This document shows positions 1 through 64,000 of a DNA stretch of 64,000 nucleotides, piece after piece. Each line of letters opens with the position of its first letter. The stretch's first letter is position 1. Source of the stretch: Thioclava dalianensis (GTDB taxonomy: Bacteria; Pseudomonadota; Alphaproteobacteria; Rhodobacterales; Rhodobacteraceae); NCBI RefSeq assembly GCF_000715505.1, contig NZ_JHEH01000009.1, forward strand, positions 1-64,000, read 5' to 3'. Under the pieces are notes generated by a model, which was given only the letters and a program-made list of their open reading frames with translations, did not search any database and had not been told where the DNA came from. The position numbers and the translations under genes were made by a program.

Positions 1-47
1 CCCGACACAAGCCCAACATAGCCGGTTCCAATCACTACAATCCGCAT
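1..47 (-). CDS. ugd: UDP-glucose 6-dehydrogenase family, N-terminal fragment cut by window edge
   Basis: Only the first 15 codons are in the window. They read MRIVVIGTGYVGLVS, the start of a Rossmann fold with the GxGYVGL dinucleotide-binding loop typical of UDP-glucose/GDP-mannose dehydrogenases. An AAGGAA ribosome-binding site sits a few bases upstream of the ATG. The family oxidises UDP-glucose to UDP-glucuronate, a capsule precursor, which fits the sulfotransferase and kps genes that follow. A GDP-mannose dehydrogenase cannot be excluded from so short a piece. Confidence 0.65.
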   Translation of the reverse strand, partial: MRIVVIGTGYVGLVS

Positions 48-464
48 CTCGTTTCCTTATCCGTCAAAGGGGCCGTGTGGTGTCACATAAGTCTTGATGG
101 ATTGGTTCTTTAAAGTTTTGGCGAGCATTAGTCCACAATTGTCGGAGCGTGGCTCGCTGACAATTTCGATTTTGCAAGGAGATCTGAGTGGTCCTCAAGG
201 CATCATGATGTCGCTCAAAAAATCTTTTGATGCGTGAATTTACGAATCTCGGTTTTAGGAAAACTTGCCTCTGTAAGCGCTCCTGCACCCATCAGGTGGC
301 GAAATCTCTCTTGAAGAGGGTCTTTATTTTTGAAGTTATGGGTTCGACGTTTGTTCTGCCCCAAGGTGGCAGTATCGACTTATAATTCTGACTTATAATC
401 GCGTTTAATCTATCTTGGCGTGATGAACTAATTTGAAGAGTTTTTCGTGCACGCTCTTGTCTTT
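48..464. other. AT-rich intergenic stretch without a credible gene
   Basis: About 420 bases between the ugd start and the sulfotransferase stop, AT-richer than the core genome. The only notable structure is a 10-base direct repeat, GACTTATAAT, at 377-386 and 390-399 (period 13), which places two TATAAT boxes close together. No reading frame here has a ribosome-binding site or a recognisable product. Confidence 0.5.
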
Positions 465-1571
465 CTATTGCGTTAAATTTTTTTGAAAGAAATTTCGCGC
501 CACCTCATCCCTAAGAATTGGGAGATGTTTGCCAAGCTGTGGGAGGATGACCTCTGTTGCTTCGCTATAGTGAATTGGTTGACATTCCCTGACTTTTTCA
601 AAGTCCGAAAAAAACGGTCCGGATCGAATGGTTGTGCCAAGAAAGTCGTGGATAGGAGCGAATCGATCATACATTTCTAAGCGTGCCTTTTCACCAATGA
701 GCTCAATTTGTGAGCTTTTCGGTAATTCTAGAGCGGGTGTGATCAATTCCAAGAAGTTTCGCGCCTTCACAGCGCTCTCAGGTGGTAGATCTTTATTCGC
801 TCTTCGCGCTAGCTCAAATGTCGCTCGATGGTAGCTCGGGTTGGCAATGCTCGGTGGTTTCATGTTGTCCGGATAAATTAATCCAGATTGGACTTTGAAA
901 TCTTCGATTGAACCTCCATTCATCATGACGTCAGCATGATTTCGAATTACAAAATTCGCTTCGGGAAATGCATCTATCCAAGGCTTTATCATCCTTTGGT
1001 AATTAAAGTGAATTCCGTCGAAATAGGTTTCAAGTCCACCTTGGTCGAGAGGAGCTAATTTATGGCCGAAGCGTAACCTTTGCGAGTGCCAAGACATGAG
1101 ATACTCGTCGACCCTTCGGATCGTTGCGATGAATTGAAACTCTGCACGAGGGAATTCCTTTTTTAGCCTTTGAAAAAATGAAGAAGTGATGGTGCCGAAG
1201 TTTGCCATAACTTCTGAAATAAGTACCACATGATCAGGATTTATCGCATTGATCTGACAACGTATTGCATGAAACATCTGAGAGGTATGAGGAAGGTGCG
1301 TATGAAACGGCGGGACGGGGCTATTCCGATGCTCTTCTATCATTTTGAAGGCGAGGGCGTTATGGGCCTCGCGCGCGTTTATGGGCAGGCGCACATCGTC
1401 GCTTTCAGGCCTCAATGTTGCACATTTGGCCAACATTAAGGAGAGTCCTTGAAAATCTACCATCGGATAGAGGATTTTTTTATCAAGTAGTGATTGGAAG
1501 TTTTTAGAAAAGAAATCCTGAAGTGCCGTTGAGCCTACTTTGTGATGGCCAAAAAAAACTATTATCTTCAT
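465..1571 (-). CDS. Sulfotransferase family protein (likely polysaccharide or lipid sulfation)
   Basis: The 368-residue protein starts MKIIVFFGHHKVGST. The KVGST element matches the 5'-phosphosulfate-binding loop of PAPS-dependent sulfotransferases, and a later stretch (FIATIRRVDEYLMSW) resembles the 3'-phosphate-binding segment. Sulfotransferases of this type move sulfate from PAPS to a hydroxyl of a sugar or lipid. The ATG at 1571 was chosen because the conserved core begins there and GGAG lies 11 bases upstream; the frame stays open for 15 codons further upstream without family similarity. The gene is AT-richer than the housekeeping genes and lies among glycan genes beside a transposase relic, which suggests horizontal transfer. 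The acceptor is unknown. Confidence 0.75.
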   Translation of the reverse strand: MKIIVFFGHHKVGSTALQDFFSKNFQSLLDKKILYPMVDFQGLSLMLAKCATLRPESDDVRLPINAREAHNALAFKMIEEHRNSPVPPFHTHLPHTSQMFHAIRCQINAINPDHVVLISEVMANFGTITSSFFQRLKKEFPRAEFQFIATIRRVDEYLMSWHSQRLRFGHKLAPLDQGGLETYFDGIHFNYQRMIKPWIDAFPEANFVIRNHADVMMNGGSIEDFKVQSGLIYPDNMKPPSIANPSYHRATFELARRANKDLPPESAVKARNFLELITPALELPKSSQIELIGEKARLEMYDRFAPIHDFLGTTIRSGPFFSDFEKVRECQPIHYSEATEVILPQLGKHLPILRDEVARNFFQKNLTQ

Positions 1572-1649
1572 GTTGAAACTATCTCCATATTCCGCTGGCC
1601 GCTGGCGTGCGCCCAAGGGGTCGTCCCTTTTGATTGCTAGTGCATCGTC

Positions 1650-2215
1650 CGTCTCTGATCCATAGGAATGATTTTTCTGGCGCGGTCGGACGGTACTTTA
1701 GGATGCTGCGCGGCCTGATCGTGTTGTAGTTCATGCGCCAGATCTTGATCAGGATTTTTGGTTCTCTCAGGCGTAGAAGATTTCTCCATTCATCGGCTCG
1801 TCGCGGGACCGGGCGTTGAAGCTTTCACGGTATCCGTTCTCCCAGGAGGATCTCGGCTCAATGTAAACAGTCCTGGCAGCCACTGAAGCGTTTCAGTCTT
1901 GCACCTTCTGCGCAATAAATAAGGGCCATTGTCGGATCTAATGTATCCGGGTATGCCGCGTGAGGCATTGGCAGGGCCGTCAATGCATCCATCACGTCAG
2001 TTGAACTTAGCTTGCGATCCACGCGAATCTTGAGCGCCTCCCTAGTACGCTCGTCGATGATCTTCAGAGTCCGATAGAATAGCCCGATAGCGGTTTGATT
2101 TTGGGTGAAATCACAGGACCAGACATGGCTGCGTCGGTCGGGTCGCAGTCGAGCGCACGACCAGCATTTAAGCCAGAGCCGTCCTTTTTCTTTTGCTTCT
2201 GGAGCGGGTCGCCTC
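1650..2215 (-). pseudogene. Decayed IS3-family (IS407-like) transposase OrfB remnant
   Basis: Joining several frames on the minus strand gives successive IS3-family OrfB blocks in the right order: GRLWLKCWSCARLRPDRRSH, then HVWSCDF, then LKIIDERTREALKIRVDRKL, GIPGYIRSDNGP, VYIEPRSSWENGYRESFNAR, MNGEIFY and WRMNYNTIRPRSILKYRP. These include the sites of the DDE catalytic residues (D of CDF, D of SDNGP, E of WENGY). At least three frameshifts and in-frame stops separate them, so no active enzyme is made. The N-terminal part of OrfB and all of OrfA are missing, and no terminal inverted repeats were found. The relic directly abuts the stop of the next gene at 2218. Confidence 0.85.
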
Positions 2216-2217
2216 GT

Positions 2218-2847
2218 CTACATTTCTCCGAAAACAATACGCTCAAAGCAAGCATCAAGCGCTCGCATCTTGTCAGAGGCAAGCTCTTCGACAAAGCGCG
2301 CGGTTTTACTCTCCTTACGCAACTTCTCGGACTGCTCGAGACTAACCTCGCGCGACCATCCACCACCGGGCCCCAAGTTCTTCAGGATCGTACGGTTCGC
2401 GGCTTCTTCGTTGTGCAGAAGATAAGTTCGCAATTCTTCACGTTCATAGTTGGGCATCGACACCTTCTGAGCAGCCTCGATGAACTCAAAGCTATTCTCA
2501 TGCAATGTGGGTGATATTACTCCAAGGTACTCTGGATTGACGATCGCCGAAAAGGTCATCATTGGAAACGCTGAACTGCCATATGAAATCGATGCTATGG
2601 ATTTGTAAGGTCTTTCGGCGACAAGCGCGGCCGCCTTGGAAATCTCCTCTAAGCCTGACCAAGGAGAGTTTTGAACGTAGATAAAATAGACGTCGCACCT
2701 TGCCGTGCTTAAGAGCTTTCTGCGGCGATACCAATGAGGATCCTCCTCAAAAAATACTACGCATTCTTCACTCATGGGGGTGGTAGGGTACGAAAGATTG
2801 ACAGTTTGAGAAAATTTTTCGATCTTAATAGTCTCGGTTTCAGACAT
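2218..2847 (-). CDS. Unknown protein of glycan island; weak alpha/beta-hydrolase-like motif
   Basis: The 209-residue protein is not a family I recognise. The central part, roughly residues 70-110 (KSIASISYGSSAFPMM followed by VISPTLH), resembles the strand-nucleophile-helix region of alpha/beta hydrolases such as glycan acyl-esterases, but the match is weak and no catalytic triad can be named. There is no signal peptide or membrane segment. Its ATG overlaps the end of the upstream glycosyltransferase-sulfotransferase gene by 8 bases, so the two are probably translated together. The stop lies at the edge of the transposase relic, so the C-terminus may have been shortened by that insertion. Confidence 0.5.
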   Translation of the reverse strand: MSETETIKIEKFSQTVNLSYPTTPMSEECVVFFEEDPHWYRRRKLLSTARCDVYFIYVQNSPWSGLEEISKAAALVAERPYKSIASISYGSSAFPMMTFSAIVNPEYLGVISPTLHENSFEFIEAAQKVSMPNYEREELRTYLLHNEEAANRTILKNLGPGGGWSREVSLEQSEKLRKESKTARFVEELASDKMRALDACFERIVFGEM

Positions 2848-4393
2848 TGCCGTCTTCCTCTCTCAATCTGGCCAACTCCGAAACAAGATAGCCCGGAGAC
2901 GCTGAATATATTGGGTATTCAATAAGTCTCAATTTTCTTTCCCTAGCTTCTCTCTTTACGTTGTGCCAATGGTCGTCCCATTGCTGGCGCCAAAAATTCT
3001 TGACCTCTTCGTCGGACGACATTTGGTGAAAATCCCTAGCCTCTGCAAGGTACTTTCCGCGGCGAAACTTAGACCTGCTATTAATCCAGTCCTCTACAGG
3101 TCGATAGTTCAGTAGAAAGATGGATTCTGGAAAGTGCTCAATAATATAGCTGAAATCTAAAAATCCGTCATATACAATCTTTGGGCCCGACACACTGATG
3201 TCGCTAATTACCTCATAGTGCGAATACTCATCAAAGGGTTTTGCGCCGGACGCCTTCGCATCATACAGCGCCTTCGCCAAGTGCCCTTCATCCCAATGGC
3301 AAAAACTGTATCCAGCGCGAGAAAGCTCTGCACAAATTTCTTTCGATCCCGCACGATTCATTCCGATTTGAAAAACCTTGTCTCTCTCTCGAACAATCGC
3401 GCCAGAGGGTTGCGACAAGTGTAAGAAAGCTACTTTCTTTTCGTAGGGCTTTACATGCTCTCTGATCTTCTTTGAGAACTTTAGATCGATATCGATTATT
3501 AAATCCATATGCCGAAGCTCGGTCAGCGCGGTATCGCTCAAAACGCTTGTACTGAGAAAGAATGACTGCGCACCTTCTTCTCCGCTCTCTTTCCGGGCTC
3601 TGTCGTAGGCAAGGAAAGGCGCTTGTGCCTGTTCCTTTAGACTATCCATGTACTCCTTTGAACTAAGACGTCGCTCGAATTTCTTCCTGAAATCTTCAAA
3701 GGAACTAGGAAAGCTGTGCAGGAGAACTGCTTGCTCTTGTGGTACGACGAATGTCGGCACCATCGTGCCGTTGGAGCGGACGAAGTGAACGTTAAAAACT
3801 GCCGCTCCGACACTGGAGGCTCTTTGAAAAGATTTTCCGACTTCGTGACCCAAGAATCCTGAGGGGAAGAGCTCTGACATCTCGCGGAAGAGCACCCGCG
3901 AAAATTCGGATCGGTTCTTGGCCTTTAGCTTGAAAATTCCATCGCATTGCAAACTGCCCCTCACAGGAGCTGCTTTAAAGATATGCTCGGCTGGGAGCAC
4001 ACGGACCGCATTGAACTCATCGGGCGTGTCGGCGAGCATCTCAGAAATGCTCTGAGCGTTTCGTGGGAACAGGTACTCATCGGTGTCGATATTGGCGAGC
4101 CAATCGCTAGTCAGCAAGTTGCGCGCCGCGTAGTTGGCGTTGTAAATTTGTCTTTGGCGATGATCAGATGGTCTGCCGCCCTTTCGAGCCCGCCAATAGG
4201 CCTCGTCGCAGGGCACTACCGTCAACCTTGGTACCCGCGATAGGCGCTCTATCGCTAAGTCCGTCGGGTTGTCGAAGAAAAGAAAAATCTCCTTAACCTC
4301 GAGAGACAGGTGATGGGCGACGAAACGCTCGATAACAGATTTCGGCTCGGAACAGGTGGTGACTATTGACCAAGTTGGACATTTATCGTTCAC
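2840..4393 (-). CDS. Two-domain protein: family 2-type glycosyltransferase fused to sulfotransferase-like domain
   Basis: The 517-residue protein starts at GTG, with GGAGG six bases upstream. Residues 1 to about 240 look like a GT2-type glycosyltransferase: WSIVTTCSEP at the N-terminus, then LANIDTDEYLF carrying the DxD metal and nucleotide-sugar site. From about residue 310 a second domain starts with VFQIGMNRAGSKEICAEL, close to the P-loop of small bacterial sulfotransferases (IGxNKTGT), and continues with FLLNYRPVEDWINSRSKF, like their 3'-phosphate region. The fusion could add a sugar and sulfate the product. The loop has RAGS rather than KTGT, so PAPS binding by the second domain is not certain. 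It lies in an AT-richer island and overlaps the next gene. Confidence 0.7.
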   Translation of the reverse strand: MNDKCPTWSIVTTCSEPKSVIERFVAHHLSLEVKEIFLFFDNPTDLAIERLSRVPRLTVVPCDEAYWRARKGGRPSDHRQRQIYNANYAARNLLTSDWLANIDTDEYLFPRNAQSISEMLADTPDEFNAVRVLPAEHIFKAAPVRGSLQCDGIFKLKAKNRSEFSRVLFREMSELFPSGFLGHEVGKSFQRASSVGAAVFNVHFVRSNGTMVPTFVVPQEQAVLLHSFPSSFEDFRKKFERRLSSKEYMDSLKEQAQAPFLAYDRARKESGEEGAQSFFLSTSVLSDTALTELRHMDLIIDIDLKFSKKIREHVKPYEKKVAFLHLSQPSGAIVRERDKVFQIGMNRAGSKEICAELSRAGYSFCHWDEGHLAKALYDAKASGAKPFDEYSHYEVISDISVSGPKIVYDGFLDFSYIIEHFPESIFLLNYRPVEDWINSRSKFRRGKYLAEARDFHQMSSDEEVKNFWRQQWDDHWHNVKREARERKLRLIEYPIYSASPGYLVSELARLREEDGNV

Positions 4394-5044
4394 GGTTGCC
4401 CTCCAACTCGCAATGCATGGCTACTTCCACGTCTCTTCGCGCGGTACGTAAGCATGTCATATCACGTCGCTGAAGTAGTTCCAGTAGCGGTTCGTACGCG
4501 AGACAATCCTACACATCCGTTCACGCTCTTCGGCGCAGACTTGAAGATGGGATGGGCTCGCTCGATAGCGCCTGGTTCGCAGGCAAATCCTAAGACCCTT
4601 CGATGATCATGTAGCGAGGAAGCGCTTGTCTGATCTATGGCTAGCAACTTGGATCGCGAGCGCGCAGTGAACCTTTACCATTTGTTAACTTACCTTCCCT
4701 ATTCTGAGCTGAATGGGCGGAGGCTATTCAGATGTGTCGAGCGAACGAAACCAAAAGTCTGGAGGCGATCGTGCTCGACTACATCGAGCGGTTCGGGCTC
4801 ACCGAGAAAGCCCGCAGACACTTCATTGAGGGCGAGCGAGCTGACTGCGACTATCCGAGCCCCCCACTACAATGCTGCACAGTAAGGCCGCCGCTTTGTT
4901 CAAAGGGATCCGAGGCGTTTCGCCTTAGGCCGCAGATCTCAAGAAATTTTCACCCTATTGGGTGGGTGAGAAGTTGTTTCAGTTGGCGCTCGGGTCGCCG
5001 ATGAAAATTAATTTTTAGACCAGCGTCGCAAAGGGGCGTTTTTC
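4394..5044. other. Intergenic region, probably decayed mobile or gene remnants
   Basis: About 650 bases between the fusion gene and a small plus-strand gene. Short frames occur on both strands, for example a plus-strand stretch near 4732-4830 reading LEAIVLDYIERFGLTEKARR, but none continues into a recognisable protein. The composition is mixed. The region reads like worn fragments at an insertion boundary; I cannot assign them to a family. Confidence 0.4.
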
Positions 5045-5425
5045 ATGAAACTTACAGAATTCGAACTGGATAGCATACGTATAATTCTTGAAAGAGAAAA
5101 ACCAAACCTCTTAAAATACCTGTCACAGCTATCCGTATCTTCGCGGAAAGACTACGGCGGAAGCAGAGTGATAACATTTTGCGAGATTTGGCCAAACATT
5201 GGTCAAGAAACGAATCTTGTCTTGGGAGAAATGTTGTACTGCGAGGTGCAAGGCATGGGATATGGTCTGGGCTTTCTACTCTTTGTTGATGGGGGCGCGC
5301 CCGCAGCTTTGGAAATATTTAGTCACTGCAATGAAGCAATTCCTGAACACATCAGCTTTTATGAACATATCTGGAGCTGCTTCCCCAACTGCGCTTCGGT
5401 CACTCACGTGATGGGCACGGCGTAG
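5045..5425 (+). CDS. Small unknown protein, 126 residues (immunity-protein-like in style)
   Basis: The start MKLTEFELDSIRI is preceded by AAAGGGG at about 10 bases. The protein is soluble, with no signal peptide or membrane segment, and has aromatic-rich segments (CEVQGMGYGLGFLLFVD, ISFYEHIWSCF). It is AT-rich and flanked by non-coding relics. Size and composition recall small cytoplasmic immunity proteins left behind from toxin loci, but there is no toxin beside it and the family is not recognised. The function is unknown. Confidence 0.5.
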   Translation: MKLTEFELDSIRIILEREKPNLLKYLSQLSVSSRKDYGGSRVITFCEIWPNIGQETNLVLGEMLYCEVQGMGYGLGFLLFVDGGAPAALEIFSHCNEAIPEHISFYEHIWSCFPNCASVTHVMGTA

Positions 5426-5680
5426 AACTTCGTCGCGAGAAGCATCAGGCATAAGTTAGGGGTGTCGTCGTTTTTCGACGTTGCTACACGTTCGCGCCTG
5501 CGGCCCAGCATGAGCCTACGTGACGAATCAAAACCGCCGCGATCGACAAACACTGCAATTTTCAACGATCTCGCAAAAATCCCGCAGAATTAAAATTCTC
5601 CTATGAATTTCAAGTTTCTAGCATTCCTTTACTGGGACTCCGAGTTGAAAGCATAGGCGGATCCGAGCGCGCTATCTTTA

Positions 5681-5699
5681 CCCCGGCGCTCCGCCGGGG
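5681..5699. terminator. GC-rich hairpin downstream of kdsA
   Basis: A perfect 8-base stem CCCCGGCG/CGCCGGGG with a 3-base loop lies just past the kdsA stop. No T-tract follows on either strand, so it may work weakly or as an RNA-stabilising hairpin. Confidence 0.45.
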
Positions 5700-5719
5700 C
5701 TTGGCTTGGCGCGTGCCGC

Positions 5720-6559
5720 TTATCTCGGCAGGCGGATTGGGGTGTCCTTGGCCAGCCGGTCGAACTCCATAAGGGTCTGCACGAGCTTGGGCATCTGATC
5801 GAGCGGGATCATGTTGGGGCCGTCGGAGGGCGCAGTGTCGGGGGCTTCATGCGTCTCGATGAAGACGCCCGCAATCCCGAGGCTGACCGCACAGCGCGCC
5901 ATCACGGGCGCAAATTCGCGTTGGCCACCCGAGGAGCCGCCCTGACCGCCGGGTTGCTGCACCGAGTGGGTGGCATCCATGATCACCGGATAGCCGGTGC
6001 GCGCCATCTCGGGCAGGGCGCGCATATCGGCGACCAGCGTGTTGTAGCCAAATGAGGTGCCCCGCTCCGTCAGGAGAATCTTTTCATTGCCCGTGGAGGC
6101 GACCTTGTCGGCGACATTGGGCATGTCCCAAGGTGCCAAGAACTGACCTTTCTTGATGTTCACGACACAGCCGGTCTCGCCCGCGGCCAGCAGCAGATCC
6201 GTCTGGCGGCACAGGAAAGCCGGGATCTGGATCACGTCGACGACCGCGCCTGCGATCCGCGCCTGCTCTGCATCGTGGATATCGGTAAGCACGGGACAGC
6301 CGATCTCGGCGCGCACTTCCTGCAAGATCGCCAGCCCCTCATCAATGCCAAGGCCGCGCTTGCCCTTGAGGCTCGTGCGGTTGGCCTTGTCATAGCTGGC
6401 CTTGAAGATGAACTGGGCGCCGGCCTCATCGCAGGCGCGTGCCATCTTCTCGGCGATCATCATTGCGTGGTCGCGGCTCTCAAGCTGGCAGGGGCCCGCG
6501 ATCACGCTCAGCGCGCGGTCATTCGAGACGGTCAGCTCACCGATCTGCACATCTTTCAT
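5720..6559 (-). CDS. kdsA: 3-deoxy-8-phosphooctulonate (Kdo-8-P) synthase
   Basis: This enzyme condenses arabinose 5-phosphate with phosphoenolpyruvate to Kdo-8-phosphate, the precursor of Kdo for lipopolysaccharide and for the lipid anchor of group-2-type capsules. The 279-residue sequence shows the family blocks IAGPCQLESRDHA, FKASYDKANRTS, LLTERGTSFGYN, PVIMDATHSVQQPGG and IETHEAPDTAPSDGPNM. A Cys in the GPC motif (residue 24) replaces the Asn of the E. coli enzyme, which points to the metal-dependent class. The ATG at 6559 is preferred over the one at 6565 because AGGAG lies six bases before it. It is 27 bases downstream of kpsE on the same strand, so Kdo supply is probably tied to capsule export. 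Confidence 0.93.
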   Translation of the reverse strand: MKDVQIGELTVSNDRALSVIAGPCQLESRDHAMMIAEKMARACDEAGAQFIFKASYDKANRTSLKGKRGLGIDEGLAILQEVRAEIGCPVLTDIHDAEQARIAGAVVDVIQIPAFLCRQTDLLLAAGETGCVVNIKKGQFLAPWDMPNVADKVASTGNEKILLTERGTSFGYNTLVADMRALPEMARTGYPVIMDATHSVQQPGGQGGSSGGQREFAPVMARCAVSLGIAGVFIETHEAPDTAPSDGPNMIPLDQMPKLVQTLMEFDRLAKDTPIRLPR

Positions 6560-6586
6560 CGTCATCTCCTCAGGCTTTGGGGACGC

Positions 6587-8335
6587 TCAGCTCGAGACCT
6601 GCTCGCGCAGGATCGAGGCGGTGAGCGACAGCATGAGATAGATGCCCGAGAAGATCAGGAAAGCCAACAGCGTGTTCTCGAAGGAGCGCGGATAGGTCGG
6701 CTCGTCCGGGGCCACGGGGCGCACACCCATCTCCAGATAGCGCACCTGTTTGTTGGCCTCGATCCGGGCGGTCTCCATCTGCTGGGCGGCTGCCGACATC
6801 AGCATCTGGCGGGTCTGCAATTCGCCTTGCGCGATCTGCAACTGCCCCGTCACGGCGGCCAGAGACTCGTTGCCGTTCTTGGTCGTGCTCGTGAGCTGGC
6901 TGCGCGTCTTGTCCACCATGTCCTGAAGGCGTTTGATATCGCCCTGAACGCCGGTCACGCGGGCTTGGTTGGGACGCGGGTTGTCGAGCAACTGGCCCAG
7001 TTCGAGGCGTTTTTGCTGCAGCTGCGTCTCTAGCGACGAGACCTGCCCCATCACCACGGAGCTTTCGCTGACCGGATCGAGAATGCCGACCTTCTCTTGC
7101 AGTTGCTGCACGCGGGCTTGGGCTGCAAAGACCTTTCTTTCGGCGTCCTCGTAGCTCTCGCGGGCGCCTTTCATCTGATCGTCGCGCAGACGCGAGGTCA
7201 GCTGGTCCACCTGTTTCTCGGCATAGGAAATCAGCGACTCGGAGAATTTCTGCGACAGCGCTGGCGTCGGGGCAACGACCTCCATTTTCACGATGCCCTC
7301 GGAGGGATCGTAGCCGATCTGGACCATTTTTTGATAGAGCTGGTAGGCCTGCTCGTCGCTTGCGTTTTTCGGCAGGCGCTGCAGCGGGTCGATATCGGGG
7401 TTCTCGAACACTGTCTTGAAGCCCACATCCCGGTCGAGCCGGAGCATCGCGTCACGCGATTGCAGATAGGACTGAACGGTGACGGAATCCTGGTTGGTGG
7501 CAAGCTGGGTGCCCGAAAACAGGCTGCCAAGCCCAGATTGCCCCATGCCTTCAGCCTTCTGGATCACGAAGGCGGATTTCGTCGCATACATCGGCGTGGC
7601 CATCGCGTAATAGTAATAGGCCGCGATCAGCGTGGGCAGGAAGACGAAGAAGGCCAGCCGCGTTGCCAGCAGCAAAAGCTTGCGGCGGCGGCGCTTGGCG
7701 ATATCGGTCTGGATCTGCAAGATCTGCGCTGCCCGATGGTCCGCTTGGGCCAGTTCGGTCGAGGGGACTTGGCCGGGCTTGACGGTCTGGGGCAGCTGGA
7801 CCCGCGCATCCGCACCCGCGCCATCGGTACGGGCCAAGGCCCGCGAGGTCACTTCAGCGGGGTCTTGGGCCTTCACCATCGCCACGATATTGGAGCGCTC
7901 GAACGGGTTGACCCCACGGCGGCGCAGCAACAGCACGGCTTCGAAATCCGAAGTGGCCTCGATCCCGTGTTTCTGCGCCATCCGGCGGGCCAGCCGCAAC
8001 TGGCGCCCGGTCAGCCCTTCGGCGCGGATCTCGGAAATTTCTTCGTCGAGCGTCTTCTCGCCCTTTGCCAGCACCTTCGTGCCGCCTTGCGCGGTGGCGA
8101 ATTTCTCGTCGCCAAAGCCGTCATCCTGCGGCTCGAACAGCTGCTCGGGATTTTGCTCGACGCTTTTGGCCACGGTCTGCTCTTGGGCGCGGGGCTGAGC
8201 GGCGGCAGGGGCTTTGCGTGTTTGGCCCGCGCTCTGGGCAGCATTGCGCGGGGCAGGCACGATTGCCTTGCCATCGAAGAGAACCGGAGCCTCGCGGCGG
8301 ATGCGATATTTCTGCGCCTTAGGACTGGTAGTCAT
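6587..8335 (-). CDS. kpsE: Capsule polysaccharide export inner-membrane protein (KpsE/Wzz-type)
   Basis: KpsE-type proteins are periplasmic co-polymerase/adaptor proteins that link the KpsMT ABC exporter to the outer-membrane pore. The 582-residue protein has a long polar, Ala/Gln-rich N-terminal region of about 230 residues, a membrane segment (LATRLAFFVFLPTLIAAYYY), a long periplasmic coiled-coil part (residues about 390-530, rich in Q, E, R and L) and a C-terminal membrane segment (LAFLIFSGIYLMLSL). The N-terminal extension is much longer than in E. coli KpsE but is common in related bacteria. The ATG at 8335 (MTTSPKAQ) overlaps the end of kpsT by 17 bases, indicating coupling. The frame stays open upstream, but only as a shadow of kpsT. 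Confidence 0.85.
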   Translation of the reverse strand: MTTSPKAQKYRIRREAPVLFDGKAIVPAPRNAAQSAGQTRKAPAAAQPRAQEQTVAKSVEQNPEQLFEPQDDGFGDEKFATAQGGTKVLAKGEKTLDEEISEIRAEGLTGRQLRLARRMAQKHGIEATSDFEAVLLLRRRGVNPFERSNIVAMVKAQDPAEVTSRALARTDGAGADARVQLPQTVKPGQVPSTELAQADHRAAQILQIQTDIAKRRRRKLLLLATRLAFFVFLPTLIAAYYYYAMATPMYATKSAFVIQKAEGMGQSGLGSLFSGTQLATNQDSVTVQSYLQSRDAMLRLDRDVGFKTVFENPDIDPLQRLPKNASDEQAYQLYQKMVQIGYDPSEGIVKMEVVAPTPALSQKFSESLISYAEKQVDQLTSRLRDDQMKGARESYEDAERKVFAAQARVQQLQEKVGILDPVSESSVVMGQVSSLETQLQQKRLELGQLLDNPRPNQARVTGVQGDIKRLQDMVDKTRSQLTSTTKNGNESLAAVTGQLQIAQGELQTRQMLMSAAAQQMETARIEANKQVRYLEMGVRPVAPDEPTYPRSFENTLLAFLIFSGIYLMLSLTASILREQVSS

Positions 8336-8972
8336 ACATCCGCTTCGCTTCTTCCAAAGTGTCAAACATGTGGAGCTGCCCATCGCGCAGCACCGCCGCC
8401 GTGCGGCAGAACTTCTCCAGCGTGGCAGGCTGGTGCGAGACCACGACGACCGTGGTGTTGCGCAGCCGGTCGCGTAGGATCGAGCCTGCCTTGCGGTTAA
8501 ACTCCACATCCGTGGTCGAGGGCATCCCCTCGTCGATCAGGTAGATGTCAAATTCGAGCGCAAGCAGCAACGAAAACGTGAATCTTGCGCGCATTCCCGA
8601 GCTGTAAGTGCCCACAGGTATGTCGAAATATTCGTCGATCCCCGTGAGCCAGCGGCAAAATGCCTCGACATAGTCGGGATCGAGCCCGTAGAGCCGCGCG
8701 ATGAAGCGCGCATTCTCGCGCGCCGAATGCTTGCTGACCACGCCGCCCATGAAGCCCAGAGGAAACGAGACCCGGCAGGTCTTGCGGATCTCGCCCTCAT
8801 CGGGCTTCTCCAACCCGGCCATCATGTTGATAATCGTGGTTTTTCCGGTGCCGTTGGGGGCAAGAATCCCCAGAGAATTGCCCAATTCCACGCGAAAGCT
8901 TGCGCGATCAAGGATCACCTTGCGCTGCTTGCCGGTCCAAAAGGACTTTGACACATTCTCAAACTCTAGCAT
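8319..8972 (-). CDS. kpsT: Capsule polysaccharide ABC exporter ATP-binding protein
   Basis: The 217-residue ATPase has Walker A GILAPNGTGKTT near residue 40, an ABC signature SSGMRARF, and Walker B IYLIDEGMPS followed by the switch histidine in VVVSHQP. This is the KpsT type that powers export of finished capsule chains across the inner membrane. It is the first gene of the minus-strand run kpsT-kpsE-kdsA. Its membrane partner KpsM is normally adjacent; here the upstream neighbour is an unrelated plus-strand gene, so KpsM must be elsewhere or lost. Confidence 0.9.
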   Translation of the reverse strand: MLEFENVSKSFWTGKQRKVILDRASFRVELGNSLGILAPNGTGKTTIINMMAGLEKPDEGEIRKTCRVSFPLGFMGGVVSKHSARENARFIARLYGLDPDYVEAFCRWLTGIDEYFDIPVGTYSSGMRARFTFSLLLALEFDIYLIDEGMPSTTDVEFNRKAGSILRDRLRNTTVVVVSHQPATLEKFCRTAAVLRDGQLHMFDTLEEAKRMYDYQS

Positions 8973-9124
8973 GGTTTCGCGATCCGCCCCTCGGTCTGCG
9001 GCCTAGATGAACATGACTCAGTGTGGTTAATAAAGTCATCTAATCGTTCATTTGGGCCTTATTATGTCCGTTTACGAGAGGGTAGGGCAATCACGAACGG
9101 TTTGTTGGCGCCAAGGAGACAATG

Positions 9125-9703
9125 ATGCCCAGCGTGCAACAAAAGATCGCGGCCTGTCAGATCTGTGCGCAGCGATTCAGTGCCACCGCCACGCGACACG
9201 AGCCGCGTCCCGTGGTGTGGTTCGAGCGCGGTGCGCGGATCTTGATCGTGGGGCAGGCGCCGGGGCTGCGCGTTCATGAATCGGGTCGGCCTTTCACGGA
9301 TCGCTCCGGGGATCGTTTGCGCGACTGGATGGGGATCGACGCGCAGACTTTCTATGACCGCAAAAGGATCGCCATTACCCCGATGGCGTTTTGCTTTCCG
9401 GGCTATGACGGGACGGGCACGGATCTGCCGCCGCCCCCCATTTGTGCGCAGACATGGCATGAGGCCGTGATGGCCGAGATCGGGACGCCCGATCTGACCT
9501 TGCTGGTGGGCGGTGCGGCGCAGCGTTGGTATCTGGGCACGCGCAATGTCACACAGACAGTTGCGGGCTGGCGCGCGCATCTCCCGGCCCTCTTGCCCTT
9601 GCCACATCCGTCCTGGCGCAATACGGGATGGCTCAAACGCAATCCCTGGTTTGCCGAGGCGCTGCTGCCCGTCCTGCGCGCCCGGGTGAAGGAGCTGACA
9701 TGA
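9125..9703 (+). CDS. Uracil-DNA glycosylase family protein
   Basis: The 192-residue protein carries the family's N-terminal motif as GQAPGLRVHESGRPFTDRSG and the C-terminal motif as PLPHPSWRN, both lining the active site of family 4/5-like glycosylases that remove uracil from DNA. Four Cys (CQIC and others) could form part of an iron-sulfur site, though the full four-Cys pattern of family 4 was not confirmed. AAGGAG at 9113-9118 fits the ATG at 9125 (six bases) better than the ATG at 9122. It overlaps the next gene through ATGA. Confidence 0.8.
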   Translation: MPSVQQKIAACQICAQRFSATATRHEPRPVVWFERGARILIVGQAPGLRVHESGRPFTDRSGDRLRDWMGIDAQTFYDRKRIAITPMAFCFPGYDGTGTDLPPPPICAQTWHEAVMAEIGTPDLTLLVGGAAQRWYLGTRNVTQTVAGWRAHLPALLPLPHPSWRNTGWLKRNPWFAEALLPVLRARVKELT

Positions 9704-10500
9704 CCCCATATGACCGCGCCCATGCGCTGATGCAGGCCGAGCCCGAGAATGACGCGCGCCGTCTGGCTGTCTATGACCGTCTGGCCGATGCGGAACTGTT
9801 CTTGTTGCTCGAGCAGGAGCCGACGGACGAGACCATTCGCCCGCAGGTGTTTTCCGCCGAAGAGGGCGATTTCGTGCTCGTCTTCGACACGGAGGAGCGG
9901 ATGGCCGAGTTTGCCGATGCCGCGCAGGCCTATGCGGCGCTGCCCGGTCGGGTGATCGCGCAGCATCTCGTGGGCGAGGGGATCGGGCTTGGGGTCAATC
10001 TGGGCGTGGCCGACTCCGCGATGCTCTTGCCGCCCAATGCGCTGGAATGGCTGACCGAGACGCTGGCTCATCAACCGTCCGAGGGGCAGGGCCGTCCGGT
10101 CGGATTCGCGGCCCCTGCGCTGCCGCCCGCGATGCTGGGACTTCTGATGCCCGCTTTCGAGGCCAAGCTCGATCAGCTTTCGGGGCAGGCTCAGGCGGCT
10201 GTGCTGGGCGGTGTGACCTATGAAGACGGGCATCGCGGCCATGTCCTGGCGGTGATCGGCGCGCATGAAGGGGTGCGCCCCGGGATTGCCAAGGCGATGG
10301 GCGAGGCGCTGACCTTTTCCGGGCTCGATGCCGGAGAGCTGGACGTGACCTTCCTCGACGCGGGAGACCCGGCGGCGGAGATCTTGCTGGAGACCGGGCT
10401 GGTTCTGCACATCCCCGAGCATGAGGAAGAAGAGGTCCAGGAGATCACCCCCGGTGCAGGCCCCGGCATGGACCCCAGCAAGCCGCCGATCCTGCGCTGA
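9700..10500 (+). CDS. SseB family protein
   Basis: The 266-residue soluble protein has the SseB N-terminal layout: an opening ALMQAEPENDARRLAVYDRLADAELFLLLE, then PQVFSAEEGDFVLVFDTEERMAEFA. The C-terminal part, from about residue 160, is the SseB C-terminal-like region and ends in a Pro-rich tail. The biochemical role is not known for these homologues. The ATG at 9700 overlaps the previous stop (ATGA) and has GGAG seven bases upstream. Although co-transcribed with the glycosylase gene, nothing in the sequence ties it to DNA repair. Confidence 0.8.
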   Translation: MTPYDRAHALMQAEPENDARRLAVYDRLADAELFLLLEQEPTDETIRPQVFSAEEGDFVLVFDTEERMAEFADAAQAYAALPGRVIAQHLVGEGIGLGVNLGVADSAMLLPPNALEWLTETLAHQPSEGQGRPVGFAAPALPPAMLGLLMPAFEAKLDQLSGQAQAAVLGGVTYEDGHRGHVLAVIGAHEGVRPGIAKAMGEALTFSGLDAGELDVTFLDAGDPAAEILLETGLVLHIPEHEEEEVQEITPGAGPGMDPSKPPILR

Positions 10501-10529
10501 GGACCGGCGGGCGCTGAGGCGTCTCTGTC

Positions 10530-11504
10530 TCAGACTTCCAGAATGGTGCAGCCCGTGGTCTCGCGCGCCTCGAGCGCGCGATGCGCATCCGCGACGTCGC
10601 GCAGGCCAAAGCGCTGACCGATGGTGATCTTGACGTCGCCTGCCAGCACTTTCTGCGCAAGGTGCTTGGCCATCGCCTGACAGGTCGCGTGATCGCCGAT
10701 ATGGGTGAACAGGGTCGGGCGTGTGATCTTGAGCGAGCCCTTCTTGCCCAGAAGGCCGATGTCGAAGGGCGGAACAGGCCCTGAGGCGTTTCCGAAAGAC
10801 ATCATCATTCCCAGCGGCTTGAGGCAATCGAGCGAGCCTTCGAACGTGTCCTTGCCCACCGAGTCCATCACCGCATCGACGCCTTTGCCATGCGTCAGCT
10901 CGCGGACCTGCTTGGCCCAGTCCTGCGTGCGGTAGTTCAGGCAATGTGTGGCGCCATGGGCAAGCGCCAGCTCACATTTCTCATCTGTGCCTGCGGTTCC
11001 GATCAGGGTGATCCCTTCCGAGCGCGCCCATTGGCACGCCAGAAGGCCCACGCCGCCTGCGGCCGCGTGAAACAGCACGGTATCGCCCGCTTTCAGGGGC
11101 GTGGTGCGATGAAACAGATACTCCACCGTCATCCCCTTGAGCATCATGGCCGCACCTTCCTCAAACGAGATGCCCTCGGGCAGCGGACAGACCTGAGCGG
11201 CAGGCATGACGCGCGCCTCGGAATAGGCGCCGGGCGGGTTCGAGGCATAGGCCGCGCGATCCCCGACCTTGAGATGGGTCACGCCTTCGCCGACCGCCTC
11301 GATCACGCCTGCGGCCTCCATGCCCATCGCATGGGGCAATTGCATCGGATAGAGCCCGGTGCGCTGATAGACATCGATGAAATTCAGACCGATGGCTTTA
11401 TGCGCGATGCGCACTTCGCCCTTTGCGGGCGCGCCCACGTCCAGATCCACCAGCTTGAACTGCTCGGGGCCGCCATGGGCTTCCAGAATAGCTGTCAGTG
11501 TCAT
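10530..11504 (-). CDS. NADPH:quinone reductase-like zinc-independent dehydrogenase
   Basis: The 324-residue protein belongs to the quinone oxidoreductase branch of the medium-chain dehydrogenases. It has IGLNFIDVYQRTGLYP and the nucleotide-binding loop HAAAGGVGLLACQWA, and lacks the structural-zinc Cys cluster. Such enzymes reduce quinones or enones with NADPH. The start at 11504 (MTLTAILEAHGG) has AAGGA seven bases upstream; the longer frame begins nine codons earlier without a good site. The gene ends about 30 bases from the convergent SseB gene. Confidence 0.88.
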   Translation of the reverse strand: MTLTAILEAHGGPEQFKLVDLDVGAPAKGEVRIAHKAIGLNFIDVYQRTGLYPMQLPHAMGMEAAGVIEAVGEGVTHLKVGDRAAYASNPPGAYSEARVMPAAQVCPLPEGISFEEGAAMMLKGMTVEYLFHRTTPLKAGDTVLFHAAAGGVGLLACQWARSEGITLIGTAGTDEKCELALAHGATHCLNYRTQDWAKQVRELTHGKGVDAVMDSVGKDTFEGSLDCLKPLGMMMSFGNASGPVPPFDIGLLGKKGSLKITRPTLFTHIGDHATCQAMAKHLAQKVLAGDVKITIGQRFGLRDVADAHRALEARETTGCTILEV

Positions 11505-11582
11505 GTCTCGTTCCTTTTCGTAATCGTCCATTTGTGAAACCCGCGCGCAGTCTCCTCTGAGGGGCTGCGCGGTATTGCGGGC

Positions 11583-12560
11583 TTAGGCAATCTCGGAGGC
11601 GCGCACCAAATCGATCATCGCCTGCGTGCCGCGCGCGTCTTCGAGCGTCCAAGGGTAGGGCGCCCCCTCGCGGATGTGGCGCACGAAGTTTTCGACCTGC
11701 AAGACATATTGGTTCACGCCCGGAAAGCGCTGCACGAGATCGGGCTGGCCCGCGCGCACAAGCGTCACTTCGGCTTGGCTGAACACATTGGCGTTGAACG
11801 GGCAGGTGAGGCGGATCAGCCCTTCCGAGCCCTGAAACACCACCTCCTGACGCGGTTGCAGCCGGGTTGAGGTGATGGCCGAGCAGGTGAAACGACCCGC
11901 GGCATTTTCCATCTCGCCGAACGCATGCGCGAACACGTCGACATCGTTTTCGCGCCGGATAATCGAGCGCAGCTGGGCGGGCTCGGCCCGCGCAGCAAAG
12001 CGCATGCAGGAATAGGCATAGACCCCGATATCGGGGATCGAGCCGCCGCCGGTTTCGGGCTTGTTGCGGATATTGCCGGGATCTGGATTGTTGAAGCTGA
12101 AGACCACATCGGCATGGCGCAATTCGCCGACCCGACCCTGATCGAGCCAATCGCGCGCAAGCTGCCATTGCGGGTGATGCACGATCATATAGCCTTCCGT
12201 CGCAAAGCGCCCGGAGGCGTCGCGCGCCGCGATCAGCGTGTCGATTTCCTCCGCCTGCATCGCAATTGGCTTTTCGCACAGGACATGCTTGCCCGCCGCC
12301 AGCGCTTTCTTGGTCCATTCGACATGGAGCGTGTTGGGCAGCGGAATATAGACCGCCTCGATCGTGGGATCGGCCAGCAATGACTCGTAGCTGTCATGCA
12401 CCTCAAGATCGGGGCAAAAGGATTTGAAAGGCTTCGCTTTTTCGGGGGAGGAGGTCGCCAGCGCCGCGAGCCGCGCGCCTGCGGCGGCATGGATCGCGCG
12501 CCCCATGTGCTCGTGGGCGAATTTGGCAGCCCCCAGAATGCCCCAATTCATCGCGCTCAT
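11583..12560 (-). CDS. Gfo/Idh/MocA family oxidoreductase
   Basis: The 325-residue protein has an N-terminal Rossmann domain (MNWGILGAAKFA), the family signature HVLCEKPIAM with the conserved Lys near residue 92, and a C-terminal alpha/beta domain with the substrate-side motif GGGSIPDIGVYAYS. These NAD(P)-dependent enzymes act on sugars, inositols and similar polyols; the substrate cannot be read from the sequence. The start at 12560 has GGAGGA six bases upstream. It lies 78 bases upstream of the quinone reductase on the same strand. Confidence 0.88.
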   Translation of the reverse strand: MSAMNWGILGAAKFAHEHMGRAIHAAAGARLAALATSSPEKAKPFKSFCPDLEVHDSYESLLADPTIEAVYIPLPNTLHVEWTKKALAAGKHVLCEKPIAMQAEEIDTLIAARDASGRFATEGYMIVHHPQWQLARDWLDQGRVGELRHADVVFSFNNPDPGNIRNKPETGGGSIPDIGVYAYSCMRFAARAEPAQLRSIIRRENDVDVFAHAFGEMENAAGRFTCSAITSTRLQPRQEVVFQGSEGLIRLTCPFNANVFSQAEVTLVRAGQPDLVQRFPGVNQYVLQVENFVRHIREGAPYPWTLEDARGTQAMIDLVRASEIA

Positions 12561-12638
12561 CTGAAATCCTCCCAAGCCCTCAGTTCGGGCGAAGGTATCG
12601 CATACGCCCGCAAGGGCAACCCCGGGAGGCGCAGATAT

Positions 12639-12673
12639 AAAAAGCGCCGCCTCCCTCTCAGGGGACGCGGCGC
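12639..12673 (-). terminator. Rho-independent terminator of rpoH
   Basis: Read on the minus strand, a stem with arms GCGCCGC and GCGGCGC (extended by GTCCC/GGGAG) is followed by TTTTTATAT. It lies about 90 bases after the rpoH stop. Confidence 0.85.
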
Positions 12674-12764
12674 GGATACTGATACTCACACAAACGTGGC
12701 GCCTGCGATCTGGCGCAGGGCTGTACTATGCCCGGCGCCTTCGACGCGCCGGACCCGCCCGGTG

Positions 12765-13664
12765 TCATGCGGGCACGGCCATGCCTTTTTCGCGGGCCAG
12801 ATCCGTCATGCGCTTTTGCAGCTTCTCAAAGGCGCGCACTTCGATCTGGCGGATCCGCTCGCGCGAAACCTCATATTGGCCCGAAAGCTCTTCCAGCGTG
12901 ACGGGATCGTCGCGCAGGCGGCGTTGCATGAGAATATCTCTCTCACGCTCATTGAGCACATCCATCGCGGCCATCAGCATCTCGCGGCGGGTCTCAAGCT
13001 CTTCGCTTTCGGCATAGGCTTCGGCCTGATCGGCATCCTCATCCTCAAGCCAGTCCTGCCACTGCGCAGTTCCCCCTTCGTCGCCTGCGCCGATTTGCGC
13101 GTTGAGCGAGGCATCCGAGCCCGACATCCGCCGGTTCATCGAGATCACCTCATCCTCGGTGACGTTGAGATCGGTCGCGATCCGCTTGACGTTCTCGGGG
13201 CGCATATCGCCGTCTTCATAGGCGCCGATCTTGGATTTTGCTTTGCGCAGATTGAAGAACAGTTTCTTCTGCGCCGAGGTCGTGCCCAGTTTCACAAGGC
13301 TCCACGAGCGCAGGATATATTCCTGAATCGCAGCCCGGATCCACCACATCGCATAGGTCGCAAGCCGGAAACCCTTTTCGGGATCGAAGCGCTTGACCGC
13401 CTGCATCAGACCGACATTGGCCTCCGAGATCACTTCGGCCTGCGGCAAACCATAGCCGCGATAGCCCATCGCGATCTTGGCGGCGAGGCGCAGGTGTGAG
13501 GTCACCATCTGATGGGCGGCGTCGGTGTCTTGATGATCGGCCCAACGCTTTGCCAGCATGTATTCCTGCTCCGGCTCGAGAAGCGGAAACTTGCGAATTT
13601 CCTGCAGATAACGGTTCAGCCCCTGTTCAGGGCTGGGGGCGGGTAGGTTGGTATAGCTGGTCAT
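12765..13664 (-). CDS. rpoH: RNA polymerase heat-shock sigma factor RpoH (sigma-32)
   Basis: The 299-residue sigma-70-type factor shows region 2 (SHLRLAAKIAMGYRGYGLP, FRLATYAMWWIRAAIQEYIL), the RpoH box QKKLFFNLR at residues 132-140 that separates RpoH from other sigmas, and region 4 ending SRERIRQIEVRAFEKLQ. It directs transcription of chaperone and protease genes after protein-folding stress. The length is normal. It follows cls on the same strand after about 225 bases and is closed by a strong terminator. Relatives often have two RpoH copies; this one reads like the RpoH-I type. Confidence 0.95.
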   Translation of the reverse strand: MTSYTNLPAPSPEQGLNRYLQEIRKFPLLEPEQEYMLAKRWADHQDTDAAHQMVTSHLRLAAKIAMGYRGYGLPQAEVISEANVGLMQAVKRFDPEKGFRLATYAMWWIRAAIQEYILRSWSLVKLGTTSAQKKLFFNLRKAKSKIGAYEDGDMRPENVKRIATDLNVTEDEVISMNRRMSGSDASLNAQIGAGDEGGTAQWQDWLEDEDADQAEAYAESEELETRREMLMAAMDVLNERERDILMQRRLRDDPVTLEELSGQYEVSRERIRQIEVRAFEKLQKRMTDLAREKGMAVPA

Positions 13665-13890
13665 ATCTGTCCCGTTCTCCCTATGGCGGCCATCAACATG
13701 GGGCTAGGGGTGCCCCGTTGCAAGTATAACGCATCTCCAAACCGAGTGGTTCACTCAAGAATTCGAGACACCGCGCTGCGACAGCGTTTTACTTGATAAT
13801 CATACGCTCTAGCATGACCGTTTCCGTCGTTTTCCGGCGAAAAAATTAACAATTCGTAATGTTTCGCGGAAACGGGCGAGATCGCGCCGA

Positions 13891-15321
13891 TCACAGGACG
13901 GGGGTCAGGATCGAGATCAGATTGTTGAGCAATCTGCGCGACAGTGACCAATTGGCGACCGCATCGGCATCGACCCGGTACGATTGCGTGATCCAATGGT
14001 CCTGCGCTTGCGCAAGATCTGCAGCCAACTGGGCGTCTTCGATCAGTACGCAGGCCTCATAATTCAGTTCAAAGCTGCGCCGGTCCAGATTGGCGGAGCC
14101 AAGGATCACCGCCAGATCGTCCACCTGCAAGGTCTTTGCGTGCAAGATGCCGGGGACGTGCTCGTAAATCTCGACGCCTGCGGCCAAGAGCGCGGAATAG
14201 TGGCTGCGCGAGGCAAAGGCGACAAAGCGGCTGTCATTCACCCGCGGCACGATCAGGCGGACCCGCACGCCGCGCAGTGCGGCGGCACGCAGCGCATAAT
14301 CGAGCCCTTCGCCGGGCACGAAATAGGGCGTCGAGATCGTCAGGCTGTGCCGCGCCGCTCCAATCACCGCGCCGAACACGTCAGGCACTCCGCGCGTATC
14401 AAGCATCGGCCCGGTCGCGAAGGAAATGGCCGGGCTGCCGTCGGCTTGTTCGGGGGCCGGGTCAAGCGCAAGCATGGTGCCCGAATGCGTCATCCAATCC
14501 GAGGCGAAGACATGCGCGTGTTGCGCCACGATCGGCCCTTCGAGCCGCAGCATGATATCGGTCCAAGGGGCGTAGCGGGCTTTGGTGTGAAACTCGGGTG
14601 CCGCGATATTGCGGCTGCCGATATAAGAGATGCGGGCGTCGATCACCGCGAGCTTGCGGTGGTTGCGCAGATCGATCCGCGAGCTGGCCAGTTTGAAAAG
14701 CGGCCAGCGGAAGGGGAAGGCCACACAGATCTCGACCCCGGCGTCGCGCATCGCCTGCCGGTCCGGCCCGTTGAGAAACTCGCGCGCCCCCAGCCCGTCG
14801 ACCAGCACACGCACTTGCACACCGCGCTGGGCGGCCTCGATCAGCGCGCAGGCCAGCGCATGGCCCACCGCATCGTCGAGCCAGATATAGCTGATCAGAT
14901 GCACGGCGCTTTGGGCCTGCGCGATGTCTTCGATCAGCGCGTCGATCTGGGCCTCGGCGGGCACCAGTAGCCGTGTCGGCCCGGCCCGTGTGACGGCGTA
15001 GCCGTTCACCGCTGCCGCCCGCGCAAAGGCCGGGTGCAGCGTGGCTGCGGGCAGCGGCGGGGCCACGCCTTGCGCAGGCGGCGGCAGGGCCTTGGAGGTG
15101 CGGCGCTGATCGCGCGCGATGCGCTGGTTGAGCCGGGTCTCGCCCACGAGCAGATAGAGCGCCACCCCCGCCACCGGGACGGAAAAGATCAGCACCAGCC
15201 AGACCGCGCGGATCGTCGGCTGCTTGTCGGGGCGCGTGAGCACCCGGATCGTCGCGGCGATCTGCACGGCGAAGTGAAACGCGACCGCGAGATTGAAGGT
15301 TGTTTGCACCTCTTCGATCAT
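13891..15321 (-). CDS. cls: Cardiolipin synthase (phospholipase D family)
   Basis: The 476-residue membrane protein has two N-terminal transmembrane segments (residues about 8-25 and 38-60) followed by two PLD domains. Both HKD motifs are complete: HRKLAVID with GSRN, and HAKTLQVDD with GSANLDRRS. The enzyme joins phosphatidylglycerol to another phospholipid to form cardiolipin in the inner membrane. Its ATG overlaps the stop of rluD by four bases, so rluD-cls, and probably rpoH, form one transcription unit. Confidence 0.92.
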   Translation of the reverse strand: MIEEVQTTFNLAVAFHFAVQIAATIRVLTRPDKQPTIRAVWLVLIFSVPVAGVALYLLVGETRLNQRIARDQRRTSKALPPPAQGVAPPLPAATLHPAFARAAAVNGYAVTRAGPTRLLVPAEAQIDALIEDIAQAQSAVHLISYIWLDDAVGHALACALIEAAQRGVQVRVLVDGLGAREFLNGPDRQAMRDAGVEICVAFPFRWPLFKLASSRIDLRNHRKLAVIDARISYIGSRNIAAPEFHTKARYAPWTDIMLRLEGPIVAQHAHVFASDWMTHSGTMLALDPAPEQADGSPAISFATGPMLDTRGVPDVFGAVIGAARHSLTISTPYFVPGEGLDYALRAAALRGVRVRLIVPRVNDSRFVAFASRSHYSALLAAGVEIYEHVPGILHAKTLQVDDLAVILGSANLDRRSFELNYEACVLIEDAQLAADLAQAQDHWITQSYRVDADAVANWSLSRRLLNNLISILTPVL

Positions 15322-16349
15322 CGCGCCCCCGCGCCGCGCAGGCTCGTGATGAGCCCTTCCATATCGGCGGGCAGGGGGGCCTCGAAGGAAAGTTCCTCTT
15401 CGGTGACCGGATGAATGAAGCCCAGCGTGGCCGCATGCAGCGCCTGACGCGGGAAGAGCCGCGCGGCCTCGGCCCCCTCGGCGCCTACGGCTTTCTCGCT
15501 CAGCTTGCGCTTGCCGCCATAGGTCTGATCGCCCAGCAGCCCGTGACCGGCATGTGCCATATGCACGCGGATCTGGTGGGTGCGCCCGGTCTCAAGCCAG
15601 CAATCAATAAGGGCTGCGGCGCCGTGAAAACCCTCAATCACATGGGTCCGTGTGACTGCGTGCCGCCCGCCGCCTGCGACCACAGCCTGTTTTTGCCGGT
15701 CGGTGCGGTGGCGGGCGAGCTGGGTTGCGATCTTGAGGATGCCGCCGTTCTCGAAGCTCACCCCGCGCGTGCCGCGCAGGCGCGGATCGGCCGGGTCGGG
15801 AATGCCGTGGCAGATCGCAAGATAGTGCCGATGCACGCTATGGGCCTCGAACTGGGCGGCGAGCCCGTGATGGGCGCGGTCCGATTTCGCCACCACCAGA
15901 AGGCCGGAGGTGTCCTTGTCGATGCGGTGGACGATGCCGGGGCGCGCCTCACCGCCGACGCCCGACAGGTTGCCGCCGAAATGATGCAGAAGCGCGTTGA
16001 CCAAAGTGCCCTCGGGCGTGCCCGGCGCGGGGTGGGTGACCATGCCTGCGGGCTTGTTCACCACGATCAGGTCGGCATCTTCCCACAAGACTTCCAGCGG
16101 GATGTCCTGCGCAATCGTCTCAACCGCGCGGGGCGGGTCCAATGCGATCGCATAGATCTCGCCCGCGCTCACCTTGGCTTTCTGATCGGTCACAGCCATC
16201 CCGTCGCGGCTCACCGCGCCTTCCGCGATCAACCGCGCAAGACGTGAGCGCGAGAGCGCCGCTTGCTCTGGCACAGCCGCCGCCAGTGCCTTATCAAGGC
16301 GCGGACCCATGCCCGGTTCGATCTCGATTTCAAGGATCTGTTTTTCCAT
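15318..16349 (-). CDS. rluD: Ribosomal large-subunit pseudouridine synthase RluD-type
   Basis: The 343-residue enzyme has an N-terminal S4 RNA-binding domain (LDKALAAAVPEQAALSRSRL) and a RluA-type catalytic domain with the active-site motif GIVHRIDKDTSGLLVVAKS (catalytic Asp in HRID) and CWLETGRTHQIRVHMA. RluD makes the pseudouridines in helix 69 of 23S rRNA. The start at 16349 (MEKQILEIE) shares its CATG with the start of the plus-strand gene; a longer frame would run into that gene. Confidence 0.9.
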   Translation of the reverse strand: MEKQILEIEIEPGMGPRLDKALAAAVPEQAALSRSRLARLIAEGAVSRDGMAVTDQKAKVSAGEIYAIALDPPRAVETIAQDIPLEVLWEDADLIVVNKPAGMVTHPAPGTPEGTLVNALLHHFGGNLSGVGGEARPGIVHRIDKDTSGLLVVAKSDRAHHGLAAQFEAHSVHRHYLAICHGIPDPADPRLRGTRGVSFENGGILKIATQLARHRTDRQKQAVVAGGGRHAVTRTHVIEGFHGAAALIDCWLETGRTHQIRVHMAHAGHGLLGDQTYGGKRKLSEKAVGAEGAEAARLFPRQALHAATLGFIHPVTEEELSFEAPLPADMEGLITSLRGAGAR

Positions 16350-16671
16350 GTCCGACTTGTCCGATGATGACGCGCCCGCCGCTCTGCCCCCGGATCTGCG
16401 CTTTCTCAAGCTACTGGTCACCGTGCTGGCGGGTGTGATGATTTTGGGCCTTGTAGCGATTGTCACACTGCTTGTCATCCGCTTGAACGCGCCCGCGCCG
16501 TTGCCGCAGCTGCCCGATCAGATCACCCTGCCTGCCGGGGCGCAGGTCGAGGCTGTAACCTTTGCGCGCAGCTACACGGTCGTGGTGACCGCGCAGGGGC
16601 AGGTGCTGGTCTATGACAAGGCGGGCAAGCAGGTGGCCGATGTGCCGATCGGGGGCGCCGATGGACATTGA
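16348..16671 (+). CDS. DUF6476-type small membrane protein
   Basis: The 107-residue protein begins MSDLSDDDAPAALPPDLRF and has one transmembrane segment (LLVTVLAGVMILGLVAIVTLLVI, about residues 22-44) followed by a short periplasmic part ending near the ybeY start. It matches a small Rhodobacterales family called DUF6476; its role is unknown. Its stop overlaps ybeY by 11 bases, so it heads the ybeY-corC-lnt run. Its ATG is on the same CATG as the divergent rluD start, so neither gene has room for a separate leader outside the other. Confidence 0.75.
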   Translation: MSDLSDDDAPAALPPDLRFLKLLVTVLAGVMILGLVAIVTLLVIRLNAPAPLPQLPDQITLPAGAQVEAVTFARSYTVVVTAQGQVLVYDKAGKQVADVPIGGADGH

Positions 16672-17161
16672 GATCGAGATTGAGGACGAACGCTGGGAGG
16701 CGCTGGATCTGGACACGCGGGTCGCGCAGGCAGCCGCGCTTGTGTTGGCCGATCTGGGGATCGAGCCCGAGATCTGCACGCTCTCGGTGCTGGCCTGCGA
16801 TGATGTGCGCATCATGGAACTCAATGCCGATTTCCGCGACAAGCCCACGGCCACCAATGTGCTGAGCTGGCCCGCCGAGGAGCGCGGTGCCGCCCAGCCC
16901 GGTGCCACGCCCGCGCCGCCTGGGCCCGATATTTTTGGCGAGATCGCGCTGGGCGATATCGCGATTGCCTGGGAGACCTGCGCGCGGGAGGCCGCCGAAC
17001 AAGGCAAAGCGATTGAGAATCATGTGACGCATCTGCTCGTTCACGCTATTCTGCATCTGCTCGGCTATGATCACATTCATGACGAAGATGCCGCGCTTAT
17101 GGAACAAATTGAAATTCGCCTGCTTGAAAGCGAAGGGATTGTTAACCCATATGGGGATTAG
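16661..17161 (+). CDS. ybeY: Endoribonuclease YbeY (rRNA maturation)
   Basis: The 166-residue zinc-dependent RNase has the diagnostic motif HAILHLLGYDH near the C-terminus plus the upstream block NADFRDKPTATNVLSWP. YbeY takes part in 16S rRNA 3'-end processing and ribosome quality control. The ATG at 16661 lies inside the end of the preceding gene. corC follows after 35 bases, an order widespread in proteobacteria; phoH, often upstream, is absent. Confidence 0.95.
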   Translation: MDIEIEIEDERWEALDLDTRVAQAAALVLADLGIEPEICTLSVLACDDVRIMELNADFRDKPTATNVLSWPAEERGAAQPGATPAPPGPDIFGEIALGDIAIAWETCAREAAEQGKAIENHVTHLLVHAILHLLGYDHIHDEDAALMEQIEIRLLESEGIVNPYGD

Positions 17162-17196
17162 ATCGGCGCAAATGCCGCAAGTCTTGGAAAGGAACT

Positions 17197-18090
17197 ATGG
17201 GACAGGTCACTGACGGAGCGCACTCCGCCAATGCCGAAGGGTCTGATACGTCAGAGCCGGGGCAGTCTTCGGAGCCCGCCTCGCGCGGGCTGCTCAGCCG
17301 GATTTTTGGGGGCAATTCCCCGGATGCGGCCCTCCATGAGATCGAACCGCCGCAGGCCCCCGCGCCCGCGCCGCAACCCGGTCTTGGCAATTTGCGCCGC
17401 ATGCGCGTGCGCGATGTCGCGATCCCCAAGGTCGAGATCGAGGCGGTTCCCGTCACGATCAGCCGCGACGAACTGGTCGAGAAGTTCCGCGAGCACGGCT
17501 ATTCGCGCATGCCTGTCTTCAAAGAGACCTTGGACACGCCGCTGGGGCTCGTTCACCTTAAGGATCTCGCGCTTGAATACGGGTTCGGATCGGGCAACGG
17601 CCGGTTCTCCCTGCGCAAGCTGATCCGTCCGCTGCTCTATGTTCCGCCATCGATGCCGATCGGCGTGTTGTTGCAAAAGATGCAAGTGCAGCGGATCCAC
17701 ATGGCTCTGGTGATCGACGAATATGGCGGGGTCGACGGGCTGTTGACGCTCGAAGACCTGATCGAGCAGGTGATCGGCGAGATCGAAGACGAACACGACG
17801 AGGCCGATGATGCGCTCTGGCGCGAGGAAAAGCCCGGCCAATGGGTCGTGAATGCCCGCGCGCCGCTCAGCGAATTCGAAGCCGCAGCCGGGATGCGGCT
17901 CGCCGATGAAGAGGCCGAGGACGAGATCGATTCGATGGGCGGGCTTGTGTTCATGCAGATCGGGCGCGTCCCCGCACGTGGCGAGGTGATCGTGGCGGAA
18001 AACGGGGTCGAGTTCGAGGTGGTCGATGCCGATCCACGCCGGATCAAGCGGTTGCGCGTGCGTATGCCGGGTGTGGCTGCCGCCGAATGA
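17197..18090 (+). CDS. corC: CorC/HlyC-type CBS-domain protein (magnesium/cobalt efflux or membrane maintenance)
   Basis: The 297-residue protein has two CBS domains (DVAIPKVEIEAVPV to about residue 130, then PSMPIGVLLQKMQVQRIHMALVIDEYGG) and a C-terminal CorC_HlyC domain (LGFMQIGRVPARGEV-like region near residue 250). No membrane segment is present, so it is the cytoplasmic CorC form. AAGGA precedes the ATG. Its end overlaps lnt by ATGA, an arrangement kept in many proteobacteria. Confidence 0.9.
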   Translation: MGQVTDGAHSANAEGSDTSEPGQSSEPASRGLLSRIFGGNSPDAALHEIEPPQAPAPAPQPGLGNLRRMRVRDVAIPKVEIEAVPVTISRDELVEKFREHGYSRMPVFKETLDTPLGLVHLKDLALEYGFGSGNGRFSLRKLIRPLLYVPPSMPIGVLLQKMQVQRIHMALVIDEYGGVDGLLTLEDLIEQVIGEIEDEHDEADDALWREEKPGQWVVNARAPLSEFEAAAGMRLADEEAEDEIDSMGGLVFMQIGRVPARGEVIVAENGVEFEVVDADPRRIKRLRVRMPGVAAAE

Positions 18091-19670
18091 TCAGACGGTT
18101 TCGGGCAGGACTTGGCGCGGCGTTTCGCGCGCCGGCGCGGCCGCGCTGGCAAGTGTTGCTGGGGGCGGTTGTTCTTGGCGCGCTGATCGCGGCCGGGCAG
18201 GCGCCGCTCGGTCTGTGGTGGATCGCGATGCCTGCTTTGGCGGGCGCGATCTGGCTCGGGGCCGGGCAGGGGCGTGGCGCCTCGGTGGCATGGATCGGAT
18301 TTGGCACGGGGTTTGGCTATGCGCTGGCCGCGATGTTCTGGATCGTTGAGCCATTCTTGGTCGAGCCCGAAATCTACGGCTGGATGGCACCGTTCGCGCT
18401 GGTGCTGATGGCCGCGGGGATGGGCGTGTTCTGGGCGCTGGGCTTTGGGCTTGGCGCGCTCTTGGGGCCACGCCCGGGCTGGATCGCTTTGGGCATCGCG
18501 CTTGGCATGGCGGGCTCGGACGCGCTGCGATCCTATGTGTTCACAGGATTCCCGTGGGTTTTGATCGGCCATATCTGGATCGGCGCGCCGGTCGCGCAAG
18601 CTGCCGCTTGGGTCGGGCCGCTGGGTCTGAGCCTGATGACCGCGCTGATCGCGGCCGCCCCTGCCATCGCCGCAGGGCTGCGCCACCGGGTTGCGGGCGG
18701 GGTGCTGGTCGTCTGTGCGCTCGGCGCGCTGGCTGCGATCTGGAGCGGGGGGCAGATGCGCCTCGATGCGCCCGTGCCACCACGCGCCCAACCGATCGAT
18801 CTGCGGCTGGTGCAGCCCAATGCGCCGCAAAACCTCAAATGGCTGCCGCAATATCGCATGAAGTTCTTCGACCGGCTGCTCACGCTGACCGAGCAGCCGC
18901 CCGCGCCGGGCAAACCCAAACCCGATCTGATCGTGTGGCCGGAAACCTCTGTGCCGTTCTTGCTGGATCGTCCGGGTCAGGGGCTTGAGCTGTCGGCACA
19001 GGCGGCGGGCGGGGTGCCACTGGCGCTTGGCATCCAGCGCAGCGAGGGCACACGCTATTACAATTCGCTGGCCGTGATCGGGCCGGATGCCCAGCTGGAG
19101 GCGCTTTACGACAAGTCGCATCTGGTGCCCTTTGGCGAATACATGCCCTTTGGTGATGCGCTGGCCAAGATCGGCATCACGGCCTTTGCCGCGCAGGTGG
19201 GCAATGGCTATTCGGCGGGGCCGGGAGAGCATCTGCTCGATCTTGGCCCCAAGCTGGGCAAGGTCGCGCCGCTGATTTGCTACGAGGCGATCTTTCCCCA
19301 AGACCTGATGCGTTTCGCACAGCGCCCCGACTGGATCTTGCAGGTTACCAATGATGCGTGGTTCGGCACGCTGTCGGGGCCGTGGCAGCATCTGGCGCAG
19401 GCGCGGCTGCGTGCGATCGAGCAGGGCCTGCCGCTCGCCCGGGACGCCAATACCGGTGTGAGCGCGCTGATCGATGCCAAGGGGCGGATCGTGGCGCATC
19501 TGGGGATGGACAAGGCAGGCGTGCTGGACGTGCAACTGCCGCCATCGCTGCCCAAGACGCTCTACGCCCGCATCGGCGATGTGCCCATCATCGCACTGAT
19601 CGTGGCTCTGTTCATCATAGCTTTGCTGATCGTGCGTATTTTCGTTGACCGGCGCAGGGTTGCGACCTAG
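18087..19670 (+). CDS. lnt: Apolipoprotein N-acyltransferase
   Basis: The 527-residue inner-membrane enzyme adds the third acyl chain to lipoproteins. Six or more hydrophobic segments fill the first 215 residues, followed by a periplasmic nitrilase domain with the catalytic triad visible as Glu in WPETSVPF (about 285), Lys in YDKSHLVPFGEYMP (about 341) and Cys in LICYEAIFP (about 398). A last membrane segment ends the protein. The start overlaps corC by four bases. metK follows through a riboswitch. Confidence 0.95.
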   Translation: MIRRFRAGLGAAFRAPARPRWQVLLGAVVLGALIAAGQAPLGLWWIAMPALAGAIWLGAGQGRGASVAWIGFGTGFGYALAAMFWIVEPFLVEPEIYGWMAPFALVLMAAGMGVFWALGFGLGALLGPRPGWIALGIALGMAGSDALRSYVFTGFPWVLIGHIWIGAPVAQAAAWVGPLGLSLMTALIAAAPAIAAGLRHRVAGGVLVVCALGALAAIWSGGQMRLDAPVPPRAQPIDLRLVQPNAPQNLKWLPQYRMKFFDRLLTLTEQPPAPGKPKPDLIVWPETSVPFLLDRPGQGLELSAQAAGGVPLALGIQRSEGTRYYNSLAVIGPDAQLEALYDKSHLVPFGEYMPFGDALAKIGITAFAAQVGNGYSAGPGEHLLDLGPKLGKVAPLICYEAIFPQDLMRFAQRPDWILQVTNDAWFGTLSGPWQHLAQARLRAIEQGLPLARDANTGVSALIDAKGRIVAHLGMDKAGVLDVQLPPSLPKTLYARIGDVPIIALIVALFIIALLIVRIFVDRRRVAT

Positions 19671-19682
19671 CTAGTTTTCGAA

Positions 19683-19729
19683 CCGTTCCAACGGCTTCCT
19701 GACGGAACGGGGTTTTCAACAACGGAGCA
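19683..19729 (+). promoter_or_regulatory. SAM/SAH riboswitch in the metK leader
   Basis: A perfect 7-base stem CCGTTCC (19683-19689)/GGAACGG (19704-19710) closes a loop reading AACGGCTTCCTGAC. A downstream GGAGCA (19724-19729) can pair with the loop's GCTTCC, forming the pseudoknot of the SAM/SAH riboswitch, and this same GGAG is the metK ribosome-binding site. Loop and tail match the published consensus (AACGGCUUCCUGNCG ... GGAGCA). High S-adenosylmethionine would hide the site and lower metK translation. Confidence 0.92.
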
Positions 19730-19736
19730 CGTCCCC

Positions 19737-20903
19737 ATGACACGCGAAAGCTATATTTTTACCTCTGAGTCCGTCTCGGAGGGGCATCCCGATAAGGTCT
19801 GTGACCGGATCTCGGATGCGGTTCTTGATACATTTCTGGCAGAAGAGCCCAATGCCCGCGTGGCCTGCGAGACATTTGCCACCACCAATCAGGTCGTCGT
19901 CGGCGGTGAGGTTGGCCTGACCGACAAGGCGAAGCTTGCCGAATATATGGAGCGTGTCGACGGCATCGTGCGCGAATGCGTCAAGGATATCGGCTATGAG
20001 CAGGATGCCTTCCACTGGGCCACGCTGAAGGTCGCCAATTTCCTGCATCCGCAATCGGCCCATATCTCGCAGGGCGTCGATAAGGACGGGGCGGGCGATC
20101 AGGGGATCATGTTCGGTTACGCCACCGACGAGACGCCCGAGCTGATGCCCGCGCCGATCCATTATTCCCACGCCATCCTGCGCCGTCTGGCCGAGGCGCG
20201 CAAATCGGGCGCCGAGCCCACGCTGCGCCCGGATGCGAAATCGCAGCTCTCCGTGCGCTACGAGAATGGCGTGCCGGTGGGCGTGACCTCGATCGTGCTC
20301 TCGACGCAGCATTCCGATGCGGGCCAAAGCTCGGACGATATTCGTCAGATCGTGGAGCCCTATATCCGCGAAGTGTTGCCCCAAGGCTGGATCTCGCCCG
20401 AGACCGAATGGTGGGTGAACCCCACCGGGACCTTCGTGATCGGCGGACCGGATGGCGATGCGGGCCTGACCGGGCGCAAGATCATCGTGGATACCTATGG
20501 CGGCTCGGCCCCGCATGGGGGGGGGGCGTTTTCGGGCAAGGATCCGACAAAGGTGGACCGTTCGGCCGCCTATGCCGCGCGCTATCTGGCGAAGAACGTG
20601 GTGGCGGCGGGTCTGGCCAAGCGCTGCGTCATTCAGGTGAGCTATGCCATCGGCGTGGCCAAGCCGCTTTCGATCTATGCCGATACGTTCGGCACGGGGC
20701 AGGTGCCCGACGAGATGATCGAGAAGGCCGTCGGCGCTGCGATGGATCTGACGCCCAAGGGCATCCGTGACACGCTTCAGCTCAACAAGCCGATCTATTC
20801 GCGCACCGCAGCTTATGGCCATTTCGGTCGTGCGCCCGAGGCCGATGGCGGCTTTAGCTGGGAAAAGACCGATCTCGCCGAGGCGCTGAAAAAGGCGCTC
20901 TGA
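19737..20903 (+). CDS. metK: S-adenosylmethionine synthase
   Basis: The 388-residue enzyme makes S-adenosylmethionine from methionine and ATP. Motifs seen: the N-terminal [35 protein letters not shown] (adenine/methionine loop), and [24 protein letters not shown] with the P-loop-like [16 protein letters not shown]. The length is normal. The start is set by the riboswitch-embedded GGAG, nine bases upstream. Confidence 0.97.
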
Positions 20904-20927
20904 GCCCAAGTCGACACACGATTTGAG

Positions 20928-20954
20928 ACGGGCAGAAGGGAAACCTCTGCCCGT
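20928..20954. terminator. Hairpin downstream of metK
   Basis: A 9-base perfect stem ACGGGCAGA/TCTGCCCGT with a 9-base loop lies 25 bases after the metK stop. Only a short TT follows, so terminator strength is uncertain. Confidence 0.5.
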
Positions 20955-21031
20955 TGGCATAAGCACCCTGAGCCGGGCAGTACGTTCCGGATGCACTTGC
21001 CGCCGCGATCAGAGGGATTTAATCCTGCCTT

Positions 21032-21388
21032 ATGCGAATTATTGAAAACATCATCAGTGATCGCGGATCAAAATATGCGGTCTCAGGGGGAGCGTGCAAC
21101 TCCGAGCAGGAGGCGAAAGCTTTTCTCAAGGCGCTGTATCGCAAAAAGAAATTCGCCAAAGCGACCCATAATACATGGGCCTTGCTAAGCGCCGATGCGC
21201 CCCTGAAGAACGATGACGGCGAGGCCGGTGCCGGGATGGTGATCTTGCGGATGCTGGAGCGGGAGGCGCTCTTTGACCATATCATCGTGGTGACGCGGTG
21301 GTTTGGCGGCAAGCATCTGGGCGGTGATCGGTTCCGGCATGTGCAAGAGGCCGTGCGGATCTATCTTCAGGATCTGCACGCCTCCTGA
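21032..21388 (+). CDS. YigZ/IMPACT-family N-terminal domain protein (UPF0029)
   Basis: The 118-residue protein carries the IMPACT N-terminal domain: AKATHNTWALLS, NDDGEAGAGMVILRMLE and IIVVTRWFGGKHLGGDRF, which correspond to the family's ATHNCxAY, DDGEPxGTAG and VTRYFGGIKLG. The usual C-terminal DUF1949 domain is missing, so it is a short form of about half the E. coli YigZ length. The molecular function is unknown. Confidence 0.8.
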   Translation: MRIIENIISDRGSKYAVSGGACNSEQEAKAFLKALYRKKKFAKATHNTWALLSADAPLKNDDGEAGAGMVILRMLEREALFDHIIVVTRWFGGKHLGGDRFRHVQEAVRIYLQDLHAS

Positions 21389-21448
21389 CACGGGGTTACG
21401 GTGGGCAAGTACCGGCCAGATTTGCAACACCTGCGCAGGCAGCGCGCG

Positions 21449-21476
21449 CCTGCGACAAACACCCTGCGACAAACAC
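21449..21476. repeat. Two tandem copies of a 14-base unit
   Basis: CCTGCGACAAACAC is repeated directly, at 21449-21462 and 21463-21476, in the gap before queF. It may be a recent replication-slippage duplication; no further copies were noticed. Confidence 0.85.
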
Positions 21477-21570
21477 ATTGGGGCACTTGACCCGTCCGCC
21501 GGTCCTCCCGTAGGTCCGGGCTGTCGGCGCCGGTCACGGCATCGGCGTCATTTTCAACCGGAGAGAATAC

Positions 21571-22032
21571 ATGGTGAGCGATGCATCGGGTCTGAGCCAG
21601 CTTGGCCAAAGTGTGGACCTGCCCGCAAGCCCGGAAGCTGCGGTCCTTGAGCGGGTGCCGCAACCGCGCGCGGGCGAGCGCTATCTCGTGCGCTTCACCG
21701 CGCCGGAATTTACCTCGCTCTGCCCGCTCACGGCGCAGCCCGATTTCGCTCATATCATGATCGATTACGTGCCGCGTGACTGGCTGGTGGAAAGCAAATC
21801 GCTCAAGCTGTTCTTGGGGAGCTTTCGCAATCACGGGGCGTTTCACGAGGATTGCTCGGTGATGATCGGGCAGCGCCTGCGCGACCTGCTAGAGCCGGAA
21901 TGGCTGCGCATCGGCGCCTATTGGTATCCGCGGGGCGGCATTCCGATTGACGTGTTCTGGCAAACCGGCCCGCAACCCAGCGATCTGTGGATCCCCGATC
22001 AGGGCGTGCCGCCCTATCGCGGCCGGGGCTGA
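21571..22032 (+). CDS. queF: NADPH-dependent 7-cyano-7-deazaguanine reductase (preQ0 reductase)
   Basis: The 153-residue enzyme reduces preQ0 to preQ1 in queuosine tRNA-modification synthesis. It is the short, single-domain QueF type. Visible are the nucleophilic Cys51 in [14 protein letters not shown] with the proton-donor Asp seven residues on, and the QueF motif [24 protein letters not shown] precedes the ATG at about nine bases. No preQ1 riboswitch was recognised upstream. Confidence 0.95.
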
Positions 22033-22168
22033 GGCGCGCAGCCCAGCGGTTGGGCACGATCCGTTATGTGGGGCATGGCGGCTGACCGCTCAAACGGGCA
22101 GCCCGTCGATCTCTTTGAGCGAGGCGAGGGCCTTGTCGCAATGCGCGCGGCTTGACGTTCGCTCAATG

Positions 22169-22191
22169 AAAAAGCCCCGCCGTGGCGGGGC
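22169..22191 (-). terminator. Rho-independent terminator of the DoxX-family gene
   Basis: An 8-base perfect stem GCCCCGCC/GGCGGGGC with a 2-base loop is followed, on the minus strand, by TTTTT. On the plus strand it ends in CTTTGG, so it may also stop queF transcription. Confidence 0.85.
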
Positions 22192-22222
22192 TTTGGCCTG
22201 AGGAGTTAAGCTCTCTGGCCGC

Positions 22223-22627
22223 TTAGCGCTTGCGGGTGTCGAGGGCGAAGGCCCCTGCGCCCATGGACACGATCATCAGCATGCCGCCTGCGATCGAGAT
22301 GTTTTTCATGAAGTTGATCATCTGGCCCTGAGCCTCCATCCCGGTGGCGCTGAGCGAGGGGATGTAGTGAAACAGCAGGCCGGTGAGCAGGCTGAACCCT
22401 GCCAGCAAGAAGGCGACAAGGCGGGTTTTCCACCCCAACAGCAACAACAGGCCGCCGCCCAGTTCCGTCAGGATGACGAGCGGCAGCAGGAAGCCGGGCA
22501 CGCCCATTGCTTCCATGTAGCCTTGGGTCGCCGCATATCCGGTGATCTTGTTGAAGCCCGCGATGATGAAGATTTGCGACAGCAAAAGCCGTCCGAGCGG
22601 GGCCGCGAGGTCATAAAGCTTGGTCAT
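22223..22627 (-). CDS. DoxX family membrane protein
   Basis: The 134-residue protein has four hydrophobic segments and the DoxX start LGRLLLSQIFIIAGFNKITG. Later blocks are LPLVILTELGGGLLLLLGWKTRL and AQGQMINFMKNISIAGGMLM, typical for the family. DoxX proteins are linked with thiosulfate oxidation or oxidative-stress membrane complexes, but most bacterial members are uncharacterised. AAGGA lies six bases upstream of the ATG. Confidence 0.88.
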   Translation of the reverse strand: MTKLYDLAAPLGRLLLSQIFIIAGFNKITGYAATQGYMEAMGVPGFLLPLVILTELGGGLLLLLGWKTRLVAFLLAGFSLLTGLLFHYIPSLSATGMEAQGQMINFMKNISIAGGMLMIVSMGAGAFALDTRKR

Positions 22628-22850
22628 TGTCAGTCCTTGGGTGTGTCAGGCCCGGTCTTGGGCTTGGTCTAGGACTTACACTGAGAATTTCTGAATTGAA
22701 TTGGGTGTTTCCTGACAGGTTCTGTGCGCACCCGCGCATAGTGCCAGATCTCGATTGCGCGCCGCTCGTGGCCTTCAGCGGTCGGGGCTGCGGCGGCGGG
22801 CATGCTCAGGAGGCTTGAGTTTTGTCGCGCACGCAGCTAGAGGCGCGGCC

Positions 22851-23639
22851 ATGAGCACGCATGATGACACCTCCCGCCCCGATGATGACGCAGCCCCGGA
22901 CGCCGCGTCCGATGGTGCGCCCTGGCGCAATTTCTACGGGCGTCGCCACGGCAAGACGCTGAACAAGGCGCAGAAAGACTATCTGCGCGAGGATCTGGCG
23001 GCGCTCTCGCCGGGCAAGGTCGGCTGGGACGTCAATCCCGACCGGGTGCCGCTTGATCTGGCCGCGCGATTTGGCGGCAAGCCGGTCTGGCTGGAGGTGG
23101 GCTTTGGCGGCGGCGAGCATCTCGTGCATATGGCCAAGACCTATCCCGATGTCGCGATCATCGGCTGCGAGCCCTATATCAACGGGGTGGCGATGTTGCT
23201 GGGCAAGATCCGCCGCGCGGGGGTGGATAATGTCGCGGTGCATCCGGGCGATGCGCGCGATCTGATGGATGTGCTGCCCGAGGGCAGTATCGAGAAAGCC
23301 TTCCTGCTCTATCCCGACCCGTGGCCGAAATCAAAACATCACCGCCGCCGCTTTGTCACCCAAGAGCATCTGGTGCCGCTGCACCGTGCGCTTGTGCCGG
23401 GCGCGCCGTTTCGCATCGCCACCGACATTCCCGATTATGTGCGTCAGGCGGTCGAGGAGGTTCCAAAGGCTGGCTTCGAGGCCCGTTTCGACGTGCCCGC
23501 CGCCTTCGATCCCGACGATCCGCAGCCGGTCGCGGGCGATTGGGACCGCGCGTGGGACGATTGGCTCTCGACGCGCTATGAGCAAAAGGCCCTGCGGGAG
23601 GGGCGCAAGCCGCATTACCTGAGCTATCGGAGGATCTGA
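22851..23639 (+). CDS. trmB: tRNA (guanine-N7-)-methyltransferase
   Basis: The 262-residue SAM-dependent enzyme methylates G46 of tRNA. It shows the SAM-binding WLEVGFGGGEHLVHMA and the TrmB signature blocks GCEPYINGVAMLL, FLLYPDPWPKSKHHRRRFV and FRIATDIPDY. Residues 1-35 are a charged, disordered N-terminal tail. The ATG at 22851 follows AGAGG; the frame runs 32 codons further upstream without family similarity. A modular intergenic repeat starts 12 bases after its stop. Confidence 0.93.
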   Translation: MSTHDDTSRPDDDAAPDAASDGAPWRNFYGRRHGKTLNKAQKDYLREDLAALSPGKVGWDVNPDRVPLDLAARFGGKPVWLEVGFGGGEHLVHMAKTYPDVAIIGCEPYINGVAMLLGKIRRAGVDNVAVHPGDARDLMDVLPEGSIEKAFLLYPDPWPKSKHHRRRFVTQEHLVPLHRALVPGAPFRIATDIPDYVRQAVEEVPKAGFEARFDVPAAFDPDDPQPVAGDWDRAWDDWLSTRYEQKALREGRKPHYLSYRRI

Positions 23640-23651
23640 GAGCGGGGATGA

Positions 23652-23709
23652 GGGCTCTGCCCCTGAGGCGCTGCGCGCCTCACCCCGGGATATTTGGATC
23701 AAGAGGAAG
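23652..23709 (+). repeat. Modular intergenic repeat element, copy 1
   Basis: The element has three modules: GGGCTCTGCCCC (23652-23663), an 8-base-stem hairpin TGAGGCGC/GCGCCTCA, and CCCCGGGATATTTGGATC followed by AAGAGGAAG. A second copy in the opposite orientation lies at 43060-43132 with the same module order, but with a different hairpin in the middle. It lies between trmB and aroA. Confidence 0.7.
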
Positions 23710-23778
23710 GGGCGCTGGGGGCTTCCGTCGCGCCGCGTATCGCGCTAACAGCGAGGCAGTTCTGAACAGGAGGCGAGA

Positions 23779-25128
23779 ATGTCCGGCCACGGCACCCCGA
23801 TCAAGATGACCGCGCGCAAATCCGGGCCTTTGACGGGCGAGGCCGAGGTGCCGGGCGACAAATCGATCAGCCACCGCGCGCTGATCTTTGGTGCGCTGTC
23901 CGTGGGCGAGACCAAGATCACCGGGTTGCTTGAGGGCGAGGATGTGCTCGATACCGCCCGCGCGATGCGGGCCTTTGGCGCGGAGGTGACCCAGCACGGG
24001 CCGGGCGAGTGGTCGGTGCATGGCGTGGGTGTGGGTGGATTTGCCGAGCCCGAGCAGGTCATCGATTGCGGCAATTCGGGCACCGGGGTGCGGCTGATCA
24101 TGGGCTGTATGGCCACGAGCCCGATCACGGCGACATTCACAGGCGATGCCAGCCTGCGCAAACGTCCGATGGGGCGCATCACCGATCCGATCGCGCTCTT
24201 TGGCGCGCAGGCCTATGGGCGCGCGGGGGGGCGGTTGCCGATGACGGTGGTTGGTGCCGCCGATCCGGTGCCGGTGCGCTATGCGACGCCGATGGCCTCG
24301 GCGCAGGTGAAATCGGCGGTGCTGCTGGCGGGGCTCAATGCGCCGGGCCAGACTGTTGTGATCGAGAAAGTGCCGACCCGCGATCACACCGAGCGGATGC
24401 TGCGCGGCTTTGGGGCGGATGTGCGCGTCGAGGAGACCTCGGAGGGCCATGTCATCACCTTGCAGGGCCAGCCGGAATTGCGCGCTCAGGAGGTAACCGT
24501 GCCGCGCGACCCGAGCTCGGCCGCCTTTCCGGTCTGTGCAGCCCTTCTGGTGCCGGGCTCGGATATCCTTGTGCCGGGCGTCAGCCAGAACCCCACGCGC
24601 AACGGCTTGTTCACGACCCTGCGGGAGATGGGCGCCGATATCACGTTTGAGAACCCGCGCGAGGAGGGCGGCGAGCCCGTGGCCGATTTGCGGGTGCGCT
24701 ATTCCGAGCTGCACGGGATCGAGGTGCCACCCGAGCGCGCCTCCAGCCAGATCGATGAATATCCGGTGCTGTCGGTCGTGGCGGCCAATGCCCGCGGGAC
24801 CACGGTGATGCGCGGCGTGCATGAGCTGCGCGTCAAGGAAAGCGACCGGATCGATGCGATGGCGCGCGGGCTTGAGGCCTGTGGCGTGCGCATCGAGGAG
24901 GATGAGGACACGCTGATCGTGCATGGTATGGGGCCGGGCGGCGTTCCGGGCGGGGCCACCTGCGCCAGCCATCTCGACCACCGGATCGCGATGAGCTTTT
25001 TGATCCTCGGGATGGCGGCGCAAAATCCGGTCTCGGTGGATGACGGCACGCCGATTGCCACATCGTTCCCGATTTTCGAGGGGCTGATGCGCGGCTTGGG
25101 TGCCAGCCTTGAGCGCGCCAACAGATAA
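23779..25128 (+). CDS. aroA: 3-phosphoshikimate 1-carboxyvinyltransferase (EPSP synthase)
   Basis: The 449-residue enzyme joins shikimate 3-phosphate and phosphoenolpyruvate in aromatic amino-acid synthesis. It has [16 protein letters not shown] near residue 26, [13 protein letters not shown] at 97, [16 protein letters not shown] and [16 protein letters not shown]. The GDASLxKRPMGR block and [13 protein letters not shown] place it with the class II-like enzymes. Gly101 stands where the glyphosate-insensitive CP4 enzyme has Ala. GGAGG precedes the ATG, and cmk follows after 48 bases, a frequent order. Confidence 0.96.
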
Positions 25129-25176
25129 GGGTCGTCCTGCGCGCGGGACGAAACGCCAGACCAGACGAGGGTAGAT

Positions 25177-25761
25177 ATGTCATTCACCGTAGCCATCGAC
25201 GGACCCGCCGCGAGCGGCAAGGGCACGATCAGCCGCGCGGTCGCCGCGCGGTTCGGCTTTGCCCATCTCGACACAGGCGTGCTGTATCGTGCGGTGGGCG
25301 TGAAGGGCGGCGATCCGATTGCCGCGGCGCGGGGGCTGAGTGCTCAGGATCTTGCGCGCGACGATCTGCGCACGGGAGAGGCGGGGCAGGCGGCCTCCAA
25401 GGTGGCCGCGATCCCGGAGGTGCGCGCAGCGCTGGTACAGTTTCAGCGGGATTTCGCGGCGCGCGCAGAGGGCGCCGTGCTGGACGGGCGCGATATCGGC
25501 ACCGTGATCTGTCCCGATGCTGAGGTGAAGCTGTTCGTGACCGCCAGCCCCGAGGTGCGCGCGCATCGGCGCTGGCTGGAGCTGGGCGGTGATGCAGGAC
25601 AAGTGCTGGCCGATGTCCGCGAGCGGGATGACCGCGATATGAACCGGGCCGATGCGCCGCTGCGCCCGGCCCCCGATGCGATCGTGATCGATACTTCCGA
25701 GCTGGATGCCGAGGCCGCGATCGCAGCGGCCTGTGCTGCGATTGAGGCACGGCTGGGATAG
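25177..25761 (+). CDS. cmk: Cytidylate kinase
   Basis: The 194-residue P-loop kinase phosphorylates CMP and dCMP. Seen are [15 protein letters not shown] at residues 8-22, [34 protein letters not shown] (CMP binding), and [24 protein letters not shown] near the end. It is shorter than the E. coli protein (about 225 residues) because part of the CMP-binding insert is reduced, as is usual in relatives. rpsA, which often follows cmk directly, is here 2.3 kb away behind three other genes. Confidence 0.94.
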
Positions 25762-25798
25762 CACTGGCCCTCGCGCGTTCGCGTCCCATATGTAGAGA

Positions 25799-26368
25799 AT
25801 GATACGCCTTCTGCTTGTGATGATCTTGCTGATGACGGGCCCGGCCTTCGCGCGGGAGCGCCCGCAGGGGCTGATGTGGTCGCAGACCGATCTCCCGCGC
25901 ACTCTGCCTTTGCAGATCAAAAGCCGCGCGGGGCGTGATGTCTATCTTGTGCTGCGCGATGTGCAGAGCGGGCAGGACATTCTGGGCGCTTATCTGCGCG
26001 GCGGGTCGTTTTTCCGCCTTCTGGTGCCGCCGGGAGAGTTCGAGCTGATGATGGCCTCGGGGCCTGCCGCGGATTGGGAGGGGCGCGAAAAGCTGTTTGG
26101 CCCGCAGACCCGGCGGTTTCGGCTGGATCCTCCGTTGCGCTTCGCAACGACCGGGCTGGCGCGCAAGGGCGGGCATCTGATCGACCTGCGCAATCTAGGC
26201 GACATCACTCAAAGCAGCTTTGGGCTTTGTCAGAGCCTCGCGCTCGATCTCGATTCCGTGAGAACTCCTCCGACCTCACGCACGCCTGAGGAGAATCGCG
26301 ATAACATCATAGATTTCCCCGATTTTCCTGTGCCGCGCTATCGCGACGTCAGCCGAATTTGTGATTAG
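25799..26368 (+). CDS. Secreted protein of unknown function
   Basis: The 189-residue protein has a clear signal peptide (MIRLLLVMILLMTGPAFA, cleavage after AFA). The mature part contains a beta-rich section (DVYLVLRDVQSGQDILGAYLRGGSFFRLLVPPGEFELMM) that reads like a small polar periplasmic domain, and a Pro-rich C-terminus (FPDFPVPRYRDVS). No motif of known function is seen. It begins 37 bases after cmk on the same strand and may share its transcript. Confidence 0.6.
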   Translation: MIRLLLVMILLMTGPAFARERPQGLMWSQTDLPRTLPLQIKSRAGRDVYLVLRDVQSGQDILGAYLRGGSFFRLLVPPGEFELMMASGPAADWEGREKLFGPQTRRFRLDPPLRFATTGLARKGGHLIDLRNLGDITQSSFGLCQSLALDLDSVRTPPTSRTPEENRDNIIDFPDFPVPRYRDVSRICD

Positions 26369-26463
26369 ATTAATTTGATTCTTGAATATACATTCACGGA
26401 TGTGTGATCTTAGTCTGGCTTTCAACGTATAGTTGCGGACATGTGAAATCGGGGTTGTTGGTG

Positions 26464-27012
26464 ATGTTTGCGCGGATCTGTGGGTTTATGTCGGGCTTCG
26501 CGGTCATGATCGGATTGGCGGTGGCCAGCCCGGCAATGCCGCCCAATCTGAGCTTTGATCTGGTCGAAGGTGGGAAGATCGACCTGACCAGCTACGAGGG
26601 TAAGGTCATTCTGGTCGTGAATACCGCCTCGAAATGCGGGTATGCGCCGCAATTTACCCAGTTGCAGGATCTGTCGGACCGCTATTGGGATCAGGGTCTG
26701 GTGATCCTCACCGTGCCGTCAAATGACTTCAAGCAAGAGCTGAGTACCGCTGAGGCGGCCAAGCAGTATTGCGCGATGACCTTTGGTGCTGAGCTGCCGA
26801 TGGCGCGGATCACGCAGGTCACCGGCACCGGGGCGCATCCGTTCTATGCGTGGCTGCGCGCAGAGCGCGGCTTTGAGCCGAGCTGGAACTTCAACAAGGT
26901 GCTGATCGGACGCGATGGTCGGGTGATCGATACCTATCCCGCCTCAGTCGAGCCTGCCTCGCAATCGTTCACCGGGGCGATTGAAACCGCGTTGGGGCAG
27001 GGCCGGGGCTGA
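26464..27012 (+). CDS. Glutathione peroxidase-family protein with N-terminal signal or anchor
   Basis: The 182-residue thiol peroxidase has the family's catalytic blocks as VVNTASKCGYAPQFTQLQ (peroxidatic Cys), VPSNDFKQE and the Trp-Asn block in WNFNKVLIGRDG. A hydrophobic N-terminus (ICGFMSGFAVMIGLAVASPAM) suggests export to the periplasm, less common for this family. It reduces hydroperoxides using a thiol donor, probably thioredoxin in a Cys form like this. The start was placed at the first ATG before the hydrophobic stretch; the frame is open 20 codons further. Confidence 0.8.
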   Translation: MFARICGFMSGFAVMIGLAVASPAMPPNLSFDLVEGGKIDLTSYEGKVILVVNTASKCGYAPQFTQLQDLSDRYWDQGLVILTVPSNDFKQELSTAEAAKQYCAMTFGAELPMARITQVTGTGAHPFYAWLRAERGFEPSWNFNKVLIGRDGRVIDTYPASVEPASQSFTGAIETALGQGRG

Positions 27013-27090
27013 CGCTTTTTTGGCTTGCCGGGGCGGCATTCCGCCCCATCTGCCCTCGCGAGACTCAAGCGAAGTGGGCGCAAGATCGAT

Positions 27091-27834
27091 ATGGGCTTTT
27101 TCCTTCCTGTTTTCATTTGGTTGATTTTCGTCGGGCTCGATGCCTCGGTCTCGCTCAGGGCGCGGCGGCTGCGCCCATCCACTCTGGCATTCGTCTATGT
27201 GACATGGATCGCCTTTTGGGGCGGGATCTGGCTGATCTGGGCGATGCAGGCAGGCTGGGCCGAGAGCGGTGTGACGTTGGTGATCTCGGTGCTCGCGCCC
27301 TACGTGACGCTGCTGGTCTTCGCCTGGGGGCTGGTGCGAGCGATGCCCGATCACGCGGGCTGGGTGATCGCGCTCGGGCTTGTGGCATGGGCGGTGCTGC
27401 GCGAGCGGCGCACAGCTTTGAAGGTTCTGGCCACGCTGGCACTGCCGATTGCGCTTTGGACCGGGGCGATTGGCCCGCTTTTGGGCACGGGCGTGCTGAT
27501 CTTTGCGGGCCGCAAGCCAATGTCTGCGCGCGGTAAGCTGATCGCGGCGCCTGCGGTGTGCCTGCTGGCCTTTGCCCTTGCGATTGGTACGAATTGGGCG
27601 CTCTGGCAGGGCGAAATCCGTCTGATTGCGCGCGTGCAAGGCGTTGAGAACGTACAGATTCCGCCGCTGAGCCGTCAGGTGGAGGGGTTTTATCACGCCG
27701 AGCTGGGCTGGCTGCTGCCGATCATCGCGGCGCCCGACGGTTCGGTACGCGCACGGGGCACGAAAGCGGGCGTGCCGCAGGTCTGGAGCTATGATCGCCA
27801 GTCTTGGACGGCAGAGCCCGCGCCTCAGCCCTGA
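27091..27834 (+). CDS. Integral membrane protein of unknown function
   Basis: The 247-residue protein has about six hydrophobic segments across residues 1-180 (for example FFLPVFIWLIFVGLD, WIAFWGGIWLIWAMQA, LVISVLAPYVTLLVFAWGL), then a polar C-terminal domain of about 65 residues. No family motif was recognised. The ATG at 27091 begins the first membrane segment; no good ribosome-binding site lies upstream, so the start is uncertain. Confidence 0.5.
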   Translation: MGFFLPVFIWLIFVGLDASVSLRARRLRPSTLAFVYVTWIAFWGGIWLIWAMQAGWAESGVTLVISVLAPYVTLLVFAWGLVRAMPDHAGWVIALGLVAWAVLRERRTALKVLATLALPIALWTGAIGPLLGTGVLIFAGRKPMSARGKLIAAPAVCLLAFALAIGTNWALWQGEIRLIARVQGVENVQIPPLSRQVEGFYHAELGWLLPIIAAPDGSVRARGTKAGVPQVWSYDRQSWTAEPAPQP

Positions 27835-27901
27835 GCCCGCCGGGGGCCGTCCCAGATGGCCCGAAAGGCTGTAATCTGGGTCGATTTAGGCCAATAAAGA
27901 C

Positions 27902-27930
27902 TTGCTGAACAAGGCAAACGCGCCTATATG
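27902..27930 (+). promoter_or_regulatory. Candidate sigma-70-type promoter of rpsA
   Basis: TTGCTG (27902-27907) and TATATG (27925-27930) are separated by exactly 17 bases. This would give a leader of about 125 bases before the rpsA ATG. Confidence 0.5.
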
Positions 27931-28059
27931 GGCGCGGTCTGAGATGGGTTGGGCGCTGCCTGACCCTGCCTTTGTTGCGTCTTGGACATATCCAACGAAA
28001 GACCGGCGGAGCCAACCGCATGGCCAGTAAATCGACTATGAAAAGGAAACTAAAACCGC

Positions 28060-29739
28060 ATGTGCGCTAAAGCAACCATGGAAGACTTCGAGGCTATGCT
28101 CAATGAGAGCCTCGAGATCGATACCCCCCAAGAGGGTTCGGTCGTAAAAGGCAAAGTGATCGCCATCGAGGCCGGTCAAGCCATCATCGACGTCGGCTAC
28201 AAGATGGAAGGCCGCGTTGAACTCAAGGAATTCGCCAATCCCGGCGAGGCTCCGCAGATCGAAGTTGGCGACGAGGTCGAGGTGTTCCTTGATCGCGTGG
28301 AAAACGTCCGCGGCGAAGCCGTGATCTCGCGTGAGAAAGCCCGCCGCGAAGAGGCATGGGACCGTCTTGAGGCCGCTTATGCGAAAGAAGAGCGCGTCGA
28401 AGGCGCTATCTTCGGTCGCGTCAAAGGTGGCTTCACGGTCGATCTGGGCGGCGCTGTTGCGTTCCTGCCCGGCAGCCAGGTCGATGTCCGCCCGGTGCGT
28501 GACGCAGGCCCGCTGATGGGTCTCAAGCAGCCCTTCCAGATCCTGAAAATGGACCGCCGTCGTGGCAATATCGTGGTGTCGCGTCGTGCGATCCTCGAAG
28601 AAAGCCGTGCCGAGCAGCGCGCTGAAGTCATCGCGAACCTCACCGAGGGTCAGGTTGTCGAAGGCGTCGTCAAGAACATCACCGAATACGGCGCATTCGT
28701 CGATCTCGGCGGTGTGGACGGTCTGCTGCACGTCACCGACATGGCATGGCGCCGTGTGAACCACCCCTCGGAGATCCTTGCGATCGGCGAAACCGTCAAG
28801 GTTCAGGTCGTCAAGATCAACAAGGAAACGCACCGCATCTCGCTTGGCATGAAGCAGCTGCAGTCCGATCCGTGGGATGCCGTGGAAGCCAAATTCCCGA
28901 TCGCATCCGTGCATACCGGCCGCGTCACCAACATCACCGATTACGGCGCCTTTGTTGAGCTGGAGCCCGGTGTCGAAGGTCTGGTGCACGTCTCCGAGAT
29001 GTCGTGGACCAAGAAGAACGTTCATCCCGGCAAGATCGTCTCGACCTCGCAAGAGGTGGACGTCATGGTGCTCGAGATCGACACCGCCAAGCGCCGCGTT
29101 TCGCTCGGTCTCAAGCAGACCATGCGCAACCCGTGGGAAGTCTTTGCCGAAACCCACCCGGTGGGCACCGTCATCGAAGGCGAAGTCAAGAACATCACCG
29201 AATTCGGTCTGTTTGTTGGCCTCGACAACGACATCGACGGCATGGTTCACCTCTCCGACCTGAGCTGGGATCAGCGCGGCGAAGAGGCGATCCAGTCCTT
29301 CCGCAAAGGCGACATGGTCAAGGCCGCTGTCACCGAAGTGGATACCGACAAGGAGCGCATCTCGCTCTCGATCAAGGCGCTCGATGCCGACACGTTCTCT
29401 GATGCCGTTGACGGCGTGAAGCGTGGCTCGATCATCACCGTCGAAGTGACCGCGATCGAAGATGGCGGCATCGAGGTGGATTACAACGGCATGAAAGCGT
29501 TCATCCGCCGTTCGGATCTGGCCCGTGACCGTGCCGACCAGCGCCCCGAGCGTTTCGGCGTTGGCGACAAGGTCGATGTGCGCGTGACCAACGTGGACAG
29601 CAAGACCCGCAAGCTGGGCGTGTCGATCAAAGCGCGCGAGATCGCCGAAGAGAAAGAAGCCGTGGAACAGTACGGCTCCTCGGACTCTGGTGCCTCGCTG
29701 GGCGACATCCTCGGCGCAGCTCTGAAGGGCGACGAGTAA
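28060..29739 (+). CDS. rpsA: 30S ribosomal protein S1
   Basis: The 559-residue protein has six S1 RNA-binding repeats, recognisable from repeated blocks such as GxVVKGKVIAIEAGQAIIDVG, VEGVVKNITEYGAFVDLGGVDGLLHVTDM and HTGRVTNITDYGAFVELEPGVEGLVHVSEM. S1 binds mRNA at the 30S platform and helps initiation. The N-terminus MCAKATMEDFEAMLNES is the form usual in Rhodobacteraceae. It has its own promoter-like leader and a strong terminator, so it is probably monocistronic. Confidence 0.97.
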   Translation: MCAKATMEDFEAMLNESLEIDTPQEGSVVKGKVIAIEAGQAIIDVGYKMEGRVELKEFANPGEAPQIEVGDEVEVFLDRVENVRGEAVISREKARREEAWDRLEAAYAKEERVEGAIFGRVKGGFTVDLGGAVAFLPGSQVDVRPVRDAGPLMGLKQPFQILKMDRRRGNIVVSRRAILEESRAEQRAEVIANLTEGQVVEGVVKNITEYGAFVDLGGVDGLLHVTDMAWRRVNHPSEILAIGETVKVQVVKINKETHRISLGMKQLQSDPWDAVEAKFPIASVHTGRVTNITDYGAFVELEPGVEGLVHVSEMSWTKKNVHPGKIVSTSQEVDVMVLEIDTAKRRVSLGLKQTMRNPWEVFAETHPVGTVIEGEVKNITEFGLFVGLDNDIDGMVHLSDLSWDQRGEEAIQSFRKGDMVKAAVTEVDTDKERISLSIKALDADTFSDAVDGVKRGSIITVEVTAIEDGGIEVDYNGMKAFIRRSDLARDRADQRPERFGVGDKVDVRVTNVDSKTRKLGVSIKAREIAEEKEAVEQYGSSDSGASLGDILGAALKGDE

Positions 29740-29778
29740 TCTCGTAGCGCCTCTCAGGTGCACCACAAATCTTGCGAA

Positions 29779-29805
29779 GGCCCCGCCGTTTCGGCGGGGC
29801 CTTTT
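29779..29805 (+). terminator. Rho-independent terminator of rpsA
   Basis: A perfect 10-base stem GGCCCCGCCG/CGGCGGGGCC with a TTT loop is followed by TTTT, 40 bases after the rpsA stop. Confidence 0.92.
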
Positions 29806-30039
29806 GCACTCTATCGATTCGCTCCAAGGGCCGTGGCACAGCGCGCGGGCGCGCAGTCGGAGCAGGGCTTGCGCATTTGTGAGAGCGGATTTCCGCTTTC
29901 AGGGCTTGCCCCGGCCAGAAAATTCCCGGTAATTCCAATCCTTTCTGGTACCGCGCTTTGAGATTTGCTCTTATAGTCGGCAGATTAGCTGTGACGAAAC
30001 GGGGCCGCGCAGTCGCACAACCCGTGGGGGAGAACGACG

Positions 30040-30327
30040 ATGATCCGATCCGAACTGATCGCGAAAATTTCCGAAGAAAATCCGCATCTCTTCCAGAGGG
30101 ATGTCGAGAAGATCGTGAACACGATCTTTGATGAGGTCACCGAGGCGCTGGCCAATGGTGACCGGGTCGAGCTGCGCGGCTTTGGCGCCTTCTCCGTGAA
30201 GAAGCGCGATGCCCGCGTCGGTCGCAACCCGCGCACCGGCGAGGCTGTCGAAGTGGAAGAGAAACACGTTCCCTTCTTCAAAACCGGCAAGCTGCTGCGG
30301 GATCGCCTGAACGGACAAGAGGACTAA
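30040..30327 (+). CDS. ihfB: Integration host factor subunit beta
   Basis: The 95-residue DNA-bending protein has the HU/IHF fold ([49 protein letters not shown]), and the DNA-contacting arm signature [31 protein letters not shown] bends DNA at promoters and recombination sites. The ATG follows GGGGGAG. The 300 bases upstream, back to rpsA, hold the rpsA terminator and otherwise only non-coding sequence. lapA follows six bases later. Confidence 0.95.
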
Positions 30328-30333
30328 CACCCG

Positions 30334-30690
30334 ATGATGCGTGCGCTTCGGCTGACATTTCTGGGCCTGTTGGCCATTATCCTGATCGCGCTTGCGCTGG
30401 CCAATCGTGACATCGTCACGCTGCGGCTGCTGCCGGCAGGGGCGGGGGATTTCCTCGGCCTGAGCTGGTCGGTTCAGGTGCCGCTGTTTCTCGTGATTCT
30501 CGGCGGCGTGCTGCTTGGCCTGCTGATCGGGTTCGTCTGGGAGTGGATCCGCGAGGCGAAGCTGCGCCGGACTGCCAAGCAGGCGACCCGCAAGGCCAGC
30601 AAGCTGCAATCCGAGGTGCAGACCCTGCGCCACGAGAAGCACGGGCCGAAAGACGACGTGCTCGCGCTGCTCGATCAGCCCTCCCGCTAA
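30334..30690 (+). CDS. LapA family (DUF1049) membrane protein
   Basis: The 118-residue protein has two transmembrane segments (FLGLLAIILIALALAN, residues 9-24, and VPLFLVILGGVLLGLLIGFVW, about 52-72) joined by a short loop, then a charged C-terminal helix rich in Lys, Arg and Glu. This is the layout of the DUF1049/LapA family, which in E. coli is linked with lipopolysaccharide assembly. It lies between ihfB and trpF with spacings of six and three bases, so the three genes form an operon. Confidence 0.85.
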   Translation: MMRALRLTFLGLLAIILIALALANRDIVTLRLLPAGAGDFLGLSWSVQVPLFLVILGGVLLGLLIGFVWEWIREAKLRRTAKQATRKASKLQSEVQTLRHEKHGPKDDVLALLDQPSR

Positions 30691-30693
30691 GCG

Positions 30694-31371
30694 ATGGCGA
30701 CGGTTGCCATAGATCGCGGCGCCCCCGGTGCGCCGCGCGTCAAGATTTGCGGGCTGCGCGATGCCGAAACGCTGAGCGCGGCTGTCGCGGCAGGCGCGCG
30801 TTATGTGGGCTTTGTGTTCTTCGCCAAATCCCCCCGCTCCGTCTCGATTGCACAGGCGCGCGACTTGGCGCTTGAGGTGCCGCCGGGGGTCGCGAAAGTC
30901 GCGCTCGTGGTGAATCCCGCAGATGAGGACCTGTCTGCGATCTGCGATGCCGTGCCCTTGGATATGCTGCAGCTTCACGGCTCGGAGACGCCCGAGCGCG
31001 TGGCCGAGATCCGCGCGCGTTTCGGTCTGCCGGTGATGAAAGCGGTGGGTGTGGCCGGGCCTGAGGATTTGCCCGCGATTGCGCGCTATGAAGAGGTGGC
31101 CGATCAGATCCTGCTCGATGCCAAGGCGCCGAAAGGGGCCCCGCTTCCGGGCGGTAACGGTCTGGCCTTTGACTGGCGTCTGATCGCCGGGCGCAACTGG
31201 ACCAAACCGTGGATGCTGGCGGGCGGGCTCACGCCCGAGAACGTGGCCGAGGCGATCCGTTTGACGGGCGCTCGGCAGGTTGATGTGTCCTCGGGGGTTG
31301 AAAGCGCGCCGGGGGTCAAGGATGCCGGACGGATTGCGCGGTTCCTCAATGCGGCGGGTGTGACCGCCTGA
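30694..31371 (+). CDS. trpF: Phosphoribosylanthranilate isomerase
   Basis: The 225-residue TIM-barrel enzyme catalyses the Amadori rearrangement in tryptophan synthesis. Motifs: [34 protein letters not shown] with the catalytic Cys of [22 protein letters not shown] with the catalytic Asp, [12 protein letters not shown], and [15 protein letters not shown]. The start is three bases after lapA. A GC-rich inverted repeat in the gap to the convergent next gene may act as a shared end point. Confidence 0.95.
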
Positions 31372-31417
31372 TCGCGGGCGCGGGCAATCAGATCGCCCGC
31401 GCGCCTCGTCTCAATCT

Positions 31418-32539
31418 CTAGTTCTGGGCTTTGGGCAGCTTGACGCTGAACAGCTTGAACCGGGTCGCTTGATGGCGGTTGAAGTTGTTGTCCGTCGTGG
31501 TGAGCATCGTCTGCGCCCCGTCGACGACCGGCCCGAAGGCGATGTCCTCGATATTGTCCACCGTGACACCGTCGAGCCCTGCCTTGAGCGTGAACCACAG
31601 CCGCTTTTGCACCGGGGTGATCTTGCTCAGGTCGACTTTCTCTTCGCCGTTCACATTGGTCGCATCCGTCAGATCCGCGATATAGAAGCGGATATTGTTG
31701 CCGATGCCCTCGGAATAGTTGCGCTCCACGATCACCAGCCGCCCATCTGGCAGGGTGGCCAGCGCCGAGATCCCGTTATCCGCCGAGCCGCCCTCTTGGA
31801 GCGGTTTCGCCGGGATCTCATCCGTCATGTAGATATATTGCGCGGTGGGTTTGCGGGTCTCGGTGTCGATCAGCATGATCCGCGAGGGGCTTTGCTCGGT
31901 GAAGCTGGCCTTGGGGCCATCCTGGATCAGCGCGTTCTCTGTGGAGACATAGAGCGTCTTGCCATCCGCGCTCAGATCCAGCCCCTCAAACGAGAGATTG
32001 TCGCGCGCGCCCTTGGTGCCCTCCTTATTGGGGATATAGGCCTCGGGCAGGGGCAGTGATGTCGCAAATGCGCCCGTCTGATCGGCAGTGTAGATCGCGG
32101 GTACGCCTTTTTCATCACGCTCGGAGGACCAGAAGATCCGTTGCTGTGCGGGATCGACCGCAATGCCTTCGCCATCGGCACCATTCTCGCCAAAGATACC
32201 GCCGCCGGGCCTTTGCAGATCATGCTCGCTGGTGATGTCGAGCCCCGCAAAGCGGTCTTTCTTGACGTCGAGCTTGAGCGTGTAGAACCGTGGCGGGCCG
32301 AAATCGCCCTTGTCGTCGCTGATTGCGTAGAACTGATCCGTTTTCGGATCGTAGGACAGATCCGACAGGCCGCCAAAGCCCTTGCCCTGAATAGTCAGCC
32401 CGGTCGGCAGCACAAACTCACCGATCAGCTTGGGGGCAGGCAGCGGAGGGTCTGTGTCCGGGTTTGAGGCTGTGTCTTGGGCCTGCGCATAGAGCGGCAA
32501 TGACAGGGCGAGGGCGGTGGAGAGAAGGATCGTACGCAT
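31418..32539 (-). CDS. Exported esterase-like (phytase-type) beta-propeller protein
   Basis: The 373-residue protein has a signal peptide (MRTILLSTALALSLPLYAQA, cleavage near AQA) and a body typical of the esterase-like activity of phytase family: GGLSDLSYDPKTDQFYAISDD, DGEGIAVDPAQQRIFWSSERDE, NLSFEGLDLSADGKTLYVSTENAL, and a C-terminal block NIEDIAFGPVVDGAQTMLTTTDNNF. The family forms a six-bladed propeller with calcium-site-like Asp and Glu clusters and is exported to the periplasm. The natural substrate is not known. Confidence 0.85.
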   Translation of the reverse strand: MRTILLSTALALSLPLYAQAQDTASNPDTDPPLPAPKLIGEFVLPTGLTIQGKGFGGLSDLSYDPKTDQFYAISDDKGDFGPPRFYTLKLDVKKDRFAGLDITSEHDLQRPGGGIFGENGADGEGIAVDPAQQRIFWSSERDEKGVPAIYTADQTGAFATSLPLPEAYIPNKEGTKGARDNLSFEGLDLSADGKTLYVSTENALIQDGPKASFTEQSPSRIMLIDTETRKPTAQYIYMTDEIPAKPLQEGGSADNGISALATLPDGRLVIVERNYSEGIGNNIRFYIADLTDATNVNGEEKVDLSKITPVQKRLWFTLKAGLDGVTVDNIEDIAFGPVVDGAQTMLTTTDNNFNRHQATRFKLFSVKLPKAQN

Positions 32540-33117
32540 GGTTTGGGGCTCCCTTGAACTGGCGTCAGCCTAAACGGTCTTTTTTAACAGGGGTATGATA
32601 AGGATGTGCTGAGAGCGATCACTTTTGCGCATGTATCGGAGTGCGGGGCGGCATTGCGGCCCGACCCGGGGTCTTTTCGCGCGCGCAGGCGGTGTTTGGG
32701 GCGCGTGGGCCATGAAAATTCGATTGTATTTCCGTTGTTCCTCCCGCTATTGTCACAAATAGTCGGCAGGTTTGCGACAAGACCCGCGATCCGCCACCGA
32801 AATTCGCTGATTTGCAAGCAGCCCGACGCGCTCTCTCGCGCTGGCGCTTTGAGTCAACCGATTGACCGAAAGGTCGCTAGTTTGCCTCCCTCTGCCACAA
32901 CGGCACGGAGGTTTTGAATGGGGCGCAGAGGGATAACCATGCGCCTGGGAAAGAACCGCGATGATGCGTGTCGAGCTGAGGCAATTGAGCAAGGGCGGGC
33001 CAGTGATGGCCGCCGCCGATCGCCTGTGCCGCCCGTCCATCGCCTCATGGACAGATCCAGCCACTTGCACACGGGGCCCATCGGGCGTCAGGGCAGGGGT
33101 ATGGACAATGGAATTAC
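32540..33117 (+). promoter_or_regulatory. Long leader region of rne
   Basis: About 580 bases lie between the divergent esterase-like gene and the rne start, with no credible gene. A possible promoter is TTGTAT with TATTGT 18 bases on, near 32722-32751, which would give a leader of over 350 bases. Proteobacterial rne genes often have a long leader on which RNase E acts to autoregulate its mRNA; the leader and several GC-rich inverted segments here would fit, but no structure was solved by eye. Confidence 0.45.
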
Positions 33118-35991
33118 ATGGCAAAGAAGATGCTTATCGATGCCACCCACGCGGAAGAAACCCGCGTCGTGGTGGCAGACGGCAACAAGGTCGAGGAATT
33201 TGACTTTGAAACCATCAACAAACGGCAGCTCGCCGGAAATATCTATCTCGCAAAAGTAACCCGGGTGGAGCCGTCGCTCCAGGCGGCTTTTGTCGATTAC
33301 GGCGGCAATCGCCACGGGTTTCTCGCATTTGCCGAGATCCATCCCGATTATTACCAGATCCCGGTCGCCGACCGCGAGGCTTTGCTCGAGGAAGAGCGCC
33401 AGTTGGCCGAGGCCGCGGCTGCCGAGGAAGACAAGCCCAAACCGGCCCGCCGCCGCCGCTCGCGCCGTGGTGCGAAGGCTGAACAGGCCAACACCGATGA
33501 GGCTGTTGTCAGCTCGGATGAGATCCCCGGCATGGGCGTGGTCGATGCCGAGGACGACGCAGAGGATGACACCGACGCGGCACCGTCTGCGGATCACGGC
33601 TCGGACCACGCGGCAGAGCGTGGCGCCGAGGATAGCGCCGATCACGATGACGATCATGATGAGGGCGATGGCGAGGATGACGCCACCCCCGAAGATCCCA
33701 ATATCGAATCGGTCGCCGAAGAGGACGTGCACGAAGAGATCCGTCCGCCCCGCAAACCGCGGGCCCGGCGCTACAAGATCCAGGAAGTGATCAAGGTGCG
33801 CCAGATCATGCTGGTGCAGGTCGTCAAGGAAGAGCGCGGCAACAAAGGCGCGGCACTCACCACCTATCTCAGCCTTGCCGGTCGCTATTGTGTGCTGATG
33901 CCCAATACCGCGCGTGGCGGTGGCATTTCGCGCAAGATCACCAATGCCGCCGACCGCAAGAAGCTCAAGGAAATCGCCGGGGGCTTTGACGTGCCCAAGG
34001 GCGCAGGGCTGATCGTTCGGACGGCGGGCGCTCAGCGCACCAAGACCGAGATCAAGCGCGATTACGAATATCTGATGCGCCTGTGGGAGCAGATCCGCGA
34101 TCTCACGATGAAATCTGTGGCGCCCGCGCCGATCTATGAAGAAGGCGATCTGATCAAGCGCTCGATCCGCGATCTTTACTCCAAAGAGATCGACGAGGTG
34201 CTGGTCGAGGGCGAGCGCGGCTATCGCGTGGCCAAGGCCTTCATGAAGATGATCATGCCGAGCCATGCCAAGCACGTTAAGCATTACGCGGAATCGCTGC
34301 CGCTTTTCGCCCGCCATCAGGTGGAAAGCTATCTGACAGGCATGTTCAACCCGACCGTTCAGCTCAAATCGGGCGGCTATATCGTGATCGGCGTCACTGA
34401 GGCGCTTGTCGCAATCGACGTCAACTCGGGCCGGGCCACCAAGGAAGGCTCGATCGAAGAAACCGCGCTCAAGACCAACTTGGAGGCCGCTGACGAGGTG
34501 GCCCGCCAATTGCGCCTGCGCGATCTGGCCGGTCTGATCGTGATCGACTTCATCGACATGGACGAGCGGCGCAACAATACCGCTGTCGAAAAGCGGATGA
34601 AGGACAGGCTCAAGACGGATCGCGCCCGCATTCAGGTGGGCCGGATCTCGGGCTTTGGCCTGATGGAGATGAGCCGTCAGCGTCTGCGTCCGGGCATGAT
34701 CGAAAGCACGACGCAGCCCTGCTCGCATTGCCACGGCACGGGCATCATCCGCTCGGATGACAGCCTTGCGCTCTCGGTTCTGCGCGCGATCGAAGAAGAG
34801 GGCACACGCAAACGGTCGCGCGAGGTTCTGGTGCGCGCCCCGGTGGCCGTCGCCAATTACCTGATCAACGCCAAGCGCGAGCATGTCGCAAGCATCGAGG
34901 CGCGCTACGGCATGTCCGTGCGCATCGAGGCTGTGCCCGAGCTGGTCTCTCCCGATTTCACCATCGAGAAGTTCAAGACCGCGACCCGCGTGGTCTCCGA
35001 GGTTGTCTCGCCGGTGGTCTCTGCCACGGAAAGCCTGATGGCCGAGATCGATCTGGATGATGACGACGATACGGATGAGGACGAGGACGAGGCAGAAGAG
35101 GAACAGCGCAACGAGACGCGCGAGCCCTCCAATGCGCCTGAGTCCTCTGACGATGATCAGCCGCGCAAAAAGCGCCGTCGGCGTCGGCGTAAGCGGAAGT
35201 CGAATGGCGATGAGAATGGCGGGTCCGATGCCGCGCAAAACGGCAATGATCAGGACGCGCAGGGCCAGAAGGCCAATGAGCCTGCCGAAGCCGCAGATGT
35301 GAGCACCGCTGAAACCGCGCAGGCCGCACCCGAGGCGGCTGCGTCTGACGCGCCCGCCGAAGCTGCAGCCGAAGAGCCTGCGCCCAAGCCGCGCCGCACC
35401 CGGTCGCGCAGCCGCAAGAAGGTTGAGGAGCCGACCGCAGAGGCCAGCACCGAGACCCCGGCAGAGGCCAGCGCTGAGACGACAGCCGAGGCAGCCCCGG
35501 AAGAGGCGCCCAAGCCCAAGCGCCGTTCGCGCGCCCGCAAAAAGCCCGAGGCCGACACTGCCGCGCAGGCAGCCGTTGAGGGCGAGGGCGCTCCGTCGCC
35601 TGAGGCGGTCGAAGAGGCTCCCAAGCCGAAGCGTCGCTCGCGGGCTCGCAAGAAGGTCGAGGAACCGGCAGCCGCTGAGGCTGCTGAGGCGTCCGCGCCG
35701 CAAGCCGCACCCCCCGAGCCTGAGACGCCCCCGGAGACGCCGCAGCCCGACGCGCCTGTCGAGACGCCGGAGCCGCCTGCAGAGGTGCCCGCCGACGCCC
35801 CGCAGGAGACCCCGCCCGCGCCAGCACCCGAAACCCCGGTTGAGCAACCGCCCGAGACGCCGCAACCCGACGCTCCGGTTGAGATCCCGACCGGTCCGGC
35901 GGTGGCCGAAAGCGCGGATACCGATGCGGAAACGCTGACGGAGGAGAAACCCGCCAAGCCGCGCAAGCGCGGTTGGTGGAACCGCGGCTAA
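33118..35991 (+). CDS. rne: Ribonuclease E
   Basis: The 957-residue enzyme processes and decays RNA and anchors a degradosome. The N-terminal S1 domain (KMLIDATHAEETRVVV, AAFVDYGGNRHGFL) is split by an acidic/Ala-rich insertion from about residues 95 to 215. The catalytic core follows: GAALTTYLSLAGRYCVLMP, LVAIDVNSGRAT (catalytic Asp), GLIVIDFIDMDERRN (second Asp) and the zinc-link PCSHCHGTG. The last 300 residues are low-complexity, with repeated Arg/Lys-rich blocks (KPKRRSRARKK) between Ala/Glu/Pro stretches, a scaffold for RNA and partner binding. Confidence 0.97.
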   Translation: MAKKMLIDATHAEETRVVVADGNKVEEFDFETINKRQLAGNIYLAKVTRVEPSLQAAFVDYGGNRHGFLAFAEIHPDYYQIPVADREALLEEERQLAEAAAAEEDKPKPARRRRSRRGAKAEQANTDEAVVSSDEIPGMGVVDAEDDAEDDTDAAPSADHGSDHAAERGAEDSADHDDDHDEGDGEDDATPEDPNIESVAEEDVHEEIRPPRKPRARRYKIQEVIKVRQIMLVQVVKEERGNKGAALTTYLSLAGRYCVLMPNTARGGGISRKITNAADRKKLKEIAGGFDVPKGAGLIVRTAGAQRTKTEIKRDYEYLMRLWEQIRDLTMKSVAPAPIYEEGDLIKRSIRDLYSKEIDEVLVEGERGYRVAKAFMKMIMPSHAKHVKHYAESLPLFARHQVESYLTGMFNPTVQLKSGGYIVIGVTEALVAIDVNSGRATKEGSIEETALKTNLEAADEVARQLRLRDLAGLIVIDFIDMDERRNNTAVEKRMKDRLKTDRARIQVGRISGFGLMEMSRQRLRPGMIESTTQPCSHCHGTGIIRSDDSLALSVLRAIEEEGTRKRSREVLVRAPVAVANYLINAKREHVASIEARYGMSVRIEAVPELVSPDFTIEKFKTATRVVSEVVSPVVSATESLMAEIDLDDDDDTDEDEDEAEEEQRNETREPSNAPESSDDDQPRKKRRRRRRKRKSNGDENGGSDAAQNGNDQDAQGQKANEPAEAADVSTAETAQAAPEAAASDAPAEAAAEEPAPKPRRTRSRSRKKVEEPTAEASTETPAEASAETTAEAAPEEAPKPKRRSRARKKPEADTAAQAAVEGEGAPSPEAVEEAPKPKRRSRARKKVEEPAAAEAAEASAPQAAPPEPETPPETPQPDAPVETPEPPAEVPADAPQETPPAPAPETPVEQPPETPQPDAPVEIPTGPAVAESADTDAETLTEEKPAKPRKRGWWNRG

Positions 35992-36018
35992 GCTCTCGCT
36001 GAGGGATGAAACACAAAA

Positions 36019-36044
36019 GGCCGGGCAGTGCGCCCGGCCTTTTT
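36019..36044 (+). terminator. Rho-independent terminator of rne
   Basis: A perfect 8-base stem GGCCGGGC/GCCCGGCC with a 5-base loop is followed by TTTTT, 27 bases after the rne stop. Adenines before the stem make it a possible terminator for the convergent ribH gene as well. Confidence 0.93.
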
Positions 36045-36082
36045 CATGCGTGTTGCCCGATGCGGGCGTAAGGCGAAATCGC

Positions 36083-36517
36083 TCAGGCGACTTGCTCCAT
36101 CCGCTCCGTGCAAAGCTGCAACGCAGCCCGCGCCGCCTCGCGCCCTTTCTCGACGAAATGCTTGGCGAAGATCGTGCGGTGATGGTCTGTGTCGTGGAAC
36201 TGATGCGGTGTGAGTGCCACTGACAGGATCGGAACGCCAGTCTCAAGCCCTGCCTGCATCAACCCCGTCACGACCGATTGCGCCACGAAATCATGCCGGT
36301 AAATCCCGCCATCAACGATCAGAGCGGCTGCGGCGATGGCGCTATATCTGCCGCTGCGGGCCAGAGTTTGCGCGCGCAGGGGTAGCTCGAACGCGCCGGG
36401 CACGTCGAACACATCGACCTGATCTGCGGGGATGATCTGCAAGAAGCCCTCAAGCGCGCGATCAACGATCTCGGCGTGCCAGTTGGCTTTGATGAAGGCA
36501 AATCGGGTGGGTGTCAT
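36083..36517 (-). CDS. ribH: 6,7-dimethyl-8-ribityllumazine synthase (RibH2 type)
   Basis: The 144-residue enzyme makes the riboflavin precursor lumazine. Visible are FIKANWHAEIVDRAL with the aromatic substrate site, VPGAFELPLRAQTLA, DGGIYRHDFVAQSVVTGLMQAGLETGVPILSVALTPHQF, and HHRTIFAKHFVEKGREAA. The catalytic-histidine region reads IYRHD. Features such as TPHQFHD match the second, RibH2-type synthase of alphaproteobacteria. The ATG at 36517 follows AAAGGAG. It is a single-gene unit under an FMN riboswitch, apart from any other riboflavin gene. Confidence 0.92.
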   Translation of the reverse strand: MTPTRFAFIKANWHAEIVDRALEGFLQIIPADQVDVFDVPGAFELPLRAQTLARSGRYSAIAAAALIVDGGIYRHDFVAQSVVTGLMQAGLETGVPILSVALTPHQFHDTDHHRTIFAKHFVEKGREAARAALQLCTERMEQVA

Positions 36518-36519
36518 AG

Positions 36520-36560
36520 GTAATCTCCTTTGGTTGCGACACGTCACCCAAGGCGATTAC
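36520..36560 (-). promoter_or_regulatory. Hairpin masking the ribH ribosome-binding site (riboswitch expression platform)
   Basis: On the minus strand GTAATC-CCTT-GGT (from 36560) can pair with ACC-AAGG-GATTAC (to 36520), an imperfect 13-pair stem whose 3' arm contains the AAAGGAG ribosome-binding site. A competing stem at 36568-36602 (AAGAC ... GTCTT with GC-rich core) lies between it and the FMN aptamer. Confidence 0.7.
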
Positions 36561-36603
36561 AAGATCGAAGACGCCCCCCTTTGCGGGCGGCGTTCGTGTC
36601 TTG

Positions 36604-36745
36604 CTCTCTTTCATCCGGACTATGACCGTCGGCTCAGGCCTCGCACCTGATCTGCTGACCCTTTCGCCCGAAGGGGAAAGGCGCTCGCGGGCTCACGGAT
36701 CTCCTCCGCATACCGCCGGTGGGGAATTTCGCCCCGCCCTGAGAG
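36604..36745 (-). promoter_or_regulatory. FMN riboswitch (RFN element) upstream of ribH
   Basis: Reading the minus strand gives the conserved RFN order: AGGGCGGGGCGAAATTCCCC, ACCGGCGGTATG, AGCCCGCGAGCGCC, a variable stem, then AGATCAGGTGCGAG, CTGAGCCGACGGTCATAGTC and CCGGATGAAAGAG. P1 closes as CTCTC (from 36745) with GAGAG (at 36604-36608). All six helices expected of the aptamer can be placed. FMN binding would lower ribH expression. Confidence 0.95.
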
Positions 36746-36856
36746 TGAGGGGATTTTGCCCGCGACGGCATGGGCTGGCAAGCGCGAAAATGGGGTGCAG
36801 GGCTCTGCTTGCGTATCCCCGACCTGTCGCGCCATAGCGCGCATGAGCGCGCCCGC

Positions 36857-37552
36857 TCAGTCTCCGCTCCAGCCAAACCACGTCATCGGGTGGCCGGTGC
36901 GCGGGTGCCGGTCCTCGGACAGCCGGACCAGTCCCTGCGCGCGGTAGAACTGCTGGGCGCGGGCGTTCGTCGTGCTTGTATAGAGCCGGAATCCGTCTGG
37001 CATCGCGGCTTTGGCTTGCGCCATCAGCCGACGCCCCAAACCACGCCCGAGCCAGTCGGGATGCACGAATAGCTCGGCCAGGATCGCGGTTTGGGGGCGG
37101 ATCGCGAGAAAGGCCACGATCTGCGCTTGGGCCTCGCTGTCCGTCTCGGCCACTGTCACGTCCCAGCCCTCGTCCCATTCCTGATCGAGCCGTTCGCGCA
37201 GCGCGGCACGGCTGGGCATGACGGGTGGCCCGACGCCGGGCAGGCTTGCGCTGAGATGCCACAGATCGGCGATGGCGTCGCGGTCTTCGGTGCGGGCCGG
37301 GCGTAGGGTCAGCTCGCCGGATCGCGCGCCACGGCGCACCAGATAAAGCTTGAGCCCGTCGCGATCCTCAGCCTCAAGCAGCGCGTGCCCGGTCTGGGCG
37401 CAAAAATGCGGCACGTCGATCCAGCTTGCGCCGTCGGTTGCGCGCAGCCGCACCAGCGCGCCCGGCGCCAGCCCGTCAAGCACCTTGCGCAGGCGCAGAA
37501 CGGGCAGGGGGCATAACAGGCCGCGCGCATCGATTTCGGTGATCTGTTCCAT
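36857..37552 (-). CDS. Fusion of TusA-like sulfur-carrier domain and GNAT acetyltransferase
   Basis: In this 231-residue protein, residues 1 to about 78 match TusA/SirA proteins: DARGLLCPLPVLRLRKVLDGL with the active Cys of the CPxP motif (here CPLP), then ATDGASWIDVPHFCAQTGHALLE. Residues 85-231 form a GNAT N-acetyltransferase with the acetyl-CoA loop AELFVHPDWLGRGLGRRLMAQAKA and the C-terminal LYTSTTNARAQQFYRAQGLV. Fusion of a sulfur carrier to an acetyltransferase is unusual; the combined role is unknown. The gene is divergent from ccdA 95 bases away. The ATG at 37552 was taken as the start because the TusA fold begins there; an in-frame ATG seven codons upstream is possible. Confidence 0.8.
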   Translation of the reverse strand: MEQITEIDARGLLCPLPVLRLRKVLDGLAPGALVRLRATDGASWIDVPHFCAQTGHALLEAEDRDGLKLYLVRRGARSGELTLRPARTEDRDAIADLWHLSASLPGVGPPVMPSRAALRERLDQEWDEGWDVTVAETDSEAQAQIVAFLAIRPQTAILAELFVHPDWLGRGLGRRLMAQAKAAMPDGFRLYTSTTNARAQQFYRAQGLVRLSEDRHPRTGHPMTWFGWSGD

Positions 37553-37646
37553 GGAAGGCGGATTAGGGCGCATGCGCGGATTTGTCCACGATGTTGTGAG
37601 TTCACGACGAGGTGACCGCGCCCGTGCGATAGGCTATGCGTGGATC

Positions 37647-38390
37647 ATGTTTGGAATCGATCTTGCCAGTGCCGCCTTTTTGCCCGCCGCCCTTGTAGCA
37701 GGGGTCGCGGGGCTTTTATCCTTCCTGAGCCCCTGTGTGCTGCCGATTGTGCCGCCCTATCTGGCCTATATGGGTGGGGTGAGCATGGGCGATCTGCGCG
37801 AGGGCAAACGCTCGGCCGTGGTGCCTGCGGTGTTCTTCGTGCTCGGCCTCTCGACCGTCTTTCTGTTCATGGGCTTCGCGGCCTCGACCTTTGGGCGGTT
37901 CTTCCTGACCAATCAGGTCTTGTTCGGCCAGATCGCGGGCGTGGTGATCATCGTGCTGGGGCTGCATTTCATCGGTCTCTTCCGCATCGCCTTCCTTGAC
38001 CGTGAGGCGCGACTCGATGCGGGCGACCGGGGCGGCTCGAGTTTTGGCGCCTATGTGCTGGGGCTGGCCTTCGCCTTTGGCTGGACGCCCTGCATCGGTC
38101 CGCAGCTGGGCGCAATCCTGTCGCTCGCAGCCCAAGGGGGCGATCAGACGCGCGGCACGGCGTTGCTTGCGGTCTACGCGATGGGCCTTGGCATCCCCTT
38201 CCTGCTGGCCGCAATCTTCATTCAGCGCGCGATTGGCGTGATGAACCGGCTCAAGCCCTATATGGGCGTGATCGAGAAGGTGATGGGGGGCTTGCTGATC
38301 CTCGTCGGGCTTTTGATGCTGACCAACGCTTTCTCGGCGATCAGCTTCTGGCTGCTCGATACCTTCCCATGGCTCGCCCGACTGGGCTGA
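37647..38390 (+). CDS. ccdA: Cytochrome c biogenesis protein CcdA
   Basis: The 247-residue inner-membrane protein has six hydrophobic segments and the two CcdA/DsbD motifs with redox Cys: SFLSPCVLPIVPPYLAYM and FAFGWTPCIGPQLGAILSLA. It carries electrons from cytoplasmic thioredoxin to the periplasm, where they keep apocytochrome c thiols reduced. The ATG at 37647 starts the first membrane segment; the open frame continues upstream only as a shadow of the divergent gene. It stands alone between the TusA-GNAT gene and a bidirectional terminator. Confidence 0.94.
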   Translation: MFGIDLASAAFLPAALVAGVAGLLSFLSPCVLPIVPPYLAYMGGVSMGDLREGKRSAVVPAVFFVLGLSTVFLFMGFAASTFGRFFLTNQVLFGQIAGVVIIVLGLHFIGLFRIAFLDREARLDAGDRGGSSFGAYVLGLAFAFGWTPCIGPQLGAILSLAAQGGDQTRGTALLAVYAMGLGIPFLLAAIFIQRAIGVMNRLKPYMGVIEKVMGGLLILVGLLMLTNAFSAISFWLLDTFPWLARLG

Positions 38391-38411
38391 CAGAGCGCGC
38401 AGTACCGCATG

Positions 38412-38438
38412 AAAAAGGGCCGCGTGAGCGGCCCTTTT
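38412..38438. terminator. Bidirectional rho-independent terminator between ccdA and mmsA
   Basis: A 7-base perfect stem GGGCCGC/GCGGCCC with a GTGA loop is flanked by AAAAA on the left and TTTT on the right, so it serves ccdA on the plus strand and mmsA on the minus strand. Confidence 0.9.
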
Positions 38439-38458
38439 CTATCAATCTGGCAATGGCC

Positions 38459-39961
38459 TCAGTCGAGGGCTTTGAAGTTCAGGCTCGCGCCTTCGTCCTT
38501 GATGCCCGAGAACCAACGCGCCGTGACCGTCTTGGTCTTGGTGTAGAAGCGGAACGCGTCGGGGCCATACTGGTTGAGATCGCCAAAGGCCGATTTCTTC
38601 CAGCCACCGAAGGTGTAGTAGCTCAGCGGAACCGGGATCGGGAAGTTGATGCCGACCATGCCGACATTGACCTTGGAGGCAAAGTCACGGGCCACGTCAC
38701 CATCCGAGGTGTAGATCGCGGTGCCGTTGCCATAGGGGCTGTCGATCACGAGGTTGAGCGCATCGTCATAGGTCTTTGCGCGCACCATCGACAGAACCGG
38801 CCCGAAGATCTCTTCGCGGTAGATATCCATCTCCGGGGTCACGTCGTCAAACAGGCTCGGGCCGACGAAGAAGCCGTCCTCGTAGCCTTGGAGCGAGAAG
38901 TCACGCCCATCGACCACCAGTTTCGCACCTTGCTCGACGCCCGAATTGATCAGGCCGTTGATCCGGTCCTGCGCCTGCTTGGTGATGACGGGACCGTAAT
39001 CCACGTCTTCGCCTGCGGTGTAGGGGCCGACCTTGAGCTTTTCAATCTTCGGGATCAGACGCTCGACCAGCGCATCGGCGGTGCCATCGCCCACCGGAAC
39101 CGCAACCGAGATCGCCATGCAGCGTTCGCCTGCTGCGCCATAGCCCGCGCCGATCAGCGCGTCAGCGGCTTTGTCCATATCCGCATCGGGCATGATCAGC
39201 ATGTGGTTCTTGGCGCCGCCGAAGCACTGCGCGCGCTTGCCGTTCGCAGCAGCACGACCGTAGATATATTGCGCGATCGGGGTCGAGCCGACAAAGCCGA
39301 CGCCTTGGATGGTCTCATTGTCGAGGATCGTATCGACGGCTTCTTTGTCGCCGTTGATCACCTGCAAGACGCCATCGGGAAGGCCTGCTTCCTGAGCCAG
39401 CTGAGCCAGCATCAGCGCGGTCGTGGGCGTGCGCTCCGAGGGCTTGAGGATCATCGCGTTGCCAGCCGACAGCGCCGGGCCCATTTTCCACAGCGGGATC
39501 ATGGCGGGGAAGTTGAACGGCGTGATGCCGGCCACAACGCCCAGCGGCTGACGCATCGAGTAAAGATCGATGCCCGGACCTGCATTGTCGGTATACTCGC
39601 CCTTGAGGAAGGACGGCGCGCCCATGCAAACTTCGATCACTTCAAGACCGCGCTGCACGTCGCCGCGTGCATCGGGGAGGGTCTTGCCGTGCTCGCGCGA
39701 GAGCGCCTCTGCGAGCTTGTCCATGTCCCGCTCGATGAGCTGACCGAATTTCATCATGACCCGAGCGCGACGCTGCGGGTTCACTTGCATCCACTCAAGC
39801 TGGGCTTCGGCGGCATCGTTGATGGCGCTTTCCAGCTCTGCCGGTGAGGCCAGCGCGACTTTCGCCTGCACTTCGCCAGTGGCGGGATTGTAGACATCGC
39901 TGAAGCGGCCCGACGTGCCCGCGACGCGCTTGCCGTTAATCCAGTGACCGATTTCTTCCAT
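38459..39961 (-). CDS. mmsA: Methylmalonate-semialdehyde dehydrogenase (CoA-acylating)
   Basis: The 500-residue aldehyde dehydrogenase converts methylmalonate or malonate semialdehyde to propionyl- or acetyl-CoA in valine, beta-alanine and inositol breakdown. It shows ITPFNFPAMIPLWKMGPALSAGNAMILKPSERTP, GVGFVGSTPIAQYIYGRAAANGKRAQCFGGAKNHM, and the catalytic Cys in GERCMAISVAV, plus VNVGMVGINFPIPVPLSYYTFGGWKKS, typical of the CoA-dependent MmsA branch. The ATG at 39961 has GGAGGA before it; a TTG four codons earlier is less likely. A divergent LysR gene lies next to it. Confidence 0.95.
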   Translation of the reverse strand: MEEIGHWINGKRVAGTSGRFSDVYNPATGEVQAKVALASPAELESAINDAAEAQLEWMQVNPQRRARVMMKFGQLIERDMDKLAEALSREHGKTLPDARGDVQRGLEVIEVCMGAPSFLKGEYTDNAGPGIDLYSMRQPLGVVAGITPFNFPAMIPLWKMGPALSAGNAMILKPSERTPTTALMLAQLAQEAGLPDGVLQVINGDKEAVDTILDNETIQGVGFVGSTPIAQYIYGRAAANGKRAQCFGGAKNHMLIMPDADMDKAADALIGAGYGAAGERCMAISVAVPVGDGTADALVERLIPKIEKLKVGPYTAGEDVDYGPVITKQAQDRINGLINSGVEQGAKLVVDGRDFSLQGYEDGFFVGPSLFDDVTPEMDIYREEIFGPVLSMVRAKTYDDALNLVIDSPYGNGTAIYTSDGDVARDFASKVNVGMVGINFPIPVPLSYYTFGGWKKSAFGDLNQYGPDAFRFYTKTKTVTARWFSGIKDEGASLNFKALD

Positions 39962-40045
39962 GATGTCCTCCAAACTGACTTTACGTTTAGCGCTACATTA
40001 GTCTTGCGATTTTGCGCTTGAAAGAGGAAGAAACCCAAAAGCGTT

Positions 40046-40059
40046 TTGCAAATCTGCAA
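40046..40059. promoter_or_regulatory. Candidate LysR-type binding site
   Basis: TTGCA-N4-TGCAA, an inverted repeat in the divergent mmsA-lysR gap, directly before the ribosome-binding site of the regulator gene. Position and dyad fit autoregulation, but the T-N11-A rule is only approximate here. Confidence 0.4.
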
Positions 40060-40068
40060 AGGACTATC

Positions 40069-40986
40069 ATGTTTGATTGGGATGATCTGCGTATTTTCTT
40101 GGCCGTCGCGCGGACCGAAAGCCTGTCTGGCGCAGGGCGGGGGCTGAAGCTCGACGCGGCCACGGTGGGGCGGCGGATCGCGCGTCTGGAAGAACGGCTC
40201 TCGGCCAAGCTGTTCATGAAATCACCGCAGGGCTATGCGCTCTCGGAGGCAGGGGATCGGCTTTTGCCCCATGCCGAGGCCGCCGAGCAGGCGTTCGCGG
40301 GCGCCGAGGAGGAGCTTTCGGGCACGGCGGGCCAGCTTACCGGTCAGCTTCGGATCGGCGCGCCCGATGGCTGCGCGAATTACCTTTTGCCGCAGGTCTG
40401 CGCGCGGATTTGCGATGCCAATCCCGGGCTTGAGATCCAGATCGTGGCCCTGCCGCGGGTCGTCAATCTCTCCAAGCGCGAGGCCGATATGGCGATTGCC
40501 GTCTCGCGCCCGACGGCGGGGCGGCTGACGGTTCAGAAGATCAGCGATTATCACCTGCATCTCGCCGCCCACAGCGATTATCTCGCCAAAGCGTCGCCCG
40601 TGCGTGACAAGGCCGATCTGCGCGCGCATCGGATGATCGGCTATATTCCCGACATGATCTTCGACAAAGAGCTGGATTATTTCGCCGAGACCGAAGCGCA
40701 GGTGGTTGGGCTCGCCTCCAATTCGGCCTCGGTGCAGATGCATATGATCCAGGCAGGGGCGGGGATCGGGATCGTGCATGACTTCGCCATTCCCTTCGCG
40801 CCCGGCGTCGTGCGGGTGTTGCCCGAGACGGTGCGTCTGACCCGCGCCTTCTGGCTGATCCGCCATGTCGATGACCGCCGCTCGGAGCGGCTGACCCGCC
40901 TTGCCGAGGCGCTGGGGCAGGGGCTGCGCAACGAGGTGGCGCGGCTTGAGACCCTTGCCGTTGCCGAAACATGGTCGCAACCGTGA
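40069..40986 (+). CDS. LysR-family transcriptional regulator, probable mmsA regulator
   Basis: The 305-residue regulator has the LysR helix-turn-helix at residues 2-60 (WDDLRIFLAVARTESLSGAGRGLKLDAATVGRRIARLEERLSAKLF) and a periplasmic-binding-like effector domain afterwards. AAGGA lies five bases before the ATG at 40069. Divergence from mmsA with an inverted repeat in the gap makes mmsA the likely target; the inducer is not known. The N-terminal wing is of the type common in LysR proteins of the YhcS or AaeR subgroup. Confidence 0.88.
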   Translation: MFDWDDLRIFLAVARTESLSGAGRGLKLDAATVGRRIARLEERLSAKLFMKSPQGYALSEAGDRLLPHAEAAEQAFAGAEEELSGTAGQLTGQLRIGAPDGCANYLLPQVCARICDANPGLEIQIVALPRVVNLSKREADMAIAVSRPTAGRLTVQKISDYHLHLAAHSDYLAKASPVRDKADLRAHRMIGYIPDMIFDKELDYFAETEAQVVGLASNSASVQMHMIQAGAGIGIVHDFAIPFAPGVVRVLPETVRLTRAFWLIRHVDDRRSERLTRLAEALGQGLRNEVARLETLAVAETWSQP

Positions 40987-41058
40987 TCGCCTTTCGGTTG
41001 ACAGAACAGGAAATGCAGGGGACGCTTGATTATACGCGATGTTTTCAGGGAGGCCGCC

Positions 41059-41493
41059 ATGCAGGTCATGCAAATTCTTAAGGGTAAGGGCCAGAGCGAG
41101 GTCATCACCGTCCAGCCCGATACGACACTGGCCGATGTCGTGGCCGTTCTCTCGTCGAAGCGGATCGGGGCGGTGATCGTCTCCACCGATGGGCAAGACG
41201 TGAAGGGCATCCTGTCGGAGCGGGACGTGGTGCGCGAAATGGCCCGGCGCGGCATGAGCTGCCTGACGCTGCGCGCCTCCGAGGTGATGACGCGCGACCC
41301 CAAATCCTGCGCGCCGATGGACAATACCGATGTCGTGCTGACCCGGATGACGGAAGGGCGGTTTCGCCACATGCCGGTGATGGAGGATGGCAAAATGGTC
41401 AGCCTGATCTCGATCGGCGATGTGGTGAAGGCGCGTCTCGACGAGCTGCATATGGAGAAAGAGGCCCTTCAAGGGATGATCATGGGTAACTGA
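41059..41493 (+). CDS. CBS-domain protein
   Basis: The 144-residue protein is almost entirely a CBS pair: ITVQPDTTLADVVAVLSSKRIGAVIVSTDGQDVKGILSERDVV, then SEVMTRDPKSCAPMDNTDVVLTRMTEGRFRHMPVMEDGKMVSLISIGDVVKARLDEL. Tandem CBS domains bind adenine nucleotides and act as energy or ligand sensors. The ATG at 41059 follows GGGAGG. The gene precedes coaD by a short hairpin-rich spacer. Confidence 0.85.
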   Translation: MQVMQILKGKGQSEVITVQPDTTLADVVAVLSSKRIGAVIVSTDGQDVKGILSERDVVREMARRGMSCLTLRASEVMTRDPKSCAPMDNTDVVLTRMTEGRFRHMPVMEDGKMVSLISIGDVVKARLDELHMEKEALQGMIMGN

Positions 41494-41525
41494 TGGCGCC
41501 CACTGCATTCTTCGCTCTTGCAATC

Positions 41526-41568
41526 GCGCACGCAATATAGTTGCGTGCGCCCACCCGGATTGCGGGTG
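41526..41568 (+). other. Two adjacent stem-loops in the CBS-coaD spacer
   Basis: The first is a perfect 10-base stem GCGCACGCAA/TTGCGTGCGC with a 5-base loop, the second a 6-base stem CACCCG/CGGGTG. Neither is followed by a T-tract. They sit between the CBS stop and the coaD ribosome-binding site. Confidence 0.6.
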
Positions 41569-41585
41569 TCAGAGAAAGGGTTTGC

Positions 41586-42086
41586 ATGCGCATCGGTCTC
41601 TATCCCGGAACCTTCGATCCGGTCACGCTGGGTCATATCGATATCATCGAACGGGCGCTTGCGCTTGTCGACCGGCTGGTCATCGGGGTTGCGATCAACC
41701 GCGACAAAGGCCCGCTTTTCGATCTGGAAACCCGCGTCTCGATGATCGAGGCGGAATGTGCTGCGATCACCGCGCGCTGTGGCGGCGAAATCATGGTGCA
41801 TCCGTTCGAGAACCTGCTGATCGATTGTGCCCGCGATGTCGGTGCGGGCGTGATCGTGCGCGGCCTGCGCGCGGTTGCCGATTTTGAATATGAATTTCAG
41901 ATGGTTGGAATGAACCGCCTGCTCGATCCGCAGATCGAGACGGTCTTTCTGATGGCGGATGCGCGGCGTCAGGCGATTGCCTCGAAACTGGTCAAGGAAA
42001 TCGCGCGCCTCGACGGGGATGTCTCGAAATTCGTCACCCCCGCCGTGCGCGAGGCGCTCATGCGCGCCTATTCCACGAAGGCCTGA
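41586..42086 (+). CDS. coaD: Phosphopantetheine adenylyltransferase
   Basis: The 166-residue enzyme adenylates 4'-phosphopantetheine in coenzyme A synthesis. It has the nucleotidyltransferase signature GLYPGTFDPVTLGHIDIIERAL at the N-terminus, VRGLRAVADFEYEFQMVGMNRLL, and the loop VSKFVTPAVREAL near the C-terminus. The ATG at 41586 has AAAGGG five bases upstream. The stop abuts that of the convergent yfdX in TGATCA. Confidence 0.95.
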   Translation: MRIGLYPGTFDPVTLGHIDIIERALALVDRLVIGVAINRDKGPLFDLETRVSMIEAECAAITARCGGEIMVHPFENLLIDCARDVGAGVIVRGLRAVADFEYEFQMVGMNRLLDPQIETVFLMADARRQAIASKLVKEIARLDGDVSKFVTPAVREALMRAYSTKA

Positions 42087-42848
42087 TCACCCGGCTGTGG
42101 CCTTGGCCTGTGCGGTGGTGCTTTGCGCCGCACCTGTCGTGGTCTTGGCCGCGGCGGAGCTTTGCGCCTTGCCCGCCTGCGCTGGCAGATCATTGAGCCC
42201 CCATTGGTCGATCACCACGGAATCTTCGATTTTCTTGAGTTCGAGATTGGCCTCATAGAACTTGCCTTTGCCGATCTCGCTCGCAGCCATCTTCAGATCC
42301 GCGATAGCCGGTTTGCCCGCGACCAGCGCCGCCGAGATCGACACGTTGATATCCTGCGCCTTGAGCGTATCCGCAGCCCCCTTGCTGTCGCCCGACGCGA
42401 TCTGCTTATTGGCTTTCGTGACGGCTTTTTGATTGTCCGGGGTGACTTTGAAATCTTCCCCCAGCGCGATCGAACTGTCGAAGGGCAGGTAGGTGAGGGA
42501 CGGATCGCCGGTTTTCGACTTCACGCCCCATTTGGCTTCGGATTTTTCCGCCGAGGTCATCTTCTCGAGCGCTTTGTTCGTCATCTTATCCGCGATCTTC
42601 GGCTGGCCGTCGAACAGCGCGAGCCGGGCGGCGCGCACATCGCGCATCGCGCTATAGGCGTCATCCACCGTCGTCACCAGACCCTTGCTTGTGTTGCTGC
42701 TGGCCGTCGTCTGCGCGACCGCATCCTTGTTGGTCTGCATTGTCTTGGTGCTCGCACCGGTGCTGCCCTGATCGGCCAGTGCGGCGACCGGTCCCGCGGC
42801 CAGCGCGGTGGTCAAGACGAGTGCGAGCAGATTGCTTTTGCGTTTCAT
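42087..42848 (-). CDS. YfdX family periplasmic protein
   Basis: The 253-residue protein has a signal peptide (MKRKSNLLALVLTTALAAGPVAALA) and a YfdX domain (AMRDVRAARLALFDGQPKIADKMTNKAL, then GDSKGAADTLKAQDINVSISAALVAGKPAIADL) with helical heptad-like repeats. The C-terminal 25 residues are an Ala/Thr/Gln-rich tail. YfdX-like proteins are linked with acid or envelope stress in enterobacteria; the role here is inferred only by family. It lies convergent with coaD. Confidence 0.85.
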   Translation of the reverse strand: MKRKSNLLALVLTTALAAGPVAALADQGSTGASTKTMQTNKDAVAQTTASSNTSKGLVTTVDDAYSAMRDVRAARLALFDGQPKIADKMTNKALEKMTSAEKSEAKWGVKSKTGDPSLTYLPFDSSIALGEDFKVTPDNQKAVTKANKQIASGDSKGAADTLKAQDINVSISAALVAGKPAIADLKMAASEIGKGKFYEANLELKKIEDSVVIDQWGLNDLPAQAGKAQSSAAAKTTTGAAQSTTAQAKATAG

Positions 42849-43025
42849 GGATCAAACCCCTTTCCAGAGTGTCATCGTACCATTTGAAAACCGCCATTCC
42901 GTGGCTTTCAAATGCGAAACGCGCCTCGATAAAGCTCGGTTCGTTCACTGTGGATCAAGGCTACGGGGCGCGCTGTGTGCGCTCTGCGATCCGTGTTGTC
43001 GTGCGATGGGATGAGAGCACGCATG

Positions 43026-43054
43026 AAAAAACGGGCGCGCCTGAGCCCGCCCGT
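43026..43054 (-). terminator. Rho-independent terminator of the gap operon
   Basis: Minus-strand arms ACGGGCG and CGCCCGT enclose a GC-rich loop and are followed by TTTTTT. It lies about 90 bases past the first gap gene's stop, with the intergenic repeat copy 2 between. Confidence 0.85.
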
Positions 43055-43059
43055 TCCTG

Positions 43060-43132
43060 CTTCCTTTTGATCCAAATATCCCGGGGGAGACGATCAAAAC
43101 CTTTGGTTTTGGCCGTTGGGGGCAGAGCCCCC
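43060..43132 (-). repeat. Modular intergenic repeat element, copy 2
   Basis: Read on the minus strand: GGGGGCTCTGCCCCC, then a hairpin CAAAACC/GGTTTTG, then CCCCCGGGATATTTGGATC followed by AAAAGGAAG. The outer modules match copy 1 at 23652-23709; the middle hairpin differs in sequence, which suggests structure rather than sequence is kept. Confidence 0.7.
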
Positions 43133-43144
43133 GCCCGTGTGGGG

Positions 43145-44146
43145 TCAGATCAGCTTACCCATGGCGACGGCCGTATCGGCCATCCGGTTCGAGAAGCCCC
43201 ACTCGTTGTCATACCAGCTCAGGATGCGGACCATGCGGCCTTCCATCACCTTGGTCTGATCCATATGGAAGATCGAGCTGTGGGGGTCGTGGTTGAAATC
43301 GCTCGAGACGTTGGGGCGGTCGGTATAGCCCAGCACGCCTTTGAGCGGACCGTCAGCGGCCGCACGGATCGCGGCGTTGATCTCTTCGACGGTGGTGTCG
43401 CGCGCGGCCTCGAAGACCAGATCCACGACCGAGACATTGGGGGTGGGGACGCGGATCGCCACACCATCGAGCTTGCCCGCCAGCTCCGGCAGCACCAGGC
43501 CCACGGCCTTTGCCGCACCGGTCGAGGTCGGGATCATGCTCAGGGCTGCGGCACGGGCGCGATACAGATCCTTATGCATCGTATCGAGCGTCGGCTGATC
43601 GCCGGTATAGGAGTGGATCGTGGTCATGAAGCCCTTGGAGATCCCAACCGCATCATTGAGCACCTTGGCCACGGGGCTCAGGCAGTTCGTGGTGCACGAC
43701 GCGTTCGAGACGACCAGATCCTCGGAGGTCAGCGTGTCGTCATTGACCTTGAACACGATCGTTTTGTCCGCGCCGCTTGCGGGCGCAGAGACCAGCACGC
43801 GCTTGGAGCCGTTCTCGAGGTGATAGGCTGCCTTGTCGCGCGCGGTGAAGATGCCCGTGCATTCCAACGCGATATCGACATCGCCCCAGGGCAGTTCCTT
43901 GGGGTCGCGGATCGCTGTGACCTTGATCGGCCCGCGCCCGGCATCGATCGTGTCTTCGGTGGTTTTCACCTCGACCGGGAAGCGGCCATGGACGCTATCA
44001 AATTGCAAAAGATGGGCGTTGGTTTCGACCGGACCCAGATCGTTGATCGCGATCACCTCGATATCGGTGCGACCCGATTCGATGATCCCGCGCAGCACAT
44101 TGCGCCCGATCCGTCCAAATCCGTTGATGGCTACCTTGACCGTCAT
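43145..44146 (-). CDS. gap: Glyceraldehyde-3-phosphate dehydrogenase, NAD-type
   Basis: The 333-residue enzyme oxidises glyceraldehyde 3-phosphate with phosphate. It has AINGFGRIGRNVLRG, the catalytic block SNASCTTNCLSP, TTIHSYTGDQPTLDTMHKDLYRARAAALSMIPTSTGAAKA and SWYDNEWGFSNRM. Asp36 in AINDLG is the residue that binds the NAD ribose, so NAD use is predicted. It is the last gene of the run gap-small ORF-gap on the minus strand and is closed by a terminator. Confidence 0.95.
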   Translation of the reverse strand: MTVKVAINGFGRIGRNVLRGIIESGRTDIEVIAINDLGPVETNAHLLQFDSVHGRFPVEVKTTEDTIDAGRGPIKVTAIRDPKELPWGDVDIALECTGIFTARDKAAYHLENGSKRVLVSAPASGADKTIVFKVNDDTLTSEDLVVSNASCTTNCLSPVAKVLNDAVGISKGFMTTIHSYTGDQPTLDTMHKDLYRARAAALSMIPTSTGAAKAVGLVLPELAGKLDGVAIRVPTPNVSVVDLVFEAARDTTVEEINAAIRAAADGPLKGVLGYTDRPNVSSDFNHDPHSSIFHMDQTKVMEGRMVRILSWYDNEWGFSNRMADTAVAMGKLI

Positions 44147-44199
44147 GTCAATTCTCCTTTGGCTGCCAGCCCGGCAAGGTCTGCGCGGGCTGTATTCCC

Positions 44200-44211
44200 G
44201 TTACCGCTAAC
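44200..44211. promoter_or_regulatory. Candidate operator before the downstream gap gene
   Basis: GTTA-CCGC-TAAC, a dyad whose CGCTAACA half also occurs in the large inverted repeat upstream of the other gap gene. It lies 54 bases before the gap start. Confidence 0.45.
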
Positions 44212-44253
44212 AAACGCTTTTGTGGCGAAAGGTCAACCTTCGAGAATAGGCCG

Positions 44254-44397
44254 CTAGCGCCAGAAGGCGATATATTGAACAAGATCGAGGATTTTTTTGC
44301 TCAAAAAAAGCAAAACCCGGCCGTCATCCAGAAAGATGTCGGCCAGGGCAAGCAGGACGATTGTGGCTGCCAGCCAGAGCGCAATGCGATTGGTCAC
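44254..44397 (-). CDS. 47-residue membrane protein between the two gap genes
   Basis: A GTG start at 44397 is preceded by AGGAGG, one of the best ribosome-binding sites in the window, and translates to MTNRIALWLAATIVLLALAD, a second part with FLDDGRVLLFLSKKILDLV, and QYIAFWR at the end. A single hydrophobic helix (about residues 5-23) is followed by an amphipathic stretch. It lies between and on the same strand as the two gap genes. Small ORFs with the same layout and FWR-type ending are familiar from this position in Rhodobacteraceae, so it is probably real; the function is unknown. Confidence 0.7.
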   Translation of the reverse strand: MTNRIALWLAATIVLLALADIFLDDGRVLLFLSKKILDLVQYIAFWR

Positions 44398-44433
44398 TCG
44401 ACCTCCTTCTCGCGCGCCCCGGGGGTGGACGCG

Positions 44434-45435
44434 TCAGTGCACAAGGCGCCCCATAGCACCGGCCACGTCGGCCATGCGGCAGGAAAAGCCCCATTCGTTA
44501 TCGTACCAAGCCAGCACGCGGACAAGCTTGCCCACGACTTTGGTCTGGTCCGGCGCGAAGATAGAGGATTGCTGCGTGTGATTGAAGTCAATCGAAACTT
44601 TCGGCTCCGGGTCGTAACCCAGCACCATGCCCATATAGCCCGCCGCGGCCTCGCGCACGATCTCGTTCACCTCGTCGCGGGTGACGGTGCGGCGCGCTTC
44701 AAAGGTCAGATCGACTGCCGAGACATTGGGTGTGGGCACGCGCAGCGAGGTGCCATCAAGGCGTCCGCGCAGCTCGGGCAGCACCTCTCCCAGTGCTTTG
44801 GCAGCCCCCGTCGAGGTCGGGATCATGGCCAAAGCCGCAGCCCGCGCGCGGTAAAGATCCTTGTGGCGGCGATCGAGCGTCGGCTGGTCGCCGGTATAAG
44901 AGTGGATCGTGGTCATCACGCCGGCTTCGATGCCGATCGTGTCATTGAGCACCTTGGCCAGCGGGGCAAGGCAGTTGGTGGTGCACGAGCCGTTCGAGAC
45001 CACGTGATGATCCGGGGTCAGATCGCGGTGGTTGACGCCATAGACCACGGTTTTGTCGACCTCGGTGGCGGGGGCGGAGATCAGCACCCGCTTGGCCCCG
45101 CGGCCCAGATGAACCGCTGCCTTGTCGCGGGCGTTGAACTTGCCGGTGCATTCGAGCACGACATCGACGCCCTCCCAGTCCAGCTCTTGCGGATTGTAGC
45201 TCGACATCACTTCGATCGGGCCACGGCCCAGATCGAGCGTCTTGCCGTTGACCGAGACATTGCCGCCGAAGCGCCCATGCACGCTGTCATATTTGAGCAG
45301 ATGGGCGTTTGTCTCGATCGGGCCGGTGGCGTTGATCTTGACGACCTGCACATCATTGCGCGCGGCTTCGGCAATATGGGCCAGCGTGCAGCGCCCGATG
45401 CGCCCAAAGCCGTTAATTCCGACGGTGACGGTCAT
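44434..45435 (-). CDS. Glyceraldehyde-3-phosphate dehydrogenase paralogue, predicted NADP-accepting
   Basis: The 333-residue protein is clearly paralogous to the downstream gap product, with GINGFGRIGRCTLAHI, SNGSCTTNCLAP, TIHSYTGDQPTLDRRHKDLYRARAAALAMIPTSTGAAKA and AWYDNEWGFSCRM. Position 36 is Ala in VKINATGP instead of Asp, the same change seen in NADP-dependent GapB of Bacillus. Together with a somewhat different N-terminus this predicts NADP(H) use, perhaps for gluconeogenesis. It is the first gene of the run and has the large inverted repeat upstream. Confidence 0.9.
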   Translation of the reverse strand: MTVTVGINGFGRIGRCTLAHIAEAARNDVQVVKINATGPIETNAHLLKYDSVHGRFGGNVSVNGKTLDLGRGPIEVMSSYNPQELDWEGVDVVLECTGKFNARDKAAVHLGRGAKRVLISAPATEVDKTVVYGVNHRDLTPDHHVVSNGSCTTNCLAPLAKVLNDTIGIEAGVMTTIHSYTGDQPTLDRRHKDLYRARAAALAMIPTSTGAAKALGEVLPELRGRLDGTSLRVPTPNVSAVDLTFEARRTVTRDEVNEIVREAAAGYMGMVLGYDPEPKVSIDFNHTQQSSIFAPDQTKVVGKLVRVLAWYDNEWGFSCRMADVAGAMGRLVH

Positions 45436-45515
45436 GGTGAAATCCCCTGCGCAATGATCCGTGGTGTTTCGGGGATACCATCGTATGCAAGTGCAGAAAA
45501 GATTTTAGATCAATG

Positions 45516-45548
45516 TGTTATCGCAAACATGCCATGTTTTCGCTAACA
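45516..45548. promoter_or_regulatory. Large inverted repeat upstream of the gap operon
   Basis: Two 16-base arms, TGTTATCGCAAACATG and CATGTTTTCGCTAACA, separated by one base, match at 14 of 16 positions. The inner 15 bases (AAACATG-C-CATGTTT) are a perfect palindrome and the outer ends carry TGTTA-CG/CG-TAACA half-sites of LacI-family style. It lies 80 bases before the first gap gene, in the promoter region. Confidence 0.65.
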
Positions 45549-45580
45549 TGAGGGTGCCGGGCTTGGTGGCGTTGCGCGCA

Positions 45581-46648
45581 TTATTCTTCGTCTTCGGCCA
45601 CAAGGAAAATCTCGCCCGCCGCTTCAAGTTCGCGGATTGCCGCCACAATCTCGCCCATCGCCTCTTCGGCCTCCTTCTCCTTGACCTTGCCCAATGCTTC
45701 CATCTCATCGCGCAGGCTTTGCGCCATGCGTTGGGACATGTTGGTCAGAATGAACTCTGCCGAGGGCGCGAGCGCGCCCGTGGCACCGGCCAGCGCGATC
45801 ACGAGGCGCGGCTGATCCACGCTGCGCAGCACTTTGGGAATGTCGCGCGGATCGATGCGGGCGGGGATGTTGGCGAAGGTGAAGATCGCTTTTTTCACTT
45901 GATCGGCGAAGACCTCATCGTCCTCCTCCAGCCCTTTGAGCACGGCATCGCGGGTGCTCGCGGCGGAATAGTTCAGGATCGCGCCCACACGCTCCACCGG
46001 GCCGGTGTCAAAGGCTTTGGCGGGGGTGGCGTCAAGCTGTGTGGCCAGCGCCCGACCGATCCGCTGCACCGTGTCGGGGGCGACATTGCCGGTCAGCGAC
46101 ACGGCATAGGCGATGCGCCGGGCCTTGTCGCCGGGCAGCTTGCCCAGAAGATCCGCCGCCTTCGCAACCGAGAGTTTGGAGAGCATCACCGCCCCGATCT
46201 CGGTGCTTTCCTCTTCGAGCACGGGCAGCAGCACCTCGCTCGACAGGCCCGAGATCCGTTCCCACGGGTCGGCACGTGACGCGCTTGAGGCCAAGCGCCG
46301 CAGCCGCGTCGAGGTGGCGGCCGAAATCTGACCGTCCAGCAGGCTCAGTGCGCCGTCCAGCCCGCCGGGGAAGGCCAGACCGACGGCCTCCAGCTCATCG
46401 CAAAACTCGGCCACAACCGTCGCCAGCGTGTCGCGATCAATCAGCCGCAGCTGACCGATGGCTTGGGTCAGCTGGCTTTGTTGATCTTCGCTCAGCTCTG
46501 ACAGGGGCAGCTTGAGCCCCTCGGCGGCCATCAGCCGCACCACAATCGCCGCCTTTTGCTTGCGCGAAAGGACAGATGGCGACGTGCCGGATATGCCTCC
46601 AGCGCCAGCCATGGCGCCGGAGCGGTTCATCTGCGTGAGAGCGTTCAC
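45581..46648 (-). CDS. fliG: Flagellar motor switch protein FliG
   Basis: The 355-residue protein has the FliG N-, middle and C-terminal domains. The C-terminal torque helix region reads ADQVKKAIFTFANIPARIDPRDIPKVLRSVDQPRLVIAL and ends with MSQRMAQSLRDEMEALG. The middle-domain EHPQ motif of most FliG proteins is not conserved here (EESTEIGAVML in its place). FliG joins FliF and the switch complex and receives torque from the stator. The GTG start follows GGAGG. No other flagellar gene is in the window, so it is isolated. Confidence 0.9.
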   Translation of the reverse strand: MNALTQMNRSGAMAGAGGISGTSPSVLSRKQKAAIVVRLMAAEGLKLPLSELSEDQQSQLTQAIGQLRLIDRDTLATVVAEFCDELEAVGLAFPGGLDGALSLLDGQISAATSTRLRRLASSASRADPWERISGLSSEVLLPVLEEESTEIGAVMLSKLSVAKAADLLGKLPGDKARRIAYAVSLTGNVAPDTVQRIGRALATQLDATPAKAFDTGPVERVGAILNYSAASTRDAVLKGLEEDDEVFADQVKKAIFTFANIPARIDPRDIPKVLRSVDQPRLVIALAGATGALAPSAEFILTNMSQRMAQSLRDEMEALGKVKEKEAEEAMGEIVAAIRELEAAGEIFLVAEDEE

Positions 46649-46696
46649 CGAAGCCTCCGATTCCCAGAAGTCAAAAGGGATCTTGGCACGGTGCGC

Positions 46697-46712
46697 GTTA
46701 AGACAAGCTTAG
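46697..46712 (-). promoter_or_regulatory. Candidate CtrA-binding site in front of fliG
   Basis: On the minus strand CTAA-N7-TTAAC, matching the alphaproteobacterial CtrA box TTAA-N7-TTAAC at all but one base, about 50 bases before the fliG start. Confidence 0.5.
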
Positions 46713-46721
46713 CGCTGCCAC

Positions 46722-46874
46722 TCAGCTCGACTGAAGAACGCAGTTTTTCGCGTCTTTGTCCCATGTCTGGCCCTGAGGGCAGGACATGGAGGCCTGATGG
46801 TTGCCCATGCATTCTGCGCTGGCGCTCAGCGGTGCGAGGACGAGCAGGGCGGTAGCAAGGATCGTTCTGGTCAT
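46722..46874 (-). CDS. Small secreted Cys-containing protein
   Basis: The 50-residue product starts MTRTILATALLVLAPLSASA, a clean signal peptide, and leaves a 30-residue mature peptide (ECMGNHQASMSCPQGQTWD, then NCVLQSS) with three Cys. AAGGGAG lies eight bases upstream. Similar short Cys peptides next to purB are seen in related genomes. It resembles a chitin-binding (peritrophin-A-like) fragment, but the function is unknown. Confidence 0.7.
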   Translation of the reverse strand: MTRTILATALLVLAPLSASAECMGNHQASMSCPQGQTWDKDAKNCVLQSS

Positions 46875-46964
46875 GTGAGATCTCCCTTGGCTTGGATGAC
46901 CCAGCGTAAACCGAATCATCCTTTCAAGCCAGTTTCAATTCACATCACCAGCAGCCGCAGGCGG

Positions 46965-48269
46965 TCACGCGCCAAAGACGCGCTTGAAGATCGTGTCGAC
47001 ATGTTTGGTGTGATAGCTCATGTCGAACTTGGCATTGATCTCATCCACGCCAAGCGCGTTGACCACATCTTCATCGGCCAGCAGCTGCTCGCGGAAATCG
47101 ACGCGCTCTTCCCAGACCTTGAGCGCATTGCGCTGCACCATCGCATAGGCCTCCTCGCGCGACACGCCCGCTTGGGTCAGCGCCAGCAGCACGCGCTGGG
47201 ACATCACCAGACCCGGGAACTTGTTCATATTGTCGAGCATGTTCTGCGGGTAGATGATCATCTTGTCGACGACGCCAGCGAGACGGTTGAGCGCGAAATC
47301 GAGCGTCACGGTCGCATCCGGGCCGATGGCACGCTCGACCGAGCTGTGCGAGATGTCGCGTTCATGCCAGAGCGCCACGTTCTCCATCGCGGGGATCACG
47401 GTCATACGCACAAGACGGGCGAGGCCGGTGAGGTTCTCGGTCAGCACCGGGTTCTTCTTATGCGGCATGGCCGAAGAGCCCTTCTGGCCCATCGAGAAGA
47501 ACTCCGCGCCCTCCAAGACTTCGGTGCGCTGCATGTGGCGGATCTCGATCGCGATATTTTCGATCGAGGAGGCCACGACGCCCAGCGTTGCGAAAAACAT
47601 CGCGTGGCGGTCGCGCGGGATCACTTGGGTCGAGATCGGCTCGGGGCGCAGGCCCAGTTTCTCGCAGACATGCTCTTCGACGAAAGGATCGATATTGGCA
47701 AATGTGCCGACCGCGCCCGAAATTGCGCCGGTGGCCACTTCCCATTTCGCCTTTTCAAGACGGTTCTTGTTGCGATCCATCTCGGCATAGAAGCGCGCGA
47801 AGGTCAGGCCCATCGTGGTGGGTTCGGCATGGATGCCGTGGCTGCGGCCGACCCGCACCGTGTCCTTATGCTCAAGCGCGCGCTTTTTCAGCGCCGCGAG
47901 CAGCTTGTCCATATCGGCCAGCAGAATATCTGCGGCGCGCACGAGCTGGACATTGAGGCAGGTGTCGAGCACGTCCGAGCTGGTCATGCCCTGATGGACA
48001 AACCGCGCCTCATCCGAGCCCACATGCTCGGCCAGATGGGTCAGGAACGCGATCACGTCATGCTTGGTCACGGCTTCGATCTCGTCAATGCGGGCGACGT
48101 CGAACTCGACATCTTTCGCCTTCCAGACGGCCTGTGCGTTTTCCTTGGGGATCACGCCCAGCTCGGCCATTGCGTCACAGGCATGCGCCTCGATCTCGTA
48201 CCAGATCTTGAATTTGGTGGCGGGTTCCCAGATGTCGACCATCTCTTTACGGGCATAGCGCGGGATCAT
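46965..48269 (-). CDS. purB: Adenylosuccinate lyase
   Basis: The 434-residue enzyme acts at two steps of purine synthesis, releasing fumarate from SAICAR and from adenylosuccinate. It shows the signature GSSAMPHKKNPVLTENLTGLAR, the early block MIPRYARKEMVDIWEPATKF, THDV-like KHDVIAFLTHLAEHV, and HEGMTSSD-like HQGMTSSDVLDT. The length is normal. The divergent small gene 48347 begins about 80 bases upstream. Confidence 0.96.
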   Translation of the reverse strand: MIPRYARKEMVDIWEPATKFKIWYEIEAHACDAMAELGVIPKENAQAVWKAKDVEFDVARIDEIEAVTKHDVIAFLTHLAEHVGSDEARFVHQGMTSSDVLDTCLNVQLVRAADILLADMDKLLAALKKRALEHKDTVRVGRSHGIHAEPTTMGLTFARFYAEMDRNKNRLEKAKWEVATGAISGAVGTFANIDPFVEEHVCEKLGLRPEPISTQVIPRDRHAMFFATLGVVASSIENIAIEIRHMQRTEVLEGAEFFSMGQKGSSAMPHKKNPVLTENLTGLARLVRMTVIPAMENVALWHERDISHSSVERAIGPDATVTLDFALNRLAGVVDKMIIYPQNMLDNMNKFPGLVMSQRVLLALTQAGVSREEAYAMVQRNALKVWEERVDFREQLLADEDVVNALGVDEINAKFDMSYHTKHVDTIFKRVFGA

Positions 48270-48346
48270 GGGCGGAGCCTTTCGATTGCAGGAGGTTCGG
48301 CTGGCTTGTTAGACTGCACCTGCCTTTGGGGCAAGGAGAGGCGTGA

Positions 48347-48748
48347 ATGGAATTGTCGGATTTTCTGGGAGATTGGGACCTTACCCGCACGATTTCCCAC
48401 GCAGATGGCACGCATGCGCAATTCTCCGGGCAGGCGGTCTTCACGCCGCAATCCCCGGGGCTTCTTTATTGCGAGACCGGGGTGCTGGTCTTGCCAGGTG
48501 GCTATACGATGCAGGCCGAGCGTCGCTATCGCTGGCATGCCGAGGCGGGCGGGATCGCGGTGAGCTTCGAAGATGGCCGACCGTTCCATCGGTTTGATCT
48601 CGCAACGCCCCGGGCCGCTCACTGGTGCGACCCTGACAGCTATACAGTGGACTATGATTTCTCGGATTGGCCTGCGTGGCGTGCACAATGGCAGGTGCGC
48701 GGCCCGCGCAAGGACTACGTGATGCACTCGGCGTTCACGCGCGCGTAA
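48347..48748 (+). CDS. DUF6314 family protein
   Basis: The 133-residue protein begins MELSDFLGDWDLTRTISHADG and continues with YRWHAEAGGIAVSFEDGRPFHRFDL and a C-terminal WPAWRAQWQVRGPRKDYVMHSAFTR. These are the blocks of a small lipocalin-like, beta-rich family (DUF6314) found in alphaproteobacteria. It has no signal peptide; the function is unknown. Confidence 0.78.
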   Translation: MELSDFLGDWDLTRTISHADGTHAQFSGQAVFTPQSPGLLYCETGVLVLPGGYTMQAERRYRWHAEAGGIAVSFEDGRPFHRFDLATPRAAHWCDPDSYTVDYDFSDWPAWRAQWQVRGPRKDYVMHSAFTRA

Positions 48749-49058
48749 TCCAGAGTTGATCAACTTCAGGTGGAATCTTCTTGGGCCGCTTCTGAGCGTA
48801 AGCGCTGCGCCGATTGGGTCTGCACCCTGCGAGGCCATTTTTCGGTCACTCTCCCCCTAATTGATCTACATTGTTGATTTATGTCCTGTTTGTGGCGAGC
48901 TGCCTTTAACTGGACGTTTTTCTTGACGATTTTGAACGCGAATAAGCCCCGGGAATAGACCGGTTTGGTCACGGAAACGGACGAATTCATTAGCATTAAC
49001 GATCCCTGAAGGGCGGGAGGAGAACGCCCACCGAAGGCAGATTTCGAGGGATCACGAA
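48749..49058. other. Intergenic region upstream of the exopolysaccharide locus
   Basis: About 310 bases with no gene. A perfect 12-base palindrome AGTTGATCAACT lies at 48754-48765, just past the DUF6314 stop; TTGACG at about 48923 could be a -35 element. A promoter for the downstream sugar-transferase gene should be here. Confidence 0.5.
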
Positions 49059-49736
49059 ATGACCGAGTTCACGACCAACATCACTTTGGACACGCCCGCC
49101 GGGGCCCCCGTCTCGCAGGTCGCGCCCTACCGGGCGGCGGGCAAGCGTCTGTTTGATATTCTCGTGGTTCTGGCGGTGATGCCGATCCTGCTGCCGATCA
49201 TCGCGCTGCTGGCCTGTCTGGTGCGGCTCGATGGCGGGCCTGCCTTCTTCTTTCAAGACCGGATCGGGCGCGACGGGCGGGTCTTCCGGATGTGGAAGCT
49301 GCGCACGATGGTGGTTGATGCCGAGGAGGCGCTGGCGCGTCTGCTGGAGAGCTGCCCTGAGACGGCGCGCGAATGGGAGGTCAACCAGAAGCTTGCCCAT
49401 GATCCCCGCGTGACCCGGCTGGGGGCTTTCCTGCGCCGCTCGAGCCTCGATGAGCTGCCGCAATTCTTCAACGTGCTCTTTGGCTCGATGAGCATCGTGG
49501 GGCCGCGCCCCTTCCTGCTGGGCCAAGAAGACAGCTACCGCGGGGCGATGGGGCATGCCTATTACCGGATGCGTCCGGGGATCACCGGGCTGTGGCAGGT
49601 GCTGGGACGCTCCTCGACCGCCTTTGTGGACCGGGTCCGCTTCGATGAGCGCTACTACGCCCGGATGTCGCTGCTGACCGATATCGCGCTGTGCTTCATG
49701 ACTGTGGCGGTGGTGTTCCGGCAAACCGGCAAGTGA
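49059..49736 (+). CDS. Exopolysaccharide priming sugar-phosphate transferase (ExoY/WcaJ-like)
   Basis: The 225-residue protein has one N-terminal membrane segment (LFDILVVLAVMPILLPIIALLACLV, about 30-54) and the bacterial sugar-transferase domain: FFFQDRIGRDGRVFRMWKLRTMV, then LGAFLRRSSLDELPQFFNVLFGSMSIVGPRPFL, RPGITGLWQVLGRSS and YYARMSLLTDIALCFMTVAVVF. Enzymes of this family attach the first sugar-1-phosphate to undecaprenyl phosphate. It heads the exosortase-type polysaccharide locus. A rho-independent terminator follows, so it may be a single transcript. Confidence 0.93.
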   Translation: MTEFTTNITLDTPAGAPVSQVAPYRAAGKRLFDILVVLAVMPILLPIIALLACLVRLDGGPAFFFQDRIGRDGRVFRMWKLRTMVVDAEEALARLLESCPETAREWEVNQKLAHDPRVTRLGAFLRRSSLDELPQFFNVLFGSMSIVGPRPFLLGQEDSYRGAMGHAYYRMRPGITGLWQVLGRSSTAFVDRVRFDERYYARMSLLTDIALCFMTVAVVFRQTGK

Positions 49737-49783
49737 AACCCACCTTGTCGCCATCGCGCAAGATGCCCCCTTCTCGAACGACA

Positions 49784-49808
49784 AAGCGCCCCTGACTGGG
49801 GCGCTTTT
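49784..49808 (+). terminator. Rho-independent terminator after the priming transferase gene
   Basis: Stem AAAGCGCCC/GGGCGCTTT with a 6-base loop, ending in TTTT, about 45 bases after the stop. Confidence 0.85.
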
Positions 49809-49866
49809 CCTCATTGCAGGGAGGGGCGTTTGCATCGCCCGGATCGGATGCCGGTGGCAGAGGCAC

Positions 49867-50643
49867 CTAGCCGCGAATGGTAAGGAATTTCAGCCCGTTG
49901 CGGTCGAACCATGCGGCCGACAGACGACCGCTTTTATACGCGCCCGTGTCAATCGCGATCCGACCGTGATCGACAAAGGGCTCGGCCACGACCCAGTGGC
50001 CATGGGCGACCCAGATCCCGTCGCGCCGCGAGGCTGTGCCAAAGCGCGGGTGCCCCCAAAGCAGCGCATCGGGATTTTGCCGCTCGATGGGATGGAACGG
50101 ATCGGCCCCGGCATGGGTGACGGCCAGATCGGCCTCGCTCCAGATCAGCGGCCGTGTGTCGACCCAGTTCAGCAGGTCAGGGCCAATCGCATTGGCCAGC
50201 TGCATGCGCAGCGCGTCGAGCTGCTCGGCGTTCAGCTCCAGCGTCTCGGGCGGCGCAATCCCAAAGCTGCGCAGCGTGGCAGCCCCGCCGACCTTGAGCC
50301 AGCGCAGCGTATGGGCATTCGGGTCGATCAGGAAATCGAGCATCATCCGCTCGTGATTGCCCAACAGGCAGATCATCTGCTCGGGATAGGCGTGCTGGGC
50401 TGACTGCAGGGTCTGCAAGACCCGTGCGCTGTCGGGGCCACGATCAACCATGTCGCCCACGGTGATCACCCGGCAATGCTCGGCCTCTGGCTCGGCACCG
50501 ATCCGCTCGAGCATGCTCTCAAGCAGGTCCGCGCGGCCATGCACGTCCCCGATCACGCAGACCGGAGAGAGCGGGCGCGGAATGCGCGGCCCGGCGGGCG
50601 GCGCGTCAGGGCGGGTCAACTTGTTGATCAGCGTACGAAACAT
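49867..50643 (-). CDS. Metallophosphoesterase (ApaH/PP1-like protein phosphatase family)
   Basis: The 258-residue enzyme has the calcineurin-like metal sites: CVIGDVHGRADLLE, VGDMVDRGPDSARV, CLLGNHERMMLDFL, and the C-terminal VAHGHWV with the last metal-binding His. It could dephosphorylate Ser/Thr proteins or cleave dinucleoside polyphosphates. It lies between two polysaccharide genes on the opposite strand, so a link to the locus is possible but not shown. The ATG at 50643 (MFRTLINKLTRP) fits the start of the conserved fold. Confidence 0.88.
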   Translation of the reverse strand: MFRTLINKLTRPDAPPAGPRIPRPLSPVCVIGDVHGRADLLESMLERIGAEPEAEHCRVITVGDMVDRGPDSARVLQTLQSAQHAYPEQMICLLGNHERMMLDFLIDPNAHTLRWLKVGGAATLRSFGIAPPETLELNAEQLDALRMQLANAIGPDLLNWVDTRPLIWSEADLAVTHAGADPFHPIERQNPDALLWGHPRFGTASRRDGIWVAHGHWVVAEPFVDHGRIAIDTGAYKSGRLSAAWFDRNGLKFLTIRG

Positions 50644-50772
50644 ATGAGGCTGGATCCGTTTTGCCGGGCTGGATTCCCGCGTCTTTTGGCGACATAACCG
50701 TGACAGGAACAAAGCGGAAGGGGGTCGGCGCAGGCTGGGCAACAAACCGCTGCAACGGATGGGGCGGATGTG

Positions 50773-51969
50773 ATGAACAGGTCGATACTTATTGTGGTGG
50801 AAAATCTGCCTGTTCCGCTTGATCGGCGGGTCTGGCTGGAGGCCACGACGCTGGCCTCCGCAGGCTATCAGGTTTCGGTGATCTGTCCGATGGGACGGGG
50901 ATGGGATGCGCCCTATGAGGAGATCGAGGGCATCCATATCTATCGCCATCCCGCACCGCCCGAGGCGCATTCGGGCGCGGTGGCCTATGCGCGCGAATAT
51001 GCCCATGCGATCCGGCACTGGTTCCGACTGGCCGCGGTGGTGCGGCGCGAGCGCGGATTTGACGTGATCCAAGGCTGCAATCCGCCCGATCTGATCTGGC
51101 TGTTGGCGCTGCGCTACCGTCTCGCGGGCGTGCGCTACATGTTTGATCATCACGATGTCTGCCCCGAGCTGTTCGAGGCGAAATTCGGCAAGAAGGGGCT
51201 CCTTTGGGGCGTGATGCGACTTTGGGAGCGGATCACCTTCGCCTGCGCCTCGGTCTCAATGGCCACCAATGAGAGCTTTCGGCGCATCGCGGTTTCCCGG
51301 GGGGGCATGGCACCCGAGGATGTCTTCGTCGTGCGTTCGGCTCCGCGGGTCGAGAGCTTTCTGCCCGGTCCGGGCGATCCCGGCTATCGGCGCGGCGCGC
51401 GCACCGTGCTGGGCTATATCGGGGTGATCGGCCAGCAAGAGGGGATGGATCTGCTGGTCGAGGCGTTGCGCTGTCTCGTGCTCGATCTGGGTCATCGCGA
51501 TGTGCATCTGGTGATCGTGGGCTTCGGTCCCGAAGTGCCGGTGGTCAAGGCCGATGTGACGGCCAAGGGGTTGGACGATCACGTCACCTTCACCGGCGCG
51601 CTTTACGGCGAGGATATGCTGGCGGCGATGAACGCGATTGATATCGGCGTCGCGCCCGATCCGAAAAACGCGATGAATGACATCTCCACGATGAACAAGG
51701 TGATGGAATACATGACCTTGGAGAAGCCGTTGGTGCAGTTCGACCTCACCGAAGGCCGCGCCTCTGCCGGGGAGGCCGCGCGCTATGCCACGCCCAATGA
51801 TCCGCGCGATTTCGCAAAACAGATCGCGGCTTTGATCGAGGCACCTGAAGTGGCGCGCGAGATGGGGCTCAAGGGGCGTGCGCGGGTGCTGGATGCGCTG
51901 GCTTGGGATTACTCTTCGGCGCAGCTTCTGGCGGCCTATGAGCGGCTGTTTTCCAAGATGGGGCGCTAA
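50773..51969 (+). CDS. GT4-type glycosyltransferase
   Basis: The 398-residue enzyme has the two Rossmann domains of GT-B fold family 4. The N-terminal half begins VVENLPVPLDRRVWLEATTLASAGYQVSVICPMG. The second half has the glycosyltransferase block VLGYIGVIGQQEGMDLLVEALRCL and the EX7E-like region MNKVMEYMTLEKPLVQFDLTEGR. Such enzymes transfer sugars from nucleotide donors to growing exopolysaccharide repeats on the cytoplasmic side. It starts at ATG 50773; a GTG three bases earlier is possible. It is divergent from the phosphoesterase gene. Confidence 0.9.
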   Translation: MNRSILIVVENLPVPLDRRVWLEATTLASAGYQVSVICPMGRGWDAPYEEIEGIHIYRHPAPPEAHSGAVAYAREYAHAIRHWFRLAAVVRRERGFDVIQGCNPPDLIWLLALRYRLAGVRYMFDHHDVCPELFEAKFGKKGLLWGVMRLWERITFACASVSMATNESFRRIAVSRGGMAPEDVFVVRSAPRVESFLPGPGDPGYRRGARTVLGYIGVIGQQEGMDLLVEALRCLVLDLGHRDVHLVIVGFGPEVPVVKADVTAKGLDDHVTFTGALYGEDMLAAMNAIDIGVAPDPKNAMNDISTMNKVMEYMTLEKPLVQFDLTEGRASAGEAARYATPNDPRDFAKQIAALIEAPEVAREMGLKGRARVLDALAWDYSSAQLLAAYERLFSKMGR

Positions 51970-52120
51970 TCCAGGCTGGTTGCTGCGGATTGTTTCCGCA
52001 TTTGCGACGATTTAACCAAATTAAAACGCATTTGCAGTTGTATGCGGCCTCAATTGCGCCACAAATGGAGCGGCGACGTCTTGACGGTTCAAGGCGGCCC
52101 GATCCGGCTTGGGGGCTGGC

Positions 52121-52438
52121 ATGGCGATGTTTGGAAAAATCATGCAGGCGGCGAGTGCTTATACGCTCTCGGTGGCACTGGCGGGGCCGGTGCTTGCCGG
52201 GGATCTACGCGAGTTGCCCCCCGTCGATCCGCAGATTGGCGCGCAACAGGCGGTGAGCACCTATGATCCAAGCCCCTATGATCCGGTGGCGCATGCGCTG
52301 GCCATTGGGCTTACGCCCGCGCGCGCCGATGCAATGATTGATCGTGCGATGCGGCAGGCGCAAAGCTGTCCGATGGTGTTCGATACGCGCTACGCGATCC
52401 CGCATTGCTGGGAGGGGACGCTGCAGGTCGGCTCGTGA
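52121..52438 (+). CDS. Small exported protein of unknown function in the polysaccharide locus
   Basis: The 105-residue protein has a signal-like N-terminus (MAMFGKIMQAASAYTLSVALAGPVLAGD) and a short mature part (LRELPPVDPQIGAQ, then PYDPVAHALAIGLTPARADAMIDRAMRQAQSCPMV). No CTERM-type sorting tail is present, so it is not an obvious exosortase substrate. It lies convergent to the exosortase gene with a 9-base gap. The function is unknown. Confidence 0.6.
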   Translation: MAMFGKIMQAASAYTLSVALAGPVLAGDLRELPPVDPQIGAQQAVSTYDPSPYDPVAHALAIGLTPARADAMIDRAMRQAQSCPMVFDTRYAIPHCWEGTLQVGS

Positions 52439-52447
52439 TCTGAGCGG

Positions 52448-54028
52448 TCAGTCCGGGATATAGGGGCGCAGCCGGGGCAGACTTTGGCTGATGAATCGGG
52501 TCAGTCTGGCATCTGCGGTGGCGATCTTTTCGTTGGGATCAATCGGCGTGACATAGCGCACCAAGGCCCCGTCGCTGCGTCCGCGCATCACACTATCCAC
52601 GATCACCGAGAGTTTTGCGCGCCAGTCGCTTGTCATGGGGGTGCCGCGCTCATCGAACCAGTAATAGACGAGCTGACGGCTCAGGCCCTTGCTGATCACC
52701 GCGCGATTGACCTCAAAGGCTGTGCGGTCGGGCAGGGCGAGGCGATGCTGGCCGAACTGGCTCACCTCCCAGCCGCCCATCGGCAGGCAGACCTCTGGGG
52801 AATGGATGCCCGCGCCGCCCGTCTGATCGGCATACCACGCCACGAACAAGTTCACCGCCGGCGCGCCACCGGGCGTGCTGTAGACGGCGTTGAGGTAGTC
52901 GCTGGCATCGAGCACGGCGGCCGTCTCGGGGTCGAGGGTAAGAAACCGGGCCTGTCGGCCGTCGATCTCTTTTGGGAATTGGGCAAAGCTCTGCCGCTCG
53001 GGTAGGGATGCGCCGTTATGCGGGAGCGCCAGATAGACCGCGCTGGCAAGCCCGCAAAGACCGAGCGCCAGCACCATGGCCCGCGAGGGTGCGATGCGTC
53101 CAAGCCGCTGCAGCTCCGGCACAAAGCGCCGATAATCGAGATCAAGCGCCTCGGCCAGCGGCTTGGGATCGGGGGTCAGGCGTTGCAGGGCAATGGCGGT
53201 GAGGCTCAAAAGCGCGATGGCCACGCCGAAAATCACCCAGCCCTCGAAGACATGCAAGAACCCTTCGGCCTGCGAAATCCCGTAGCTGTTCACCAAGAGC
53301 GCCACCACGCCGATGCGCAGCGAGTTGAGCGCGATGGTCAGCGGGGCTGCCATCGCAAACAGCACCACCTTATGCCAGAACGGTCCGCGATAGAGGATGC
53401 CGAACAGATAGGAAAAGCTCAGGATCGGGAAGAGGTAGCGCAGCCCAGAGCAGGCCTCGGCCACTTGCAGTTTGTAGACGCCCAGATCGATCACATTGCC
53501 ATCCAGAAAGACCGGGATGTCAAAGGCGCGCACCAGCGCCACGCCCAGCTGCGACGAGATCAGCTGAAGCGCGATGGTGAGCTTCCAGTAGAGGATCTGC
53601 GGAAGCGGCAGCATGAAGATGAGGTGCAGCACCGGCTTCCAGTGCCGCGCGCCCGCCTGCCAGCCCATCACCAGCAAGACCAGCCCCATGATCCAGATGA
53701 TCAGCGCATAGGTGACGATATCAGGGATCGCGGCAACAGATCCAAACGCTGCCAGCGCTAACGCGCCCAGCACCAATGCAAGGCCCGGCCAGCGCCGTGC
53801 GGGCGCGGCTGGGAGGGGCGGGGCGTGGCGCAGCTCTCGGGCGAAAAGGTAAAGCGATATCAGCGGGATAATCGGGCCGTGGCTATATTCCGGCGTGGAC
53901 CATGCGGCGGCCAGGCTGTCGAGCCCCATGGTGAAGAATGGCAGGCATACCAGCACCAAGGCCACAAGCCCGACCGGGCCCAGCGGCAGCCCGCGCGTGG
54001 CGCGCAGATTGGTGCTTGCACTACTCAT
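52448..54028 (-). CDS. xrtD: Exosortase fused to an EpsI domain (XrtD/VPLPA-CTERM type)
   Basis: The 526-residue membrane protein has about eight transmembrane segments in its first 280 residues. The exosortase triad is visible as Cys193 in VAEACSGLRYLFP, Arg238 in NSLRIGVVALLV and His259 in FLHVFEGWVIF. The C-terminal part, from about residue 350, is an EpsI-like domain (HSPEVCLPMGGWEVSQFG). Exosortases cut and anchor proteins with a CTERM sorting signal at the cell surface. The ATG at 54028 (MSSASTNLRATRG) fits; the frame is open 24 codons further. No CTERM substrate was found in this window. Confidence 0.88.
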   Translation of the reverse strand: MSSASTNLRATRGLPLGPVGLVALVLVCLPFFTMGLDSLAAAWSTPEYSHGPIIPLISLYLFARELRHAPPLPAAPARRWPGLALVLGALALAAFGSVAAIPDIVTYALIIWIMGLVLLVMGWQAGARHWKPVLHLIFMLPLPQILYWKLTIALQLISSQLGVALVRAFDIPVFLDGNVIDLGVYKLQVAEACSGLRYLFPILSFSYLFGILYRGPFWHKVVLFAMAAPLTIALNSLRIGVVALLVNSYGISQAEGFLHVFEGWVIFGVAIALLSLTAIALQRLTPDPKPLAEALDLDYRRFVPELQRLGRIAPSRAMVLALGLCGLASAVYLALPHNGASLPERQSFAQFPKEIDGRQARFLTLDPETAAVLDASDYLNAVYSTPGGAPAVNLFVAWYADQTGGAGIHSPEVCLPMGGWEVSQFGQHRLALPDRTAFEVNRAVISKGLSRQLVYYWFDERGTPMTSDWRAKLSVIVDSVMRGRSDGALVRYVTPIDPNEKIATADARLTRFISQSLPRLRPYIPD

Positions 54029-54144
54029 CACGGCTCTCACATCTGGGCCATCTGGCGTGGCGTGTGACGTCAACATTACCCTGCAACCGATTTGCTCCAA
54101 AGGGAAAACCCGGATCTTACGGGGATAGGTGCTCTTCCTGTGGC

Positions 54145-56598
54145 CTATTGTCCTCGTGTCTTGGCCGCAAGGGCCTCCCGGCGGGCCTTGGCGTCGGTCA
54201 TGCCCTCGGGCAGCGCATTGCCCGCCAAGGCAATCGCATGATCGAGCGCCTTGGTCGCCCCCGGCAGATCGCCCGTGGCCTCAAGCGCCAGCGCGTAGTG
54301 ATATTGCGCGACCGGATTATCGGGCAGCCCGGCTGCGGCGGCCGCCAGCAGGGGCAGGGCGCTGTCGTAATTGCCAAGCCGATATTCGGCCCAGCCATAG
54401 GTGTCCTTGAAGGCAGGCTCGGGGCTTTCGCGGAAACGCTGCGCGATGCTCTCGGCGCGCTTGAGGCTCGCGGTATCATCGCGATGCTGGGCCAGCAGGC
54501 TTGCGAGATTATTGGCCAGCACGGGATTGTCTGAGTTGCGCTGATAGAGCGTCTCATAGGTCGCGATGGCCCCGTCGATATCGCCTGACCTTTCCTGCGA
54601 GCGGGCCTTGTAGAGCATCAAGAGAGGGTCCGGCGTGGCGCCTTGGGCGGCCAGCGTCTTGTCGGCGACCTCACGGGCTGCGGCATCGTCGCCGCTGGCG
54701 GCCAGCAGGCGGTAGAGCTGGCGGGCAGGGGCGCTTTGAGCGGGCTGCTCGCTCCAAAGCGCGCGCAGCTCGTCGCGCGCGGTCTGCGTGTCGCCATTGA
54801 GCGCTGCGAGATTGGCCGATAGCAGGCGCAGCCCGCGATCCTGCGGGGTGGCTGCAAGCTTTTGCGCAAGATAGCTGCGCGCGGCATCGGGATTGCCCGC
54901 GGCAAGTTGGGCCTGCACGACCGCAGCGATGGCCCGGGTATCGCGCGAGGTATCGGCGAGCGATTTGAGCGTGTCGATGGCCGCATCGCTTTGGCCTCGA
55001 CCCAGCAGGATCGCGGCGCGAATGCCCTGTGCGAGCCCATGCGCTTCGGGCTGCGGCAGCGTCTCAAGATGGTTGGCGATGCGCTGGGCCTGCACCCAGT
55101 CATTCTCGGCCAGCGCCAGATCGGCCTGACGGTGCAGGAGGCCCGGATCGTCCGGATTATGCTGAATCGCGTTGGCCAGCAGCGCGCGGGCGGCGCTTTT
55201 GCGGTCATGCTCCATCAGGAAATCGACATAGCTGCGGGCCTGCATCGGGCCGTGATTGGACGCTTCATAGGCCTGCGACAGGCGGTTTGCCGCCAGATCA
55301 GGAGCGCCCTGACGCAGATCGGCTTGGGCCATCAGGCTCAGCGCCTCTGGATCTTGCGGGGCCTGTTGCAAGGCGCGGCGCAAGGCCACGAGGGCCGCAT
55401 CCGGCTCATCCTGCTCGATCAGCCATTTTGCGTGAAGCCGGAGCGCAGGCACCAGATCGGGATCGGAGGCGAGCGCGGCATCAAGCTGGCTCTGCGCGGC
55501 CTTGCGCTGGCCCGCGCCGTCGAGCATCCGGGCATAGCTCACGCGCAGGCGGTCGGTCTGCTCGCCTGCGGGGGCGTCCTGCAAAAGGGCCTTCATCCGC
55601 GCTATCGCCTCGGCAACGCGGCCCGCGTTGAAATCGAGATCGGCCCGCATCGCGCCAAACATCCGCCCCTCATGCGTGCCCGGGTTCTGCGCGATCAGCG
55701 CATCCAGCTCGCGGGCGGCGGCCGCCGGGCCCTGATGCTCGGCCAGCATCTGGACCAGCTCGACATAGCCCTGTGCGTCCTTGTTCTGCTCGGCCGAAAG
55801 GCTTTGCAGATAGCGCGTGGCTCCGTCCGGGTCGTCGCGCAGCACGTACCATGCGACCAAGGCGCTGCGGGTCTTCTCGTCATCGGGGAACAGCTTTTGC
55901 ATCACCTTGAGCTGCGCGCCGATCTCATCTTGCTTGCCAAGCGCGCTGAGCAGGTTCAGCCGCATCACCTGAAGGCGGTACTGCACGGGGTTCTGTGCCA
56001 GCGCGGCGTCGATGGCGTCGAGCGCCTGCGGCTTTTGGTCCTGCGCGTTGAGCGCATCGATCAGAACATGCCAGCCGGTCGGGATGCCCGGATCGCTTGT
56101 CACCAGCGCGCGGGCTTTTTGCGCAATCGGGCCATAGGCAGATGCGTCCCCGCGCGCGAGTGCTTCGTGCAAGCGCAAGGCCAGCCCGATGGCCTGCGCG
56201 CCCGGATCGCCGGGCTTGAGTTCGAGCGTGTCGTTCATCTGGCGGCGCGCCGCCTCAAGATTGCCCGAGCGCAGCGAGAGTTCGGCCAGAATGCGATGCG
56301 GGGCTACGAGGTCGGGATATTGCTCGGAGAGGCGCAGATATTGGCTATAAGCTTCTTGAATGCGCCCAGAGGCCAGCAAAAGATCGGCATATTCGCGCCG
56401 CGCCGCCTGATGCGCGCCGTCATATTCGAAGACATTGCGCAGCTCGACCATCGCGCGCGGCACATCGCCCTTGGCCACAAGTGCCATGGCGGAGGTGTAA
56501 TATTCCTCGGCTTTCTCTTCTTTGGATTTGCATCCTGCCAGTGCGATCCCGACGCAGAGCGCCAGCATCACAGGTTTCATCCCAAGTTGTCGTGGCAT
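54145..56598 (-). CDS. TPR-repeat lipoprotein (PrsT-like), polysaccharide locus
   Basis: In this 817-residue protein a lipobox LAGC follows a short hydrophobic segment, so it is a lipoprotein. The rest is dominated by tetratricopeptide repeats (about 15 or more), for example AVVAKGD-like blocks and LLARGQSDAAIDTLKSLADTS. This is the size and layout of the TPR lipoprotein of exosortase/PEP-CTERM loci, thought to help assemble or export the polysaccharide. The start at 56598 has GAGGGG nearby; an alternative ATG at 56580 lies just before the signal sequence. It is on the opposite strand to the ATPase, with which it shares a 250-base promoter gap. Confidence 0.85.
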   Translation of the reverse strand: MPRQLGMKPVMLALCVGIALAGCKSKEEKAEEYYTSAMALVAKGDVPRAMVELRNVFEYDGAHQAARREYADLLLASGRIQEAYSQYLRLSEQYPDLVAPHRILAELSLRSGNLEAARRQMNDTLELKPGDPGAQAIGLALRLHEALARGDASAYGPIAQKARALVTSDPGIPTGWHVLIDALNAQDQKPQALDAIDAALAQNPVQYRLQVMRLNLLSALGKQDEIGAQLKVMQKLFPDDEKTRSALVAWYVLRDDPDGATRYLQSLSAEQNKDAQGYVELVQMLAEHQGPAAAARELDALIAQNPGTHEGRMFGAMRADLDFNAGRVAEAIARMKALLQDAPAGEQTDRLRVSYARMLDGAGQRKAAQSQLDAALASDPDLVPALRLHAKWLIEQDEPDAALVALRRALQQAPQDPEALSLMAQADLRQGAPDLAANRLSQAYEASNHGPMQARSYVDFLMEHDRKSAARALLANAIQHNPDDPGLLHRQADLALAENDWVQAQRIANHLETLPQPEAHGLAQGIRAAILLGRGQSDAAIDTLKSLADTSRDTRAIAAVVQAQLAAGNPDAARSYLAQKLAATPQDRGLRLLSANLAALNGDTQTARDELRALWSEQPAQSAPARQLYRLLAASGDDAAAREVADKTLAAQGATPDPLLMLYKARSQERSGDIDGAIATYETLYQRNSDNPVLANNLASLLAQHRDDTASLKRAESIAQRFRESPEPAFKDTYGWAEYRLGNYDSALPLLAAAAAGLPDNPVAQYHYALALEATGDLPGATKALDHAIALAGNALPEGMTDAKARREALAAKTRGQ

Positions 56599-56852
56599 CT
56601 GCCCCTCGCCTCGATTCCGTCATGTCACGCTCTGCACGGCGTTTGCGACACTTTAGACACAGGGGTGCCGCTCAATGAAGGCATTCTCGTGGCAAAGGCT
56701 GGGCTGCTTGATGTTGGTGGCGCGCTGTTGCGTAAAAAACGCGACCAAAACGCCGCATGTCGCGCGCGATGCGCAGGGATTTGTTGCGAAAACGGAGATA
56801 GTGCGGTTCAGTGGGGGCGACAAAGAACGAGGCCAAAGGCCCGGATACAGGC

Positions 56853-57746
56853 ATGGATGAGATTTACACCGACTTTTTCGGATTGAGCGGGCGGCCCTTT
56901 GCGCTGCTGCCGGATCCTGATTTTATCTACTGGTCGCCCGAGCATAAGCACGCGGCGACGATGCTCGAATACGGGCTGTTCTCGCGCGCGCCGATCACTT
57001 TGATCACAGGCGAGGTCGGGGCGGGCAAGACGACTTTGCTGCGCCATCTGATGGCCACGATGACCGAGAACGTCACGATTGCGCTTGTGTCCAATGCGCG
57101 CGGCTCGCGCGAGGATCTGATCCGCTGGATCATGCTGGCACTGGGGGAGCGCGTCGTGCCGGGCGAGGATTACGTCACGATCTATGACCGGTTTCAGCAA
57201 TTGCTGATCGCGGAATATGCCGCCGGGCGGCGTGTCGTGGTGGTGATCGACGAGGCGCAAAACCTCGACGCGGGCGTGCTCGAAGAGCTGCGCATGATCA
57301 CGAACATCAATGCTGATAAGGATGAGCTGGTGCAGCTTGTGCTTATGGGGCAGCCCGAGCTGCGCGATCTGATCTCCCAGCCGCATCTGCGCCAATTCGC
57401 GCAAAGGGTGGGGGCAGGGTTCCATCTTGGCCCGATCGGGCCGGATTGCGCCGAGCCCTATATCGCGCGGCGGCTGGAAGTGGCGGGGGCGAGCTGCCCG
57501 ATCTTCACGCCCGAGGCTGCGCGCAAGGTGCATGGCTATACTGGTGGCATCCCGCGCCTGATGAACCAGCTCTGCGATCTGGGGCTCGTCTATGCCTATT
57601 CTGCCGGATCTCAGGAAGTGACGGGTGAAATTATCGAAAAAGTGATTGAAGACAACGTGTTCTACCTTCCTGTTGAGACGCAGGGGCGACCGCGTGCGGT
57701 CGCGGCAGAGGGCGCGTTCCGATCTGGTCGTGCGGGAGGGGCGTGA
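56853..57746 (+). CDS. AAA ATPase of exosortase/exopolysaccharide loci (ExeA-like)
   Basis: The 297-residue ATPase has Walker A GEVGAGKTTLLRHLM near residue 50, Walker B VVVIDEAQNL near 125, and arginine-finger-type sensor segment RQFAQRVGAGFHLGPI. This pattern (ExeA/GspA-type) is the one annotated as the XrtA-associated ATPase in exosortase loci. The ATG at 56853 (MDEIYTDFFGL) begins the conserved N-terminus; a GTG 14 codons upstream is possible. It touches the following gene with a one-base overlap. Confidence 0.87.
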   Translation: MDEIYTDFFGLSGRPFALLPDPDFIYWSPEHKHAATMLEYGLFSRAPITLITGEVGAGKTTLLRHLMATMTENVTIALVSNARGSREDLIRWIMLALGERVVPGEDYVTIYDRFQQLLIAEYAAGRRVVVVIDEAQNLDAGVLEELRMITNINADKDELVQLVLMGQPELRDLISQPHLRQFAQRVGAGFHLGPIGPDCAEPYIARRLEVAGASCPIFTPEAARKVHGYTGGIPRLMNQLCDLGLVYAYSAGSQEVTGEIIEKVIEDNVFYLPVETQGRPRAVAAEGAFRSGRAGGA

Positions 57747-59254
57747 TGCGCAACCTGCAATATTACGGCGGGATCTTAATGCAGCGCCTGCACTGGCTGA
57801 TCTTTCTGACCTTCCTTGGGGCTGCGGCGGGGCTTTTGATCGGGCGTACGATGACGCCGATCTACAAGGCCGATGCGCTTTTGGTGGTGGAGGGTGACAG
57901 CATCCCCGACCAGCTTGCCTCAAGCACGGTGCAGACCGATACCAACGCCAAATTGCAGGTGATCCGCAAGCGGGTGCTCTCGCGCGATAGCCTGCTGGAT
58001 ATGGCCAAGCGGATGTCGCTGTATCCGACTTTGCGCCTGCCCTCGGGCGCGCGCGATGCCGATGCGGTCTATACTGCGCTCACCCATGATATCGACATCA
58101 CGATCTCGAGCCAGAAAACCAGCAGCAACCGCGACAAAGAGGCGATCTTTCTCAACATCTCCTTTCTTGCAGGACAGCCCGACCAAGCCGCGCAGGTTGC
58201 CAATGAACTGGTGACGCGCGTGCTGAAAGAAGACAGCGACATTCGCACGAAGGCGGCGCGCGATACGCTCGATTTCTTCTCGCGTGAGGTCGACCGGCTT
58301 TCGGATCAGCTCTCGAAATCAGCCGCCGCGATCTTGCGTTTCAAGCAGGAAAACGGCGCGGCGCTGCCCGAGCGCTTGTCGCTGCTGCGCGATCAGGCGG
58401 ACCGGCTGCAGGACGAACAGGCACAGCTCGCCGCGAAGGTCTCGGATCTTGAGGGGCAGCGCGACCGGTTGATCCGGCGTCATGAAGTGTCGGGCGCGAA
58501 GGTGGATCTCGATGCGATCTATCCGCCGCCGCTGCGCGAGCTGGCGCGGCTGAAGGCACAGCGCGCTGCCTTGCAGGCTGTGGTGCCGGAGGAAGATGCC
58601 AAGCTCGCCGCGCTGAGCGCCCAGATCGAGAGTGCAACCAAGGCGCTTAAGGTGAAGATGCCTGCGGGCGCGGATGCGTTTGATCAGCGGCTGCGTCAGA
58701 TTGAAGACGAGATTTTCGAGGCCGAAGCGCAAACCATGGCCACGAAGGAAAAGGTCGAACAGATCCATCTCGACCTGTCGCGCATCCCTGCCAATGCTGC
58801 TTCGCTCGATGCGATGCAGCGCGATCAGGACAACCTGCGCGAGCAATATGATCGGGCGATCAAATCTCGCGCTGTGGCTCAAACTGGTGATACGATCGAG
58901 TCGCTCTCCAAGGGGGAACGTCTCACCGTGATCGAGCAAGCTGTGGCGCCCAATGAGCCAGTGAAGCCCAATCGCAAGACGATTGCAGTGGCGGGGCTCG
59001 GGGCGGGCTTTGTGCTGGGGCTGGTGCTGATCTTGGTGCGCGAACTGCTCAAGCCGGGCCTGCGCCGCCCCGAGGATTTGACGGCTAAACTGGGGATCAC
59101 GCCCTTCGCGACGCTGCCTTATGTCTATACCGCGGCCGACAAGGCGCAGCGGCGGCGGCAGAGGCTGATGTCGTCGGGGGCTGTGGTGGTCGTTGTGTTT
59201 GTCTTCGTGATTTTGCTGGGCGTGTTGTACATGCCCATTGATCTGATCTTCTAA
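57746..59254 (+). CDS. Wzz/GumC-type polysaccharide chain-length protein
   Basis: The 502-residue inner-membrane protein has membrane segments near residues 16-34 (HWLIFLTFLGAAAGLLIGR) and about 410-430 (AVAGLGAGFVLGLVLILVREL), plus a further hydrophobic end segment (VVVVVFVFVILLGVLYM). Between them lies a long periplasmic coiled-coil region (residues about 170-380). It controls the length of polysaccharide chains together with a BY-kinase. GGGAGGGG precedes the ATG, and the BY-kinase-like gene follows after 14 bases. Confidence 0.9.
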   Translation: MRNLQYYGGILMQRLHWLIFLTFLGAAAGLLIGRTMTPIYKADALLVVEGDSIPDQLASSTVQTDTNAKLQVIRKRVLSRDSLLDMAKRMSLYPTLRLPSGARDADAVYTALTHDIDITISSQKTSSNRDKEAIFLNISFLAGQPDQAAQVANELVTRVLKEDSDIRTKAARDTLDFFSREVDRLSDQLSKSAAAILRFKQENGAALPERLSLLRDQADRLQDEQAQLAAKVSDLEGQRDRLIRRHEVSGAKVDLDAIYPPPLRELARLKAQRAALQAVVPEEDAKLAALSAQIESATKALKVKMPAGADAFDQRLRQIEDEIFEAEAQTMATKEKVEQIHLDLSRIPANAASLDAMQRDQDNLREQYDRAIKSRAVAQTGDTIESLSKGERLTVIEQAVAPNEPVKPNRKTIAVAGLGAGFVLGLVLILVRELLKPGLRRPEDLTAKLGITPFATLPYVYTAADKAQRRRQRLMSSGAVVVVVFVFVILLGVLYMPIDLIF

Positions 59255-59268
59255 AGGGAGGCTCTGCC

Positions 59269-60126
59269 ATGGTGGAGAGATTGCGCAATGCGATTGCTCA
59301 GGCGCGTGCCAGCCGCGAGGGCCGCAGCCTGCCCGGCACCCGCGGGCCCAGTGTGGATGCGATATCCCCGCGCTCGGGCTTCTCGGGGGCCGCTTGGCAA
59401 GCTCTGACCCCTTGGGTGCCTGCGCAGCGCCAGCTTGAAGCCGTGCGCGTCGTGACCACCGATCTGCGCGCCGATGCCGCGCCCTTCGATCTGATGCGCA
59501 CCAAGATCTTGCAGCAGATGCGGGCCAATGGCTGGCGGCGTCTGGCCGTCACCTCGCCCTCGGCGTCGTGCGGGAAATCGACGGTGGCGCTGAATCTTGC
59601 TTTCTCACTGGGGCGTCAGGAAGAGCTGTTCACCATTCTGATCGGTAGCGATATGCGCCGCCCCTCGCTGTATAAAATGCTGCAATTCGAAGACCAAATG
59701 CAGGTCAGCGAAGTGCTGGCGGGACGCGCCGAGTTAAGCGATCACGCGCGCCGCTATGGCAATAACCTTGCAATTGCGACCAATTGCCGACATGTGGCCA
59801 ATCCCTCAGAGTTGATCCAATCCCATACCACACCGCAGGCGCTGGATCGGATCGAAGCGCTCTATCAGCCCGATCTGATCGTGTTTGACACAGCGCCGGT
59901 GCTGGTCAGCGATGACACGCTGGCCTTGGCCTCCCATGTCGATTGCATGCTGATCATCGTTGCCGCTGAAGAGACGCCGATCAAGGAGATCGATCTGTGC
60001 GAGCGTGAGCTGGCCGAGCGCACCAATGTGATGGGCGTCGTCGTCAACAAGGCCCGGTTCTCCAGCACGGAATATGGCTACGGCTATGGGTACGGACCCG
60101 CTGCGGGCGGGGCAGAGAGGGGCTGA
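59269..60126 (+). CDS. CpsD/CapB-like BY-kinase-type ATPase
   Basis: In this 285-residue protein Walker A is TSPSASCGKSTVALNL (residues 95-110) and Walker B is LIVFDTAPVLVSDD. The Walker A' motif reads ILIGSDMRR: Gly stands at the position of the first Asp of the usual DxDxR pattern, which may lower or alter kinase activity. The C-terminal tail has a run of Tyr (YGYGYGYG), typical of autophosphorylated BY-kinases. It would pair with the preceding Wzz-type protein to regulate chain length. Confidence 0.85.
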   Translation: MVERLRNAIAQARASREGRSLPGTRGPSVDAISPRSGFSGAAWQALTPWVPAQRQLEAVRVVTTDLRADAAPFDLMRTKILQQMRANGWRRLAVTSPSASCGKSTVALNLAFSLGRQEELFTILIGSDMRRPSLYKMLQFEDQMQVSEVLAGRAELSDHARRYGNNLAIATNCRHVANPSELIQSHTTPQALDRIEALYQPDLIVFDTAPVLVSDDTLALASHVDCMLIIVAAEETPIKEIDLCERELAERTNVMGVVVNKARFSSTEYGYGYGYGPAAGGAERG

Positions 60127-60156
60127 GCCCGAGGATCAACGGGGCGCTAATCTGGC

Positions 60157-60570
60157 TTAAAGGGCGCTTTCGAACAGACCCATCCGGGCCAGTGCGCGGG
60201 ACATATCCTCGGCGGTATAAGGCTTGTTCAACATGATCCCGCTCGGGAAATCGGCAATCGCCCCCTCGACCGCGTCATAGCCGGTCGAATAGATGATCGG
60301 CACCTGCAGTTTGGACAGAACAAGAGCGGCCTCAAGCGAGGTCTCTCCACCCAGATCGATGTCGAGTAGCGCCACCGAGGGGATAAGCCCACCGTCAAGA
60401 AGCGCCAGAGATTCGGCCAAGGTGCCGCAGATCTCGACCTTCGAGATCCCCATTTCCGAAAGCATCGCGGCGGCATCATAGGCCACGATCAAGGCATCTT
60501 CGAGGACCAGCGCTGTCCCCTCAAGGCGCGCAACCTGTGCGGAAGGCGTGTTGGGGTCGCATCTTCCCAT
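60157..60570 (-). CDS. Single-domain response regulator
   Basis: The 137-residue protein is one receiver domain only: acidic pocket VLEDALIVA, the phospho-acceptor Asp70 in ALLDIDLGG, a Thr in the switch region (YSTGYD) and Lys116 in LNKPYT. It has no output domain, so it would relay phosphate or sequester a partner. No histidine kinase is adjacent. It lies convergent to the BY-kinase-like gene. Confidence 0.85.
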   Translation of the reverse strand: MGRCDPNTPSAQVARLEGTALVLEDALIVAYDAAAMLSEMGISKVEICGTLAESLALLDGGLIPSVALLDIDLGGETSLEAALVLSKLQVPIIYSTGYDAVEGAIADFPSGIMLNKPYTAEDMSRALARMGLFESAL

Positions 60571-60923
60571 CTATACACCTCTCGATGCTGGAGAGCACCG
60601 GTCGACAAGTCCGAAGAGTGGCGTCGAAACGCAGGAACGCAGCATTCCATTTCCCCCAAAAGCAGCAAAGCGCAGGTCCAATCGACGCCACGTCTTTATA
60701 CTAAACTGCCGATCGCACAGCCACTGTCATTTAACTATGACATGCCCGGGCCCGGAAAGTCATTTAATCGATCACGACATTGAGAGATTGCGATATTCCG
60801 CTCATTGCATTTTGCAACCTGGAGGAGAATCGAGCTTTTCGCGGCGGAACTGCCTCGTTTTTAGGCAGGGAACCCGCTCCTCGCGGCTGGCGTTGGTGAA
60901 TTGACGTAATGTGAGGATGAGAC
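60571..60923. other. Intergenic regulatory region before the first Crp/Fnr gene
   Basis: About 350 bases with no gene. It holds TGTCAT-N6-ATGACA at 60725-60742 and a 9-base direct repeat GTCATTTAA at 60726-60734 and 60759-60767, whose 33-base period is about three helix turns. Between the copies lies GCCCGGGC. These look like protein-binding sites in the promoter of the downstream regulator or of the divergent receiver gene. Confidence 0.5.
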
Positions 60924-61652
60924 ATGGCGCGTAGATGCGACATTTGCCCCTTTTCGGAAAGTGACGGCTTCACGCCGTCGACGCAGGACGAGCGCGATGT
61001 CGTGAAGCTGCATCGTGTCGGCGAATTGCAGGTCGATGCCGGGCGCACGATTCTTGACGAGGGGACGAACCCTCAGCGCTTCTTCACGTTGCTGGAAGGG
61101 CAGGCGCTGCGCTACAAGACGCTGGAGGACGGGCGCAGGCAGGTGCTCAACTTCCTGTTTCCGGGCGATCTGATCGGGCTGGAGCCGATCATGCTGGGCG
61201 AGACGGCCCATACGGTCGAAACCCTCAGCCCAGTGACGCTGTGCGTCTTTGATCGCAACCAGATCTGGCAGATGTTCTCGCAAATGCCCGAGCGCGCTTT
61301 CATGCTGACCTGGCAGGTTGCGCGCGAGGAGCATTTTCTTGGCGAGGCTCTGGTGGCCGTGGGCCAGCGCTCGGCGCGTGAGAGCTTGGCTTGGGCTTTC
61401 GTCTCGCTTTGGGATCGCGGTGCGCAGTCGGGGCTGGTACGTGACGGATTCATGCCGTTCCCGGTACGCCAGCAGGATCTTGCGGATGCGCTGGGGCTGT
61501 CGCTCGTGCATACCAACAAGACCTTGTCGCGTCTGCGCACGGAAAACCTTGTGATCTGGCGTGACGGACTTTTGTCCCTGCCGGACCGCGCGGCACTGGC
61601 GAAAGTAGGGCTCGTCGATGAGACCCACATCCGCAAGCGGATCTACCTGTAG
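60924..61652 (+). CDS. Crp/Fnr-family transcriptional regulator
   Basis: The 242-residue regulator has an N-terminal cyclic-nucleotide-like sensor domain (VDAGRTILDEGTNPQRFFTLLEGQALRYKTLEDGRRQVLNFLFPGDLIGLEP) and a C-terminal winged helix with QQDLADALGLSLVHTNKTLSRLRTE. Cys5 and Cys8 in RCDICPF recall FNR-type proteins, but the full set of four iron-sulfur Cys is not visible, and the cAMP-binding residues are absent. The recognition helix is closely similar to that of the second regulator 140 bases downstream, so the two probably bind related DNA. Confidence 0.87.
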   Translation: MARRCDICPFSESDGFTPSTQDERDVVKLHRVGELQVDAGRTILDEGTNPQRFFTLLEGQALRYKTLEDGRRQVLNFLFPGDLIGLEPIMLGETAHTVETLSPVTLCVFDRNQIWQMFSQMPERAFMLTWQVAREEHFLGEALVAVGQRSARESLAWAFVSLWDRGAQSGLVRDGFMPFPVRQQDLADALGLSLVHTNKTLSRLRTENLVIWRDGLLSLPDRAALAKVGLVDETHIRKRIYL

Positions 61653-61670
61653 CTGTGTCTGACGGAATGG

Positions 61671-61694
61671 ATTTCCGCTAATCGAGGCGGAAAT
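61671..61694 (+). other. Stem-loop between the two Crp/Fnr genes
   Basis: An 8-base perfect stem ATTTCCGC/GCGGAAAT with an 8-base loop 18 bases after the first regulator's stop. No T-tract follows, so it may be a weak terminator or an RNA end. Confidence 0.45.
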
Positions 61695-61794
61695 TTCGGA
61701 AAAAAGCGACATGGTTTAGTCTATGACGTAGCGCGGTTTTGCGCTTTGCGGTTCATCTGCCCCAATCCGAAATGAAAAAACGGTTAACGGCAGA

Positions 61795-62430
61795 GTGAGA
61801 AACTTCGAGCAGCGGCCCGATCTGAGTTATTTGACCAGTATTATCACGCATGAACAGTCGTTCTCGTCCGGTGCGACCGTGACGTGTTCGAGAGAATCAG
61901 CGGCGCTGTCACTGGTCTCCAAAGGCATCGGGCTGCGATATTGCCTGCTGGAGAACGGACGGCGCCAGATTGAGGGGCTGATCTATCCGGGCGACGTGCT
62001 GGGGCTTGGGGCAGGGCTGTCTTTCGCGCGCCAGAGCGTTGCCGAGGCCGCCACTCCGATGCGTCTGGGGCATCTCGATGCCGAGCGGATGGAAGATCGC
62101 CGCACGCGCGAGGACATGATGTGGCTGCTGGCCTATGAGAACGACCTGCTGGCGCAATGGCTGGCCACGACCGGTCAGCGCAATGCCATCGAGGGGATCT
62201 CGTGGTTCGTGCATCACGCCTATCAGCGCGCATTGCAGGCAGATTTGCTGACGCGCGGTGCGGCGCCGTTCCCATTTCCTCAGCAGGTCCTCGCCGATGC
62301 GCTGGGGCTCTCACTCGTTCACACCAACAAGACGCTAAGACGGCTGCGCGATCGCAAGCTGTTTCGGATCGAACGCGGCTTCGTCCATATCCCGTCGCTG
62401 CCACAATTGCGCGCGGTCGCAGGGCTTTGA
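61795..62430 (+). CDS. Crp/Fnr-family transcriptional regulator
   Basis: The 211-residue protein starts at GTG (MRNFEQRPDLSYL). The cNMP-like sensor domain contains SLVSKGIGLRYCLLENGRRQIEGLIYPGDVLGLG, and the winged helix again carries PQQVLADALGLSLVHTNKTLRRLRD. There are few Cys and no FNR-type cluster. It is a shorter sister of the preceding regulator. An 8-codon reading frame (MKKRLTAE) from 61772 ends with a stop overlapping this GTG (GTGA), which could couple translation. Confidence 0.82.
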   Translation: MRNFEQRPDLSYLTSIITHEQSFSSGATVTCSRESAALSLVSKGIGLRYCLLENGRRQIEGLIYPGDVLGLGAGLSFARQSVAEAATPMRLGHLDAERMEDRRTREDMMWLLAYENDLLAQWLATTGQRNAIEGISWFVHHAYQRALQADLLTRGAAPFPFPQQVLADALGLSLVHTNKTLRRLRDRKLFRIERGFVHIPSLPQLRAVAGL

Positions 62431-62805
62431 GCCCATGCCCTCGCCAGATATGACACGAGACTCGGAACCCGGGTCTCGCGTTTCACTATGTCAAAAGACA
62501 TCTTACGACCCGTCCGCCATCACGCGGCGTTCACGTGCTGTTCACAAGACAGAGAGAAGATGTGAAATCCCCTGTATTCTCGGCGCTCCTTACAAGGGGT
62601 CGTGACTGAATTTGTTGACATTTTTTCGTGCTGTCGCGATCACGTGATCGGATTTTTTCTGTCTTTTCATCGGGTTCCGGCGATAGCTGCGACAATTTGG
62701 CACTTTCGTTTGACCTCCAAGACGCTGCACTAGGTGGCGTCATATCGCGCGCGGGCCTTTTGGTCCCGTCGCGCAGCAGGATTGGGGATAGAAAGGTATT
62801 CCGTA
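62431..62805. promoter_or_regulatory. Promoter region of the cyo operon
   Basis: About 375 bases with no gene. TTGACA at 62615-62620 is a perfect -35 element; 16 bases downstream lies the 14-base perfect palindrome CGATCACGTGATCG (62637-62650), covering the place of a -10 box, as an operator would. No good -10 hexamer was seen at the expected spacing, so the promoter may need activation. Confidence 0.5.
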
Positions 62806-63759
62806 GTGTTTGAAAAAGTGTATCAGCGGTCTCGCCGCATGGCGCTTCCCGCGAGTTTCGCGGTTGCTGCCCTGTGGCTGTCGGGCTGCGCTGAAAACGG
62901 GGTCATGACGCCAAGCGGCCCGATCGCCGCGGCTGAAAAGTCGCATATGATCTGGTTCTTCCTGTGGATGCTTCCGGTGTGTCTGCCGATCCTGATCGGC
63001 CTGCCGTGGATCTGCATCAAGTATCGCCGCAAGGGTGGGAAGGGGGCATATCGCCCGAACTGGTCGCACTCGACGATGGCCGAGACGTTGATCTGGGGCG
63101 GCTCCACACTCACGGTTATCTTGCTCGGCGTTCTTATCTGGATCAACACGATCGGCGAAGATCCCTATAAGCATACCGGGGCGAACCCGATCAAAGTGCA
63201 GGTGGTCGGTTCCGAGTGGAAATGGATGTTCATTTATCCCGGCAAGATGGCCACGGTGAACAAGGTCGTTCTGCCGCAGCATACCCCGGTTGAGTTCGAC
63301 ATCACGGCTGCGGGCGCAATGCAGAGCTTCTGGATCCCGCGTCTGGCCGGTCAGATCTACGCAATGCCCGGTATGCAAACCAAAATGAACATGACGACCG
63401 GCGATCTGGCGAAGCTTGAAGGCTTTAACAGCCAGTTCAACGGTGCGGCCTTCCCGCTCGACAAGTTCGAAGTCGATGTCGTGAGCAAGCAGGATTACGA
63501 ATCCTTCCTGCAATCGCCGCGTCAGCCCTGGAACGACCTTCTGACCGAGTTCAAGAAAGTCGCGACCTGGAACGGACCGCAGATTTTTGATGCGCCGCCC
63601 AAAGGCTGGTGGGACAAGGCGTCGATGGACCCCTCGATGGTCACGAATGGCGGGGCTGCGATCCTCGACGACCACGACCCCGAGCAGAAATCGATCGATG
63701 AAGCCATCCACAGCGAGCTGCATCTTTCACAAAATAAACCCCAAGGGGATGCGCAATGA
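62806..63759 (+). CDS. cyoA: Cytochrome bo3-type ubiquinol oxidase subunit II
   Basis: The 317-residue membrane protein starts at GTG 62806 (GAAAGG nine bases upstream), giving a signal peptide with a positively charged start (VYQRSRR) and a lipobox LSGC at about residue 28. Two membrane segments follow (MIWFFLWMLPVCLPILIG and GSTLTVILLGVLIWI), then the periplasmic cupredoxin domain with MQSFWIPRLAGQIYAMPGMQTKMNMT. The Cu-A Cys-rich motif is absent, which separates it from cytochrome c oxidase subunit II. It receives ubiquinol and passes electrons to CyoB. It overlaps cyoB by ATGA. Confidence 0.93.
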   Translation: MFEKVYQRSRRMALPASFAVAALWLSGCAENGVMTPSGPIAAAEKSHMIWFFLWMLPVCLPILIGLPWICIKYRRKGGKGAYRPNWSHSTMAETLIWGGSTLTVILLGVLIWINTIGEDPYKHTGANPIKVQVVGSEWKWMFIYPGKMATVNKVVLPQHTPVEFDITAAGAMQSFWIPRLAGQIYAMPGMQTKMNMTTGDLAKLEGFNSQFNGAAFPLDKFEVDVVSKQDYESFLQSPRQPWNDLLTEFKKVATWNGPQIFDAPPKGWWDKASMDPSMVTNGGAAILDDHDPEQKSIDEAIHSELHLSQNKPQGDAQ

Positions 63760-64000
63760 GTATTCTTGGTAGTCTCAACTGGGACGATATCTTTATCGTT
63801 CCGTGGTTCAAGGAACCATCGACGTCGACGGCCATTGCGGCTGGCGCAGGCGGGATCGTCGTGCTTGGCGCGCTCGCAGTGCTGGTGCTGCTCACCGTCA
63901 AAGGCTGGTGGAAGCCGCTCTACAAAGAGTGGATCACCTCGCTCGACCACAAGAAAATCGGTGTGATCTACATCGTTCTGGCCGCGATCATGCTGATCCG
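63756..64000 (+). CDS. cyoB: Cytochrome bo3-type ubiquinol oxidase subunit I, N-terminal fragment (window edge)
   Basis: The first 81 residues are present: MSILGSLNWDDIFIVPWFKEP, a membrane segment (AAGAGGIVVLGALAVLVLLTV), then WWKPLYKEWITSLDHKKIGVIYIVLAAIML, the conserved start of the heme-copper core subunit. AAGGGG lies seven bases before the ATG. The heme and copper ligands lie outside the window. Confidence 0.93.
   Translation, partial: MSILGSLNWDDIFIVPWFKEPSTSTAIAAGAGGIVVLGALAVLVLLTVKGWWKPLYKEWITSLDHKKIGVIYIVLAAIMLI

Follow-up and report, generated by a model that had tools for sequence, protein, structure and literature searches.

A predicted glycosyltransferase-sulfotransferase fusion protein of Thioclava dalianensis and its relatives in Rhodobacterales

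The window analyzed, the first 64,000 nucleotides of contig NZ_JHEH01000009.1 of Thioclava dalianensis, carries near its start a minus-strand gene (2840..4393; starting with GTG at 4393 and ending with the stop codon at 2840-2842) coding for a 517-residue protein that joins a glycosyltransferase (GT) of the GT2_4 type to a sulfotransferase (ST) domain. It is the only gene of the host genome (4.18 Mb, 98 contigs) with a match to the Sulfotransfer_4 family. Upstream on the same strand are located a KdsA-like gene of the DAHP-synthase family (5720-6565), a gene for an export protein of the BexC/CtrB/KpsE family (6587-8509), whose match lies under the curated cut-off, and a gene for an ABC transporter ATPase (8319-8972). 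These upstream genes are consistent with a capsule exported by an ABC transporter.

The next open reading frame downstream (2218..2847, minus strand) shares 8 bases with the fusion gene and encodes 209 residues; a search of 292 genomes of the order found no relative of it in any genome other than its own. Between this frame and the following gene lies a relic of an IS3-family transposase (1600-2225), broken into several frames and reaching 73% identity to copies on plasmids. A second low-GC gene (465..1571, minus strand) probably codes for 368 residues from an ATG at 1571; counting its own genome, relatives occur in 19 of the 149 genomes of the order that were searched. Two segments of its product, HHKVGSTAL and IRRVDEYLMS, resemble sulfotransferase motifs by eye only, and no supporting match was found in Pfam, NCBIfam or PDB. 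The contig begins (1-46, minus strand) inside a gene whose first residues, MRIVVIGTGYVGLVSG, look like those of UDP-glucose 6-dehydrogenase.

The frame of the fusion gene, from 4393 to 2840, contains no internal stop across its 517 residues, and the single open reading frame of the preliminary description is present at 2840-4393. The GT half (residues 1-319; 3437..4393) contains a PF13704 match over residues 17-120 and the DxD-type metal/nucleotide-sugar motif DTDE (residues 103-106; 4076..4087). It is followed by an in-frame junction (residues ~320-338; 3380..3436) and by the Sulfotransfer_4 domain (PF17784), residues 339-485 (2939..3379), with the Pfam match over 339-484. This domain comprises a 5'-phosphosulfate-type loop, IGMNRAGSKE (residues 343-352; 3338..3367), with R347 at the catalytic Lys/Arg position and S350 in place of Thr, and a motif of the 3'-phosphate-binding type, RPVEDWINS (residues 431-439; 3077..3103). 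All these features lie on the minus strand. Both domains belong to one uninterrupted frame, and the GC content by codon position shows no abrupt step at the junction. The possibility of two genes or of a frameshift artefact, which the preliminary description had named as a way to overturn its reading, is ruled out by this single frame, unbroken at the junction. A phage or viral origin was also rejected: the whole protein has no relatives in viral contigs, and the ST half has none in phage records. No NCBIfam family scored above cut-off for the fusion protein or for the eight relatives scanned, and a sequence search of solved structures with the fusion protein alone as query gave nothing useful.

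The GT half matches Glyco_tranf_2_4 (PF13704) with 57.2 bits against a cut-off of 27.5 (E 2.4e-15), while a match to glycosyltransferase family 92 (PF01697; 20.2 bits) is under its cut-off of 23. Searched with the whole protein, 199 of the 292 genomes of the order gave matches, chiefly to the N-terminal half. Many of these relatives are stand-alone proteins of ~310-350 residues, mostly 27-33% identical to the GT half. The DxD-type site noticed earlier as IDTDEYL occupies residues 102-108, and its D103, D105 and E106 are invariant across 19 other GT2_4 homologues and likewise in the alignment behind the model described next. Of 35 positions that at least 90% of the 19 homologues have in common, the GT half keeps 29. 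A model of residues 1-319, built from 25 relatives whose rows were taken from the flanks of the 80 ST loci described below, is of moderate confidence (mean pLDDT 71.7), with low-confidence parts at residues 141-160 and beyond 283. Foldseek linked this model to GT-A enzymes, among them SunS, a mannosyltransferase and SpsA, and a GT-A fold is predicted for this half. A profile of the GT half found nothing useful among solved structures by sequence.

The ST half matches Sulfotransfer_4 with 26.3 bits against a cut-off of 22.8 (E 7.9e-6). With residues 324-517 as query, matches were obtained in 56 of 390 genomes of the order, own genome included, and in 6 of a phylum-wide set of 398 genomes. That genomes of the same order hold stand-alone homologues of each half places the two domains of the fusion beyond chance. 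A full-length structure alignment misplaced GT-only rows on the ST half; it was therefore dropped, and the halves were modelled separately. The alignment for the ST half comprised 53 relatives, drawn from the 80 loci, plus the fusion's own ST domain; the remaining loci, near-copies or poor matches picked by hand, were omitted. The resulting model of residues 312-517 has a pLDDT of 89.9 and a pTM of 0.85, with residues 312-324 falling under pLDDT 50. Its best Foldseek matches are Schistosoma sulfotransferases and SgdX2. A structural re-ranking of 50 rows puts sulfotransferases in all of the top 19 places, with SgdX2 (8y9p; Z 12.9, rmsd 3.0, 154 aligned residues, 17% identity) at the head and Cpz8 containing bound PAP (9kf1/9kf2) at Z 12.8 (155 aligned, 16% identity). 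The SgdX2 and Cpz8 entries are reached by the ST-domain profile through sequence too. A P-loop fold of the nucleotide-kinase type was rejected, since the kinases in the fold lists rank beneath the sulfotransferases, the first at Z 10.4. The ST half is thus predicted to have the fold of a PAPS sulfotransferase. The two-domain reading of the preliminary description is borne out, both halves passing their Pfam cut-offs and both folds being predicted; the other fold for the second half that would have spoken against it did not appear.

The P-loop-like IGMNRAGS noticed earlier corresponds to residues 343-350, and the stretch likened to a 3'-phosphate region to R431..S439 (residues 431-439). In the 5' PAPS loop R347, at the catalytic Lys/Arg position, and the hydroxyl residue S350 are kept, and in the 3'-phosphate site R431 and S439, eight residues apart, are intact. 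Position 431 is Arg in all 117 other distinct ST domains and position 439 is Ser in 108 of them, while position 350 is Thr in 103 of the 117 and Ser in none among the residues listed. Both the 5' pair (Lys/Arg and Thr/Ser) and the 3' pair (Arg and Ser) are retained in 103/117 of these domains; both are lost in nine, and the 5' pair alone in five. Further kept residues of the ST half are H366, D398, W436, W468 and H475, of which H366, D398 and H475 are conserved candidates for the catalytic base; the equivalent of a near-invariant His at position 443 is Phe.

Conservation was scored at 21 ST positions, defined by 85% conservation among 105 domains after exclusion of 12 rows (L063, L078 and ten clade-mates). 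The ST half retains 17 of these positions, whereas the median relative retains 21, the four alterations being C348A, T350S, H443F and F483A. Ser, Ala and Glu thus stand at unusual places of the P-loop. The preliminary description took KTGT as the usual form of this loop, which does not hold for this family, whose pattern is IG[FL]N[KR][CT][GA]T. Its caution about the loop was nevertheless justified and reaches further, given that four of the 21 conserved positions differ. According to a review (PMC11625862), the corresponding loop of mycobacterial Stf0 contains Ala and Arg, so R347 beside A348 is not disqualifying. An APS kinase is encoded in the same genome, and the PAPS donor can therefore be made.

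Fusion with glycosyltransferases recurs in this ST family. Of 118 distinct ST domains, 41 belong to ST-GT90 proteins; the GT2-ST order is found in the fusion protein and one other (L068, G388), the ST-GT2 order in two (L061 and L069; G002, G273), and a TPR-GT41-ST arrangement in one. The last is a 1353-codon frame of Chromohalobacter (L122:1305-5363, plus strand) comprising TPR repeats, a GT41-type glycosyltransferase and Sulfotransfer_4. A set of 59 ST proteins, comprising 58 places from the order-wide search (the fusion among them) and one from the phylum-wide set, contains 34 that stand alone, 21 ST-GT90, two ST-GT2 and two GT2-ST proteins, so that a GT domain is present in 25 of the 59, the fusion protein counted. 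A scan of species genomes, some of them shared with the 59-protein set, kept 80 loci, 27 of them GT90-fused and mostly from Paracoccus. In the fusions scanned, Pfam identified the partner as GT90 or GT2_4, two of the GT90 matches being under cut-off. Two 1019-codon ST-GT90 frames (L075:762-3818 and L083:849-3905, both minus strand) have ~440 extra N-terminal residues; Pfam names only GT90 in L075, and the extension may be partly non-coding. In a Lentisphaeria protein (L148:1686-3041, plus strand) Sulfotransfer_4 is joined to a methyltransferase domain.

Separate genes are arranged in a similar way. A GT2 gene lies within 8 kb in 16 of the 53 ST loci that are not GT90-fused and in none of the 27 that are, a difference inflated by related rows. 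One plasmid of Ruegeria carries a GT2 gene followed 12 bases later by an ST gene, in the same order as in the fusion, and a Leisingera plasmid carries two adjacent ST genes clustered with UDP-galactopyranose mutase, glycosyltransferases and an ABC transporter. A literature search on sulfotransferase/glycosyltransferase fusions and on the sulfated polysaccharides of the group found no natural GT-ST fusion, most subscription papers being outside its coverage. Each half belongs to a known family, and the GT2_4-ST combination is a new variant.

A tree of the 118 ST domains requires three changes for the GT2 fusion and two for the GT90 fusion, counts that cannot separate gains from losses; L120, scored as alone, stops close to where its contig does and could be a truncated GT90 fusion. 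The branch leading to the ST half of the fusion protein is long, at 2.18 changes per column against a median of 0.21 for end branches, and the tree does not reject this half and L068 as sisters (AU p 0.22). The GT2 half is ~30% identical to one GT2_4 subfamily, and its BLAST comparison with the GT2 halves of L068, L061 and L069 gave no significant match (E 0.017 or worse). Because these halves are unlike, the fusions are probably separate. Sequence comparison, mainly of the unlike GT halves, speaks for separate origins of the fusion protein and L068, and the joining of the ST family to unlike glycosyltransferases looks repeated and independent.

Taken together, these observations favor, with a probability of about 0.6, a bifunctional enzyme of surface-polysaccharide assembly, one that adds a sugar to a glycan and also sulfates that glycan. 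The fusion protein would be cytoplasmic. Its GT2_4 half, with a GT-A fold and DxD motif, would move a sugar from a nucleotide-sugar donor onto the growing glycan. The C-terminal half would bind PAPS, supplied through the cell's own APS kinase, via the 5' loop and the R431/S439 site for the 3'-phosphate, and pass the sulfuryl group to that glycan as well, both reactions thus taking place on one chain. We infer in this way the activity of both halves, the location of the protein, the order of the steps and the hand-over between them, along with the identity of the sugar and of the sulfated position. The earlier proposal of a single polypeptide that first transfers a sugar and afterwards sulfates it can reasonably be inferred, and it is strengthened by the recurrent GT-ST fusions and by the neighboring GT and ST genes.

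A second reading, clearly less probable and yet the most serious competitor, assigns glycosyltransferase activity to the GT half and regards the ST half as a pseudo-sulfotransferase that holds a glycan or a complex without transferring sulfate. Decay of the PAPS site is seen elsewhere in the family. The 5' pair is lost in 11 of the 41 GT90-fused ST domains, nine of which lack the 3' pair too. In one ST-GT90 clade of 12 rows (support 99/93), 11 have a decayed PAPS site when their residues are read against the conservation counts. The decayed members are L065, L070, L074, L075, L077, L078, L080, L082, L083, L088 and L089, and these 11 ST domains are apparent pseudo-sulfotransferases, judged by their residues. 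The changed P-loop residues of the fusion protein, its H443F replacement and the long branch, which could mean relaxed constraint, weigh against full confidence in sulfotransferase activity. However, R347, S350, R431 and S439 are all retained together with H366, D398, W436, W468 and H475; the 17 of 21 conserved positions kept in the fusion compare with 10 to 15 in the 11 decayed GT90-fused domains, and an Arg and an Ala likewise occur in the Stf0 loop (PMC11625862).

The composition of the locus bears on another, improbable reading, a degenerating gene of horizontal origin, in which a chance or recent fusion would lie within a low-GC island undergoing decay and selection would act on neither half in this strain. 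The two open reading frames adjoining the fusion gene have a GC content of 45-48%, against 63% for kdsA and kpsE, and the IS3 relic lies alongside, so the locus could be a recent and not necessarily useful acquisition. Among 16 Thioclava genomes the GT-ST fusion was found only in this one, a search of the 15 others being negative, and the broken frames of the relic, the orphan 209-residue frame and the contig end inside the locus agree with decay. Against this stand 517 codons without a stop and two halves that keep most family-conserved positions, including those of catalytic type. Moreover, surface-polysaccharide genes commonly have foreign composition. It is very improbable that the two domains serve different substrates (for instance, the GT a capsule and the ST some other lipid or glycan) and that fusion only co-regulates them: the GT partners vary among relatives (GT2_4 subfamilies, GT90, GT41) and the acceptor need not be of the same kind, but the repeated pairing with glycosyltransferases and the neighboring separate GT and ST genes, as in one polysaccharide cluster, make one shared glycan the simpler assumption.

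Beyond this protein, the recurrent welding of one ST family to several sugar enzymes suggests that sugar addition and sulfation of surface polysaccharides are coupled. A wider and decidedly tentative proposal, which we hold to be rather unlikely as a whole, is that Rhodobacterales repeatedly evolved one-chain "grow and sulfate" enzymes by joining one ST family to unrelated GT2_4 and GT90 partners (GT41 in Chromohalobacter). Sulfation would thereby be tied to chain elongation, perhaps through a checkpoint at which the next sugar is added only onto a sulfated chain, and the ST domain of one ST-GT90 clade, having lost PAPS binding, may now read the acceptor glycan.

Bacterial sulfated polysaccharides are little understood, and the sugar modified by a given sulfotransferase is rarely known. 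A natural fusion links the sulfotransferase to the enzyme that most likely makes the glycan it modifies, and thus predicts what the stand-alone relatives act on. Since intact ST domains occur alongside decayed ones, the family also allows active enzymes to be compared with pseudo-sulfotransferases as they exist in nature. For the production of sulfated glycans, an enzyme uniting GT and ST in one chain would be a useful component.

Among known systems, the stand-alone Sulfotransfer_4 proteins of Rhodobacterales (~205-280 residues) share a homologous domain, about 18-38% identical, and mostly the same 5' and 3' PAPS pattern, but mostly have Thr, Cys/Thr and His where the fusion has Ser, Ala and Phe. 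The stand-alone Glyco_tranf_2_4 proteins (~310-350 residues) are ~30% identical over nearly the whole GT half and have the DxD and later H/K positions in common with it; unlike the fusion protein, they have no sulfotransferase attached. SgdX2 and Cpz8 are the closest solved folds of the ST half, yet they are short single chains (195 and 212 residues), and the entry title of Cpz8 refers to caprazamycin synthesis, not to a polysaccharide. A fusion of a sulfotransferase with another glycan-modifying domain has also been reported, its partner being a deacetylase and not a glycosyltransferase. The ST-GT90 proteins of Paracoccus and relatives combine the same ST family with a glycosyltransferase, but of another family and in the reversed domain order, within ~570-620 residues (some frames being longer), and the PAPS site of one clade is mostly decayed. 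In L068, L061 and L069 a single chain likewise combines the two Pfam domains of the fusion protein, L068 alone also in the same order, although their GT2 halves show no significant BLAST match to that of the fusion protein.
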